Of a DNA stretch of 64,000 nucleotides, positions 1-64,000 are shown piece by piece (the first letter of the stretch is position 1; every line of letters starts with the position of its first letter). This stretch comes from Hypomesus transpacificus. Its lineage: Eukaryota; Chordata; Actinopteri; Osmeriformes; Osmeridae. A program made the position numbers and the translations under genes. The stretch covers positions 9,971,211-10,035,210 of the forward strand of contig NC_061073.1 in the NCBI RefSeq assembly GCF_021917145.1. The letters are read 5' to 3'. The notes below the pieces were generated by a model, which worked only from the letters and a program-made list of their open reading frames with translations, had not been told where the DNA came from and ran no database searches.

Positions 1-292
1 GAGTTTCTCCTCAGAGGAACAATCATGCCTGAATGCATTGGATAGGGACATTCCATGCTAATGTGCAGCAGGGTTGCTGCTTGAGCCTCTCTTGGGTTCC
101 TTCTTAAGATGCACTTTTCAATCTGTGTTTGGCTGAGATTCAGACCTAATTGTTTGAGAGTTGTTGACAAAGATGCTCATGTGCAATGAAACAAATAAAA
201 AAAACTGTTAATTAACAACATGAGAATGGTAGTAAGATATTGTGATATTTAGAAAAATCTGTTCAAGTAGTTTATCTCCTGTTTGTCCTCAG
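1..292. other. Region upstream of the first troponin I gene (probable intron 1)
   Basis: I see no coding exon here. By analogy with the downstream copies, whose exon 1 is non-coding and lies 1 to 2 kb before the start codon, this stretch is probably the end of intron 1 of troponin I copy A. It closes with a pyrimidine-rich acceptor (tcctcag ending at 292). The promoter would then lie outside the window. Confidence 0.45.
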
Positions 293-317
293 GGTGTGAA
301 ACCAAACAAACGCCACC

Positions 318-2080
318 ATGTCAGAGTGAGTACGAAATAACGACTTAAATAATTCTGCTTTTTCCTTTACTTGATTTTAATTGCATTAATCTCATACTCC
401 ATAAACTAACCTTTCAGAAAAAAGATGTCGTCAAGTCGCAAGCATAGTCTGAAGGTAAGATGCAGTATCTTACACTGCAAAAAAAACCAAGACAACAGAA
501 TGAGGGTCATGTTACTAATTTCGCTCTCGTACAGAGTTTGATGCTCGCCATCGCCAAGGGTTTACTTGAAGAAGAGGCGAAAGAGCAGGTGGAATGGAGG
601 AAGAGGTACATGGAGGAGACCTGCCCTCCTCTGTCTCTGCCCAGAACCATGCAGGAGCTGCAGGTACCACACACAAACACGCCTCCGCACTCTACTCCCA
701 TATGGCTCTGATCAGCCCACAAAAACTGAATTGTGTCATTTAACTGATTTATAACAGTTTTTTTTATTTGTTTCATGTATTATGAGTGAAACTTGAATAG
801 ATAATCCTCTATGTGTGATGCAGGATTTCTGCAAAGAGATTCACCATAAGATCGATGTGATAGATGAGGAGAGATATGACCTGGAGAGCAAAGTCAATAA
901 AAGTGCCAAGGAGGTATTCTCACTTTCCTCAACACAAGCTTGTGTGCACAATGATTGTTTGTGTTCAAGCAAGTGCAACTGTCATACTAACATTGAAACA
1001 AAACTTAACTCTAACCAACAAAAATATTAAAAAGTATTTTCTCACTGGTTCCTACAGATTGAAGACCTGCACATCAAGGTGCAGGACCTGAAGGGGAAGT
1101 TCAAGAAGCCAGCTCTGAGGAAAGTGAGGATGTCAGCTGACGCAATGCTCAAGGCTCTTCTGGGCTCCAAACACACTGTGAACATGGATCTGAGGGCCAA
1201 CCTGAAACAAGTGAAGAAGGAGGTCAAGGAGGAGGTGAGAATTTAACGCTTTTTCATGTGGTTATTGACCTTACAGAGCCTTGAATTGATGTAAGATGCC
1301 CTTTCCATAAAGCTTTACAAAAGTTTTCTTAATCTTTCGCATGAAAGAAATGAACGGATTTGGATTCTGTTTCATGAAATGTTTCTAGTCGTACTTGTCA
1401 AGGTGTTTCTGGTTAGGTGTTTCTGGTCGTACTGGTCAAGGTGTTTCTGGTTAAGGGGTTTCTGGTCGTACTGCTCAAGGTGTTTGTGGTTAAGGTGTTT
1501 CTGGTCGTACTGATCAAGGTGTTTCTGGTTAAGGTGTTTCTGGTCATACTGGTCAAGGTGTTTCTGGTTAAGGTGTTTCTGGTCATATTGGTCAAGGTGT
1601 TTCTGGTTAAGATGTTCCTGGTCGTACTTGTCAAGGTGTTTCTGGTTAAGGTGTTTCTGGTCGTACTGGTCAAGGTGTTTCTGGTTAAGATGTTCCTGGT
1701 CGTACTTGTCAAGGTGTTTCGGGTTAAGGTGTTTCTGGTCATACTGGTCAAGGTGTTTCTGGTTAAGGTGTTTCTGGTCATACTGGTCAAGGTGTTTCGG
1801 GTTAAGATGTTCCTGGTCGTACTTGTCAAGGTGTTTCTGGTTGAGGTGTTTCTGGTCGTACTTGTCAAGGTGTTTCGGGTTTAACCATTTTTACAATTTA
1901 TCAAACTTTAAAACAACTCTTAAAAAGCTCATTGTTTAATATTCTTGTGTATGAGTCTGGGCCCTACTGATCTACTTCTTCTTTCACTCTCTACTTTTAA
2001 AGGACAAAGAAGCTGTAGGTGACTGGCGTAAGAACATTGAGGACAAGGCTGACAGGAAGAAGATGTTTGAGACATCCTAG
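318..2080 (+). CDS. tnni2: Fast skeletal troponin I, copy A (6 coding exons, 172 aa)
   Basis: Troponin I is the subunit of the thin-filament troponin complex that inhibits actomyosin ATPase until calcium binds troponin C. Coding exons read from splice sites: 318-325, 418-454, 535-663, 824-913, 1058-1234 and 2003-2080. Exon 2 starts at 293 and the ATG sits in GCCACCATG, a strong Kozak context. The protein starts [15 protein letters not shown]. It then has the troponin C/T-binding helices (exons 4-5, with DEERYDLE), the inhibitory segment [18 protein letters not shown], the switch region [14 protein letters not shown] and a C-terminus [20 protein letters not shown]. The C-terminus is shorter than in copy B and in human TNNI2, which have extra residues before RKKMF. 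All exon phases match the sister copies. Intron 6 carries a minisatellite. No defect is visible, so I take it as functional; expression is unknown. Confidence 0.88.
1378..1880. repeat. Minisatellite, about 39-bp unit, in intron 6 of troponin I copy A
   Basis: About 13 imperfect copies of a unit built from two related halves, GTGTTTCTGGTTAAG and GTGTTTCTGGTCGTACTGG plus TCAAG. Unit length is a multiple of three, so long open frames run through both strands. These are artefacts and not genes. Confidence 0.92.
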
Positions 2081-2085
2081 ACGCT

Positions 2086-2360
2086 GAGATGGAGGTCAAG
2101 GAGGAGGTGAGAGGAAACAAGCTAAGCACAAGCTATCATGTATCATCAGGTTCTTCTGTAATGACTGTGATATATTCATCTAGAGTTCATATGTATGTTC
2201 AGTAGGGGGCCCCAAAGTTATGACAACTTGGTAGATATCTTTGCCAATAATTCATTTGCCCTGTTACAGGATACAGAAATGAGTGACGTTGGCTACTGGT
2301 GTAAGAACAAGGACAAGTCAATCATGGATTACAGAAAGAAGATGCTTATTGCAACTAACT
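2086..2360 (+). pseudogene. Relic of troponin I exon 6 end plus an extra last exon
   Basis: Six bases after the copy A stop codon, 2086-2106 repeats the end of troponin I exon 6 (GGAGGTCAAGGAGGAG) followed by the same donor gtgaga. After 163 bases, an acceptor (ctgttacag ending 2269) precedes 2270-2360. This translates to a degraded last exon: SDVGYWCKNKDKS, then YRKKM, aligning with copy [14 protein letters not shown] and GRKKMF. It resembles the longer, ancestral-type C-terminus (copy B, human TNNI2) rather than the short exon 7 used by copy A. It could be a fossil of another troponin I gene fused by unequal crossing-over, or a decayed alternative last exon. Confidence 0.7.
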
Positions 2361-2508
2361 TCATGTCCCCATTGAATGCATCTCTCCCTTTTTTACCCAG
2401 TCCTTAAATGAATGACACTGAACAACTGTTATCAACAACTGTATATTTCTGTAAAACAACAAAGATAGATTTTCTTGGGTGTGAACTCAAACAACAAAAA
2501 CTTGCTTT

Positions 2509-2514
2509 AATAAA
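2509..2514 (+). terminator. Polyadenylation signal AATAAA, candidate for troponin I copy A
   Basis: AATAAA lies 429 bases after the copy A stop and about 150 bases after the relic exon. If it is the functional signal, the relic lies within the 3' UTR of copy A. Confidence 0.4.
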
Positions 2515-3529
2515 TTGCTTTAAGATTACCAGTACTTTGTAGATTGGCTTTGTCTCTGTGCAGTTTTATCACTAGCACTTGACTGGATTTTTCAACAAGG
2601 CTTCCTACACAGAAACCAGCAGTCATATGTTTCCCCCCCATGGGAACATCTGGGTTCACATCAACTTGACTCCAGGTAACAAAGATTAGATTCATTGTTG
2701 TGTTTATAATATTACTACATGACATGCTATAGAGCTGGAATGATTTAAAAATCATTGCAAGAGGAGGTATGAAGCATGAATTCACAGCGGCTGCAAAAGT
2801 GGTGCCTAGGAAGAAGAAACACAAAGGCTAATATCCATCAAGCCCTGAGAGATCAAGGATGAGGGTACGTTCTTCTAGGGAGTTTCTGTTCCTGCATGTC
2901 TCTGTTAATGTGTGTTCTAGTCTTTGAATGAGATCTTTGCGTATGCTGTTTTGATTGAAAACACACCTTCGATGTTCAGTGTGGGTCATCAGATATAAGA
3001 ACAATATCTCAGAGTAAGGGTTAATATTTGCTTAGTTAGGGTTAAGTAAGGTATGGTAATATTTGCATGGCTTATCTTGGCTGGTCTAAATTGAGAACAT
3101 ATTTTAATCTATTGTTTTGTCGAGTCCAAAGTTCCACTGTGTAAACTGGCATCGTAGCAACTGCTCTTTTCTTTTTCTGTAAAAAAGAAAAAGATCAGTT
3201 GGATAAAATGGAGAAACAGACACGTCAACACAAACGTCTGATGCCTGGAAGGTACGGCCAAGTCAAACGCTTGTAAATGGTTTTATAAAGTTGCTTGACA
3301 GTTCTAAAACAGATCTCAAATTGTGTGTAAACGACTCCCTTCCCAGTCCCTGGTAACAAGCCTTCTGCCATGTTTCTTTGTGTGGTCTGTCGGAAGCCTT
3401 TTCTCTATTTGAATTACAGAGGATGCCTTCTGCTATATAAAAGATAGTAAAATAAGAACAACAATCTTGAAGGACAGGTTATTTATAATGGAAGCACCCG
3501 TGAAAGGGGGGTTGCTGGTGGGGGTGGTG
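2515..3529. other. Intergenic spacer between troponin I copies A and B
   Basis: No exon or repeat array recognised. A short inverted repeat (CTTTTTCT / AGAAAAAG) lies near 3170-3195. Otherwise AT-rich unique-looking sequence. Confidence 0.5.
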
Positions 3530-3536
3530 AGGGGGT

Positions 3537-3727
3537 TGACTGGACTGTATTTCATGACCTTGCCAGCTCATTGGTTTGGGTTATAATCCCCCTTCCATAA
3601 AGAGAAAGACAGGGATTTAGAGGGATATCACAGAATGCAATATATACCTTCTTAACGCTTGAACTGCCTGTGGTCTCTCTCCCCCATCATCCCCTAACAA
3701 GCCTGCTCTGCTCTCCTCAGCGCCACG
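3537..3727 (+). promoter_or_regulatory. Promoter and non-coding exon 1 of troponin I copy B
   Basis: Elements in order: TATTTCATGA, an inverted CCAAT box in TCATTGGTTT, CCATAAAG, then a TATA box in AATATATACC (about 3640). A pyrimidine-rich leader follows and ends CGCCACG at 3727, before donor gtgagg. The same order (TATTTxA, ATTGGT, CCATAAA, TATA, Y-rich leader ending in a donor) recurs before copies D and E, which argues for a duplicated muscle promoter. The transcription start (about 3668) is inferred from TATA spacing only. Confidence 0.65.
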
Positions 3728-4334
3728 GTGAGGACCAATCATTCTCTCTGTCTCTATGCTGCTCCTGCCTTTATGACCGTTTCTGAGGAAAAGGAATCAT
3801 TTAAATTAAGTATTAATTGATATATTTTGGCTATATGGTTGTGCACATCATTTAATGATACAGCAGAACCATTGTGTATGGTTATGTCTTTTGGAGGAAT
3901 GATTTTGAGATGGCTTTTTAGTCTGTGTGTGAGAAGGAAGATATCTGTATAAGGGTTATTTCTGTCAAGCTTCTTTACATACTATGAGTGGTTGAAAGCA
4001 TGTTTACTCATATCTACGATTAATTTATTGATGTTTTAACGATCCTCTGTTGGCCAATCGCCATGAATTCTGAATCTTACTTTCTTTCCAACGGTCGTTA
4101 AAATCTGTGAACTGGATTGTATTATCTGAAGACATCTTGAACATACAGATGCAATTTTAGCAAAATGTTGAACAATGACTTGTGGATTGCTGTAATATTA
4201 GATCAGGATGTTAAAGTAACAGGCTACAGCTGAGTTTTAGGGGAAATCATTTCTGATAACGTGGAGGCGTCTGGTCCTTCTCAGCCAGTGAATCTTGATA
4301 TACGAACAGGTGATGGTGCGGCATGCTGTAAGGC

Positions 4335-4532
4335 TACACCACTACAAGTCATACAATCACAAGCGATTCTCAGATACACCACTACAAGTCATACAATCAC
4401 AAGCGATTCTCAGGTACACCACTACAAGTCATACAATCACAAGCGATTCTCAGATACACCACTACAAGTCATACAATCACAAGCGATTCTCAGGTACACC
4501 ACTACAAGTCATACAATCACAAGCGATTCTCA
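4335..4532. repeat. Minisatellite, 40-bp unit x 5, intron 1 of troponin I copy B
   Basis: Five nearly identical 40-bp units beginning TACACCACTACAAGTCATAC and differing mainly at the junction base (cagaTACACC versus caggTACACC). The remainder of intron 1 (3728-5492) shows nothing else recognisable. Confidence 0.95.
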
Positions 4533-5517
4533 AATGTTTTACTTCCTGTCAACACCAAATCTGGGACATAAATTCAATCTAATTAGACAGATTTTACCTC
4601 ATTCTGCTTAACCTATAATCCTCAAACAATACTGCACATTTTCTTGTTTGTATTTTAGGACATATTGATGTTGTTATTATTGGCTTGCTAAGACTACTCT
4701 AGTGATGGGAGAACAGATGCCCCCTTCAGTGAAAGGTTAATGATAGCAGGTGCTGAAATCTTAAGAGTTGCTTAAAACCTCTTTGACTGTTCAGATGAAC
4801 CAAGTTAAGGACTGAGAATACATGATTATTGCAGAGCCCTGTAATCACACAGTGACTTGACAGCTCTGTGCAACTCTGTTGAACCCCCTTGACAAAGAGC
4901 TGGCAGTCCGAGCCAGCGAGGACAGCCCTCAGCAGTTATTTTAGAGACGTGCTCTAAGGTCTTGGTCATCTCAGGGATGTTCCAGAAGGCCAATCTCCCT
5001 CCACCAGCTGTGGTGTTGGGTTACCATGACCTCCAGGAGACAAGCCTCCCGTAACACAGCTACTTAGGATGGGATCTGCCAACCGATTTAGATCTCTACC
5101 CAGCACTGATGATATGACAACTGTCTCCAAGGAAATATCCTGTTGGATTAAAAAGACTCAGGGGGTATTCTTGACCGAGGGAATGACAGAGTGTTTAAGT
5201 TCATGAGAAAGAGAGCAGCCATGTTCAGTTGAGCCAGAATGAATATCCACACGTTTGGCCAGTTTGACCCTTTTTGAATTATTGCTATGAAATCGAATTT
5301 TGCAAGTTTATGGGATGCAATGTGATGTATGTTGCTGCATTTATTTGAATGTGGAAGTCCAGCTGTCAGAAACGTACATTTAAAACAACGCCTATGTGTA
5401 AAAACACATCAGAATGATTCCATTGTGATTAAACAAACGTGTAATGTCTAATGCAGGTCAGTCACTCTCCTAGTCCTGTTTTCCATCTGCAGGGAGTGAG
5501 CACGCCCAGCTGCCAAG

Positions 5518-6667
5518 ATGACAGAGTAAGTACACAGGGTTACTTCATGTTTCTAAGCCAGATTACTGAATCAAAACATGTTCTCTAACACACTTGTCAT
5601 CCGTTTACAGCAAACGAATGTCCATGAGCCGTAAGCACAACATTAAGGTGAGAGATCTCTTGAAGTGGTTTAGCTAAGAATTTTGTTTGCAGTGTTTCGT
5701 GAAGTGTTGTAGTGACAGTTCGAGTCGGAAAGTGAATCTGAAAGAGTGGTCGATTTGATTCCCAGAGCTGTATGTTGGGGGTTGCCAAGGACTTACTTGA
5801 GGCTGAAGCGAAAGAAAAGGTGGAAGAGAGGAAGAAGTACATGGAGGAGAACTGTCCTCCTCTGGACATGCCTCACTCCAAGGAGGAGCTCATGGTAAAT
5901 ACACACATCACGTTTAGCAACACTGACCACTTGTACTGTTCAGCTTAGCTTAGAATTGAAGTACCGAATGGTAGTTCCTTAAAGTAAAAAACAAACAAAC
6001 ATGCTTTATTCCACTTTAGGAATATTGCAGAAATTTGCACCAAAGTATTGAAGTCATTGATGAAGAGAGGTACATCTTAGAGTTCAAAGCAAACATGGTA
6101 GTGGAAGAGGTAAGGACTGTCTAGCCTATTACTTTCAGTAATTTAGTTTATGTGTCTATGATGGTCACCTAAATCATGAACTTTTCTGCTCCAAACTCAA
6201 ATGACCAGGTTAAGGACCTGAACATCAAAATCATTGACCTGAAGGGCAAGTTCAAGAAGCCAGCTCTGAAGAAAGTGAGGATGTCAGCTGACGCAATGCT
6301 CAAGGCTCTGCTTGGCTCCAAACACACTGTGAACATGGATCTGAGGTCCAGCCTGAAACAAGTGAAGAAGGAGGTCAAGGAGGAGGTGAGAATTTACTGT
6401 TATAAACCTGACAAAGCCTTGAAGTGATTTAAGGTGGCCTCTCCAGACAGCAGCCCAAAAGGGATCTTAACCTAACTGGACAGAGCTGTGGACCTATCCT
6501 TATCTCTCTGTTCTACTACTGTATATATCTACGGTTATTTCCCCTCCCCCCCCCCCCCCCTCCCCCTGCAGGACAAGCAGTTACGTGATGTTGGCGACTG
6601 GCGAAAGAACATTGAGGACAAGTCTGACATGGGAGGCAGGAAGAAGATGTTTGAGACTGATGCGTAG
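5518..6667 (+). CDS. tnni2: Fast skeletal troponin I, copy B (6 coding exons, 178 aa, long C-terminus)
   Basis: Inhibitory subunit of troponin. Coding exons: 5518-5525, 5611-5647, 5766-5894, 6020-6109, 6209-6385 and 6572-6667; exon 2 begins at 5493. The start is CCAAGATGACAGA, and the protein begins MTDKRMSMSRKHNIK. Key segments are DEERYILE in the troponin T-binding helix, inhibitory [18 protein letters not shown], switch [14 protein letters not shown], and C-terminus [20 protein letters not shown] then MFETDA. This last exon is 18 bases longer than in copies A, D and E, and matches the ancestral layout of human TNNI2 ([18 protein letters not shown]). Intron 6 ends in an unusually long C-run before the acceptor. 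All frames are intact. Exon 6 and the first bases of intron 6 are almost identical to copy A, suggesting gene conversion. Confidence 0.92.
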
Positions 6668-6896
6668 ATTGAAAGATTGTAAGACCGAAATGGATTTAAG
6701 TTACTGATATCTTTGTTTTGAGTAAACTTGTCATGTGTCTTTCATTCAAACCGCATGCTGCCACCTGCTACTCTGTGTGAAGACCCGTCTCGACAGCGAT
6801 GTCTGACCTTCGAGCGTTAGTCTTCAGTTTCACACTCAAGTCCTTCATGAACAGTCTGTAAGTCGTTTATATGTTCACAATCATGCAATGCTTTCT

Positions 6897-6902
6897 AATA
6901 AA
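6897..6902 (+). terminator. Polyadenylation signal of troponin I copy B
   Basis: AATAAA 230 bases downstream of the copy B stop codon, in TTTCTAATAAACTG. It is the first such signal after the gene. Confidence 0.65.
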
Positions 6903-8056
6903 CTGTCCTGTGAAAATCAGTTGATTTCAATGTTTGTTTTTTGTTCTCGTCCTCCTCAAATGTTGTTCTTTGAAACCCGAGTCTGTATATCACCCAGCCT
7001 CTACAATGTTCCTCCCTACAGGACTTGTTGTGCATGTCAGTCACCCGTATCTTGTTCTTAATGCAACAGCTCACGTGTACTGCACTGCAGTGGGACACAC
7101 ACAGGCGGTCCTGTCAGATGTTCAGTCTTAATTGATTGGAATGTGTCTTGTATCTGTCAGATTAGCAACAGGCTGATGCCTCTGTAATATTACCTACTCT
7201 GTTGAAATATACCGTTAAAGTTTATTGTAGGAACAGTTTATTATTCACTTATGATGTTGTTTAAGAACATGTCTTTGAAATCACTTCAGTGACTGTTCGT
7301 AATTCCACTCTTGAGACCATGACGACTTTATATATCTTGAACATTGATGGTTTTGCTTGTTCCCAGTGCGCTAGGCCTGCTGTAGTGCTGGTGCTGACAG
7401 TAAGACAGTATCTGTGTAGAGCCTGATTTTGAAGCAATAGGACAGTCGAAGGGGAGTTTCATTATATGTTCACTTATTGGCACAATATCGTTAAGTCTTC
7501 TGTGTGCAACAGAACTCCTCTCAGCAGAAAGGTGAGAATACACTTTTCAGAATCTTGTTAACCAATGAAATCTTGCACATAATCTGCTTTTGACTTCATT
7601 TCCCCATTCAACAGGCACAGTGTATTCTGAAGGAGAGCTTTTGACATAAGGTAAATGTCTCGATTTGAAAACGTTTGTTTGTGCGCAATAGACAATATGC
7701 TTGACACAATACTAACACCGATCGCATTCATCACTCAAAATCTGAAAGTAACTGGCATGTATGGTGTACACCGTAAATTTGTAAACCATCCTAGTTAAAT
7801 AAATGGGCAATACTACCATGTTAACAATCTGTAAAGGTTGGATATTTATACTGCTTGAGGGCTCCAGGGAGGGGGTTGTGTCTTGAGTTACAGAGGCTAG
7901 CTGAACCATTGGTCTACAGAGTCTCCGCTTCCATACTGATTTCCTGAGCCAACACAGAATGTGATTCAAACCCACATAGCAGTTAAGCCCCTGGGGCAAA
8001 CCAGATTGAAGTCCTGCTCAGCTCTCTGTCCAATGTAGCAGGTAAGGTCACATCCT
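6903..8056. other. Spacer between troponin I copy B and the 40-bp minisatellite
   Basis: No exon found on either strand. No copy of the CCAAT/CCATAAA promoter module seen in front of copies B, D and E could be recognised here, so the next gene (pseudogene C) may have lost its promoter. Confidence 0.4.
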
Positions 8057-9572
8057 GCCCTCTCCTCACTATCCACCTCTCCACCTGGTCTGGTGTGCGT
8101 TCAGCATCTCTCCTCACTCTCTACCTGGTCTGGTGTGCGTTCAGCATCGCTCCTCCCTCTCCACCTGGTCTGGTGTGCGTTCAGCATCGCTCCTCCCTCT
8201 CAACCTGGTCTGGTGTGCGTTCAGCATCTCTCCTCCCTCTCCACCTGGTCTGGTGTGCGTTCAGCATCGCTCCTCCCTCTCCACCTGGTCTGGTGTGCGT
8301 TCAGCATCGCTCTTCACTCTCCACCTGGTCTGGTGTGCGTTCAGCATCGCTCCTCCCTCTCCACCTGGTCTGGTGTGCGTTCAGCATCGCTCTTCACTCT
8401 CCACCTGGTCCGGTGTGCGTTCAGCATCTCTCCTCCCTCTCCACTTCTCCACCTGGTCTGGTTTGCGTTCAGCATATCTCCTCCCTCTCTACCTCTCTAA
8501 CTGGTCTGGTGTGCGTTCAGCATCTCTCCTCCCTCTCTACCTGGTCTGGTGTGCGTTCAGCATCGCTCCTCCCTCTCTACCTGGTCTGGTGTGCGTTCAG
8601 CATCCCTCCTCCCTCTCTACCTGGTCTGGTGTGCGTTCAGCATCGCTCCTCCCTCTCCACCTGGTCTGGTGTGCGTTCAGCATCTCTCCTCCCTCTCTAC
8701 CTGGTCTGGTGTGCGTTCAGCATCGCTCCTCCCTCTCCACCTGGTCTGGTGTGCGTTCAGCATCGCTCTTCACTCTCCACCTGGTCTGGTGTGCGTTCAG
8801 CATCGCTCCTCCCTCTCCACCTGGTCTGGTGTGCGTTCAGCATCGCTCTTCACTCTCCACCTGGTCCGGTGTGCGTTCAGCATCTCTCCTCCCTCTCCAC
8901 TTCTCCACCTGGTCTGGTTTGCGTTCAGCATATCTCCTCCCTCTCTACCTCTCTAACTGGTCTGGTGTGCGTTCAGCATCTCTCCTCCCTCTCTACCTGG
9001 TCTGGTGTGCGTTCAGCATCGCTCCTCCCTCTCTACCTGGTCTGGTGTGCGTTCAGCATCTCTCCTCCCTCTCTACCTCTCCACCTGGTCTGGTGTGCGT
9101 TCAGCATCGCTCCTCCCTCTCTACCTGGTCTGGTGTGCGTTCAGCATCGCTCCTCCCTCTCTACCTGGTCTGGTGTGCGTTCAGCATCTCTCCTCCCTCT
9201 TTACCTCTCCACCTGGTCTGGTGTGCGTTCAGCATCTCTCCTCCCTCTCTACCTGGTCTGGTGTGCGTTCAGCATCTCTCCTCCCTCTCTACCTCTCCAC
9301 CTGGTCTGGTGTGCGTTCAGCATCTCTCCTCCCTCTCTACCTGGTCTGGTGTGCGTTCAGCATCTCTCCTCCCTCTCTACCTGGTCTGGTGTGCGTTCAG
9401 CATCGTTCTTCACTCTCCACCTGGTCTGGTGTGCGTTCAGCATCTCTCCTCCCTCTCTACCTGGTCTGGTGTGCGTTCAGCATCTCTCCTCCCTCTCCTC
9501 CCTCTCTACCTGGTCTGGTGTGCGTTCAGCATCTCTCCTCCCTCTCTACCTGGTCTGGTGTGCGTTCAGCAT
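8057..9572. repeat. Large minisatellite, 40-bp unit, with 456-bp higher-order repeat
   Basis: About 37 copies of a 40-bp unit containing CCTGGTCTGGTGTGCGTTCA then GCATCGCTCCTCCCTC. A marker variant (CCACTTCTCCACC followed by GGTTTGCG and a ...CTCTCTAACTGG unit) occurs at about 8441 and again at 8897, exactly 456 bases apart. A block of about 11 units was therefore duplicated as a whole. Open frames of almost 500 codons in all three + frames are repeat artefacts. Confidence 0.95.
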
Positions 9573-10257
9573 CACCGGCATTTAAGCCATTCCTCTGTTC
9601 CTCCTGTTCCTCCTGTTCTGGATTAGTCCTCTTCCCTTCTGGAAACTTGACATCAGACCACAGTACTCAGATCTCTGTGTGTTCATCAGAAAGACAGTGA
9701 CATGGTCACAATGTGAACTTCACAGCACCAACCTTCTAGAGCAGAAATCTGTGCCAACAGGCACACTGAAACAAAGTTGGTGCTTGATATTACAAGAAGA
9801 CATTTTCAATAATTAATAATTATTGCCTCCGTTTGTGATGTGAAACCACCAGTATGTTTGGTATATATATGAATGATGTTTTCCGATCCTTTGCATGAGT
9901 TGCATGATAATGCATATTGGTGTCTGATTGCAGATCGTGGCATTATCGCAATACCGCGTGTGCTACACCATTAATATATAAATCTTCAACAAATTTTGCG
10001 GTGTTTTAGATGGGAAGATAAAGCTTTGTCCAAAACTTATTTTTAGGACAGTTTTTTGCTTTGTTTTTGATATCTACATAATATCTATATCTAATTTAGT
10101 ATATGTATAAATACGTACATATTTAAAGTAAATTTACTGTCTTTACCATGTATCAATACACCCTTTGTGTCTTCAGACATAGCTCTTGTTTGTGTGATGT
10201 TGGTAGCAGAGTAACTTGACAGAGCAGAGGAGCATGATGTGGGGACAACACGACCCA
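9573..10257. other. AT-rich spacer between two minisatellites
   Basis: No exon recognised. Contains TATA-like runs (GTATATATATG near 9861), but no matching promoter module or splice donor that I would defend as exon 1 of pseudogene C. Confidence 0.35.
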
Positions 10258-10652
10258 GTCCCTCACAGTTTGGGCGTTCACTCCCTCACAGTTTGGGCGT
10301 TCACTCCCTCACAGTTTGGGCGTTCACTCCCTCACAGTTTGGGCGTTCACTCCCTCACAGTTTGGGCGTTCACTCCCTCACAGTTTGGGCGTTCACTCCC
10401 TCACAGTTTGGGCGTTCACTCCCTCACAGTTTGGGCGTTCACTCCCTCACAGTTTGGGCGTTCACTCCCTCACAGTTTGGGCGTTCACTCCCTCACAGTT
10501 TGGGCGTTCACTCCCTCACAGTTTGGGCGTTCACTCCCTCACAGTTTGGGCGTTCACTCCCTCACAGTTTGGGCGTTCACTCCCTCACAGTTTGGGCGTT
10601 CACTCCCTCACAGTTTGGGCGTTCACTCCCTCACAGTTTGGGCATTCACTCC
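10258..10652. repeat. Minisatellite, 23-bp unit x 17, nearly perfect
   Basis: Seventeen copies of a 23-bp unit beginning CCTCACAGTTTGGGCGTTCA. Only the last unit differs visibly (GGGCATTC). The near-perfect identity indicates recent expansion, so copy number is likely to be polymorphic. Confidence 0.96.
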
Positions 10653-10980
10653 CGGCTGTCTCAGTGATGCCGTCTAGTACCTTAAGGATTAGTAGCACAT
10701 GCCAGAGTGTTGGGTTATTAATGACCCCCTGATGACAAGTGTGCCACAAGAGCAGTCCTTAGGAGACAGCTGGTTCCATTCTCTCACACGGGTCACTTCT
10801 AGAAGGGTCCGCCCTTCCTCCTTGAGCTCATCACGAGGTTCAGATGGGAAATGAAATATGCATCCTGCAGCAGGACTGGGATTCTGAGTCATACTAATGT
10901 TTCTTTTTTTGTTTGGTTATTATTATATTAAAATATGCAAAATTATAATAAAGATAAACTATCATATTTATCTTATGCAG

Positions 10981-12345
10981 GTCTGTTCCTTTGGTGTTGA
11001 GGACAACCAACTGGCCAAGAGGTCTGAGTGAGTCCTATAATGCATCACTGCAACTAACAACATTTAGTATCGATACAAAACATGACTTGAGCAGAAAGCA
11101 GAAAGTCTTGGTCTAGTTCTTTTCATCATCTTGCTCTCTACTGTTCCACATCTACAATGTGCTCCTTCTTTACTTTCACTCAGATCTTTATGTTCCGTTT
11201 TAGGAAGAAAATGTTGTCAAGCCGGAAGCATCATCTGAAGGTGAGGAGTTGTGCTTCCATTTTAAAGGTTGCTGGTGTTAGTGGGCGGTGTAATCCCAAT
11301 CCTGACCTGTTTCTGTGTGTTGCCTAGAGCATGATGGCCCTGATCGCTAAAAGCCTGTAGAGGCAGAGGCTGTGGAGGCAAAGGAAGATAGAGTCAGGTA
11401 CATGGTGGAGGCAGAGGAAGATAGAGTCAGCTACATGGTTGAGGCAGAGGAAGATAGAGTCAGCTACATGGTGGAGGCAGAGGAAGATAGAGTCAGCTAC
11501 ATGGTGGAGGCAGAGGAAGATAGTCAGGTACATGGTGGAGGCAGAGGAAGATAGAGTCAGCTACATGGTGGAGGCAGAGGAAGATAGAGTCAGCTACATG
11601 GTGGAGGCAGAGGAAGATAGAGTCAGCTACATGGTGGAGGCAGAGGAAGATAGTCAGGTACATGGTGGAGGCAGAGGAAGATAGAGTCAGGTACATGGAG
11701 GCAAACTGCCCCCCCCCTGGACCTGCACAGCTCATCTCAGGTGACAAATCAGGAAAAACAGGTTGAGATCTTTGATTATCACCTTGAAACGTCCTCAAAG
11801 GTTCTTCTCCTGCTGACCAACTGCAGGAACTGTGCAAAAAGATCCACCAGAGAGTGGATAAGATTGACGAGGAGAGATACGACTTGCCAAGTAAAGTTGG
11901 ATAGTGTGAGAAAGAGGTGCGTCCATGCCCAGGATCCTGTTCAGAGTGTCTGCACAGGAAGCTCCGGCTGGCTGGCCGGCGGCAAGTCACACCCCGTCAG
12001 AAAGATGACTTGAAGATAAAAGTGCAAGAAGCCTGTTCTGAGGACAGTGAGGATGTCCACTGACTCCATGCTTCAGGCTCTGCTGGGCTCCAAGCACAAG
12101 GTGACCATGGACCTGAGAGCCAACCTCAAACAGGTGAAGAAGGAGCTCAAGGAGGAGGCGAGAGGCCCAATTTCAAAACCTTGACCCTGAACTGACCTTT
12201 CCAGCATAACAGTGGCATGAACACTGGTCTCTCCTGAACTTGCGTTCTCTCCTGTCCTCCTAACCGGACAAAGATGCACTTGGTGACTGGCGTAAACACA
12301 TTGAGGACAAGGCTGACAGGAAGAAGATGTTTGAGACATCCTTAA
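10981..12345 (+). pseudogene. Troponin I copy C, decayed fast skeletal troponin I
   Basis: All six coding-exon equivalents are present: 10981-11027, 11204-11240, 11328 to about 11741, 11827-11916, 12001-12157 and 12267-12345. The lesions: the start codon position reads AGG (11020-11022) instead of ATG before TCTGA; exon 4 has an in-frame TAG at 11358-11360; exon 4 is inflated by a 33-bp minisatellite; exon 5 has an in-frame TAG at 11902-11904; exon 6 has lost 20 bases after 12025, removing the GKF part of the inhibitory region and shifting frame; the exon 6 donor is GC (12158); the exon 7 acceptor AG is CG (12265-12266); and an extra T breaks the normal stop after ETS. What is left of exons 3, 6 and 7 is still clearly alignable, so inactivation is fairly recent on the scale of the array. 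No functional product is expected. Confidence 0.9.
11362..11700. repeat. Exonic minisatellite, about 33-bp unit, in pseudogene C exon 4
   Basis: About 10 copies of GAGGCAGAGGAAGATAGAGT followed by CAGCTACATGGTG, some with a shorter spacer (GATAGTCAGGTACATG). The seed is the troponin I exon 4 stretch that normally encodes the EAEAKE...RYM segment (compare GAGGCGAAAGAGCAGG and AGGTACATGGAGGAG in copy A). The repeat thus arose by tandem duplication of coding sequence. Confidence 0.92.
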
Positions 12346-13329
12346 ACCAGCTGCACAGCTCACAGTGTCTTAAGAACTCACCAACCCTGCTTTGACTTTG
12401 TCTTGGATGTATAATTGTGTTATGTTCACTTTCGCAAAAACTTTGATCCAAAGCAACATGCAGGATGGATTTGAACCTCTTGATCTGTAATCACCCCTCC
12501 CCTGAGTGTGATGGTAGAAGTTAGATGGGGATGATTCATGTGAGCATGCGGCTAAACTTCACACTGGCCTTTCTCATCACTCTGTGTTTCTGATAACAGA
12601 TGCACTTCCTCACTGTAAAGACGCATGTGAATAAGAATACATTATTCAAGATGCGGTTGTTTTCTAATAGTTCTTTTACTTCCATGGTTTTTTGACACAG
12701 CTCCATTTTAACTCGATCCTGATGTCACAGAACTGGATCAGTGTTTGCGTTGTACGCTTGTGCTCGTTGTCAAGGCTTGGGTAACAAGGCACAGACAAAC
12801 TTTAATGCCAACTAATTAAATACACAGCAGGTTATTCTTGAAAGACTGTCATCCTTTAGATATTTCATCCTATGATCTTAATGATGAATCCATGCTACAT
12901 TAGTTTGTCTGAGCTGTGGTCCACTTTCTCTAATCTGTGTCCTGTTCTTCTGCATCTCGCTCATTGGTGTCAGTACAAAACATTGAAATCTTCACAAATC
13001 TAGGAAATGATTATTAATTTCATGTGATATAAATTTACATTTGATTAATTGTAAGTGAAGTTTTCATATCACTTTTGTCTGATTCTTTACAGACTTACAG
13101 ACAACTACCACAGTCTTGTCCTGTGTCAATGATAGAGTGCAGCGGAGGAGCAGTAAGGATGTGTCGCCCTCTACAGGTGAGTGATATAACCCTCTGGCAG
13201 TGTCCCACTCACACGTTCAGAGGTGTATCCTCCCTGACTAACGTTTACTCTGTGGCCATATCTGTTACTGTCTGGTCACTTTGCTTGATGTATGACGATG
13301 TTTAGCTTGTGTTCTGCACCTCTCTGTCA
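12346..13329. other. Spacer downstream of pseudogene C
   Basis: No exon, array or promoter module recognised. AT-rich, unique-looking sequence. Confidence 0.4.
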
Positions 13330-13545
13330 CCAACCGTCTCTGGAGGAGGGGATCCCTTAATGAATTGCTCTTCACAAGGTTTCTGACATTTTCTCTCAAA
13401 TTCGTTATTCTGCGAGTTTTTCCTTGTTTTCCTTCAGGGTTTAGGTTTGTTGAGGGGCAGTTCTATGGGTATATGTGAAGCCCTCTGTGACATTGCTTGT
13501 AAAAAGGGCTATACAAATACATTTGATTTGATTTTTGGTCAGAAT
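13330..13545 (-). mobile_element. Fragment of a teleost interspersed repeat (same family as 49343-49620)
   Basis: Contains CTCTGGAGGAGGGGATCCCT, TTTTTCCTTGTTTTCCTTCA, GAGGGGCAGTTCTATGGG, GAAGCCCTCTGTGACAT and AAAAAGGGCTATACAAATA, ending TTTGATTTGATT. Each block is present in reverse complement at 49343-49620. The two copies are 36 kb apart in opposite orientation. Family name not assigned. Confidence 0.7.
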
Positions 13546-13746
13546 GTAATGTACAGGTGGACTTGTAGTGTCCAGTTCTTAACTCTTTTACAAGATCTTT
13601 TAGGATCCTTTTATGGTATCTTGAAATCCCACATCTGGATTGACTTCAGCTACTCCACCCTAGTGTAGTCTCTGATCTTGATGCTCAGGAGAAAGTCGAC
13701 TCACTGTTCAGATCACTCTTCATCCAGGTCTGCAGAGTACAATGTT

Positions 13747-14216
13747 CTACATGGATCAGGCTCAATGCTCTAGATGGATCAGGCTCAATGTTCTACATGG
13801 ATCAGGCTCAATGCTCTAGATGGATCAGGCTCAATGCTAGTCTAGATGGATCAGGCTAAAAGCTAGTCTACATGGATCAGGCTCAATGCTAGTTTAGATG
13901 GATCAGGCTCAAAGCTAGTCTACATGGATCAGGCTCAATGCTAGTCTAGATGGATCAGGCTCAAAGCTAGTCTAGATGGATCAGGCTCAAAGCTAGTCTA
14001 CATGGATCAGGCTCAATGCTAGTCTAGATGGATCAGGCTCAAAGCTAGTCTACATGGATCAGGCTCAAAGCTAGTCTAGATGGATCAGGCTCAAAGCTAG
14101 TTTACATGGATCAGACTCAATGCTAGTCTAGATGGATCAGGCTCAAAGCTAGTCTAGATGGATCAGGCTCAAAGCTAGTCTAGATGGATCAGGCTCTGTG
14201 TTCTACATGGATCAGG
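13747..14216. repeat. Minisatellite, about 28-bp unit (GATGGATCAGGCTCAAAGCT)
   Basis: About 17 imperfect copies with alternating variants (ACATGGATCAGG and AGATGGATCAGG; short forms AATGCTCT and long forms AGCTAGTCT). No coding potential beyond chance. Confidence 0.93.
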
Positions 14217-14349
14217 GTGGATGCAAATTAGAGAAACAAGAGATTTTTTCTGTGTGCTCCGGATAGAGACATCTTAATCAAGTGAAAACCAAACTCAAAG
14301 ACAAATACTCGCCAGTTTCATTTGTTTTGGTGCTTCCTCAAACGCATGA

Positions 14350-15013
14350 AGTGAACACGGTCAGTTATCAGAAGTGAACACTGAACACGGTCAGTTATCA
14401 GAAGTGAACACTGAACACAGTCAGTTGTCAGAAGTGAACACGGTCAGTTATCAGAAGTGAACACTGAACACGGTCAGTTATCAGAAGTGAACACTGAACA
14501 TGGTTAGTTGTCAGAAGTGAACACGGTCAGTTATAAGAAGTGAACACTGAACACGGTCAGTTATCAGAAGTGAACACTGAACATGGTTAGTTGTCAGAAG
14601 TGAACACGGTCAGTTATAAGAAGTGAACACTGAACACGGTCAGTTATCAGAAGTGAACACTGAACACAGTCAATTGTCAGAAGTGAACACGGTCAGTTAT
14701 CAGAAGTGAACACTGAACACGGTCAGTTATCAGAAGTGAACACGGTCAGTTATCAGAAGTGAACACTGAACACGGTCAGTTATCAGAAGTGAACACGGTC
14801 ATTTATCAGAAGTGAACACAGTCAGTTATCAGAAGTGAAGACAGTCAGTTATCAGAAGTGAACACGGTCATTTATCAGAAGTGAACACGGTCAGTTATCA
14901 GAAGTGAAGACAGTCAGTTATCAGAAGTGAACACGGTCAGTTATCAGAAGTGAACAAGTCAGTTATCAGAAGTGAACACGGTCAGTTATCAGAAGTGAAC
15001 ACGGTCAGTTATC
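14350..15013. repeat. Minisatellite, 23/33-bp units (GAAGTGAACACGGTCAGTTA)
   Basis: About 24 copies of a unit that occurs in a short form (AGAAGTGAACACGGTCAGTT ATC) and a longer form carrying an internal duplication ACACTGA. The alternation of forms suggests higher-order duplication. It lies in the spacer between pseudogene C and gene D. Confidence 0.93.
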
Positions 15014-15980
15014 AACCACAAGCCCTCTCTAGAACACAGCAGAGGACCTCATGATTGTCTTCAATGTGTTTAACCACTGGGGGCAAAAGAGCTGGGATTT
15101 ACCACCAAAAAATCCTAAATAACATGTCGGGTTTTGTTATGTGTAGTTCCTCTTTAAGCATTTTAGAATTTAGTCCACTGTTTGTTAGATAGAAATGCCC
15201 CAAACAGTTCTCTTTTTTCATGAGCAAAAGGACAAAGACAGAGACCTGGGTGGCCTCCCCAGTTACAAGTCAAACATTGAATACACATAGAATACAGAGC
15301 CCCCACCCCCCACCAAACTGGCCTGTTTGCAAATTAACCTTGTATCATTCAGCCTGTTCTCCTTAACCATGCCTGTCTACTTTCTCCCCTCGTTGTTAAA
15401 ACTGAACAAGTTTGTAGTGCATGGAGTTTGTGTAATTATAGATCAGACAGGACACACAGGACGCTGAGGTACATCTCTGCGTTCTTTCTACCACCAAGAA
15501 GAACCACAAGATGTCAGTACATGACTTTCTGCTTGTTTCACTTCCTTACTCACTCTCACTCTTGCCTTTGACCTTCATTCTCAGCTGCCAACAAACATTT
15601 CTCTCTTGCCAACTGCTTTTCTCTCCAGAGTCAGCCTGTCACTATGTACAAACTGAGGAGGACTTGGTGAACTTGACACACACTCAAGGAGAAAACGTTA
15701 CCCCCCCAGAATAGCATCTAAACACAACTATACGCCACCTTGACATCAATTAAGTCAATATCGGTATCAACTAATTGGAAGGAACATGGGTCTTCCTTTT
15801 GATGATCTGTGAACTGTGTTTGTTCATAAAGGCTTTCGTCATGTTCCGCCGTGTCTAACTGTAATCCTCTCCTCTGTTGCTCACTTGAAACTCGATCCCG
15901 TCTTTCAGATGAAATGGTCAGGAATGTCCTGTGTCCTACTGTATCGTGTATGGACCTCAAGGCTCCTACAGACCCGCAGA
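15014..15980. other. Spacer before the troponin I copy D promoter
   Basis: No exon recognised. Includes a C-rich stretch near 15300. Nothing else that I can support. Confidence 0.4.
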
Positions 15981-15984
15981 TAAC

Positions 15985-16222
15985 TCATTGGAGGAGACAT
16001 TTTATGAGGCCAGGGAGAAACCGCCTATGGTATTTAAGGAGCTCGTGGGCCTATTGGTCTAAGATGTGTTCACACCCATAAACAGTACCTTGTTTTTCTG
16101 CTGAGCCAACACTTACCCACATAAAAACCCTGTAGATTTTTTCCACAGTCTGTGACTTGCCAGTGCTTCCCTTTCATCCACCAAGTGCCTCCTCACCTCC
16201 TCCTCTCCTTCTTCTCTCATAG
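15985..16222 (+). promoter_or_regulatory. Promoter and non-coding exon 1 of troponin I copy D
   Basis: In order: CATTTTATGAGG, GGTATTTAAGGAG (A/T-rich, MEF2-like), inverted CCAAT in GGCCTATTGGTCT (about 16050), CCATAAACAG (about 16077), and a TATA-like CATAAAAACC at about 16120. A pyrimidine-rich exon 1 follows and ends TCTCATAG at 16222, before donor gtgaga. The block GGCCTATTGGTCT and the exon 1 end CTTCT-CTCATAG|gtgaga recur in front of copy E. Transcription start (about 16150) is inferred from TATA spacing. Confidence 0.68.
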
Positions 16223-17311
16223 GTGAGAATCTGTGTGTTCCACTTGTTTTGTCTGCACTGGCTAAAAGGGAACTCTCTTTATTGGGTGATTGCACACATA
16301 AAACCGATGCCATTTCACCTGTACACCCTTAAAATACAGATTATCGTGTGTCATTCAGTTACAGTTTGTGAACATGTTGGTGGTAATTTTGTCAGGCCTT
16401 TGATCCTCAAAGCCAGTAGATGCTGACAGCTTCTCAGACAGCTGTAGAGTTATCTGATCCCAGACTGGCTTTGCTGGCTTGGGTTAGGAATTGTCACTCC
16501 TCTGGTACAGTACAGCAGCTCCTCTGGCTAACACAATAATATGCTGATAAAAGGGATAAATAACCATTGGACTCATTCAGATGAAACTAGCCTGCAGAAC
16601 ATGATGATCTAGAAAAGGACACAGATCGTCTGAGCTAGTCGTGACAGAGGCTCCAGTAGATGTGTTCCTGTTCGTAGGGTTCTACCTTCATCTCTGCCAC
16701 AGTAGTTTGCATGTCCTGTTTCCAGATGAAAGATGCTTTTGTTTATGAGTCACAATCATTATTAACAGGTGTGATTAGACACGTATGCTTATATATGGTT
16801 TTCTTCTTGTGATGGTTCTGAAAATAGTGACGCTTTAAATGAGTACTAGTAATTTATCTATATTCATCAATTGATTGATTAATTTATGAATCTGTTTATG
16901 AGTTATTAAAGTTCAGTGTCTGTAACTTTGGAAATTGTACAAAGCAACTGTAAAAAATGTCAGTGTTGACATTTGACCTTAACTAACTCAAATTAGCTCA
17001 ATAACAACTGATCCGCCTGGTCTCAGCTAACCACGCAGCGGCTCCTGTTTCCAGTACAGACAAAAACTGGAACAAGACATTTCTAAATTTAGAAAAGTAC
17101 TTTCTGACAAACCTGCGATGAACAGCGTCTGGTCCTAACAGTGTCTGGTCCTGTGCAGATCAGTGTTTAACAAAGATCAGTAAAACACTTACATGTTTCG
17201 TAAAGGGACAACTCTTGTTTACAATTAAACTGAATCAAGATTTTAATTAAAATTAAATTCTTAATTCTGAAGATATAGAATGTTCACCAAATGTTTCTTG
17301 ATGATGTGCTG

Positions 17312-17630
17312 GAGTCACATTGTCCTGTATCTTTTAACAGGAGTCACATTGTCCTGTATCTTTTAACAGGAGTCACATTGTCCTGTATCTTTTAACAGGA
17401 GTCACATTGTCCTGTATCTTTTAACAGGAGTCACATTGTCCTGTATCTTTTAACAGGAGTCACATTGTCCTGTATCTTTTAACAGGAGTCACATTGTCCT
17501 GTATCTTTTAACAGGAGTCACATTGTCCTGTATCTTTTAACAGGAGTCACATTGTCCTGTATCTTTTAACAGGAGTCACATTGTCCTGTATCTTTTAACA
17601 GGAGTCACATTGTCCTGTATCTTTTAACAG
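17312..17630 (+). repeat. Tandem array of 11 splice-acceptor units (29 bp each) abutting exon 2 of troponin I copy D
   Basis: Exactly 11 copies, apparently without mismatch, of a 29-bp unit that starts GAGTCACATTG and ends TGTATCTTTTAACAG. The last copy ends at 17630 and is itself the 3' splice site of exon 2 (17631). Every unit therefore carries the polypyrimidine-AG of the real acceptor, and an A in GTCAC 23 bases before the AG is a possible branch site. The unit has no ATG, so use of an upstream copy would only lengthen the 5' UTR in 29-base steps. Confidence 0.97.
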
Positions 17631-17655
17631 GGGTTGAAAAACAAAAACTGCCAAC

Positions 17656-19765
17656 ATGTCTGAGTAAGTATGCCTTCTTTTGTTTGTAAAGAAATCAAAA
17701 AATACACAGTGAAATATGTGGTGAAACATATATATATATATATATGTATGAAGTAAACATTAAATTACACTTATTGACATGGATTATCTGCTTAATCATG
17801 TGATGTTAGAGTAATTAAACTTTAACTATCATCACAGGAAAAAGATGACATCGAGCCGTAAGCACCATTTGAAGGTAAACATCTTGTCACAGCGTCACAC
17901 GTGTTAGGAAGTCATTGTTTGTGATCATTATGAATTGAATAGAAACAAAACAAAAATTGGCAGTCATCATTCAGGGTTGTTTGCAACATTTTCTATTCCA
18001 GTATTGAGATGGGAAGGTTAAATATAATCTACTCAAATGGAGTCTACGGAGAGAACACATTAACTAGAAGCTCCAGAATAATAGGAAACTTCTGTGTTTT
18101 TGCATTTTAAGTTATTATAGAATCGATCTATATTTTCACTACAGAACCATGACTTGTTCATTGTAAACTTACGAGGTTCGAGTATTGTCTCTTGAACAAG
18201 CCGAAACCATCACTCTTTGCTCCTCAGCCAGACTTGCAGAGTCCTACCTCCACTAAACCCATACTTAGTACTCGACTGAATATGATTTGAATTGGATTCG
18301 ACTCTAATCATTAGAGTGTGTGGTTTAACAATGTGTCCATGCCTGTCCTGTGCAGAGCTTGGTGCTTGCGGTGGCTGCTGGCCTGCTGGAGGCGGAGGTG
18401 AAGGAGATTGCAGCAGAGAAGGAGCGCTTCATGGCCGAGGCCTGCCCCCCCTTGGACCTGCCATCAGGAGGACAGCAGGAGCTGATGGTACGACGAGCCC
18501 CTTCAACCGACCTTCATCACGTCCAACCTTACACCACAATCCATGTGTGGTACCACATGAAACCATAATGAAGCCTGGCACACCAGTGATGTGCTGTTAC
18601 TCCAAATGCATACAAAAAAAGTGTTGCTAGAAGATTTTTAGGCTGATGTCATTTTGGCAAGACGTCCAGTAATGAGTACTACAATGATGTGTTTTTGTCC
18701 CAATAGGAGTACTGCAATGATGTGTCTTTGTCCCAATAGGAGTACTGCAATGATGTGTCTTTGTCCCAATAGGAGTACTGCAATGATGTGTCTTTGTCCC
18801 AATAGGAGTACTGCAATGATGTGTCTTTGTCCCAATAGGAGTACTGCAATGATGTGTCTTTGTCCCAATAGGAGTACTGCAATGATGTGTCTTTGTCCCA
18901 ATAGGAGTACTGCAATGATGTGTCTTTGTCCTAATAGGAGCACTGCAATGATGTGTCTTTGTCCCAATAGGAGTACTGCAATGATGTGTCTTTGTACCAA
19001 TAGGAGCACTGCAATGATGTGTCTTTGTACCAATAGGAGTACTGTAATGATGCGTCTTTGTCGTAATAGGAGTACTGCAATGATGTGTCTTTGTACCAAT
19101 AGGAGTATTGCAATGATGTATCTTTGTACCAATAGGAGTACTGCAATGATGTGTCTTTGTACCAATAGGAGTACTGCAATGATGTGTCTTTGTCCCAATA
19201 GGAGTACTGCAAAAAACTGGGTCAGTTGAGTGATAAGAGTGATGAAGAGAGGTATGATGCAGAGGCCAAAGTAACAAAGGCACAGAAAGAGGTACAGTCC
19301 ATACGCACGTGTCTATATATATATATATATATAAAACCAACTGTGCTCCTGAGGTCACGCTTTGAAGTTGACCCATTTCTCTGTTCACAGATTGAGGATC
19401 TGAAGTTTAAAGTAACAGAACTGCAGCCAGTGAAGAAACCAGCTCTGAAGAAGGTCCGTATGTCTGCTGACTCCATGCTCCAGGCTCTGCTGGGCTCTAA
19501 GCACAAGGTGACCATGGATCTGAGGTCCAACCTCAAACAAGTGAAGAAGGAGGTCAAGGAGGACGTAAGTGTCTGCGACGACATAAAACGGAAAAGGTTT
19601 CCAATCTGTAATGAATGTAGCTCTCTCTGAATAGTTCATTATCCTTCGTTGGTGTCATGTCCTAAACTGAAACCCTGTCTTGATGTACAGACCACAGAAG
19701 CTGGCGACTGGCGTAAGAACATTGAGGATAAGGCTGACAGGAAGAAGATGTTTGAGACATCCTAA
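17656..19765 (+). CDS. tnni2: Fast skeletal troponin I, copy D (6 coding exons, 171 aa)
   Basis: Coding exons: 17656-17663, 17838-17874, 18356-18487, 19202-19291, 19391-19564 and 19691-19765; exon 2 starts at 17631 and non-coding exon 1 ends at 16222. The protein begins MSEKKMTSSRKHHLK. Next come EYCKKLGQLS and DEERYDAEAKV in the troponin T-binding region, QPVKKPALKKVRMSADSM in the inhibitory region, [14 protein letters not shown] in the switch, and C-terminus [20 protein letters not shown]. Compared with copies A and B, exon 6 is one codon shorter and the GKF that opens the inhibitory peptide is replaced by QPV, as in copy E. Both intron 1 and intron 4 acceptors sit at the end of tandem arrays of acceptor copies. 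Exon 5, intron 5 and exon 6 are nearly identical to copy E. Reading frame intact; splicing efficiency unknown. Confidence 0.9.
18674..19201 (+). repeat. Tandem array of 16 splice-acceptor/exon-start units (33 bp each) abutting exon 5 of troponin I copy D
   Basis: Exactly 16 units of 33 bp. Each begins GAGTACTGCAATGATGTG and ends TCTTTGTCCCAATAG (variants TACCAATAG, TCCTAATAG, TCGTAATAG). The final AG at 19200-19201 is the acceptor of exon 5, which starts GAGTACTGCAAAAAA. Each unit thus joins the first 10-11 bases of exon 5 to its own pyrimidine tract and AG. Copy E has a single such acceptor (GTACCAATAG|GAGTACTGC). In the coding frame a unit reads EYCNDVSLSQ then TAG, so splicing to any upstream copy would truncate the protein. 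Confidence 0.97.
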
Positions 19766-19898
19766 ACACTTCCTCTTTAGGTTGGTAGCAGTTCTTTGGG
19801 AATGTATCTAAAACTTTCTTTACTGAATTTAAATGACCTGTTTAATTTAAAACCTTCACATTTTAATGCAACTTTATCTTGTATGATGCTACCAACAG

Positions 19899-19981
19899 AG
19901 GCACTTGGGGGCTGGCTGGAGGACAAGGAGGGCGTGGCTGGCATGGATATCAGGAAGAGAATGTTTCAGTGTACAACTTGA
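19899..19981 (+). pseudogene. Relic or alternative last exon downstream of troponin I copy D
   Basis: After the acceptor-like CTACCAACAG (ending 19898), one frame reads ALGGWLEDKEGVAGMDIRKR followed by MFQCTT and a TGA at 19979-19981. This aligns to the long-type troponin I C-terminus (DVGDW..., IEDKS, then M-x-x-RKKMFE in copy B). It lies 134 bases after the normal stop of copy D. The frame is open across the whole block. Like the relic after copy A, it corresponds to the longer ancestral exon 7 and not to the short exon 7 used by its own gene. Confidence 0.62.
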
Positions 19982-20130
19982 TCTAAAGGACTAATAGGTT
20001 TTTATATTCAAGTTCCATCAAATGTTTATCTCATGTTGTACTGTTGCAAAGAGGAGCTTGTTCGTAGATCGGTTATAGAAATGGTCAAATACAGGCATCT
20101 TGTAAAAAATTGTCCAAACTGCAGTAATGT

Positions 20131-20136
20131 AATAAA
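20131..20136 (+). terminator. Polyadenylation signal, candidate for troponin I copy D
   Basis: AATAAA 366 bases after the copy D stop codon; the relic exon 7 lies between stop and signal. Confidence 0.45.
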
Positions 20137-21430
20137 TGCTTTGAATTAATAGGCCCACAGTGTTAAGTTTTCTTCTTGGAATCTCTACATCCATCAAGGG
20201 ACATTTTCTTTGCACGTCAATTTGACATTTGAGTACTCTGACACAAAAAAAGTTATTAATAATACTCAATACAAATATTATTATAGGCATTTTTGAACTA
20301 TGCTTTAGCTTAGCTGTTAGACAAAGTTGATACCACTTTTAACAAACTTTGATGTGTGAGCTTTTGTAAACCCTTTGCAACGTTGGTAAAATAACTGTAA
20401 TTGTTTAAATCGCTAAATGCTTTTTAAACTCCTTTTTTGACCTACTCACATCTCTCCTTCTCTCAAGAATCCTTCAGAAACAGGAGTGATTCATTTACAA
20501 CTCAGACCTTCAATTATTAATATTAACTGACAATATATGCTTTTTCCCCAGTGACTTATCATTATTAGACCTACTGTAGCTACTGCATGCCAAATGGTGA
20601 GTACCAAATCATCTTTCTTTTTTTTCTTCTTTTTTTTTCAAAACTTTAAAGATCCTCCTTTATTGTACAACTTTATTACAGAAACGTATAATAATGTTTT
20701 CCAAGAATGCTATTGAGGGTAACTATTGTATACTAAGGTTTGAAGTATTTAAACACACATGAATGTGTTTAATGATGACATCATCCTTCATCCATCTACT
20801 GTTCGTTGAATACTTCTTATTCTTCCTACTCGGGAGAAAAACTGCAACAGCTGATATTATTTCAAACACAAACTTCTAAACCACAAGATGTCAGCAGAGC
20901 ACCATCTTTTCACTTTTCTTCTTTTAACACAAATGTAACACGCTGAATCTGTAACACGCTGAATCAGATGTTATCCCTCAATCTATCATGTTCATGTAGG
21001 TTTTCCTGACCATGTGTCGTCTCATTCTGCCCTGGCACATCTTAGTCTCGCTTTACTTATTTTAAAGAGTGAAACCGTGGAAACGTGTAACATTTTTAAC
21101 AAGGGACATCTGCTCTTTAGAGGCAATTTTGTGTGAAAAAAAACAAACTAACATATTTTAACATATTTGATTTGTTTTATTTTAATTGTAAATTTGACTT
21201 GGTTAAATTTACAGCTGCTGTTGTGTTCTGACATAAGAAAACAATGTATCTTATTACTTTATTCAAGTCTTTCAAGTATAAACATTAGAAATAGAAAGTA
21301 AATGTTGTCCCATGCCTATGATTTCCAGGTGTCCCATGCATACCTTTATTTAACTTTTCTGAACTCTACTGAAATAAATAGTGAATTAGTTGGAGGTCTC
21401 TGAGCAGTTGTAATAATTGCAAGACGTCTT
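20137..21430. other. Spacer between troponin I copies D and E
   Basis: AT-rich, no exon or tandem array recognised. The doubled TAACACGCTGAATC near 20937-20965 is a small local duplication. Confidence 0.4.
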
Positions 21431-21435
21431 GCAGG

Positions 21436-21657
21436 AAGGAATATTTATGAGTTCATTAGGGCTGGGCTGGGTGTATTTCAGGATCGCGCTGGCCTATTGG
21501 TCTGACCTGGAATCCACTTCCATAAACAGGGCCTGCTTGACCTGCTGAGGCAGCGCTCCACACCATATATACCCTAATTCATTTTTCACTGTGGCTTGAA
21601 GAAGTATCTCTCCTTCTTCCACCAGCTGGTCCTGCCCTTTTCCTCTTCTTCTCATAG
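21436..21657 (+). promoter_or_regulatory. Promoter and non-coding exon 1 of troponin I copy E
   Basis: Elements in order: AATATTTATGAG, GTGTATTTCAGGA, inverted CCAAT in GGCCTATTGGTCT (about 21492), CCATAAACAGGG (about 21530), and TATA box ACCATATATACC (about 21563). The leader contains an E-box CAGCTG at 21623-21628 and ends TTCTCATAG at 21657, before donor gtgaga. Shared element order and spacing with the D and B promoters support a duplicated fast-muscle promoter. The muscle roles of A/T-rich (MEF2-type) and CAGCTG (MyoD-type) sites are established for troponin I genes in general; their use here is inferred. Confidence 0.7.
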
Positions 21658-22864
21658 GTGAGAATCCATCTTTTCCTGCTTTCCAGCCACTCTCTCACTC
21701 TGTTGAAGTGTGTTATCGTTGGGATTACCTCCTCAAGCTGAGAACCAGGTAGAGCTGTGAGGCTCTCTCCTCTCTGTCTCCTCTCAGATTTAAAGACACT
21801 TTGGTTTACGACGTCACTTCAAATCTTCACAGATTTGTGCATTACCTGACAACACACTGAGCAAATTGATTGGGTAAATGTTGACTTGCTGTGACAGCTT
21901 GAGAGTGATGGGACCAACGCTGTCTTGTTTTCATTCGGAGGAAATGCGATTGTGACCCTGCAAGTCCATGTTAAGCATGCTAAGCATTTACTGTTAGCTA
22001 GCTACTAGAGATATTGAGCCTAACTCAAAAAAAGATTCATAGCATATTTGGCATAGGTATTTAAGGAACAGATTAACAGAATGATGTGAATTGATTATAT
22101 TCCGAATTCTTTAATAGACAATTAATAATTATTAATGTGATTTTGTGTCTTAAGAAAATGGGATGTCTGATGAAATTTTGATGATGCATGATTAGTTGAT
22201 AGTGGTGGGTTTACAAGTGACTCAGCTCAGAGATGTCATGCAGCCACAATTATCATGGTTTGTTAGTTGGTTTTACTGGTGTACTCATTTTTCCAAGTTT
22301 AAGGTTTTCATAATCATTATAATAAGATTTTTAATGAATTAAATTATTGTTTTGCTCATTCAGACAGTAGTCTTTAAACCACGAAACTGTACAAAACTAT
22401 TTTTAAATGATGTAAAAGATGAACATGATGTTTTCAACATCAAATGATCTGCAATATAATCATGAAAACAAACTTCCCCCTAGTAATACTTTTCATGTTG
22501 AGAGTGTTCTCTGAAGAAATATTTGATAATGTTGCATTATTTAGTCTGATCAATTTTCCACATGTTGGCAAGCTTTAAAAGGGAACGTCTTATAAACACC
22601 CAGAGGACATGGGACACTTGTTCTCCCAAATTTAGCTCAATGAGAACGTCTGGCTGCAGCCAGGGAATGGGATCATATTTCCCTGAAGGATCTAGACTTT
22701 GCCAAGTGTTCACCAATCAGTTTTTAGCAAGTTTATTGACTCAGAAGATTGGGTCACTTGAACTGCACAAACAACCTATAAATACTACTCTAAATAGTCT
22801 GATATTAATTACTAAATGATTCCCCTTTTACTCACATAGGTTGTGAACCAAAACGAACAGCAAG

Positions 22865-23884
22865 ATGTCGGAGTAAGTACACATCACTCTCAACAAAACA
22901 AATCCTAAATGAATGTTTCCAATGAATACAGAGGTGCTCCACTTCTGGTAAAGTGTACAAGTCTAAAATATGCGTTTGTTTGGTTACAGCAAAAAGATGT
23001 CATCCAGCCGTAAGCACCATCTGAAGGTAACTAGAATTCAAACCCAACTTGGCAACTTCAGGTACAGTAGGGTGTGGATTGTGTGTGGGATGCCTTACAG
23101 AGCTGCTTGTGTTGCAGAGCTTGGTGCTGTCGGTGGCTGCAGGGCTTCTGGAGGAAGAGGCTAAGCAGCTGGTGGTGGACAGAGCTAACTTCATGGCTGA
23201 AGCAGTTCCTCCTCTGGCAATCCCCTCAGGCCAAGCAGAGATCATGGTGGATACTTCCTGAACAGTAGAATGATAATACACACATACTGTGTGTGTGTGT
23301 GTATGGGGGGGGGGCTCTATATTGTCATTGTTATCCTAATTAACTCACACATTTGTGTACCAATAGGAGTACTGCAAAAAACTGGGTCAGTTGAGTGAGA
23401 AGAGTGATGAGGAGAGGTATGATGCAGAGGCCAAAGTAACAAAGGCACAGAAAGAGGTACAGTCCATACACACGTGTCTATATATATATATATAAAACCA
23501 ACTGTGCTCCTGAGGTCACGCTTTGAAGTTGACCCATTTCTCTGTTCACAGATTGAGGATCTGAAGTTCAAAGTGATGGAACTGCAGCCAGTGAAGAAAC
23601 CAGCTCTGAAGAAGGTCCGTTTGTCCGCTGACGCCATGCTCCAGGCTCTGCTGGGCTCCAAGCACAAGGTGACCATGGATCTGAGGTCCAACCTCAAACA
23701 AGTGAAGAAGGAGGTCAAGGCAGAGGTAAGTGTCTGTGTACAACTGAATCAGAAAACCACAGAATGGTTTTCCCTTGCATAATGTGACACGGTTCTTTTC
23801 TAACAGACCACAGAACAAGTTGGTGACTGGCGTAAGAACATTGACGACAAGGCTGACAGGAAGAAGATGTTTGAGACATCCTAA
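22865..23884 (+). CDS. tnni2: Fast skeletal troponin I, copy E (6 coding exons, 171 aa)
   Basis: Coding exons: 22865-22872, 22990-23026, 23118-23246, 23367-23456, 23552-23725 and 23807-23884; exon 2 starts at 22840. The protein begins [15 protein letters not shown]. It contains [20 protein letters not shown] in exon 4, EYCKKLGQLSEKSDEERYDA in exon 5, inhibitory QPVKKPALKKVRLSADAM, switch [14 protein letters not shown], and C-terminus [20 protein letters not shown]. The exon 4 donor is gtggat, weaker than in the sister copies. Intron 5 holds a short (TA)n run and is almost identical to intron 5 of copy D. No lesion is seen. This is the copy with the simplest structure and a close AATAAA, so it is the best candidate for a well-expressed member. 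Confidence 0.93.
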
Positions 23885-23925
23885 ACGCAGCACGGCTCTC
23901 TACACCCCCACCACCTTTCTGTGTA

Positions 23926-23931
23926 AATAAA
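23926..23931 (+). terminator. Polyadenylation signal of troponin I copy E
   Basis: AATAAA 42 bases after the stop codon (GTGTAAATAAATC), giving a very short 3' UTR. Confidence 0.75.
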
Positions 23932-25838
23932 TCATGACAGTTTTCCCTCCAGAGTTGTCGTATTTTGTCGAGTCCAACAGGGTGTGGCAGCAGGGGCATC
24001 GTGTTGGCATGATCGTACAACGGTTCGTTGTTAGGTGCTCAATCTGCACTGCTTCTCTAACCTTCGCTCTTTGACTTTCTCCATATTGTTCTACAACTTT
24101 AGTTTAGTTTTCAGGGAACTTCTTCACATAAACATTTAATAAAATGTGGAAGAAGAATACCATTGTCTTGAGATTCATGCCTGTGCTTTTAGACAGAGTA
24201 AGTGAAGGACGAAACCACTCACCCACCAACAAAACTGATTCAGACACATCTACAGATCTTGACTACATTATTACTCGCATTTTGGTTGAAATTAGTATCA
24301 TTGTTTACCTTTTCTTAAATAAAAATGATTTACCACATTTTTGGTAATTGTTTCTTTACCAAGTTTGAGTTTTATTCTAAATAAAAGAGTTAGCACATTT
24401 GACCTATTCTATTAACAGTGCAGTGTCATGCTGATCATAATGATTAAGTTTAGACTAAATGTAGCAAGCTTAATATTTCTGCTGTATTTTGTCTTATGTC
24501 AGATTCAATTCACATGCAATAAAAACATATTTTTATAACACAATCCACACATTTTCAATTTACAGGCTTTAAACAAATTGGTACACAAAATATTCAGAGA
24601 TAAGACATTTAATGAAGGATTATGTCATACTGGCACACGTTTCAAACTATGCTAACGCTGCCTCACTCATTTATTAATGTTACGAGTTGTCATAGAATTT
24701 CCAACTACATGTCATCCACACACTCAAGCACACAAATACTACACACACACACATATTTCTTGAAACCTTAACCAACACCCTATTCTGACAGCAAATGAAT
24801 TCTGGGACTTGCTGTTCATGCATCCCCATCCTTCCTCCCTCTGGCCAGGCACAACCAGGCATCCCTTCTATGGTCCGGACGGCCTATATTTAACATCCCG
24901 TCCGCTCCTCCTCTAATAGCAGAACTTCATCTCCTTAGGTTACCTCAAAGGAGCTTGCATGCGGGCCACAGACGACATGCTTGCTAAGTATACCTACTGA
25001 CCCAGCGGGGAATGTAAGAGGATGCCACCGTGCTATAGTTGGAGCATTGAACTTCTCCAAGAAGCTGCATGTATAAAAGACAGAATATGCAGAGGACTTG
25101 CAGAAGGCAGAATCACAGCCTCCGATCAGCTGGGATTGAAGGGGTTGAAGTGTGCTTGTTGTGGACGTGTAACTTTGAGCTTGATTTGACCCAGGTTGGG
25201 ATGTCATGATATCAGTTTTTTTTTTAACCATGCACTTCTGATCCTTGATCTTCTGCTTTACTCTCTCTATGCTGCATTTCTACGTTGCTTTGGATACAAG
25301 TGTCTGCTGGATGAATAACACGCAAATGTTCTGTATGTCAATTGCACAGGTTTGTGAGAGAGCAGATCTCGAACCCTCTGGTCCTGGGATGAAACAGATC
25401 CAGACTTCACAAGATTACATGTCATACATACAACAGGAGCCATTAGAAATAAATGCTGTTTGGACACGTCAACAAACACGAGCACAATGAATAGACCCAC
25501 ACTCCCTTCAAAAAAACTGTGTTGACTGCATCGTTTCTTTCAATCATTTTCACATTGTTTTGGTTGTCAACACGTAAGAAATGACCTGAAGGTGACTTTG
25601 AATGAGGTCAGGACAAACAGGCTGGTGTCAGAGGGCCGAATTCCAATTTTAATATCCATGTAGTTCAATTTCCTGTTAAATCGGTTTCTGAGCATCCACA
25701 TTCCACTGTGTCTGATTCCAGAAGGGTTCATGAAGAGGGTTGAGGTTATGGGGTTAGTGAAGGCCTGCTTGACTGGCCCTAGTAGAGGACATGACATCAG
25801 CCTGGCCTGATATGTCATCCTAATTCAACATCTGGGAG
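23932..25838. other. Spacer after the troponin I array; possible orphan promoter near 24.9 kb
   Basis: No exon of a known protein recognised. Near 24887-24938 a TATA-like CCTATATTTAACATCC is followed by a pyrimidine-rich leader-like run (CTCCTCCTCTAATAG...CTCCTTAG) reminiscent of the exon 1 leaders of copies D and E, but without the CCAAT and CCATAAA boxes. A second TATA-like GTATAAAAGAC lies at 25071. Neither can be tied to an open reading frame. Confidence 0.35.
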
Positions 25839-26205
25839 GTCTCCTGCTCCAGACGGTCTCCTGCTCCAGACGGTCTCCTGCTCCAGACGGTCTCCTGCTC
25901 CAGACGGTCTCTCCACGGAGGCACCACCCAGTACCCACCACCCAGTACCCACCTCCCAGTACCCACCACCCAGTACCCACCATCCAGTACCCACCACCCA
26001 GTACCCACCATCCAGTACCCACCATCCAGTACCCACCATCCAGTACCCAGTACCCACCATCCAGTACCCACCATCCAGTACCCAGTACCCACCATCCAGT
26101 ACCCACCATCCAGTACCCACCATCCAGTACCCAGTACCCACCATCCAGTACCCACCATCCAGTACCCACCATCCAGTACCCAGTACCCACCATCCAGTAC
26201 CCACC
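25839..26205. repeat. Two adjacent minisatellites: 17-bp (x4) and 14-bp (AGTACCCACCATCC)
   Basis: 25839-25907 holds four copies of GTCTCCTGCTCCAGACG. 25921-26203 holds about 20 copies of CAGTACCCACCATC with periodic CAGTACC insertions. Long open frames on the - strand (VGTGWWVLDGGY) are repeat artefacts. Confidence 0.94.
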
Positions 26206-26919
26206 TCCTGTTCATCTGTCAGGACTGAGTTTTCAGAAGGCAGTGAAAACAAAGCAGGTCAGAATTCCGCCAGCCTTGTTGTGGCCCAGGTCCAAGTCCC
26301 CCGAGCTCACACTGGTGGAGTGAGCTCATCGGTCCAACACTGGTTGTAACCTCTGCGGTCAGTAAAACAGTCCAGGTCCTGAGAAGACTGCGGTTCTTCC
26401 TGGTTTTAGGACGGAGGTCATCCGGACCAGACAGAGTCCGTTCCCATGGACAAGCTTGCTAACAAGATGAAGAATGTTTCCCACTTTGAAGACTTAGCTG
26501 TTATCTGTGGTGGGGCATCCTGTTAGACCTACACTAGTTTTGAGTGTAATCATGTCTGTTGAGAGGTAAATACTTTCTTTACATAAAAATGATCATGGCA
26601 CATCTGTGACAGGACCTGAACTACTGAACACAAACAGTTGTGTCAGTAAATCACACCCTCTTGATGGGAGAATCATTTTCACCTTCTCTCCAGATGGCCA
26701 GTAGAGGGCGTGTTTGCTCTGTTCAACAAAGCTGTGATCTGCTTCTGTTCAGATTCACTGAACACTGGGATGAGTAAGATATGAATATGTTGTTACTGAA
26801 TATGTTGATTATGAATCTGAAGTCAATAGTCACAGAGTGTTTTTTTGTTGGTGTTCTTATATTTGGTCCTTGTTCCACCTGATTAATATAATGTTATAAT
26901 ATGTGATATTGTCTATCAA

Positions 26920-27165
26920 CAGTATAACAGTGTAATCACAGTGTAACAACAGTGTAACAACAACATAATAACAGTATAATAACACTAAAATTATAGTGTA
27001 CTGACAACATAATAACAGTGTAACAACAGTGTAATAAAAACATGATAACAGTGTAATAACAGTGTAACAATAGTGTAATAAAAACATGATAACAGTGTAA
27101 TAACAGCGTAATACTTGTAAAAACAGTGTAACAACTGTGTAATCACAGTGTAACAGCAGTGCAGA
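26920..27165. repeat. Degenerate tandem repeat (ACAGTGTAATAAC)
   Basis: About 18 imperfect copies of ACAGTGTAACA / ACAGTGTAATAAC with interspersed AAAACATGAT. Confidence 0.85.
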
Positions 27166-27174
27166 GATAGTAAA

Positions 27175-27800
27175 AGTGCACACATCCTTCACTCAAGTAG
27201 AAATACAGATACTCATGTTTAAAAAGATGTAAAGTTGGAGTACTGACTACACTTTTTCACTCAAGTTAAAGTAAAGAAGTGTGGACTGGAATGTCTCGAT
27301 TCTCAGTCAAGTCGACATCGCTAACTCCCTGTCTAACTCCCTGTCTAATTCCCTGTCTAACTCCCTGTCTAACTCCGTGTCTAACTCCCTGTCTAACTCC
27401 CTGTCTAACTCCCTGTCTAACTCCCTGTCTGACTCCCTGTCTAACTCCCTGTCTAACTCCCTGTGTCTCATCATAACATGGCCAAGGTTCTTGTTGCCTT
27501 CTGCCTGGCTCCATGGTAGCTTCGTAGACTAGCTCATGTTTGTTGTGCGTGATAGTCAAGAAATGAAATAAGGCGCGCAATGACAAGAAATGATATTGAT
27601 CATGCCACCAAATACAGATTAAAACTAAAGAAACAAGGTTTTAAAATTTAAAAATGTAAGAAGTACAGATATTTGTGTAAAAAATGTAATGAGTGAAAGT
27701 CCAAAGTTGCCAGAAAAATTAATAGTAAAGTAATGTACTGATACCAGAAAAAAAATCTACTTAAATACAGTTACAAGTATTTGTACTTGGTTACTTCCAG
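27175..27800. mobile_element. Probable non-autonomous interspersed element enclosing a 12-bp minisatellite
   Basis: Outer parts carry ACTCAAGTAGAAATACAGAT, CACTTTTTCACTCAAG and, at the far end, GTAATGAGTGAAAGTCC, CTACTTAAATACAGTTACAA and GTATTTGTACTTGGTTACTT. I recognise these as pieces of an abundant fish repeat that I associate with hAT-type DNA elements. Family assignment is from recollection and uncertain. The middle is occupied by the array at 27308-27475. Confidence 0.5.
27308..27475. repeat. Minisatellite, 12-bp unit (CTCCCTGTCTAA) x 14
   Basis: Fourteen near-perfect copies. A few single-base variants (AATTCC, CTCCGTG, CTGACTCC). Confidence 0.95.
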
Positions 27801-29220
27801 CCTCGTAAACGTGACCCAGGCAGGGTGTAATAAGGGGCCATGTTGTAAAGTCATTTAGGGTTATTATGTGTCCACTCCTGCTGCATTCAAGCTGTGCTTG
27901 CAGATTTAGTGCCTGCTCAAAATCTCATTAACTTCTCCTTTCTGTTTGGGCTAAATCCCACATGGTTTCACTTGTTGAAGATTGTAACCTACAGATTGAA
28001 AGGCAAAATGAATCAAAAAGTGTTTCCTCCTTGTCAGGATGATTGGCACATATCTGGCAAATCTGTACTGTGTAAGGATCACACAGAATATGTAGTTTTT
28101 TTTTAAATATATGTTTTGACTTTTGGACATATATGCATCCATGCCTCTCTAGTCTGAGAGCGGATGTTATCACTTGGAACATTGATACTGAACCTGCTGT
28201 GTCTCAGTCAGAAACACATCTGGAAGCTGCCTGTCTTCTGTCATTCAGAGAAACATTTGAGTTATGCGTACTTCAAAACACTCTCATCCCCTTTCAGCAA
28301 CGTTATTGTAACTGCACGGCTCTCAACATAATCAAAATGTTTCCCCCCAAAATGGTCAATAAATCGAGGATAAAAGCAACTGGCGCCACCAAACAATTAC
28401 TCAAGTCTTTAAATACATGGCCTAGATTTGTCAGGAGGGTCACAAAAGGCAAAACAATTTCATCTCCTGGGGAGGAGGGCGAAGAAGCTGTGGGAACTCA
28501 AACATTTATCTGTGTGTGGAGGTTGTCTATGTGTGGTAGTGTGTATGTTTAAAACGCCATAACATGTCAAAGAAATGTGTAACATCTATTTTACTATCAA
28601 TGCACATGTTTACACAGATTGTAAACAACTCAATTGATCAACCTCAATGTTCTAAAAGCCATCTGGTGATGTTACACTACTCTTAGAACAGTGCTGTGTG
28701 GGAAACTGACCGGCACGTTCCGTGGGAGCGCACCCTGGTGGAGCAGAAAGACAGTTTGGGAGGACTATGGCCCAGCATGTCCGTCGTGTGTGCTGTGCTG
28801 ATCCCTGCAGGTCTGAGTCGGTCTCCATCTGGCCATGGTCTGGGCACAGCAGAGCACTGACAGCCCTGAGTGAGGGATCGCTGTTCTCATTCTCCTAACA
28901 CTTTCCACATGTATGTGCAGCCAAGGCCTCGCCTGCCCTCATCGCTGGTCTCCATGGGGAGGAAAAAAACTCAGTTATTTGTGTACCACTCAGTCTGTCC
29001 TGCTGTCTCTTCACCCCTGGTGGGGTTTACAGCCACTAGATTTGAATCAATGGGTCCTTCACTTTAATTACATGACGCTTTGGTTCCATGAAGTGTTTTG
29101 CATTCATTCTTTCTGTCTTTTGTTCCCAAGACACAGTTTTGAGCATGAGCATCACATGGAAATGGGCCCATGTCAAAAACCCTAGGGACTGGTTGTTAGC
29201 TGTCTAACTCAAAGAAGCTG
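27801..29220. other. Gene-free spacer
   Basis: No supported exon. An open frame of 139 codons at 28133-28552 lacks any motif, repeat support or splice context that I recognise and is treated as chance. Confidence 0.4.
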
Positions 29221-29223
29221 TGC

Positions 29224-29664
29224 TTCCAGCTGTAGGAGCTGGTCTGTAGGAGCTGGCCTGTAGGAGCTGGTCTGTAGGAGCAGGTCTGTAGGAGCAGGTC
29301 TGTAGGAGCTGGTCTGTAGGAGCTGGTCTGTAGGAGCAGGTCTGTAGGAGCAGGTCTGTAGGAGCTGGTCTGTAGGGGCAGGTCTGTAGGGGCAGGTCTG
29401 TAGGAGCTGGTCTGTAGGAGCTGGTCTGTAGGAGCAGGTCTGTAGCAGCTGGTCTGTAGGAGCTGGTCTGTAGGAGCTGGTCTGTAGGAGCAGGTCTGTA
29501 GGAGCAGGTCTGTAGGAGCTGGTCTGTAGGAGCTGGTCTGTAGGAGCAGGTCTGTAGGAGCTGGTCTGTAGGAGCAGGTCTGTAGGAGCTGGTCTGTAGG
29601 AGCTGGTCTGTAGGAGCAGGTCTGTAGGAGCTGGTCTGTAGAAGCTGGTCTGTAGAAGCTGGCC
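29224..29664. repeat. Minisatellite, 14-bp unit (GTAGGAGCTGGTCT)
   Basis: About 31 copies alternating between GGAGCTGGTCTGTA and GGAGCAGGTCTGTA, with rare GGGGCAGG. The A/T alternation at one site gives a pseudo-binary pattern along the array. Confidence 0.95.
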
Positions 29665-30301
29665 TGAGAAGGGGTAAGCTAACCATGGAAAGCTTTCTGC
29701 TGTTTCAGAGTGTCTCTCTTTCTCTAAACACAACATTTACAAAAATAACACATTCGATTTAAGTATGTACAGAACTGTGTACAGCACACTTTGAGGAGAA
29801 CAGGAAGTGAAATCCAGTCAACAAAAAGCTTATGGTGAACTTCCAGTGACATCATAATTTTACATTTATTCATTTATTCATTTTTTATCAGCGCTCCACA
29901 GCGCATTCCTGCCCTTCAACACTGAACATGTGGAAGCTAAAGATCACCCCACAGCAACGATCACAATGGCAACTCTCCCAAACTGAGTCACCCCTATGGA
30001 CTCCACCCCAGTCCCCAAACGCCCCCCCCTCCAACTAACCAGGACGGATGAAGGCCCCTGGGAGGGTGTGGTACACTCCTCCTGCAGCAGAGGGCCAGGG
30101 GCCAGCGGGCACCCTGGGGCCTGGGGAGCCAGGAGAGGTTGGCTGTTAGGAGCTCAGAGGATGTGAGTGAAACGCCCCCCTCATCCATAGCAACCTGAGT
30201 GATTGGACTGTCAGCATAGTTCTACTATGAACCCGGCACCCAGGCTGAGTAGCTGCCAGGCCTCTGCCCTCTGATGCCAAGTCCACACTATGTGGGGGGC
30301 A

Positions 30302-30604
30302 GCTGTGCCCCAACCAGGACTCCCTCCCTGTGCCCCAACCAGGACTCCCTCCCTGTGCCCCAACCAGGACTCCCTCCCTGTGCCCCAACCAGGACTCTAT
30401 CTCTGTGCCCCAACCAGGACTCCCTCCCTGTGCCCCAACCAGGACTCTATCTCTGTGCCCCAACCAGGACTCCCTCCCTGTGCCCCAACCAGGACTCTAT
30501 CTCTGTGCCCCAACCAGGACTCCCTCCCTGTGCCCCAACCAGGACTCCCTCCCTGTGCCCCAACCAGGACTCCCTCTCTGTGCCCCAACCAGGACTCTAT
30601 CTCT
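30302..30604. repeat. Minisatellite, 25-bp unit x 12 (GTGCCCCAACCAGGACTCCC)
   Basis: Twelve copies in two variants (CTCCCTCCCT and CTCTATCTCT) in a mixed order. The spacer on the left, 29665-30301, is unique-looking, GC-richer and without a supported exon. Confidence 0.95.
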
Positions 30605-30943
30605 GCATGCAAACAAGCGCTTAGTTTAACCTCTGGGTATGAGTGCTTCTGAGGTTTGAATGGAGACCTACTGTAAGTTTTTTTAGCTTAATTTAGAAAT
30701 CTTACTGTACAGATGTGAGCTTTGTTTGTGAGGATTAGACTGTAATCTGGCATCATCCTGTGTTTTTATGAGATAGACTTGTTTAAATGACTCATTGGAG
30801 ATCTTTCACCTCAGAAAAGTAGTGGGTGTCTAAAGCATCGTGTTTCCAGTGTTGATCTTTCAAGGGTTGTAAGTCTTTGGGGAGGCCTAGATGACATCAA
30901 CTGCAGAAGGGTAAGTAGTAAATATTTGTGTGTGAGTGTGTGT

Positions 30944-30969
30944 TAAGTTATGGATGTGTGTGTATGTGT

Positions 30970-31012
<43 letters not shown>
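30944..31012. repeat. (TG)n microsatellite
   Basis: Dinucleotide TG run with a few interruptions. The following 31013-32170 contains no exon I can support. Confidence 0.95.
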
Positions 31013-31014
<2 letters not shown>

Positions 31015-32175
31015 GAGCAACTGCAGAACTAGTGTTGTTCCACCACATAGCCTACACATCACAAGATTCTTTGTATCAGATAAGACAAACTGTGATACAA
31101 GTATTCCACAGATGTCAAATCTGAGAGCAGCTGTCTGTAACGGGATGCAATTTTACACTCATGGAACCTTTCTGTACCATCTTCCATGACAGTACTTATT
31201 TTATATTATACTGTATATTAGACTCATACTTATGTCTGAGTCATAAAGTACCCAAGGTTTGCCCATGCACTGATTATTATGTGCTGGAGGAGGAAGAATG
31301 TAATAATTACTACAAAATGTTTCTTCAAGCATTTTTAAGGTACCAAAATCATTTTTATGGTACTTTAGAGGTTGCTGGGTGTATATGGAGCAAAGGCACA
31401 AAATATATTGCTTTAAACATGGCCTTGGCTAACGACAGGCATTTACATGTTCTTATTTTTGTGATTTGTAGAGTAGGTACTCGCAATGCTTGGTTTAGAT
31501 CATTTTAAACCAAAACCAGTTTATCTCCTAATAAACAAGCCATACTGTACGTACAACCATTAGCACACATGTTACCCAAGTGAGCCAGGTACAGACTGGC
31601 CTTCAGGTGGCTGTTGGACAGACACAGAGGTCTCTGTGTGTGAACACAATTATTTGCTGATTTGTTGGCCTTGTTTGGGCCACAAATAGAGTTGTTAAAC
31701 ATCCTCATTGAGATGGAAGGTGAAACACAATACAGTCCATTGTGAGGAACTTCACAGTGTACAATCTGTACAAGCAACTCTACAAACCGTGTTCACAATG
31801 CACTGGAGACATCTACCCTTAGCACCTCCCAACCACCTACAATCCTATTGTTATCTTTAGTTTCCCATCAAACACCATTATCCTAACATCAATTGACCTC
31901 CTTATAATCTTTGGAAAGAACAAATGCGACATGACACAGAATCCTGTATCTCCCAGATATATCTAGTGACCCTGCTGAAGAGGGTTATGTGTGCCAGAGA
32001 GCCTGTTGAAACAACTGTGAACTCCAACGCCACACCAGAACCATGCCAAAATCCTGTTTGTTATAAAACCTCCTACTCTAACCCCAGATCTTCATGACTC
32101 ATCTCCCCATGAGGACTTCTCTTCAGAAGCTTGTTACTGTATGTTGATCCTCTAATCCTAGAGATAAAGTCCTGT

Positions 32176-32662
32176 GGTCTGTCTCTCTTATCTCTCTCTC
32201 TTTATCTCTCTCTCTCTCTGTATCTCTGTCCCTCTCTCTCTTGATCTCTCTCTCTCTGTATCTCTGTCCCTCTCTCTCTTGATCTCTCTCTCTCTGTATC
32301 TCTGTCCCTCTCTCTCTTGATCTCTCTCTCTGTATCTCTGTCCCTCTCTCTCTTGATCTCTCTCTCTCTGTATCTCTGTCCCTCTCTCTCTTGATCTCTC
32401 TCTCTGTATCTCTGTCCCTCTCTCTCTTGATCTCTCTCTCTCTGTATCTCTGTCCCTCTCTCTCTTGATCTCTCTCTCTGTATCTCTGTCCCTCTCTCTC
32501 TTGATCTCTCTCTCTCTGTATCTCTGTCCCTCTCTCTCTTGATGTCTCTCTCTCTGTATCTCTGTCCCTCTCTCTCTTGATCTCTCTCTCTCTGTATCTC
32601 TGTCCCTCTCTCTCTTGATGTCTCTCTCTCTGTATCTCTGTCCCTCTCTCTCTGTCTCTGTG
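32176..32662. repeat. Pyrimidine minisatellite, about 36/38-bp unit (CTCTGTATCTCTGTCCCTCT)
   Basis: About 13 copies of CTCTCTCTGTATCTCTGTCC followed by CTCTCTCTCTTGAT. Length variants differ by CT dinucleotides. The charged 202-codon frame on the - strand (RERDRDTERE) is a repeat artefact. Confidence 0.94.
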
Positions 32663-32753
32663 TAGCAGACAGAGGGGAAGAGTGGGAGGTGGAGGACCCA
32701 GCATGGGTATCACTGAGGGACAGAGACGCACATTCCTGGTCTGAGTTCAGGCC

Positions 32754-33415
32754 TCCCCCCCTCAGCTGCAGTGTCGGAGTTCAGGCCTCCCCCCTCAGCT
32801 GCAGTGCCTGAGTTTAGGCCTCAGCTGCAGTGTCTGAGTTCAGGCCTCCCCCCTCAGCTGCAGTGTCTGAGTTCAGGCCTCCCCCCTCAGCTGCAGTGTC
32901 TGAGTTCAGGCCTCAGCTGCAGTGTCTGAGTTCAGGCCTCAGCTGCAGTGTCTGAATTCAGGCTTCAGCTGCAGTGTCTGAGTTCAGGCCTCCCCCCTCA
33001 GCTGCAGTGTCTGAGTTCAGGCCTCCCCCCTCAGCTGCAGTGTCTGAGTTCAGGCCTCAGCTGCAGTGTCTGAGTTCAGGCCTCAGCTGCAGTGTCTGAA
33101 TTCAGGCCTCAGCTGCAGTGTCTGAGTTCAGGCCTCCCCCCTCAGCTGCAGTGTCTGAGTTCAGGCCTCCCCCCTCAGCTGCAGTGTCTGAGTTCAGGCC
33201 TCAGCTGCAGTGTCTGAGTTCAGGCCTCAGCTGCAGTGTCTGAGTTCAGGCCTCAGCTGCAGTGTCTGAATTCAGGCCTCAGCTGCAGTGTCTGAGTTCA
33301 GGCCTCCCCCCTTAGCTGCAGTGTCTGAGTTCAGGCCTCCCCCCTCAGCTGCAGTGTTTGAGTTCAGGCCTCCCCCCTCAGCTGCAGCGTCTGAGTTCAG
33401 GCCTCTACCCTCAGC
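32754..33415. repeat. Minisatellite, 26/36-bp units (GAGTTCAGGCCTCAGCTGCA)
   Basis: About 21 copies of a 26-bp core with or without a 10-bp insert CCCCCCTCAG. Each unit contains the E-box CAGCTG and a PstI-like CTGCAG. Presence or absence of the insert gives two unit lengths in blocks, suggesting segmental duplication. Confidence 0.94.
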
Positions 33416-33545
33416 ACCACACGCCGTTCTGAAGCGAAGGAGGGGATGTGTGAGAGGACACCAGGATCTGGAAGTTCAGCTGCCTGTCTTGTTGCCTGTC
33501 GGCCGCACTTACCAAGACAGAAGCATTTTACAACAATATGCTATA

Positions 33546-33735
33546 TTTACATTTACATTTATTCATTTAGCAGACACTTTTATCCAAAGGACTTCCAAGA
33601 GAGAGCTTTACAAAGTGCATAGGTCACTGATAATAACAACAAGATAGCCCCAAAAACAATGCGAGTAGCCAAAACATGAAGCACATATTGTGAACAACCA
33701 AAATAAGTGCCAAAGGGAAGAACCATAAGAGCATG
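33546..33735 (-). mobile_element. SINE-like repeat with TTTACATTTA tail
   Basis: Begins TTTACATTTACATTTATTCA then TTTAGCAGACACTTTTATCC, the reverse complement of the 3' end typical of several teleost SINEs. The body (GAGAGAGCTTTACAAAGTGC, AACAACAAGATAGCCCC) differs from the tRNA-headed copies at 35451 and 39281, so it is a different subfamily. A tail-only fragment occurs near 33930 (GGATAAGTGTCTGCTAAATG). Confidence 0.7.
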
Positions 33736-34390
33736 TAGCATATTTATTGGCTAACTGTACTTATCATTATTTTGACTGAAAGTTAAGGAAAATAACATAC
33801 TGTTTTATGTACCATGTGTACCTGCTGGTAAATACAGACCTTTCCTTGACCAAAAATACAGTTACAAATATGATCTATGATCTTCTGCTGTTCTTTCTAC
33901 AGTACATACACTATTTGTGGTTTGCTTTGGATAAGTGTCTGCTAAATGAATCAAACTTTTTGTGCATTACAAAATGTAATGATGTACCCATCATTATTGT
34001 GTAAAACATTGTACATTTCATGAATCATCTGTATCTGCAATGAGTATTGTGGTAGTTCAGTAGTTGCAGTCCTTCAGACGGGGGTAAGTTCCACGGTATA
34101 ATGTGACGCTTCTACCAGACAGCTGAGGAGACTGCACACAGACTGTTGGACCAGGAGGAACACTGCTGTGACTCATGCAGGCTCTACCTCCAGCATACTG
34201 TGTACATCATCTCTGTACGTTACTAGATCAATTACTACTCATCATTAATCACTCACTGAGATCCTTCATGGCAGAAGTTCCTGAACTGTGATACCATTCA
34301 CAGCGTCTCTAATGTAATATACTGTATTACTGTCTTTGAACAGGCTGGGCATTCTTTTCCTGACAGGGATTGACCCAAGGATCTGTGAGC

Positions 34391-34396
<6 letters not shown>

Positions 34397-34426
<30 letters not shown>

Positions 34427-34563
34427 AAGACTGTGTGATGATCCTCCTGTCCCGGTGATAACGGGCTGGGATGGCAGCCAAGGCCTGGATTCATGTTTGA
34501 GGAATGCTCAGTGACAGGGTAGTGTGTCACAGCCTGCAGCTGTGGACAGCCCTACAGAGAAGA

Positions 34564-34612
<49 letters not shown>
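34397..34612. repeat. Microsatellites (CA)n at 34397-34422 and (CT)n(CA)n at 34565-34616
   Basis: Simple dinucleotide runs. The surrounding spacer 33736-35450 shows no exon; a further TG-rich stretch lies at 35040-35117, and a four-fold CCAGCGAGCCC repeat near 34763-34818. Confidence 0.9.
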
Positions 34613-34617
<5 letters not shown>

Positions 34618-35450
34618 GAAATCCATAGCCCCTAGCACTGACTTGCTGCAAGGTTTTACCGTTAATATATGTACATTTCTCTCAGGTCTACCTGGGATCA
34701 TGCTTGTCTGAAGGACTACTGTACATCTCGTTACACTTTGATGTTGTTGGCCTGATAGAAACCAGCGAGCCCGAAACCAGCGAGCCCAAAGCCAGCGAGC
34801 CCAAAGCCAGCGAGCCCAAGGAGACAGGAGAGCTCCTGCTGGGGCCCTGTGCCCCCCCACTCCCCTGAAAGAGCTGCTCCTCCTGATCACCAGAGCAGGC
34901 CGGCCGCCCCTCGCCCGGCTGGGAGAGGCGAGCGCTTCCTTTGTCCAGAGTGTCATGAGCAAAGACTTAGCAACACTCTACGAGTGAACGGCATGGCGCG
35001 TCACCATAGAAACGGCTGTAACCATGTTGTCGGCCCTTTGTGTGTGTGGCTGTGTGTATGTCTGTGGGTGAGTGTGTGTGTGTATGTGTGTCTGTGTGTC
35101 TGTGAGTGTGTGTGTGTAAAGGGAGGGAGGGGAGAACATGAGGGCAGGACAAAAGAGGAGAGTGTGCTTAGAGACATGGGATTCTACATGAGGCCACTCA
35201 CAGTGCAAGTCTCAGCAGACCTGAAGGACCACAGACCATGAGATGCTATCATAGTGTTGGGTTAGGGTTAGTCCTGTTGACCAGGCACAGGAGGGAACAC
35301 AGTGTTGGGTTAGGGTTAGTCCTGTTGCTCAGGCACAGGAGGGAACACAGTGGAAGGTAATCACTTACATATGACTCCACATTGATCTTCACACACTGGA
35401 TGAATATGGCATCTGATAACCAACATGTCTTCGTTGCATTGAAGTTGAAC

Positions 35451-35647
35451 TTTTACATTTACATTTAGTCATTTAGCAGACGCTCTTATCCAGAGCGACT
35501 TACAGTAAGTACAGGGACATTCCCCTTGAGGCAAGTAGGGTGAAGTGCCTTGCCCAGGGACGCAACTTCATTTTGCACGGCCAGGAATCGAACCAGCAAC
35601 CTTCTGATTGGTAGGCCGATTCCCTAACCACTCAGCCATCTGACACC
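35451..35647 (-). mobile_element. tRNA-derived SINE, complete copy, minus strand
   Basis: Read on the - strand: a tRNA-like head with an A-box in GATGGCTGAGTGGTTAGGGA and a B-box in GGTTGCTGGTTCGATTCC. A body (TTGGGCA-like, CACTTCACCCTACTTGCC, GGAATGTCCCTGTACTTAC) and the tail CTGGATAAGAGCGTCTGCTA then AATGACTAAATGTAAATG follow. It is the same family as the + strand copy at 39281-39478. Confidence 0.9.
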
Positions 35648-35989
35648 CACAACTGTTGTTTTGAGTAGTTGTCCCTGTTCCTCCATCATGGTTCATTCCA
35701 TAACCATTGTCTATTCTGAGACCAAATGTTGTTTGTGTTTGTGACCAAACAGACAGCTCCTAATTGTTTCCTGCTAATCCTGCGCTTTTAGCAAATCGGG
35801 GTGAGATTGAGATGTGGAGATGGGGGAGATGGTGGGGGATTGAGGCGGCTGGATTAGTGGATTTGGGGTGGTGTATCGTCTTACACCCCTGTCCCCCCGC
35901 CCACCTCTCACCCCCCAGGGAAGACCACATGACCCTACAGCACCAACAGAAAGAGAGGGAAAGATGTTGTCTGAGCACTCAATGAGAAC

Positions 35990-36343
35990 CACATGTACTG
36001 CAGGAGGAGGAGAGGAGGAGGGGAGGAGGGGTATCAGGGGGAGGGAGGGAGGGCAGTGGGGAAAGGGGGCAGTGACTAAAGTCTGGTCTCTAGGATAGAA
36101 GAGAGAGTGGCGCTTTAAGCTGGGCTGGTATTCTCTCCAGACTGCGTGGGGGACAGGAGCTGTGTGTACGCTACAGTGTGTGAGAGGCAGAGGTGTTGTT
36201 AGAGAGAGAAAGGGAAGGGAGGGCAGAAACCACCCCGGACAGCGTACAGAACCCGTGGGCTGGGAGCAGTGCTGGAGAGACACTGACTTTGTGGAGCAAC
36301 ATTGTGTTTTTATTTTCACATTAGTGAAGGAGAACGAACAACC
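35990..36343 (+). promoter_or_regulatory. Putative promoter/5' UTR of lsp1
   Basis: Purine-rich (GGAGGAGGAGAGG...) and moderately GC-rich sequence directly before the lsp1 start codon. No TATA box is evident. The exact transcription start cannot be placed from sequence. The ATG context is AACAACCATGT. Confidence 0.4.
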
Positions 36344-39300
36344 ATGTCAGGTGCAATCCTGAGAAGAAACTCCAGCAAGCAAGGTTTACAGAACCTGCTG
36401 AGGTAAGCACCGTGTCAAAACTGTTTTTAGGACCAAAGTTAAGTCATTCAAGGTAGTCAAGTCAATGAAGTCTGTGTTTTAGTTAAGCTGTTGTTGGGAA
36501 TTTGAGGTTACGTAAACAATGTGATTATTGTCTTTGTTCTTTAGACAACATTCAACATTCTACTTTTACTGACTAGAGAGAGGCAGAGTTGAACTCTCAA
36601 ATCAGATATTTACTGTAATCACAAGGTTTTGTGATCTTCATATTAGTGGGAACATGTCATCCCTCAACTTACAGTATCTCTGGATAAATCATGTTGACTC
36701 AGTTGGTAATGCTGAAACTGAAAACCAATCTTGGCATTCCCCTTAAAACTAATATTTCCCAGAGTCCAAACCACTTCAGAGAATGAGCATGTGTGTTGGG
36801 CATGGTAGGCACTCCTACTAATGAATATCTCTGGCTGTCTCAGCTTTGGTTGAGCTTTTAGGTAAACATGTTTGCCTGATAACAGACCAGACGGATTACT
36901 GTGTTTTGGGTCACATTGTGAGAATGTGTGTGTGTGTGCACCTCAGCTCTGATTACAGACAGGAATTCAGTGACCAGCATTCTGTGTTAATCTCCTGGGA
37001 CTGAACCTGGTCATGGTATAGTGCTGTGTTGTTGATTTATTGCACTCCTTGTGTGTGTGTGTGTGTGTGTGTGCGTGTGTGTTTGTGTGTGTGTTTCGGA
37101 GACGTGGGAAGAAGAAAAAAATAAAAACAAGTAAAAACAAGAGAGAGAGGAGAGACAGAGGAGAGAAACAGAGAGAGGAGAGAGACAGAGAGGAGAGAGA
37201 CAGAGACCGAGAGACAGAGAGAGAGGAGAGACAGAGAGAGGAGAGAGACAGAGAGAGGAGAGAGACAGAGACCGAGAGACAGAGAGAGAGGAGAGAGAGA
37301 GAGACCGTGCCTCCAACTCTCCTGATAATTGAGGCTGAGGGAAACTGGGCCAGCGAGCGGGGTCAGAGGTCAGGGGTGACATGGCTGGGCCCTTTGTTAG
37401 GGGGTTCCTCCCTGGTGGCGACATGCCTGACCTTAACCCTCCCTTCCAGCATGTTCTCTGTGGGAGAGAACCAGTAGATGAGCAGAGGTGCTCTGTAAAC
37501 TGACACCTTCCATTGAAAGCAGATTCAGGGATCAGTCAACACAATGCTGGAGGAAAACACTCAAGAAACAGCCAGGAGAGGTAACACAAGCCCAATGCTG
37601 GGAGGCCCAGGCATGTTCAGCAGCCCTACGAATGGTAGATTTGATATCCTGCATTACATTTACAGATCAGCAGAACGTGATTGGGAAGGTGTGTGGAAAC
37701 AGAAACACAATAACCAGTTCTCACTAACAAAGAAAAAGGTGATTTCTTCACTCTGTGATGAAAACTCACATTTAGGCGGGTGCGTTTAGTAGTGAGCTCC
37801 TGGTGTTCCTGCGTTGTGTGTTGGAGGGTCTTGGAACACAGGTGTGCCGTGTTAGACAGCTGAGAGCTGCTGTTTCCCTGCCTCCTTACAGGGGCTCTCA
37901 GACCCTGTCCAGGGCTGCCCGCTCCCCTGCCTCCTTACAGGGGCTCTCAGACCCTGTCCAGAGCTGCCCGCTCCCCTGCCTCCTTACAGGGGCTCTCAGA
38001 CCCTGTCCAGAGCTGCCCGCTCCCCTGCCTCCTTACAGGGGCTCTCAGACCCTGTCCAGAGCTGCCCGCTCCCCTGCCTCCTTACAGGGGCTCTCAGACC
38101 CTGTCCAGAGCTGCCCGCTCCCCTGCCTCTCCACCAGGGGACTACTCATCTCACTGGCATGCATTCATCTCTCTGAGACTCATGCCAGTTGCATGTATGT
38201 ACAAATAGTGTACAGCTGTTATACTTGAGAACCAGTTCTTTAATGACCTACAGCCCTGGATAAAATGCTGCAAATTCTCCCCCTCTGCTATGTAGTGCTT
38301 CTAACTCTAACTCTTTACAGTTTTAGAGAGGGGGGGATGTTGGCACAAAGTAAATTTCATTTAATGGAAGCGTATTTGGAAAATAAAGAATGAGAGTTTC
38401 TTCAGGTTGGATGTTGAGATGCACGTCTGCTAACGCTGTAAGGACCCTCTCAGAGAGAGGATGACATCACCCTCTACCACCGCAAAAGAGGCACATTGCT
38501 CAGAAAACGTTTTAGGCAGTACTAATCGCCTCAGATGACTCACATTGAGACATTCTTCAGGTATTTTGAGACGAAACTGTGATAGGTTGACTTGTTTGAA
38601 ATCTTGAAGTATTCAATTTGTTTCCAGTTCCTGTTTATATACATCTTCTCCTCAGTTTGTAAAACAAAGTAAGGTTTATACCAAATCCACGATAGTTTCT
38701 ATTTGAAAAATCTCTGTCATAATCCGAGGTATCTTAAGTCCAGAACCTCTTAAAGTGGTGTTTTTCACTTTTTGTAAGTCAGTGGGTCAGAGAGGTCATG
38801 TGGGGCTGATCTGTTTCGAATCAGCCAAGAGAAAGCAACCCAGGCCCCCCATCTCTCGTCCTATCCTACAGAACACTACTGCAGTAGTGGTATGTCATTC
38901 AGGATCTGTCCAGGTATGAGAAACGTTCAGTTTTGCTCTCGTCTTTCCTAAACTGTATCGACAGACCCTCACTGCAGGCCCTGCTGTGACCCCTGACCCT
39001 GCCCGGGTGACTGGCTGTGCTCTGTTTACGATACAGGGGAGATAAGGCCGTCAGGAATGCGGGGGCTCCTCCTGGTGAGTGCAGGGGCCAGTGAGCCCTC
39101 TGCAGCATGCTCTGTACACATATGCCTGTGTGCCCGGCTAAAGGTTGTCCACAGTGTAAAGTAAACACTGGAGTTTCTCCCTCACCTCACATTATGCTCT
39201 AAATATGCAATACTTAAGAAGATCGCCAGTGATGTCACCTTGTTGAGATTCCTGCTCGATAAGATAAGACACAAAAACGTGGGAGTCAGATGGCTGAGCG

Positions 39301-42300
39301 GTGAGGGAGTCGGTCTAGTAATCCGAAGGTTGCTGGATCAATTCCCCGCCGTGCCAAATGACGTTGTGTCCTTGGGCAAGGCACTTCACCCTACTTGCCT
39401 CGGGGGGAATGTCCCTGTATTTACTGTAAGTCGCTCTGGATAAGAGCGTCTGCTAAATGACTAAATGTAAATGTAAAAACAAACACTAAAGAATCCCGAA
39501 ACCATAAAATCCCTTCAAACAAGACAGGAGGGCGAAACAGATTTACTGTAAACAGTAATCGCACAGTCACACCTGACTATCTCCCAGCAAGGACAGTTGA
39601 ATTTCGTCAGAATGTTCCGTTGACACAGGTGATGAACGATAGACTTTTAGAGTAAAAAAAAAGAACCTTTGCCTAGACCCCACAGGCAGATAAAGCTGTG
39701 AGGAGTCTGGGCTTCCAGCCTGCCTGCGCTGAGGAAATGAGCAGTGATCCGTTTGTGCTCTGAACAGGGGGCGCGACACCCAGCCATAACAATGTGATGA
39801 CTGGCTGCCAGCTAACAGGAGACCCTGACTCGTCAGTTGGACACCCAACGTCCCTGGCAACACACCCCACGTCCCTGGCAACACAGTCAGACCGCTGTCT
39901 GTCCGGTCAGCATGAGGGGCTGTGTGGAAATGGCCAGGTGCAGTGTGTGGTGGTGTTTCTCTGAGGTGTGCAGTGTGTGGCGGTGTTTCTCTGAAGTGTG
40001 CAGTGTGTGGTGGTGTTTCTCTGAGGTGTGCAGTGTGTGGTGGTGTCTCTCTGAGGTGTGCAGTGTGTGATGGTGTTTCTCTGAGCTGTGCAGTGTGTGG
40101 TGGTGTTTCTCTGAGCTGTGCAGAGTGTGATGGTGTTTCTCTGAAGTGTGCAGTGTGTGGTGGTGTTTCTCTGAGGTGTGCAGTGTGTGGAGGTGTTTCT
40201 CTGAGGTGTGCAGTGTGTGGTGGTGTTTCTCTGAGGTGTGCAGTGTGTGGTGGTGTTTCTTTGAGGTGTGCAGTGTGTGGTGGTGTTTCTCTGAGGTGTG
40301 CAGTGCGTGGTGGTGTTTCTTTGAGGTGTGCAGTGTGTGGTGGTGTTTCTCTGAGGTGTGCAGTGTGTGGTGGTGTTTCTCTGAGCTGTGCAGTGTGTGG
40401 TGGTGTTTCTCTGAGCTGTGCAGTGTGTGGTGGTGTTTCTCTGAGGTGTGCAGTGTGTAGTGGTGTTTCTCTGATGTGTGCAGTGTGTGGTGGTGTTTCT
40501 CTGAGCTGTGCAGTGTGTGGTGGTGTTTCTCTGAGGTGTGCAGTGTGTGGTCGTGTTTTTCTGAGCTGTGCAGTGTGCACAGCACTGCCTGGGAGACGAA
40601 CCAGGAGGTTTTTTAAGAAGAATTTTTACGGGTTTGATTTTGAACAAGTGAGGTCATACCACATTCTCAGAAGCTCATCTTAGCTTGCAGGGATCACTCG
40701 GACGACATATAATTAAGATGCCTTTTCTTATCTTGTCATGCTCAACATAAGGTATGTTTCTAAACTGACACATTTTTGTAAGGCCTTCGTCAGGTAGTAA
40801 CTATTGTGAATTGCTCTAAGCTTGTTTGGGTTCTGTCTTAAGTCCTGCAGTCTTTGTATAAACATTTCTATGTGATTAAATGACCTCCACAACTGTTGAA
40901 ACTTGTTTCAAAGACAACAATGACCCAATTCCAGAAAGGTTTCCCATCCCGCCTCCGCGTCTTCAGTGTCTGTGTAACAGATCCTGGCAGACCTGGAAAT
41001 GAAATCATTTGGGATTATGTCATTGTTCAACAAGACAGTGACAACAACTACTCTTAAGAAAAGTTCTCAGAGTGCACAATCTTTGTTTTGCCTTAAGATG
41101 AAATGAGTCCAGCTTCCTGTGAATGGCCTCTGTGACCGCAGTTAAGAAAACTACAGACAAGTACAAACATAACATAACTGTACAAACGACTCACCGAGCT
41201 TTAACTGAATGGGTGTTCAGGGCGTGTGGTCGTGTGCGTTTGTGAAAGAGGCCACCAGGCAGACAGAAGGTATGTGACTCAGAAGGTGTGACACATTTCC
41301 CCAGTGGCGGGAAAGCTGCAAGGTTTTCCCTGTCTGATCCATCACAGGGGTCAAAGGTCACGAGTCTTCTGGTCTAACAATGACAGCATGCTTTCAAGTC
41401 TTTAACAGCCAGGTGTCATAATTAACATGGGGGCTTCAGTGGGGAAATGAACTACTGAAGTGATTCCTAAGTTCCCATTTGTTGGATTAACATTCAACGG
41501 CGCCAGTAGAACTGGGGGTTACAGACTTTTGCCTGAAGTAGAACAGAGCAGTAGTGACTTTTATTCAGGACTTGATGATTTATGGAAATGTGGGGCCAAA
41601 CCGTACCAGACACAAGCTGGTGTTTCCAGTTGTATATAGCTTGATATATAACCTTACACTGAAACACTTTCCTCTTACAGAATCGGAATCTGATTTATTG
41701 CCAAGTAATTACACATTTCAATAATTTGCTATCGTAGATTGGTGCATAACAATAAAGACAGTAAGTAAGTAATTTTGAGAAAGATTAAACAAATACTGTA
41801 ATAAAACAAGTACTGTTTTACACCCAAAAGACATTCCTGTACACACTAACCTCAGGTGTGATTCGTTTGACCCAGGGCACTTCCTGCCTCTGCTGATCAC
41901 ACCTGTATCAGCTGCCCTGCCTGCCTCTGCTGATCACACCTGTATCAGCTGCCCTGCCTGCCTCTGCTGATCACACCTGTATCAGCTGCCCTGCCTGCCT
42001 CTGCTGATCACACCTGTATCAGCTGCCCTGCCTGCCTCTGCTGATCACACCTGTATCAGCTGCCCTGCCTGCCTCTGCTGATCACACCTGTATCAGCTGC
42101 CCTGCCTGCCTCTGCTGATCACACCTGTATCAGCTGCCCTGCCTCTGCTGCAGCAGCAGACCTCTGACAGGCAGCGAGCCCAGGCTTGCCTTCCTCCCCC
42201 TCCTCCTCCCCCTCCTCCTCCCCCTCCTCCTCCCCTCCTCCTCCCCCAACTTTAGCATACAGTAGAAGGACAAGGAATTAGAAAATAGGTCACTTAGAAT

Positions 42301-44458
42301 GGAAACAGATTTTGGATGATTGAATGAGGCATTAGTAATCCTGATGATTTCAAACCAGTCAGTGAAAGATGAATCACCTTGTCTGGGTCACATGTCTGAC
42401 CTGTGCTGAGGATGACATCATCCTAGAATATTGATGAAAGGGAAAATATTTGGTGAGGGCGGTGAAGTGTGGTTGGACAGCATTCAGTCCTGTCTCACTC
42501 CTCACCCCAAAGCCCTGAGATGGAAGCCGTGTTTTCTTGCACGGTCTGCCTATTTAAACAGGATATAGAAAGTGAAATGGCACATTGATCCAAAAATTTG
42601 AATGTTTCCAGCTGACTCGGACTGTACACGATCTGTGCCACAGAGACAAAGTCAGCATAATGACAGAGTGACCCAGATCCAGCTGCATTCTGACCTCCCC
42701 TTCGAGCCCTCTCCCTCGCTTCCTCTCCCCCACACCAGGCTGCTCTCGCTGCCCTGGCTGGTGAGCTAATGCTGGGATGACAACACAGGAAGGAGAGGAG
42801 GAGCTGGGCCTCGGCAGAGGGGGAGCAGGGCTCATTTAGCAACTTGAAAGTTAAAAGCTGTAAAAAAAGACCTAATGGACGTCAATATGACCCCGAGATA
42901 AAAGACAGCATGTGTGGCTTGCTGGAGGGTCAGAGGTCATGCCCTGAGCCTCTGAGATAGACTTTTAGAGGCTGTGGTAAATCAGAGAGCCTCCAGAAAC
43001 AGATGGGGTGATCAGGTGGTGACACAGCACCCGGGACCCATTAGCTTCCTATTAGTGACCTGAACTGCAGTTAATTGGCCCAAGCCAAATGGATATGAGA
43101 GTCGTACTACGACGCCAACCCACCAGTCAGTCCTGCTGTTTTTCTGCTTCAAGCAGATAGGCTGTCCCTCACCACAGACACAGACAAACAGACACACAAC
43201 ACACAGAAAAACAGACACACAGACAAACGGACACACAGCACACAGGCACACAGACAAACAGAAACACTGACACACCCTAAGCTATTCTTCGTCCCAAGAC
43301 ACGGTTTACATATTTGTCATGATGAATGGGTGTTATTGCACACTGCTAACTCTGGGTGAGGCACACGTGTGTCTGTTGAGATTAACACAGTGATGCTCTG
43401 CCCGGGCGCCATCGCTCATCCTCAGCAAGCAGCACATACGTTCCTGAAACAGATGTCCTGCTGACAGGCTCTCTCCAAGCTATCCCAGCGTCCCTTAACT
43501 GAACAGCCTCATTGTTTGGAGACGCTCTGGGGCTGCCTGCCGAGGAGGCTGGAGGATGATGACTCAGGGAATCCCAGGAATAAAGGAAGGGCTTTGATGA
43601 AGAAGGGAAAACCAAACGTGGTCTTGTGAGGGTTGAAACAGTGTTGTTGTTCTGTGTTCTCTCCAGAGTGACGACCCAGAGGAGCGTGGAGGACGCTGAG
43701 GAGGTTGAGAGGGAGCGCAGGCGGAGGGCACGGGAATCCTTCCGCAGAGGAAGCAGCCCCCCCGGAGGCGTCTCCCAGGACAACGGCACCCCGGCTGAGG
43801 ACGGCATGTCAGTACATCCCTACAGAGCTGCTGAAAACATCATTCAATAAAAACTCACCAGAAGTCGCTATTGGCTCTCTGAAAAGTCGTTAGATTACGT
43901 GATGACGTCATGTATTGTCAGACTTTAGATCTGTAGATGTACAAGGAAGAACAATTACAGATCTGACATATCCCACTTCTATAAACACCGGGAACACTTG
44001 AACACTAAGAAAGGTTAAAGTGACGTCATTCACAAATCGGTACAGGTTATTTGGTTGCTGCCAAACAACAAAACCGGAGATTGCCAAAGTAGCGGAAAGT
44101 TGCAACACTGGCTTTGTATCCATCATCACACATAAATCACTCAATATAGGATTGGAACAACAATTCCCACGCCTCCTGTTCTAACTGTAGTTCTGAGATT
44201 GAAAAATGATCATCAAACTTAGCATCAGGAGTGTTCGTCAAGTTGATTGTTCCCAGTTGTGGTAACATCAACCTAGCCTGTCACAAGAGTGCGACTAAGC
44301 TAGTTCCCTCTTGCTGGCCATATATCCAGGGAAGCTTATGGTACTGTTCTTAGTTAAGAAAAAAAAAACATTACGTAAGAAATGCCATTAATCTTCTTTC
44401 ATCTCCTTATCCTTTCATTTACATACCCTCCCTCCCTCTCTCTCTCTCCTTCTCTCTC

Positions 44459-44502
<44 letters not shown>

Positions 44503-47500
44503 TCTCTCCCTCTCTCTCTCCCTCTGTCTCTCTCTCTCCTCTTTCCCCAAGTGCAGGACACAGCTGCCTTCTCATTACACCATTTTTAAAGAATGTTTAC
44601 TGAGTGTCTTGGAGAACTACTGCCATGTCATAAAGATCTTAGAGTAGTTTTGCACTTTTTAATCTCCGAAGCGTAATTATGGACAATTTATCCAACACCT
44701 TCTCCAAGTAGTGAGAAAGAGGGAGACAAATAAGCCATATATTGAATCAGAGGCTGTGTCTTTCTGTGGTAACTTGCCATGGGGTAGTCCCACTGTAGTC
44801 TGTAATTGTGGCTTGATCAAAGAGAGGCTTGGGAAAGTTCAACAACGGTTTGGAAAGCAAGCTGTTTCTTCTCTGCACCCCTGGGGGAGCAGTGGTACTT
44901 TGCATACTGGTTCAGAAGATCAAATGATAGTCATGTCATCACTGGCCGACTGTAAGGTTGTGTCCGTGACAACCAAGCTCCGTCAGCACCTCACGACCAA
45001 CCAGATTTTGAACTTGTTCTTTGTTTTGAACACAACCACAGTCCTGTTGTAACAGTTCAAACATTCCGCTCCTGCAGGTGTTGTTTAACTGCCAGCCGCC
45101 GCACGCTAACAAGTCGGCATAAACAACATCTAGTACATTACTTCATACGTAAAGCATTCAAACGTTGAAAAGCGTACTTGCTCATTATTCCTTATTAGCC
45201 ATAGAAGTTGTAAAACAAACAACCTGACATATGTTCACATTAGTTTACTTTAGTAGCTAGCTAAACAGCTTAATCAGGTTGGAAATGCCAGTTGCATTCT
45301 TTACACCCAGCTCCCGGCAGGATTAAACCCTTTCATCCCAGGACTTAAAGGAAATAAAGAATGGGACCATCGTTGTGGTAGTGCAAGTAGTTATAAATAG
45401 AATGCTTCACTAATAGAGCTCTCTGTAGAGTGTCGGGGAGTGGAAGAAAGCAGGCGCGCATGTTTGGAGTTACCCGTGGTGACCCTGCTAAAGTTCACAC
45501 TGGGAAAATCTCTGTGGGAAATGGGCCTTGTGGTGCTACAAGAAAAGAGTTTCCATAGTTTTGAAAAGCAGGTGTTTTGATGAAACCAAATATGGTGTGT
45601 AGGTTGATGTAGGTGGCTCTGCATATTTTGTGTGTTGACCAAAAGCAGTTGGTTCAATATTAGCCAACATGAGGGGCATGGGTTGCCCTACCATGAAGTG
45701 CAAAAATGCACTCAATTAACCAGTGACTGAAAATACAAGGCGTGTGGATTTATACTTAATGAATACATAGCTAATGAGTAGGTTACATACTAAATTCTAA
45801 CAGAACTCTTAGGTGTATGGTTTTGGAACATCACTTCTGATTAAGAGCCAGTGATGAATTGGAAAACATGGCACTTCATAAAACACATTCTTTCAGTGCC
45901 ACATAAAAAATCAGGAAAAATGCATTTTGGCCACTACCCCAGTTTTAGGTTGGAAACTATACTGTCAAGGGAGGGAGGTCTATTATCCAGTTGTTTATTC
46001 TGAGGTGTATATCTTTTTTACGTGTAGCATAGTGATCGGGGGAGGGGGGGCTGTTCCATAAAGCGAGTTATTCGGTGAAGTCGTTCTTGCCCCTGGAGTG
46101 TTTAGATCTCACCATGCCCTTTCCCCACTGCCTGACCTGTCGACCTGGGAGAAGAGATGACGGTAAACTACACCGTCTTAGGCAGTCTTACGCCTGTATA
46201 ACGGAGTTAGAACCGTGAAACTCACTCCTCAGGTATGTAATAGGCCCCCCGCGTCAACGAAGAGCTAGCTTTTCTTTGGCGTAGCTGGTAGTGGCCATGC
46301 TTGGCAGATCGGAAGTCGTGCGTACGAGCCCAGCGAGTGGTGAACGAGCCTTGTCGTGACGGAGCGTGGCTACAGCTGTTACATACATACCCGTCACACC
46401 CGTAACTTACCCCACAGCCGGCGTCAGCGGGACTCGTACTGCAAGCATCAACTTTTTACAGAAAGTTTAGTGACCATGTGGTTTATATTTTAGACTGTGA
46501 CGGGTTCTTTTAGTTGTCTTAGCAGAGAAGATGTGCGTTCCCTGTTTACATTTTCTAATCAAATCACTATTATCCTAGCTAGCTGAATAGCGCCGTCAGT
46601 GTCACAAGGGTTGTTAAGATTACCCACATTTTTATTTACCTGTCATAACGGCCTCTTCCTACAATCCTAACCTGTCCATGACCCTTTTCCCCCAATGGTC
46701 CTTTCATTTCATGGCGCTGTAAGAATAATGTTCTGTGATGATGACGTGAATTCTGTGTTACCCAATTAGTTAACTGCAAAATTAATTTGTGATGTAGCGG
46801 AAGTACGTTGGAGGGCAGAGCCAGGCAAAGTTTTGTGAGGCTTGTTGCTTTGTTTTCAACAAACGCGAGTCCGTTTGGCGGCAAACGTGTTTGTTGCGTT
46901 TAGACGAGTTATTTGTTGTGAATAGTCCTCGGGGCAGGTGCAATAGACCTGGCATGTGCCATACACCTGGCACATTTCAACTTCCTACAGGAGCTTGATA
47001 ATCGTGCCACAGACATACACACACACACACACAAAAAATACATTGCCTTAAATACATTTTCATGTGAACTTTCTTTGGTCATCTGCCTGTCTATACCATG
47101 CCAAAACCTTGAGACTGTGTGCTGAACAAAGCAAGGCTTAACATCGTTGTATTGTATTTAACCACGTTAGGACAACCTAAACTAAAACACACACCCACAC
47201 CTCACGGCCACAAGCCACTATGTGGTGAAATCAGGTGTTGATGTCAACCCACCTCAAACCTCTGTGGTTCCAGCTGGGTATCATGCAGCCTAGCCCCTGG
47301 CAGCACAGAACACGCAGCAACAACATGATCAGTGTCCACAGACAGCTTGCTCACTGCAGCTGTTTCCTCGTGTTGTGTTTGCTGTGGTGGCAGCTTGAGG
47401 TGAGCTGTGTGAAGCTCCAGCTGTGGAAGGCTCATCCTGTTATTCACTCCCGCTGGCCACGAGCTGTGTGTGCTCACTGCTAATGTCCGCAGCACTGCTG

Positions 47501-50500
47501 TTTTGCATCCATCCCAAACTTAAATACATTAGTGGTTTTATATCTTTTTATCTGTTTGTTGCGCTTGGTTGTTAGTAGTGGTTAGCCTCGCAAATTTAAT
47601 TTGTTGACAAACCAAACGACCACAACAAGTTCAGTACAGTCCAACTGCTCAAAAAAGGAAACCAAAGATTTAGGTACCATCAGCTCATCGTAAGCATCTC
47701 CACATCAAGCTACGCTAGGTGTACCTGAACGCTAACTGTGTCGTATCTCCTGTGCCTGCCTCAGGTACGACGGCGAGCTGAAGACAAGCAGCTCTCTGGA
47801 GGAGGATGAGGGCTTCAGCGACTGGACCCAGCGCCTGGAGAGACGCCGGCAGCAGCGCATGGAGGAGCTGGGGCAGGAGCTGGGGCAGGGGCTGGGGCAG
47901 GGGCTGGGGCAGGGGCTGGGGCAAGAGCTGGGGCAGGGGCTGGGGCAGGGGCTGGGGCAGGAGGCGGCAAGCAGAGCAGCTGAAACGCCCGAAAACACCC
48001 TCTCCATCACGGACATGACCGCAATGCGTCTGCAAAGAAAACCCAAGGACAAAGAGGAGGTGAAGACAATGACATGGAAGGAGGGTGAGAAGAGGAGGAA
48101 GGGAAATGAGGAGGATAAAGAGGACAGGGTCCGAGGGGGAGTGAAGGAGAGACAGCAGGAGGAGGTGCGAGTGGAGCAGATGAGAGTCCTGAAGGAGAAC
48201 CAGAGACCGGAGGTTGAGGTAAGGGTCTTCCCTGAACAGCATTCAAAGATCGTTTGAAATTCCTACATCTCCAGTTAATCAAAATCATGGGATCGGAAGA
48301 AGTCTATTCTGGAAAACTACCCATCTCAAACCCAGCATGTGACTAATCTGTCTGTCTACCTCCAGGTGAAGGAGAGAAGACAAGAAGTGAAGGTGTCACA
48401 CACATCAAAAGTGTTTGTGAATCAGGAAGCCAAGCACAACACCAATGGCAATGCACCCAGAGAGGAAGTGACATCTCACCTGGTAAAAACCAAAAGGACT
48501 TCCAGGTGAGTTAGTAAAGAAATCACATCCCTCGTATCGATGTGTGTGTAGAGCGGACCTACAGCACATTCTGCAACAAAAATCAGTTATTTCTCCCTCA
48601 ATCAACCTCTATTTTCTCTCCAGTACCTCCATCCGCCACGCAGCCCCAGCAGCAGAGCTGGCGGAGGCTGAAGAAAGGGCGATGATTCTGGAGACAGAGC
48701 AGAGGCTGGAGAAGTTCAGACGCTGCCACCAGGAGAAGGAGAACCAGGAGCTGGAGCTGCTCCGTCTGAGGCAGACAGAGGCAGAGCAGGAGCTGGAGGA
48801 GCTGAAGAGGAAGAGGGAGGAGAGGCGGGAGGCCAGGGAGGGAGAGGAGCGCAGGAGGGGGGCGGAGGAGCAGCAACGCCAGGCCAAGGAAGAGGTGAAG
48901 AAACACAGTCTGAAGACACACACAAATATAGTTTGGTTTCATATAATATATAATCACAAAATATATTATTTATTTGTATAATTATGAATAGAATATGATT
49001 CCAAATCATGAGCAAGGGAAGCACATCTGCACAAGCAGCCCTGGAGACCAGGGTAGCCCTGTCTGAACTGTGGGGGTGCTGTGTCTCAGGCGGAGCGGAG
49101 GAGGATGAAGGAGGACATTGAGCGGAGGAGGATGCAGGCGGCAGCAAAGATGAAGACGCTTAGTGCCTCTGTGGAGGATGGAGAAGAGATGTTCAGCCCT
49201 CTCAGCCCCACACACAAGGTAACACTTCCTCTGAGGTCTGTCACTGACCAGTTAAACCTAACATGGCTATAGTGTATTTCTCAAAACAATCATGCTTTAA
49301 ATATATTTAAACACAATAACTGTCATATACATGAACTGTATATGTATCAAATCAAATCAAATCAAATCAAATTTATTTGTATAGCCCTTTTTACACGCAA
49401 GCATGTCACAGAGGGCTTCACATGCGCCCATAGAACTGCCCCTCAACCAACCTAAACCCTCAAGGAAGACAAGGAAAAACTCCCAGAAAAACTCCCACCG
49501 GGAGAAAAAATGGAAGAAACCTTGGGAGGAGCAATTCAGAGAGGGATCCCCTCCTCCAGAGACGGTTGGTAAGAGAGAGGAGCAGAACACAAGCTAAACA
49601 TAGTCATACAGTGTCAATGGGTTTTGAAACACCAAAATCCATTGTTCGGCTTTATAGACGTTGGATGGGACCGGGAAACTCGCTGTTGGCCGTCATGGAG
49701 ACTGGATTCCGGGTGACGACCTGGTTCAGCGTTGGCAGACCGACGACCAAGCAGGTCCTGACAGCTCAAACCCCCCACACCACAGGGAATGTGTGGGGGG
49801 GGGGACAGAGAGGAGAGCAGGGATTAGAGAATGCCAGGAGCAGCTAACAGTTACAGTCAAAATAGAATGAGATCCCCACCGGTCAAGTGTGGACTAGTGC
49901 AGCAATTTAACAGAGCAAAAAGGGTATTTGATGCAGCCCCACACACCAAAACAACGACAGCCCCCCTCAGTTGGAACATGAAATTTGTTCCAGGGGAAAG
50001 AACTCTAAAGTAGGTTATACTTATACGAATAAGGATGAAAACAGCCAGTCCCCCGTTGTCTCCAACTAGTAATAAAAACTATAACAGTAACAATATACAG
50101 CAACGGAACTATAATAATAATAATACTAACAATATACAGTAACAGGTTTACTTTATTTGTAACATCTAGCTGGGCAATGTGAACATAAGCTATATATATA
50201 TATATATGTATGTATACAGTATACTGAATATATGAACAGCAAGCAAAGTTATGAACTGTAACTTTAATTTTTGCAGCCACCGTGAGTTGAGTTTTGAGCC
50301 AGTAAGTTGCATGTGTGTGTGTTCATCATGTGTGTGACATGTGTGATCCAAATGTCAGCATTCGCACTGTTTCCACTTTCCTGTTCTCTGCTGCATGTAG
50401 TGTTTCACACATGGATTTGGACTGGTGTGTGTGTGTGTGTGTTCAATGTGTCAACAGAGACAAACGCTGCTCTGAGTTTGGACATTGAATAACCCTCCCT

Positions 50501-53500
50501 CACTTTTAGTTTTTTACACCATCAAACCATCTACGATAAGACAGAATTATAGCTTTTATAGCATGTCTGTGTTAAAGCACCAGCCAACTTCTGTTCCTCT
50601 GGTTTGTGGACAAGTAGAACATGCTGTCCTACAGGTCAGGGGCAAAGACGTGTTTTGCACATGTCCATTTGTGTTTGACTGTCTGCCAAGCTAATGAACA
50701 ACAATGTCCACTAAGCAGCACCGTGTGTGATTGTGATCCAGTGTTACGCTGCCACTGCCTGGCTTGTGCTTTGAAACGCATGACCTCTGTGTTCTGCAAC
50801 CTGGTGTTGTCTGTCAAATGTTGCATTTCTCATCTTTCAATGAGTCATTTGTCAGTAAAACTTAAATGATTAATTTCATATTACGTTTAAATCTTATCTG
50901 GTCCAATAATCATATTTGGATCCAGCTAAATCAACTTCTAAATCTGGGCCATAATGCCGTTTCAGTCGGATGCTATTTCTAACACATTACTCTGACAAGA
51001 GCAGTTCAGCCGCATGCTATTTCTAACACATTACTCTGACAAGACCAGTTCCTTCCGGCAAGGTAACCTGCTGCTGAACAGGATAAATAATAAGTAGACA
51101 TACAACTTCACTGAACTGAAACTACACTGAAGGACCTCCATGTTGTCAATGTGGGTCTGGGGTGTGTGAGGTGATGTGTTCAGGAGGTCACCTCCGGGTT
51201 GCTGTCATCAGCTTCCCTCTGCTTGTGTTTGAGTTCACAGAGAGAATGAAGAGGGTTTGACAGCACAAAATGATGGCTTGGTGAGTGGGGGTCTGAAGGC
51301 TGCGCTCTTTGATTCAGGTCCAGGGTTTCAGCTGCAACATAAGGGGTCCTTGTGTGTGGGTGGAACCAGAGCATGCAAGCATGCCTGGCCATGGCTACTT
51401 TGAAGCAGGACCCCTCTGGCAGCCGAGGGCTGACTGCTGTCTGATCCCTTTCCCAACCACACGCTTCTACACAGATAATGATTTAGTTATTTTGATAACC
51501 ACCAGAAAATTGAAGCCTAGTGAAGACTTAAAGCAGCATTTCCTTTGGAAGAGACTGGCTGTTTCACATTCAGCAGAAGCAAACTGTAAGGCAGTCCAAG
51601 TAGATAATAAAATGTCAATGTCGTCATCTAAAACACCCGTCAGAATGCTGTAAATATGAGCTCTAGGTTATAGCATGCAGCTGAAATGGTCAAAACTTAA
51701 TGTACCCTTAAAATAATTCTTCATAAAACTAACAACAAAACTTGGATTGAACAATGTAGCTTGAAGATGTCATATTAATAGGAAGTGACATGTCCCAGAT
51801 GCTTGATAAAGACCAGTAGACACGGTTCTGTTTGATTTTGGCTGAGTGCAGATCTGTAATTAACGCTATCAGCAGCTTTCCCAGTCTGAGTAAATCTGTG
51901 GGGGTAAACATCCACACTGTTCTCCTCTTCTGTTCCAGATCACAGAGAGAACGGAATCCTTGAACCGATCCCTCAAGAAAAGGTAAGCGGTCAAACAGCA
52001 CATCGTACGACTCAAGCTCATTCCTCAAACCGTTTCTCAAATTGTACATTCAGAGAAAGGGGGATAACTCCAATCAAGTGTGTTTGGATAGCCATTTTTA
52101 CGAGCAGTGTCACAGAGGGACTTGGCTATGCCCATAGACCTGCCCCTAGTCCTAGGCCCTCAGTAGATGCACGTCTGAGGCAGGAAGACAGGGATCCAGC
52201 TGACAGGGCTGCTGTCTGAACGTAAACACAGAGGTGGGGACCGGTGGCGACCTCTCCACCTCTCTCAGTGCATCACCTTCGCCAGGCGGTATTTAAGACT
52301 GGCTTAACGTGATCCAGATGTGGGGGCTGGGTTCTCTAGTGGCTAGTGAAGGATGGCTGTGGCCTGCTGTCCGGCTCCAGGCAGTCTGGTGGTGAGTTAT
52401 CAGAGCTGAGGAGCTCCCGGCTCTGGGGTGCACACAGACCACCACCCACCGCTGGGAGATCTGCTCCCTTCTAGCATGATGTCATTTCCGGGCACGTTTT
52501 CCTCCACATGGTTTCAGGCACAACATCAGCAGGTGTGATGATCCCTGTGCTCTGGAAGTCGTGTGTGGAGAAGAGAGTCAGAGCCAATCAAAACCTCCTC
52601 TAACTCTGAAGACGGATGGCACGTCTCACCCATTGGGTCTCCTGCCAGTTCTGCTGCAAGAAGCATGACATCATTCAAACAATCCATCGTCTCAACTGGA
52701 CAATAACGAAAGTCCCAAATAAAGTCATGTGGACAACATTTATCACACTAAAACAACACTGTCATGCCTAAGCAAGCTGTGTAAACTTCCAGTCCTATCC
52801 TTAAGGACCTCCACATGCTTTTAACAAACATTCCCGCCTAATACCAATGCAAACACACTGAGGTGATGGCGAAATACAGGAAGCAAGGGGTCACTATTTC
52901 CTGATACTTTGGGTTTATTTGCGTTTAGTGGAGACATTGAGATGTTGCTTAGGTTGTGTTTCTGGACAGCTGCTGGAGAGACTGTCTTGGCTCAGTGAGA
53001 GCTCACCTCTCTGGGTCTCTCTGGGTCAGTGCTGACAGAGGGCCCTGTAGCCGTGCTAAATATCTCGGCCAAACTCTGGATGGCAGCGCACAATCAAAGG
53101 CTCAGTTTGAAGACGAAAGTGAAACGTTGAGAAGCTCAGTGTGGGAAAGGAATATTTCTCAAGGGAGAAATTATGAAACTTGCTCACTCACAGGAACTGA
53201 TTCCAAAATACTTTTTTTAAGTGATTTTTCTCATTCTCCGGTGTCATTATTCATGAGGCCTCAGTGAATGTCTTTGTTTTTGGATACAGTAACAGCTTCA
53301 AGAAGACACTGCCTCCTATTCTCCTTTCCAAGATGGATGACAGACTGGAGCAGTACACCCAGGCCATTGAGGTGAGCTCTCAGCTGGTTTCTCTCCCCCT
53401 CTCCTTCGCCTTCTCCCACTCCTTCCACCCCTCCCCCTCTCTTTTCCCCTCCTCTTCCCCCTCCTTCTCCCCTTCTCCTTCCACCCCTCCCCCTCTCTTT

Positions 53501-56500
53501 TCCCCTCCTCTTCCCCCTCCTTCTCCCACTCCTTCCACCCCTCCCCCTCTCTTTTCCCCTCCTCTTCCCCCTCCTTCTCCCCTTCTCCTTCCCCTCGCCC
53601 CGCTCCTTCCCCCTGTCAGACGTTGCCTTGAAGGAGGTGATGAATGCCTTCATCACGTTACTCTTTCATCAGACTGCTCCCGTTCCCCGCCCCTCTGGGT
53701 GAGACACTGTGTCTCTCTGCTGTCTCATACATGGTTACAGTAAACATGGGAGCTGCTGCCAAGGTTGACACATCAAAGTCGGGCACACTGTCAAACCAGC
53801 TGGCTTCTCATTTGGGAGAGGATGGATGGGTTCCTCCAACACCACTTGGTTGTCTCTCTCAGTCTTGTGTCACTTTAGTCATACCTGTCATTCTCTGTGT
53901 GCAAGTCACTATCGGTTCAGGAGGCCCTGCTTTCCAGACAAGGACGTTTCCCCAGGCAACGTAGTAGTCCCGCATTCCGTTGTGTTTGCATTTTCATCTT
54001 CCTTCTCCTTAACTGAAACTCTAAATAGAAATACTGTAATAGTGAGGATGACATCTGTTAACCCTTAGTTACATATACATAGGTTTGTAAAACCGACTGT
54101 TTTTTTCTGGGTGTTTTCCAGAGTTCCCAGGAGGCTAAAGCAGCGAAGCAGGCCTTGGTAGACATCCCCAGCACCCCTGAGGCTGTCGCTTCCAAGAAGA
54201 ACCTGTTTGAGGCTGGAGAAGCCTGGAGCCAGAGCCCAGCCAAGGGAACTTCCTGCAAGGCAAGGAGCAACGAACACCCCCTCCTCACCAGGACCACACG
54301 ATCAGACTGTCTGTCAGCGGATGTAGAGAAACAAAGAATCAGATGACATCCCTTGTGGCTGTATCTGTCTGTGGTTCGCTGTGAAGACAGGTTTAACATT
54401 AGGATATAAGAGAGATCATACAGAACTGATGACCACCAGGAAATGAGCTGTGCCAAATTTGTTCCACTGACTTCCAGCTTGCTGCCTTGAGACATACTGC
54501 TCTCAAACTCATCTTTGTCAAATGAATGCAGGCCCTACATGGCACAGTCCACACGTCCTCAGGCTAATTCAGTATCTTCACCCTGGTCTAAGGACCTCAC
54601 ACTTCTGTTTATAAACGCGTGTGGACTGTGTTTTCTACTGAGCATTGAGTTTCCCAGGTCACCTCAGATACCCCAGCTCAGGGCTCATGGTCTGGTGCAA
54701 CCTCCCTCTCCTCCCTCCCCTCCCTCTCCTCCCTCTCCTCCCTCTCCTCCCTCTCCTCCCCCTCCTCCCTCTCCTCCCTCTCCTCCCTCTCCTCCCTCCC
54801 CTCCCTCCCCTCCCTCTCCTCCCTCCCTCTCCTCCCTCTCCTCCCTCCCTCTCCTCCCTCTCCTCCCTGTCCTCCCTCTCCTCCCTCCCCTCCCTCCCCT
54901 CCCTCTCCTCCCTCTCCTCCCTCCCTCTCCTCCCTCTCCTCCCTCCCTCTCCTCCCTCTCCTCCCTGTCCTCCCTCTCCTCCCTCTCCTCCCTCTCCTCC
55001 CTCTCCTCCCCCTCCTCCCTCCCTCTCCTCCCTCTCCTCCCTCCCCTCCCTCCCCTCCCTCTCCTCCCTCTCCTCCCTCCCTCTCCTCCCTCTCCTCCCT
55101 CCCTCTCCTCCCTCTCCTCCCTGTCCTCCCTCTCCTCCCTCTCCTCCCTCCCCTCCCTCTCCTCCCTCTCCTCCCTCTCCTCCCTCCCCTCCCTATCCTC
55201 CCTATCCTCCCTCTCCTCCCTCCACTCCCTCTCCTCCCTCTCCTCCCTATCCTCCCTCTCCTCCCTATCCTCCCTCTCCTCCCTCCCTCCTCTCCCTCTC
55301 CTCCCTCTCCTCCCTCTCCTCCCTCACAACAACTGTTTGGCAGGTTTATGAGAAGTGTCAAGTCAACGACCGTGGTGATCCAGTGTAGCAGTGGGGTCAG
55401 GGTCTGCAGTGGTTTCACTGGCTCTAGACTCAACATGTTGTGATGTGTGTGTCAGGATGCTGAGGGTCTGAAGGTGGGCGTGGCTGACCTCATTACCCAA
55501 TGGGTGAAGGGGAACCCTGATGACAGCGGCAAGCAGTCTCCCTCCAGACCCTCGGTGAGTCACCTGAACTGGTCCTTACCTGTGTGACCGATGGACTGGT
55601 CCTTACCTGTGTGACCGATTAAGCGGTCCTTACCTGTGTAACAGAAGTTTTATACGCCTGTATCCTGCTCATCTTTCTTCTGAGGCATATTTGTTGTCAA
55701 GTAAAGTTGCATTTATCATTTTGAAGATGAAATGACTTCATGGTGATTTACTAACCCTAACTCATGTGAGGTCTAAGTCTGCCCCCTTGTGGGAAACAGT
55801 GTGTCTGTAGGTGAGATTCAAACCTCTTTGATTCAAGGTTTGTGTCCTTTTTCAACTCAAACCAACTGAAAGTGTTGTTTGTTGTGGGTGTTTCAGGATG
55901 TCAGACCTGGTGATGTGATGCAGAAGAAGAACATGTGGGAGATCATTGGAGATTCATCCCCTGAAAGGCCTGGGGCCAAGGTAAACTCCCCACTGTGAGC
56001 TGTAACTGACTCAAGGTTACATTTTGAAAGGCTTACACCAGGACATTATGGATGTCATGAGAAGATTTCAGAACTTGTGTGCAATGCTTGTCATTCTTTC
56101 GGCCAAATTATACCAAGAGTCTTAAATAGGGAAGAATTTGAACAACATTTGGTGAAGAATGCAGCACAAGTCGCTGTGCAAACCTATTTTGAAACTAACA
56201 TTTCAAAGCCAAATCTTTGGATAGATAAGTTAGATAATGTTCCACAGTTGGAACATGATGCAGAACATTAGGCTAGGAATATGAATGTGTCAATGCACAA
56301 TTGTTTCCACCTATTGTAATATACTGTAGTGTTAAACCAATCTCTATTTTCTCAGGGTACACCCTCTGGTAAGAGGTACAAATTTGTTGTGACGGGTCAT
56401 GGAAAATATGAGAAGATTCCTGTCGATGAGAACGGTGATGAATATACCAATGCTAATGGAAAATCAGGTGAGAAGTCTTGCTTTAAAGGGAGCCATTCTT

Positions 56501-56508
56501 GGTTGTGA
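36344..56508 (+). CDS. lsp1: Lymphocyte-specific protein 1 (F-actin-binding, caldesmon-related), 12 coding exons, 597 aa
   Basis: LSP1 binds F-actin in the cortical cytoskeleton of leukocytes and endothelium. Coding exons: 36344-36402, 43667-43807, 47765-48218, 48366-48505, 48624-48894, 49090-49218, 51939-51982, 53290-53371, 54122-54259, 55456-55554, 55897-55980 and 56356-56508. All phases join. N-terminus MSGAILRRNSSKQGLQNLLR, then TTQRSVEDAEEVERERRRRA (residues 22-41) and EEDEGFSDW near residue 80. A GQGL repeat is encoded in exon 3. A charged coiled coil (residues 275-390: RLEKFRR, ELEELKRKREERRE, MKEDIERRRMQ) precedes ITERTESLNRSLKKSNSFKK, SKMDDRLEQYTQAIE, EGLKVGVADLI, RPGDVMQKKNMWE and the LSP1 signature GTPSGKRYKFVVTGHGKYEK. 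The middle and GLKVGV/RPGDV parts resemble caldesmon. Intron 9 has a GC donor (TGCAAG|gcaagg). The end at TGA 56508 is supported by AATAAA at 56619; a splice at 56467 to an unseen exon is possible. Confidence 0.9.
37140..37312. repeat. GA-rich tandem repeat (GAGAGACAGAG), lsp1 intron 1
   Basis: Imperfect GAGAGACAGAGAGAGGA units, preceded by a (TG)n run at 37050-37100. Confidence 0.9.
37878..38135. repeat. Minisatellite, 49-bp unit x 5, lsp1 intron 1, containing an acceptor-like motif
   Basis: Five near-identical units. Each contains CCCCTGCCTCCTTACAG then GGGCTCTCAGACCCTGTCCA, so each has a strong polypyrimidine-AG. There is no evidence that it is a used exon boundary. Confidence 0.94.
39281..39478 (+). 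mobile_element. tRNA-derived SINE, complete copy, lsp1 intron 1
   Basis: Head GTCAGATGGCTGAGCGGTGA with A-box, B-box in GGTTGCTGGATCAATTCC, body CACTTCACCCTACTTGCCTC and GAATGTCCCTGTATTTACTG, tail CTGGATAAGAGCGTCTGCTA ending in TAAATGTAAATGTAAA. Same family as 35451-35647, opposite strand. Confidence 0.9.
39935..40575. repeat. Minisatellite, 30-bp unit x 21, lsp1 intron 1
   Basis: Twenty-one copies of GTGCAGTGTGTGGTGGTGTT followed by TCTCTGAG(G/C)T. The 30-bp length keeps all six frames open and explains long histidine/threonine- or cysteine-rich frames that are not genes. Confidence 0.96.
41681..41815. mobile_element. Fragment of a teleost retroelement 3' end, lsp1 intron 1
   Basis: GAATCGGAATCTGATTTATT then GCCAAGTAATTACACATTTC and GATTGGTGCATAACAATAA resemble a common fish repeat (GAATCAGAATC-TTTATTGGCCAAGTA type). 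The match is from recollection; family uncertain. Confidence 0.5.
41881..42148. repeat. Minisatellite, 37-bp unit x 7, lsp1 intron 1
   Basis: Seven nearly perfect copies of CCTCTGCTGATCACACCTGT followed by ATCAGCTGCCCTGCCTG, then a CCTCCTCCC run at 42198-42246. Each unit carries TGATCA and the E-box CAGCTG. Confidence 0.95.
44426..44545. repeat. (CT)n microsatellite, lsp1 intron 2
   Basis: Pyrimidine run of CTCTCT with CCCT interruptions. Confidence 0.95.
46045..46460 (+). mobile_element. Possible tRNA-like interspersed element in lsp1 intron 2
   Basis: Starts near CTGTTCCATAAAGCGAGTTA, a motif I associate with fish interspersed repeats. Inside lies a tRNA-like block from about 46278: GGCGTAGCTGGTAGTGGCCA, then GTCGTGCGTACGAGCCCAG, where GCTGGTAGTGG and CGTACGAGCCC could be degenerate A and B boxes. 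Higher CpG content than its surroundings. No second copy in the window. Confidence 0.4.
47868..47965 (+). repeat. In-frame 12-bp coding repeat in lsp1 exon 3 (GQGL/GQEL)
   Basis: About 8 copies of GGGGCTGGGGCA encoding alternating GQGL and GQEL blocks (about residues 103-133). Multiples of three keep the frame. Human LSP1 is not known to me to have this block, so it looks like a lineage-specific expansion. Confidence 0.9.
49343..49860 (+). mobile_element. Teleost interspersed repeat with (AAATC)n head, lsp1 intron 6
   Basis: Starts with a run of ATCAA units, then TTTATTTGTATAGCCCTTTT, GTCACAGAGGGCTTCACATG, GAACTGCCCCTCAACCAACC, GACAAGGAAAAACTCCCAG and GAGGGATCCCCTCCTCCAGA. This is a well-known fish repeat type. 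The continuation (GGATGGGACCGGGAAACTCG ... CCAGGAGCAGCTAACAG) probably belongs to the same element. Sequence to about 50030 may also be included. Confidence 0.75.
52075..52270 (+). mobile_element. Diverged copy of the 49343 repeat, lsp1 intron 7
   Basis: GGATAGCCATTTTTACGAGC, GTCACAGAGGGACTTGGC, ATGCCCATAGACCTGCCCCT and CAGGAAGACAGGGATCC follow the block order of the 49343 element with many substitutions and gaps. An older insertion. Confidence 0.55.
53390..53612. repeat. Pyrimidine-rich tandem repeat, lsp1 intron 8
   Basis: Repeats of CCCCTCCTCTTCCCCCTCCT and CTTCTCCCACTCCTTCCACC in about 62-bp blocks, almost without purines on the + strand. Confidence 0.9.
54701..55325. repeat. Long polypyrimidine tract (CTCCTCCCT)n, lsp1 intron 9
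   Basis: About 620 bases almost exclusively C and T on the + strand, with only a scatter of G (CTGTCC) and A (CTATCC). Blocks of about 200 bp recur (for example CTCCTCCCTGTCCTCCCTCT at three places), indicating higher-order duplication. Long mirror-symmetric homopurine-homopyrimidine runs can form triplex (H-DNA). Both strands give long open frames that are artefacts. Confidence 0.95.
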
Positions 56509-56618
56509 GATCAAGTAGTGTTTCACAAAAACAACACAGTTTCACAAAGTATTCTAATCAGCAACATTTTGCATAACAACTTGTTTTTTTCTCTAACTAC
56601 TTGGTATTTTTGTAGTCC

Positions 56619-56624
56619 AATAAA
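56619..56624 (+). terminator. Polyadenylation signal of lsp1
   Basis: AATAAA (GTCCAATAAATTC) 111 bases after the lsp1 stop. On the opposite strand AATAAA (TTTATT at 56661-56666) could serve prr33, which would make the two convergent 3' ends nearly touch. Confidence 0.6.
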
Positions 56625-56666
56625 TTCTCACACGTTTTGTCTTGAGGATGATGCCAAGCATTTATT

Positions 56667-57779
56667 TGGCTGGTCCTGTAGATTAAATGATATCCAACCA
56701 ATGAAATCTTTATATATTGACAAAATGGCAGCCAAACAATTAAGAATTATTCAGCCAAAACCAAAAGCACCAAGTGTCTCAAACCTTCCATCATCTTCAG
56801 TCCAACTACCATTCTTCACAACTTTTTAAGACATTTTTGGAATCAAAAATGCATAGCAAAACACTGCTGTGAACCTGTCTGTACACACATATCCCTCACC
56901 AGACTATAGCTGCCTTACCAAACATAGAAAATCAAGCATTCAATTAGAAGTGTTCTAAATTAAGCTCTGGGCCTTCTGTCTCTTAACAGTTAAAACATAA
57001 ATGTTGTGCTTGTACATATTACTGTTGAGGGCGTCCTTGCCCACTGCCACCCTCACAGAAACCTTTAAACACATCTCAGTTCCTGAAGCTGCCTCGACAC
57101 AAACCATGGTATTGGTGACGTAGATTAAAATGATCTGTGACAGCAACGATAGCCATGTTCACAGGAGCCTCAGGAGGGCTTTGCAGTCATCAGAAAAAAC
57201 ACATTTAAATTACTTTTTCAATTTTAAGATGACTTGGTTTAGTACTAAGGCCCTTCTGTATCCCAGTCACTGTAGATGGCATGAGAGCCTTGGATCCCAC
57301 AGTGGAACAACACAGAGGATAAACATAGCGGACTACATTGCATCATATTCTATAGTTTCCATAGAGATGTACTGTATTTATCCGAGACAGAAATGGTGAT
57401 TCTCAACACAGAACAAAAGAGAAGCTCTAAAAATTAATTAAATCATGTACACTTTAATTCTCTCGCAGAAGAAGTCTAAAATCCTTTAAGACAAAGATAT
57501 CTCTTCTTCTTTTTATGAAGGGAATTGTTTCATATACCAGAAAAAGGGACATGAAGACACAAAACTAACGGTGAAACAATCAGTCACACAGCTGGCACTC
57601 CAAATGCAATATTTGTCAAGTATAAAGGTCAGACCAATTCTTCTAGAAACTGCCATCAAGGTCATTCAGATTCAAGCAGAGACAAGGAACCTGTACATAG
57701 TCACTAACATTTCTAGACCTGTACACAATAACACACTGAAACATGTTCATCTCAATTTACTAGTCGAAGCAGATGTAGC
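56667..57779 (-). other. Interval between lsp1 and prr33, probably prr33 3' UTR
   Basis: No coding exon seen on either strand. The first clear AATAAA on the - strand after the prr33 stop is at 56666-56661, which would give a 3' UTR of about 1.1 kb. This is an inference from the signal position only. Confidence 0.4.
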
Positions 57780-60700
57780 TTAAGGAGCAGCGAACCCTCT
57801 TGCTGTTCTGTTAAAGTCTTTTGGTTCCTCTTCTTTGTTTTTGCGACCTATCAAAGCCATCTCAAACACGGTTGAAATTTTCGTCAGTGGCCTGGATGCT
57901 GCCTCCCTCAGCCGCTTGGCGTCAAACCTCGGGCTGAACAGGAGCACGGGAAGACGATGGGCAAATGCTGGGACTTCTTTAGCTACATCCTTTAAATCCT
58001 CTTTCTCATCCCCACTTTTGCTAGCTTCGATCTGCTGCATGATGTTCTCTTTGGTGGAGAACATTTGGAACAGGACAGCATCCCACATCTGAATGGTTTT
58101 GGGCTTCGGTGGTTCGCTCTCGTCTCCATCGTTGCTCCCCGACTTCTCACTCGCCTTCACGGCCGTCTTATCCTCATCTTTAGTTTCACTTATCTTGGGT
58201 CCATCTTCCTTCTTGGCTTCACTTTGACACTCTGTCTCTGGAAACTTTGGCTCCTCCACCTCCACCACCATATGCTTCTTGAGGCGCGACCAACCACTGA
58301 GTTTCGATTTCATGCCCTTTGGTTTTTTAATAACTTTAAGAAGAGGTTCTGCTGCTGGCAAATCATTGCCGGTGTCTTTCGTCTCTGAGGCTGATGAAGG
58401 AGGTGTGGAGGGAACAAGGGTGGGAACAGGTTTGACCTTGTCCTGATTTGTGTCCATCTGTTTGATCGGCATCGGACTCTCAGTAACAGCCTTTGGAGTA
58501 GCTGAGTCTTTCTCAATGGGAGTTGAAGTGGTTGACACGGTTTCTACCATTTTTGTGCTGTCAATTTGTTTGATGGGTGCTTTGATCTTGGGTGGCTCTT
58601 TAGTGTCTACTGATTGTTGACTGATTTTTGTGACAGTACCATGTACTTTTTCTGCGGTTTGCTTTGCATCTTTGGCAAGAGGTGCTTTGTTGCTGTCAGA
58701 GTTGATGTTTGCAGGAGGAAGTATGGGTGGTTTGACGCCAGTGATAGGTGTCTTTGGCTTTGGGGCATCAGGTACTGGGCTTTGCTCTGTCTTCTTTGCT
58801 GGTGTTTTAATCCCTATTTTAGTTTCTGGAGCACTAACCTTTGGTGTCTCCTGTAAAACAGGTTGGACTCTTGGTGTCTCTGCAATCTGAGGTTCATGTG
58901 AAGAAACAGTTGTGGCATCTGAAGCTTGGGAAACAACTATAGTTGGAACCATTATAGCTGGAGTGGGTGTCACTTCCTGTTTCAAAATGGTTTTGTCCTC
59001 TTTGTGGGTTTCTTCAACCAGAGGTTGTGTTTTCCCGACTGTCTCCTGCTGAGCTGTGTTCGATTCTTCCGATGCATGTGCTGTGTTTTTAGATTCTTCC
59101 TGTGTTGGTGTCTTAGACCGAGACAACCCAAATGAGGGTGTGTAACTTTGGATTCCTCCATGTGCAACATATTCAGCAGGAGTCAATCCATAATATGTTG
59201 ACTTTGGTTGGTGGGCTACGTGGGTTGGTGTTTTGGGCCTTTGAAATGCTGAAGGTGAGACTTGCGGTGACGTTCCATAAATAAGAGTCTTTGGTCTCTG
59301 ATTTCTGAGTGACTGAATTGGAGGCCTGGCAGGCTCATAGGTGAGGGTTTTGGGCGTCTGAGTTGCAGGAGTGGGAGGTTTTGGCCCTTCATACAAGGGA
59401 GTTTTAGGCCTCTGATATCCATAGGTTGGTGTCACATGAGACTCATATGAAGGGGTCCTAGGTCTTTGATACCCATATGAGGTTGTTGTTGGTTTTGGTG
59501 AAACATTTGTCGGAGTCTTGGGTCTCTGATGGCCCAGTGGAGCTGTGGGGGTCTTGGGTCTCTGATGGCCCAGTGGAGCCGTGGGGGTCTTGGGTCTCTG
59601 ATGGCCAAGTGGAGCTGTGGGGGTCTTTGGTCTTGTGGACTTGACTACTTCTATAGTCTCTGGTCTGGGAGCATCTGGTTTAGAAACATTTTCATGTAAA
59701 CTAATCACTCCATTTGGTGTAGCTGCATTTTTAGCATTCACTAGCTCATTTGATTGTTCGGTCTCTGTTGCTGGAGATGTTGGAGAGACCGGGGAAGGTG
59801 ATTTTGATCTCTGTGTCTCTGTAGTAATTGGTGAGACAGCAAATAGAAGTGGATTGGGTCGTGATATTTCAAAAACAGGTGTTTTGGAACGAGTGACATG
59901 ATAGGATGGAGTCTTTGGACGGCCAGAAGACGTTCTTGATAATGAAGAATCATAAGTTGGAGTCTTAGGCCTTAAGATTTCTGATGTTGGAGTTAGACCT
60001 CTCTTCACATCCGATGTTGGTGTCAAACTTCGTTTTATTTCTGATGTAGGAGTTAAAGCTCTTTTGACTTCTGATGTAGGAGTTAAAGCTCTTTTTATTT
60101 CTGATGTAGGAGTTAAAGCTCTTTTTATTTCTGATGTAGGAGTTAAAGCTCTTTTTATTTCTGATGTAGGAGTTAAAGCTCTTTTGACTTCTGATGTAGG
60201 AGTTAAAGCTCTTTTTATTTCTGATGTAGGAGTTAAAGCTCTTTTGACTTCTGATGTAGGAGTTAAAGCTCTTTTGACTTCTGATGTAGGAGTCAAACCT
60301 CTCTTCACCTCCAATGTTGGTGTCACAGTTCTTTTGACTTGAGACGTAGGAGTTAGACCTCTCTTCACATCTAATGTTGGTGTAACACTTCTTTTGATTT
60401 CTGATGTGTTAGTTAAAACTCTTTTGACTTCTGATGTAGGTGTCAGACCTCTTCTTAATTCTGATGTAGGAGTTCTTCTTTGTGTTGTTGTGCCTCCAAT
60501 TGCAGATAATCCAGTAGAATCATGCAGAGGAGTTTTTATGACCTCATATGTATTTGCAGTATACATCTGAATCTGAGGAACCTCAAACATGGGTTTGGGT
60601 GATCTAGAAAGCGACGCTTTAAATGTCGGACGTGGACTCCTAGGCTTCATCAGCGGGCTTATCACAGTAGTAGGTCTTATGATCGTGTGTGAAACTGTCT

Positions 60701-61265
60701 CAACAACTGGAATGGGAGCTGGTATTCTCATTTCAACAGTTGGCATTGTTATTTTAGACACAGAGGAAGTTGGCCCAGGTGTCAGTGTTGTCACTGCCTG
60801 AGTGACTGACCCTGGCACCACCGGGAGCCCAGCGTGCGGGGGCGGAGGGCTGTAGAAGTACGGAGGGTGCACGTTGGCTGGAGGAGAGAAGGGCTGTGGG
60901 GAGAACAAGGCTCTTCTGCCGTATGAAATTCCCCGTTGCTGAGGATAGGGAGACGACACATGCTGATAGAGTGGTCTGACGCTGAACCTGGGCGGCTGCG
61001 AGGCATATGAAGGGGTCTCTGGGGTTTTGGGAGGAGTGGAGTGGTCGCTGTGCTCTAGGTCGGCACTCGCTTCGTTCACAGGAGACAGACTTGAGCGGAA
61101 AGGAGCTGGTGTCTGTATGGTCTGAGGTGCTGCCTTTTTCTTGGCGGATTTCTTGAGTAGTTTCTGAAGCCGGGCGTTATCTTTGCCAGGCTTGGGCAGC
61201 AGGGCTGGAGGGTACTGCTGGGCAAGCAGGGCTGGCTGGGTAACGCTGCTGTAACTGACAGCCAT
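57780..61265 (-). CDS. prr33: Proline-rich protein 33-like, single large coding exon, 1161 aa
   Basis: Function poorly known; the gene is identified by its place next to lsp1 and by its proline-rich, low-complexity make-up. Start ATG at 61265-61263 (MAVSYSSVTQPALLAQQYPP). The frame stays open 11 codons further upstream, but an acceptor (TTCTTCACAG|GGG) puts the exon start at 61278, so MAV is the first codon. Layout: basic RLQKLLKKSAKKK near residue 33; proline-rich residues 60-250; 17 repeats of a 10-residue unit (ALTPTSEVKR) at about 262-432; RPKTPT-type motifs to about 720; acidic/lysine-rich low-complexity middle; and a conserved-looking C-terminal part (about 1050-1161) with PKTIQMWDAVLFQMFSTKEN, FAHRLPVLLFSPRFDAKRLR and PLTKISTVFEMALIGRK. 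No transmembrane segment or signal peptide. Convergent with lsp1. The name is less certain than the gene. Confidence 0.8.
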   Translation of the reverse strand: MAVSYSSVTQPALLAQQYPPALLPKPGKDNARLQKLLKKSAKKKAAPQTIQTPAPFRSSLSPVNEASADLEHSDHSTPPKTPETPSYASQPPRFSVRPLYQHVSSPYPQQRGISYGRRALFSPQPFSPPANVHPPYFYSPPPPHAGLPVVPGSVTQAVTTLTPGPTSSVSKITMPTVEMRIPAPIPVVETVSHTIIRPTTVISPLMKPRSPRPTFKASLSRSPKPMFEVPQIQMYTANTYEVIKTPLHDSTGLSAIGGTTTQRRTPTSELRRGLTPTSEVKRVLTNTSEIKRSVTPTLDVKRGLTPTSQVKRTVTPTLEVKRGLTPTSEVKRALTPTSEVKRALTPTSEIKRALTPTSEVKRALTPTSEIKRALTPTSEIKRALTPTSEIKRALTPTSEVKRALTPTSEIKRSLTPTSDVKRGLTPTSEILRPKTPTYDSSLSRTSSGRPKTPSYHVTRSKTPVFEISRPNPLLFAVSPITTETQRSKSPSPVSPTSPATETEQSNELVNAKNAATPNGVISLHENVSKPDAPRPETIEVVKSTRPKTPTAPLGHQRPKTPTAPLGHQRPKTPTAPLGHQRPKTPTNVSPKPTTTSYGYQRPRTPSYESHVTPTYGYQRPKTPLYEGPKPPTPATQTPKTLTYEPARPPIQSLRNQRPKTLIYGTSPQVSPSAFQRPKTPTHVAHQPKSTYYGLTPAEYVAHGGIQSYTPSFGLSRSKTPTQEESKNTAHASEESNTAQQETVGKTQPLVEETHKEDKTILKQEVTPTPAIMVPTIVVSQASDATTVSSHEPQIAETPRVQPVLQETPKVSAPETKIGIKTPAKKTEQSPVPDAPKPKTPITGVKPPILPPANINSDSNKAPLAKDAKQTAEKVHGTVTKISQQSVDTKEPPKIKAPIKQIDSTKMVETVSTTSTPIEKDSATPKAVTESPMPIKQMDTNQDKVKPVPTLVPSTPPSSASETKDTGNDLPAAEPLLKVIKKPKGMKSKLSGWSRLKKHMVVEVEEPKFPETECQSEAKKEDGPKISETKDEDKTAVKASEKSGSNDGDESEPPKPKTIQMWDAVLFQMFSTKENIMQQIEASKSGDEKEDLKDVAKEVPAFAHRLPVLLFSPRFDAKRLREAASRPLTKISTVFEMALIGRKNKEEEPKDFNRTARGFAAP
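59975..60485 (-). repeat. In-frame 30-bp coding repeat x 17 in prr33
   Basis: Seventeen 10-residue units of consensus xLTPTSEVKR. The outer units have diverged (VTPTLDVKR, LTNTSEIKR, TPTSELRR), while about nine central units are almost identical at DNA level and differ mainly V/I (SEVKR / SEIKR). This is the pattern expected from ongoing central homogenisation. Confidence 0.95.
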
Positions 61266-61584
61266 GACAAAACAACCCCTGTGAAGAACAGAAAACACAG
61301 AGTGAGGCCAGGATCTCTGGGAAGGGCCCTTCTTCTAGCATCAAAGTTCCAGCATTTCTAAACCTTCATTTCCACACACCCCACTAAAAAGTAGCTTTTA
61401 CTTAGCAAAGGCCTCTGGTTATTAAAACATCAAGCTAATGTTTACCTCTCTTTTCCCAGACCTGTGTCAAGGTGACTATTGAAATGAACGTCACAGTGCC
61501 AAAGACCAACAGCTCGTCAACAACACCTTGTCAGCCGCTGTACGAAGACGGCTAGCAGTAGCACTTGCTGTGACAAGAACACTT

Positions 61585-61625
61585 CTTACCAGCTTCAGTA
61601 ACTTGCTGTTGCTTTTTTTTGTTTA
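61585..61625 (-). other. Possible 5' non-coding exon of prr33
   Basis: On the - strand, CAACAGCAAGTTACTGAAGCTG is followed by a good donor gtaagaagtg (exon end at 61590). It lies 300 bases upstream of the coding exon acceptor at 61279. A second strong donor on the same strand, CTCTGTACCTG|gtaagttc, lies at about 63593 and is an alternative. Neither is confirmed. Confidence 0.35.
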
Positions 61626-62557
61626 CTTTAGAGAACTTCCCATATTGATGGTTGTGACTTTGTTTTTGTATGACGTAACTTGAATATGTTAAAGCAAACT
61701 TCCCACCTGATTATGTAATGTCATCCTGCAAATATTTAGTATTGGGATATGATGATGTGTAAATGAATGTGATTTATTTTACTTTTTTCTTAATTTGTTT
61801 TTTTACTTTTGGTTCCCGCTCAGTTTACTGTGTGTAATTCTACAGTAATTAGGAAATATGTTTGCATTAGAAAAAAGAAATCATAAAATCAATTCATTCA
61901 ACTCGTTCTTTTCCAGGATACAAATGCAAACTGTCAAATGAGCAGGACACTGGCCAACCCTATGAGCCTCTGACAGTACTGTTTCTCCATGTTGACCTGT
62001 CTTCTTTACTTACAGATTTGAAAGAGACAGTATAGCAAGATATCAGTCCTCGTTTATAACAACCTATTGGTTGTATAAAATGATAGTTTAATTTGAATTT
62101 CTTTTAATCTTACATTAAAAAATACTTCTGTTCACGCCTATGCTTTCTCACACATACCTCCACATCCACTGACCTTACAAGCTGACCTTAAACCACACAA
62201 GCCTTACAAACCACAGCTAGGGCTTCACCCTGGGGGACATCGCATTATTTATGTCTTCTTTGCCATTTGCCAATTCCATTATCGTCCGTAATTTGTGTAC
62301 TATTCTTTATTCTTAGATGAAATAAAAACATTTTATACTTTACTTGGCTCAGCAATGCCCTTGGAGCGATGTCATGTTTGTGGTATGTGTTTCATTAGCA
62401 ATGCAGAGTGAATGCTGTAGATGTAGAGAAGGAGGCCGGTCAATTTCAACACAGCCAGCAATTAAGGCCCACAGCTGATCCTGGAAGTTTCCTCGGCCTA
62501 ATTTAGGCTGAAAGCAGAGAAGAGGCCCGCTTGTCACCTGCTCCCTTCTCTTCTAAG
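61626..62557. other. Upstream region of prr33
   Basis: AT-rich, without a supported exon. TTTACTTTTTTCTTAATTTG and similar T-runs; nothing further recognised. Confidence 0.4.
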
Positions 62558-63020
62558 GCTAGGTCCAGAACACACTAGGTTCTATGCATGCTAGGGTCAG
62601 AACATGCTAGGTCCAGAACACACTAGGTCCAGAACATACTAGGTCCAGAACACGCTAGGTCCAGAACATGCTAGGTCCAAAACATGCTAGGTTCAGAACA
62701 CAGTGGGTCCAGAACATGCTAGGTTCAGAACACGCCAATCCCAGAACATGCTAGGTTCAGAACATGCTAGGTCCAAAACATGTTAGGTTCAGAACATGCC
62801 AAGTTTGGAACATGCTAGTTCCAGAACATGTTAGGTCTAGAGCATACTGGTTCCAGAACATGCCAGTTCCAGAACATGCTAGGTCCAGAACATGCTAGGT
62901 TCTATGCATGCTAGGGTCAGAACATGCTAAGTCCAGTACACACTAGTTCCAGAACATTCTAGGTCCAGTACACACTAGGTCCAGAACACGCCAGGTCCAA
63001 TGCATACTACGTCCTGACCA
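62558..63020. repeat. Degenerate short tandem repeat (GGTCCAGAACATGCTA), about 15-16 bp
   Basis: About 28 imperfect copies of CTAGGTCCAGAACATG with variants AACACAC, AACACGC, GTTCAGAACATG. Each contains AGAACA, and many contain GAACATGCTA or GAACATGCCA. Confidence 0.88.
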
Positions 63021-64000
63021 TGTTTGGTGCAGCTAAGACCAATCGCAAAGAAGATTTCGATTTACAGAACCCGTTAGTATGTGGGAACTTGAGTAAAATA
63101 TAATTGCAACGTCACCATCCATTGTGATTTGACTACCAATGACATTAAAATGACAGAATCACATCTACAGTCTGCACATTACTTAATATGACACCCCAAA
63201 TGACATTTACTTGCATATATTATGGGTTACAAAAGTGGCAGCAGAAATGCTTTTCAGCTGTCACCCAGGCTGAGCAGTAGGCCAGCCATGGCCCAGCTGA
63301 GAGACACCAACGTTCTACATGAACAGACTGAACTTGTTGCCTGACACATGAGAGGGAGGTCATCCTTTTAAGGCTGGGGTAGGTTTGGTATTTGGAACAC
63401 CTCCAAGATGCAAGTTCAAAAGAGGAAAGAGTAATAATAGCCAAGCTATAAAACCAAGCATCTCACAAAGGCCTCCTGGTGTCTACCTTAAGTAAAAGAA
63501 TTCTGGCCCCCCTCCAGAAAAAACACTGACGTGCAATACCATTATGAGTTTACACAGAATAATGCTTGTTAACACCTATTTGAGAACTTACCAGGTACAG
63601 AGCTTATTATAGATGGCAAACACTCCAGACTGTGTCCCCTTCAAGAGCAGAAAAAAACACATACGTTAAAGAACGTTTCGAACATTGCATCGGAAAGGAG
63701 ATAGCTTGTCATATGCGTTCATGCATATTTGCAATCAAGACATTGTCCTGAACCTTGTATAATCTCACATTATCCTGGATTGCAACACCCACCAGTGCAT
63801 GCCTTCAAGTCACCGGCAACAAACAATATCCAGCCTGTTTCCCAATTTGACGGTGGTCAGTATTGCATTGAAACTCTCTTAGCTCTCCAGAGACTGGTAG
63901 CTTTACAAAAAAGCCACAGTCTGCTTAGAGGCCAAGCTCAAACGGTTGTTTCAGGGTTGCCCCCTGACAATAAACAAACAGGCCTCTACAGTGCAAAAAG
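63021..64000. other. Right end of window, no supported coding exon
   Basis: I see no exon of the expected next gene in the block (fast troponin T, tnnt3). The strong minus-strand donor near 63593 hints at a transcript, but no reading frame can be attached. Confidence 0.35.

Follow-up and report, generated by a model that had tools for sequence, protein, structure and literature searches.

Tandem repeats that span intron/exon borders, called mirages, have been described in amphioxus, where they occur in Adh3, in the globin genes BflGb6 and BflGb9 and in troponin C, and PGBD5 has been likened to them (PMC3087553, PMC3902484; here and below these papers are cited from excerpts). Their unit lengths are 10-72 and 150-160 bp (PMC3087553), and the Adh, TnC and globin mirages are said in the excerpts to leave regular splicing intact, with no aberrant mRNAs (PMC3902484, PMC3087553). 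Mirages are further characterised by array lengths that vary among haplotypes or cells and by homogenised units, from which those at the borders escape. In rainbow trout irak3, the head of exon 5 (15-17 nt of the exon) is found four times directly 5' of exon 5, and the excerpted text does not treat these repeats as competing acceptors (PMC6763605). Human segmental duplications contain minisatellites through which cryptic splice sites become active and novel introns form (PMC2812944), and the units of the human IFI6 (6-16) minisatellite supply several splice donor sites (PMC4526556).

Here we analyzed a window of 64 kb (C14:9971211-10035210 of the 437-Mb delta smelt assembly), in which sixteen copies of a 33-bp unit lie at the intron 4/exon 5 border of a troponin I gene, tnni2 copy D (gene D). 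The array has the structural features of a mirage minisatellite. As in the amphioxus genes, so far as the excerpts describe them, a border-spanning repeat copies splice signals and leaves the authentic site intact; the AG/GT signals reported in mirage units have their counterpart in an AG in 16 of 16 units, with acceptor-like scores, and the mirage range (PMC3087553) covers both these 33-bp units and the 29-bp units of a second array in the gene. Differences from the excerpted amphioxus cases are the vertebrate setting, the copy numbers of 16 and 11 in separate introns of a single gene and an in-frame stop in each 33-bp unit; furthermore, isoforms of a smelt ferritin gene fit decoy exons, whereas amphioxus mirages are described there as non-interfering. 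With irak3, as excerpted, gene D shares teleost exon-head copies that abut the exon. The human segmental-duplication minisatellites have units of about 30 bp and likewise alter gene structure and splicing, but according to the excerpt (PMC2812944) they sit in exons and form introns, while the tnni2-D repeats straddle an existing acceptor. Repeat units serve as splice sites in both the excerpted IFI6 account and tnni2-D, as donors in the former and as acceptors in the latter. The original paper on the IFI6 donors is reportedly that of Turri in 1995. Competing neighbouring acceptors are also familiar from NAGNAG sites with their three-base spacing; in gene D full acceptor units compete at a distance of 33 bases, and the NAGNAG class was rejected for this reason. 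Among the matches listed from the open-licence literature none dealt with acceptor arrays of smelt or of tnni2. The kind of structure is already known, though seldom described, and what is added here is the vertebrate setting, the copy number, a gene with two arrays, a stop per unit and the isoforms of ferritin.

RESULTS

Gene D, its sister gene and the 33-bp acceptor array

The spliced product of gene D agrees with the Hypomesus transpacificus record P0002, troponin I, fast skeletal muscle-like (100% identity, 171 aa), and matches Pfam Troponin (1.3e-42). All features given here lie on the plus strand. Exon 2, with the end of the 5'UTR and the ATG, is located at 17631..17663, 3' of the second array; exon 4 at 18356..18487, with its donor after 18487 in phase 0; and exon 5, of 90 nt and purine-rich from base +12 to base +90, at 19202..19291. 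The ORF is intact, as are the splice dinucleotides at the six listed exons. On the promoter side, gene D resembles the sister gene E by 68% over 16030-16241. Exon 5 of gene E (23367..23456) has the acceptor only once ahead of it, and TRF returned no repeat rows between 20965 and 25838. An earlier note on this DNA had described a single acceptor at the same place in gene E, which is borne out by TRF and by the sequence before the exon; the D/E comparison likewise supports its view that gene D, unlike gene E, multiplied its acceptor.

TRF called a repeat at 18674-19212 (period 33, 16.3 copies, 95% matches), which stops 11 bases inside exon 5. By TRF, unit reading and per-site comparison, the sixteen units were placed at 18674..19201, each comprising positions -22 to -1 of intron 4 (pyrimidine tract and TAG) and +1 to +11 of exon 5. 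The proposal that the unit joins the exon 5 head to the intron 4 acceptor tail was confirmed at exactly 11 + 22 bases, and so were the sixteen tandem acceptor copies, as an AG ends every unit; the count of 17 near-identical sites had to be corrected to 16 AGs, the authentic one included. The final unit (19169..19201) holds the authentic acceptor, with intron 4 ending at 19201, and P0002 fits that splice choice. The 15 decoy acceptors, identified by per-site comparison and a position weight matrix (PWM), occupy 18674..19168, with AG ends at 18706 and then every 33 bases to 19168. Compared with the authentic site over -22 to +11, seven of the 15 decoys are identical and the other eight carry 1-3 base differences. 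There are eight distinct unit types and ten variable positions in the unit, the AG never among them; the first unit departs from the last at two positions, in a way shared by no other unit, and the last unit matches the 5' block rather than its neighbour. An array of such regularity is not due to chance. In an exact search, a 24-base core had 11 matches across the assembly, all of them within the tnni2-D array. Candidate branch A's were seen by eye 22-23, and also 19, bases 5' of each AG.

The second acceptor array of gene D, 11 units of 29 bp with 100% matches, is located at 17311..17630 and ends at the acceptor of the ATG exon. Since no ATG occurs within it, decoy use could only lengthen the 5'UTR. 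Its units score 5.4 in the PWM compared to 5.13 for the authentic site, and as four of the 64 other AGs scored in intron 1 also reach 5.4 or more, this array is not alone as a competitor.

Local splice signals

For the PWM we used 33 acceptors of the window, without those of the two arrays, and it is too small to rank sites finely. It gave 5.11 for the authentic site at 19201 and 4.03-6.65 for the 15 decoys, three of which (18706, 18937 and 19069) outscore the authentic site; the best among nine other AGs scored from 18508 to 18705 reached -0.86. The local sequence cannot tell the right acceptor from the wrong ones, and the decoys are locally equal competitors. From the near-equal signals at all 16 sites it follows that discrimination must come from the context. 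We found a purine share of 74.7% for exon 5 from +12 to +90 versus 49.6% for the array, and an exon length of 90 nt from the authentic site versus 123-585 nt for decoy-started exons. RNA folding that hides the decoys was rejected, because the array folds less well than its shuffles (z +3.86) and stable folding is therefore unlikely to mask them.

The best donor-like site inside the 33-bp array scored 2.92, lower than any of 21 known donors (minimum 3.89). We therefore rejected recursive splicing or micro-exons in tnni2-D as well as a donor minisatellite of the IFI6 type. Intron gain by tandem duplication, which implies a duplicated AG|GT, does not apply either, as the sequence reading found no AGGT in the 33-bp units and no good donor-like site is present.

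Predicted consequence of decoy use

As exon 4 ends in phase 0, every decoy would lead into the reading E-Y/H-C-N-D and then to an early stop. The earlier claim of a TAG after ten codons at every decoy holds for 13 of the 15; the other two hit TAA after nine codons, just before the TAG. In all 15 cases the stop lies 90 to 552 nt ahead of the next exon junction, and under the usual 50-nt rule decoy-spliced tnni2-D transcripts are predicted substrates of nonsense-mediated decay (NMD). The in-frame stop is a by-product of a TAG acceptor, a phase 0 junction and a period divisible by three (11 codons).

The single database protein matching gene D at 100%, P0002, represents splicing at the last site, although this record may rest on homology and not on reads. 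A query with the truncated 69-aa product found no such database record; as NMD targets rarely enter databases as proteins, this is weak evidence. The sole match to that query, P0121, was discarded as unspliced exon 4 read into intron 4.

Relation of the array to gene E and to other minisatellites of the window

Over aligned positions, genes D and E are 58.8-73.4% identical in introns 2, 3, 4 and 6 and 70.9% identical in exon 4, while the values are 97.8% in exon 5, 98.9% in intron 5, 93.7% in exon 6 and 94.7% in exon 7; the earliest difference in exon 6 is at position 18. This peak at exon 5/intron 5 points to gene conversion between D and E over roughly 220 bp (19191-19410 in D and 23356-23570 in E), the left border of the tract falling at the acceptor array. 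As the unit joins gene D intron to a gene E-like acceptor and exon head, the array probably arose at or after this putative conversion.

We also asked how often minisatellites end at acceptors by chance. Minisatellites with a period of 9 or more and at least 2.9 copies were merged, and 2 of the resulting 32 terminate on their right side at one of 35 plus-strand acceptors in the window; the acceptors of the broken copy C, that of the minus-strand gene and the left ends of arrays were left out. Under random placement, two or more coincidences occurred in 732 of 20 000 runs, in a test that is post hoc and uses the 35 acceptors annotated in this analysis. The coincidence of array and acceptor is less extreme than the regularity of the array.

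A ferritin array and the flanking neighbourhood

Outside the window we used 189 kb of DNA, made up of 14 flanking stretches and six stretches at other troponin I loci, and scanned it together with the window for acceptor arrays; resting on a small model of codons and splice sites, the scan does not amount to a census. Of its rows we pursued those of the ferritin, the synaptotagmin-like and the troponin-T-like sequences, and the exons of L051 and L049 were compared with Pfam, while the two top rows, L050 and L041, were set aside by eye as low-complexity sequence.

About 19 kb beyond the window, on the minus strand, an acceptor array was found at L039:8798-9107 (C14:10053897-10054206) in a ferritin light chain, oocyte isoform-like gene (its joined exons match Pfam Ferritin at 1.2e-08). 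It holds eight acceptors, the last being authentic, with six of the seven spacings at 39 bases and one at 31; in the PWM five of the seven decoys equal the authentic site (6.54), one reaches 10.84 and one 1.47. The unit has 13 codons, is open and also contains GAGCAG|GTGTGT. Of three database isoforms, X3 (203 aa) agrees with splicing of exon 3 to the last acceptor, whereas isoform X2 (209 aa) carries the insert KQGSEQ and isoform X1 (222 aa) the insert KQGSEQVCPCVFQKQGSEQ. The array encodes each insert exactly, as an exon of 18 nt (X2) or 57 nt (X1) that starts at a decoy acceptor and stops at a donor within a unit. Database isoform variants usually rest on RNA reads. If the X1 and X2 gene models are read-based, the decoy acceptors of this array are used in delta smelt. 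The fit of X1 and X2 to decoy-started exons makes real decoy use plausible and suggests leakage in arrays of the ferritin type, which may be large, with two of three isoforms fitting decoys.

Several further repeats were recorded. Eight 50-bp units (L044:6191-6590) lie directly 5' of a synaptotagmin-like exon with a Pfam C2 domain, whose real acceptor may be within the array or 9 bases past it. Four 22-bp units (L038:8677-8765) begin exactly at the donor of an exon that is troponin-T-like by eye only and has no Pfam match. Beside gene D, at 11000-12350 of the window, there is a broken troponin I copy whose match contains one TGA and one TAA and whose exon 4 has turned into a minisatellite with some ten 33-bp units (11372-11698). 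Two coding minisatellites of the window keep the frame, one with a 30-base unit in a long minus-strand ORF (59979-60474) and one with a 12-base unit in an exon (47863-47961) of a gene that we take to be lsp1. At the other troponin I loci, the number of minisatellite rows at threshold was zero for L032, L033, L034 and L037, one for L035 and eight for L036. The stretches beside the window have 1-17 such rows per 10 kb, and the density seems regional. In the sister species H. nipponensis, tandem repeats make up 14.61% of the genome according to the excerpted report (PMC12083275), which agrees with the 32 merged minisatellites in our 64-kb window.

DISCUSSION

We consider the tnni2-D array most likely to be a mirage minisatellite that grew passively, with splicing mainly at the last site and a minor leak to the nearest decoys that would feed NMD, and we put the probability of this reading at roughly two in three. 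A short tandem duplication across the intron 4/exon 5 border would have been followed by minisatellite-like growth and homogenisation. A duplication that straddles the border keeps an intact acceptor beside the full exon, so that gene D stays functional. The last site alone adjoins the purine-rich body of the exon, at a distance of 90 nt from the next donor, and exon definition is therefore expected to favour it, although an upstream unit could win under first-AG or first-transcribed rules. A small share of the transcripts probably leaks to the nearest decoys and would, with a stop after 9-10 codons, enter NMD, which would slightly lower the output; the array would be tolerated rather than selected as a brake. 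The three clear arrays differ in what decoy use would produce (a longer 5'UTR, an early stop or an in-frame insert), which argues for ordinary minisatellites that straddle splice sites and not for NMD devices, and makes the stop in tnni2-D probably incidental.

This bears directly on the brake tunable by copy number that the earlier note had suggested. In its full form, each added decoy would send more transcripts to NMD, and array length would set the amount of troponin I and be under selection. In its favour, every decoy gives an early stop that qualifies under the 50-nt rule, at least 90 nt before the next junction in all 15 cases, the decoys score like the authentic site, and in the ferritin gene, whose array is analogous, the isoforms agree with the use of decoys. 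A brake tunable by copy number is not supported so far, since the stop is not shared by the second array of gene D, which can only extend the 5'UTR, or by the open ferritin unit, and the window is simply rich in minisatellites, with 32 merged arrays in 64 kb. The two arrays without such a stop set the brake back as the default reading, and we regard it as improbable. That the decoys are never recognised and the last site is used exclusively would agree with the excerpted accounts of the amphioxus Adh, TnC and globin mirages, which are said to yield no aberrant mRNAs (PMC3902484, PMC3087553), with P0002 and with the lack of a database record for the truncated product; against such complete silence stand the conspecific ferritin isoforms X1 and X2, whose inserts fit decoy exons, and the seven of 15 decoys that are locally identical to the authentic site, and on balance it seems unlikely.

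The occurrence of two arrays in one gene could also mean that gene D is being lost, its splicing already crippled and the protein supplied by its neighbours. A broken copy with exon-derived repeats does adjoin it at about 11.0-12.4 kb and gene E is intact, but the ORF of gene D and its splice dinucleotides at the six listed exons are preserved, and its promoter side retains the likeness to gene E; we give little credence to such a loss. The copy number is known from one assembly and might be wrong through a collapse or expansion error, yet the private variants are ordered among eight distinct units, unlike a stutter error, and the array, at 528 bp, fits within one long read, which makes an artefact very hard to credit.

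Intron 4 of tnni2-D is a natural competition test, in which sixteen acceptors, seven of the 15 decoys being identical to the authentic one over 33 bases, compete for one exon. The winning site would show to what extent local splice signals yield to exon context, position and transcription order. Mirages, an amphioxus structure in the published accounts as excerpted, are extended to a vertebrate gene with a clear read-out, namely a stop per decoy. The ferritin array suggests a minisatellite route to new exons, as proposed in the excerpted text for amphioxus globins (PMC3087553), and this route of exon birth resembles the novel introns reported from human minisatellites (PMC2812944). More tentatively, and with the odds in our view against it, the acceptor-straddling minisatellites of smelt could be an active source of splice variation, either through cassette micro-exons or through an NMD tax, with array length as a heritable dial on isoform choice and output. 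If this is true, the donor-like CAG|GT in the ferritin unit would turn decoys into cassette micro-exons that make the protein longer by 6 or 19 residues, and the stop in the tnni2-D unit would convert the same leakage into a length-dependent NMD tax.
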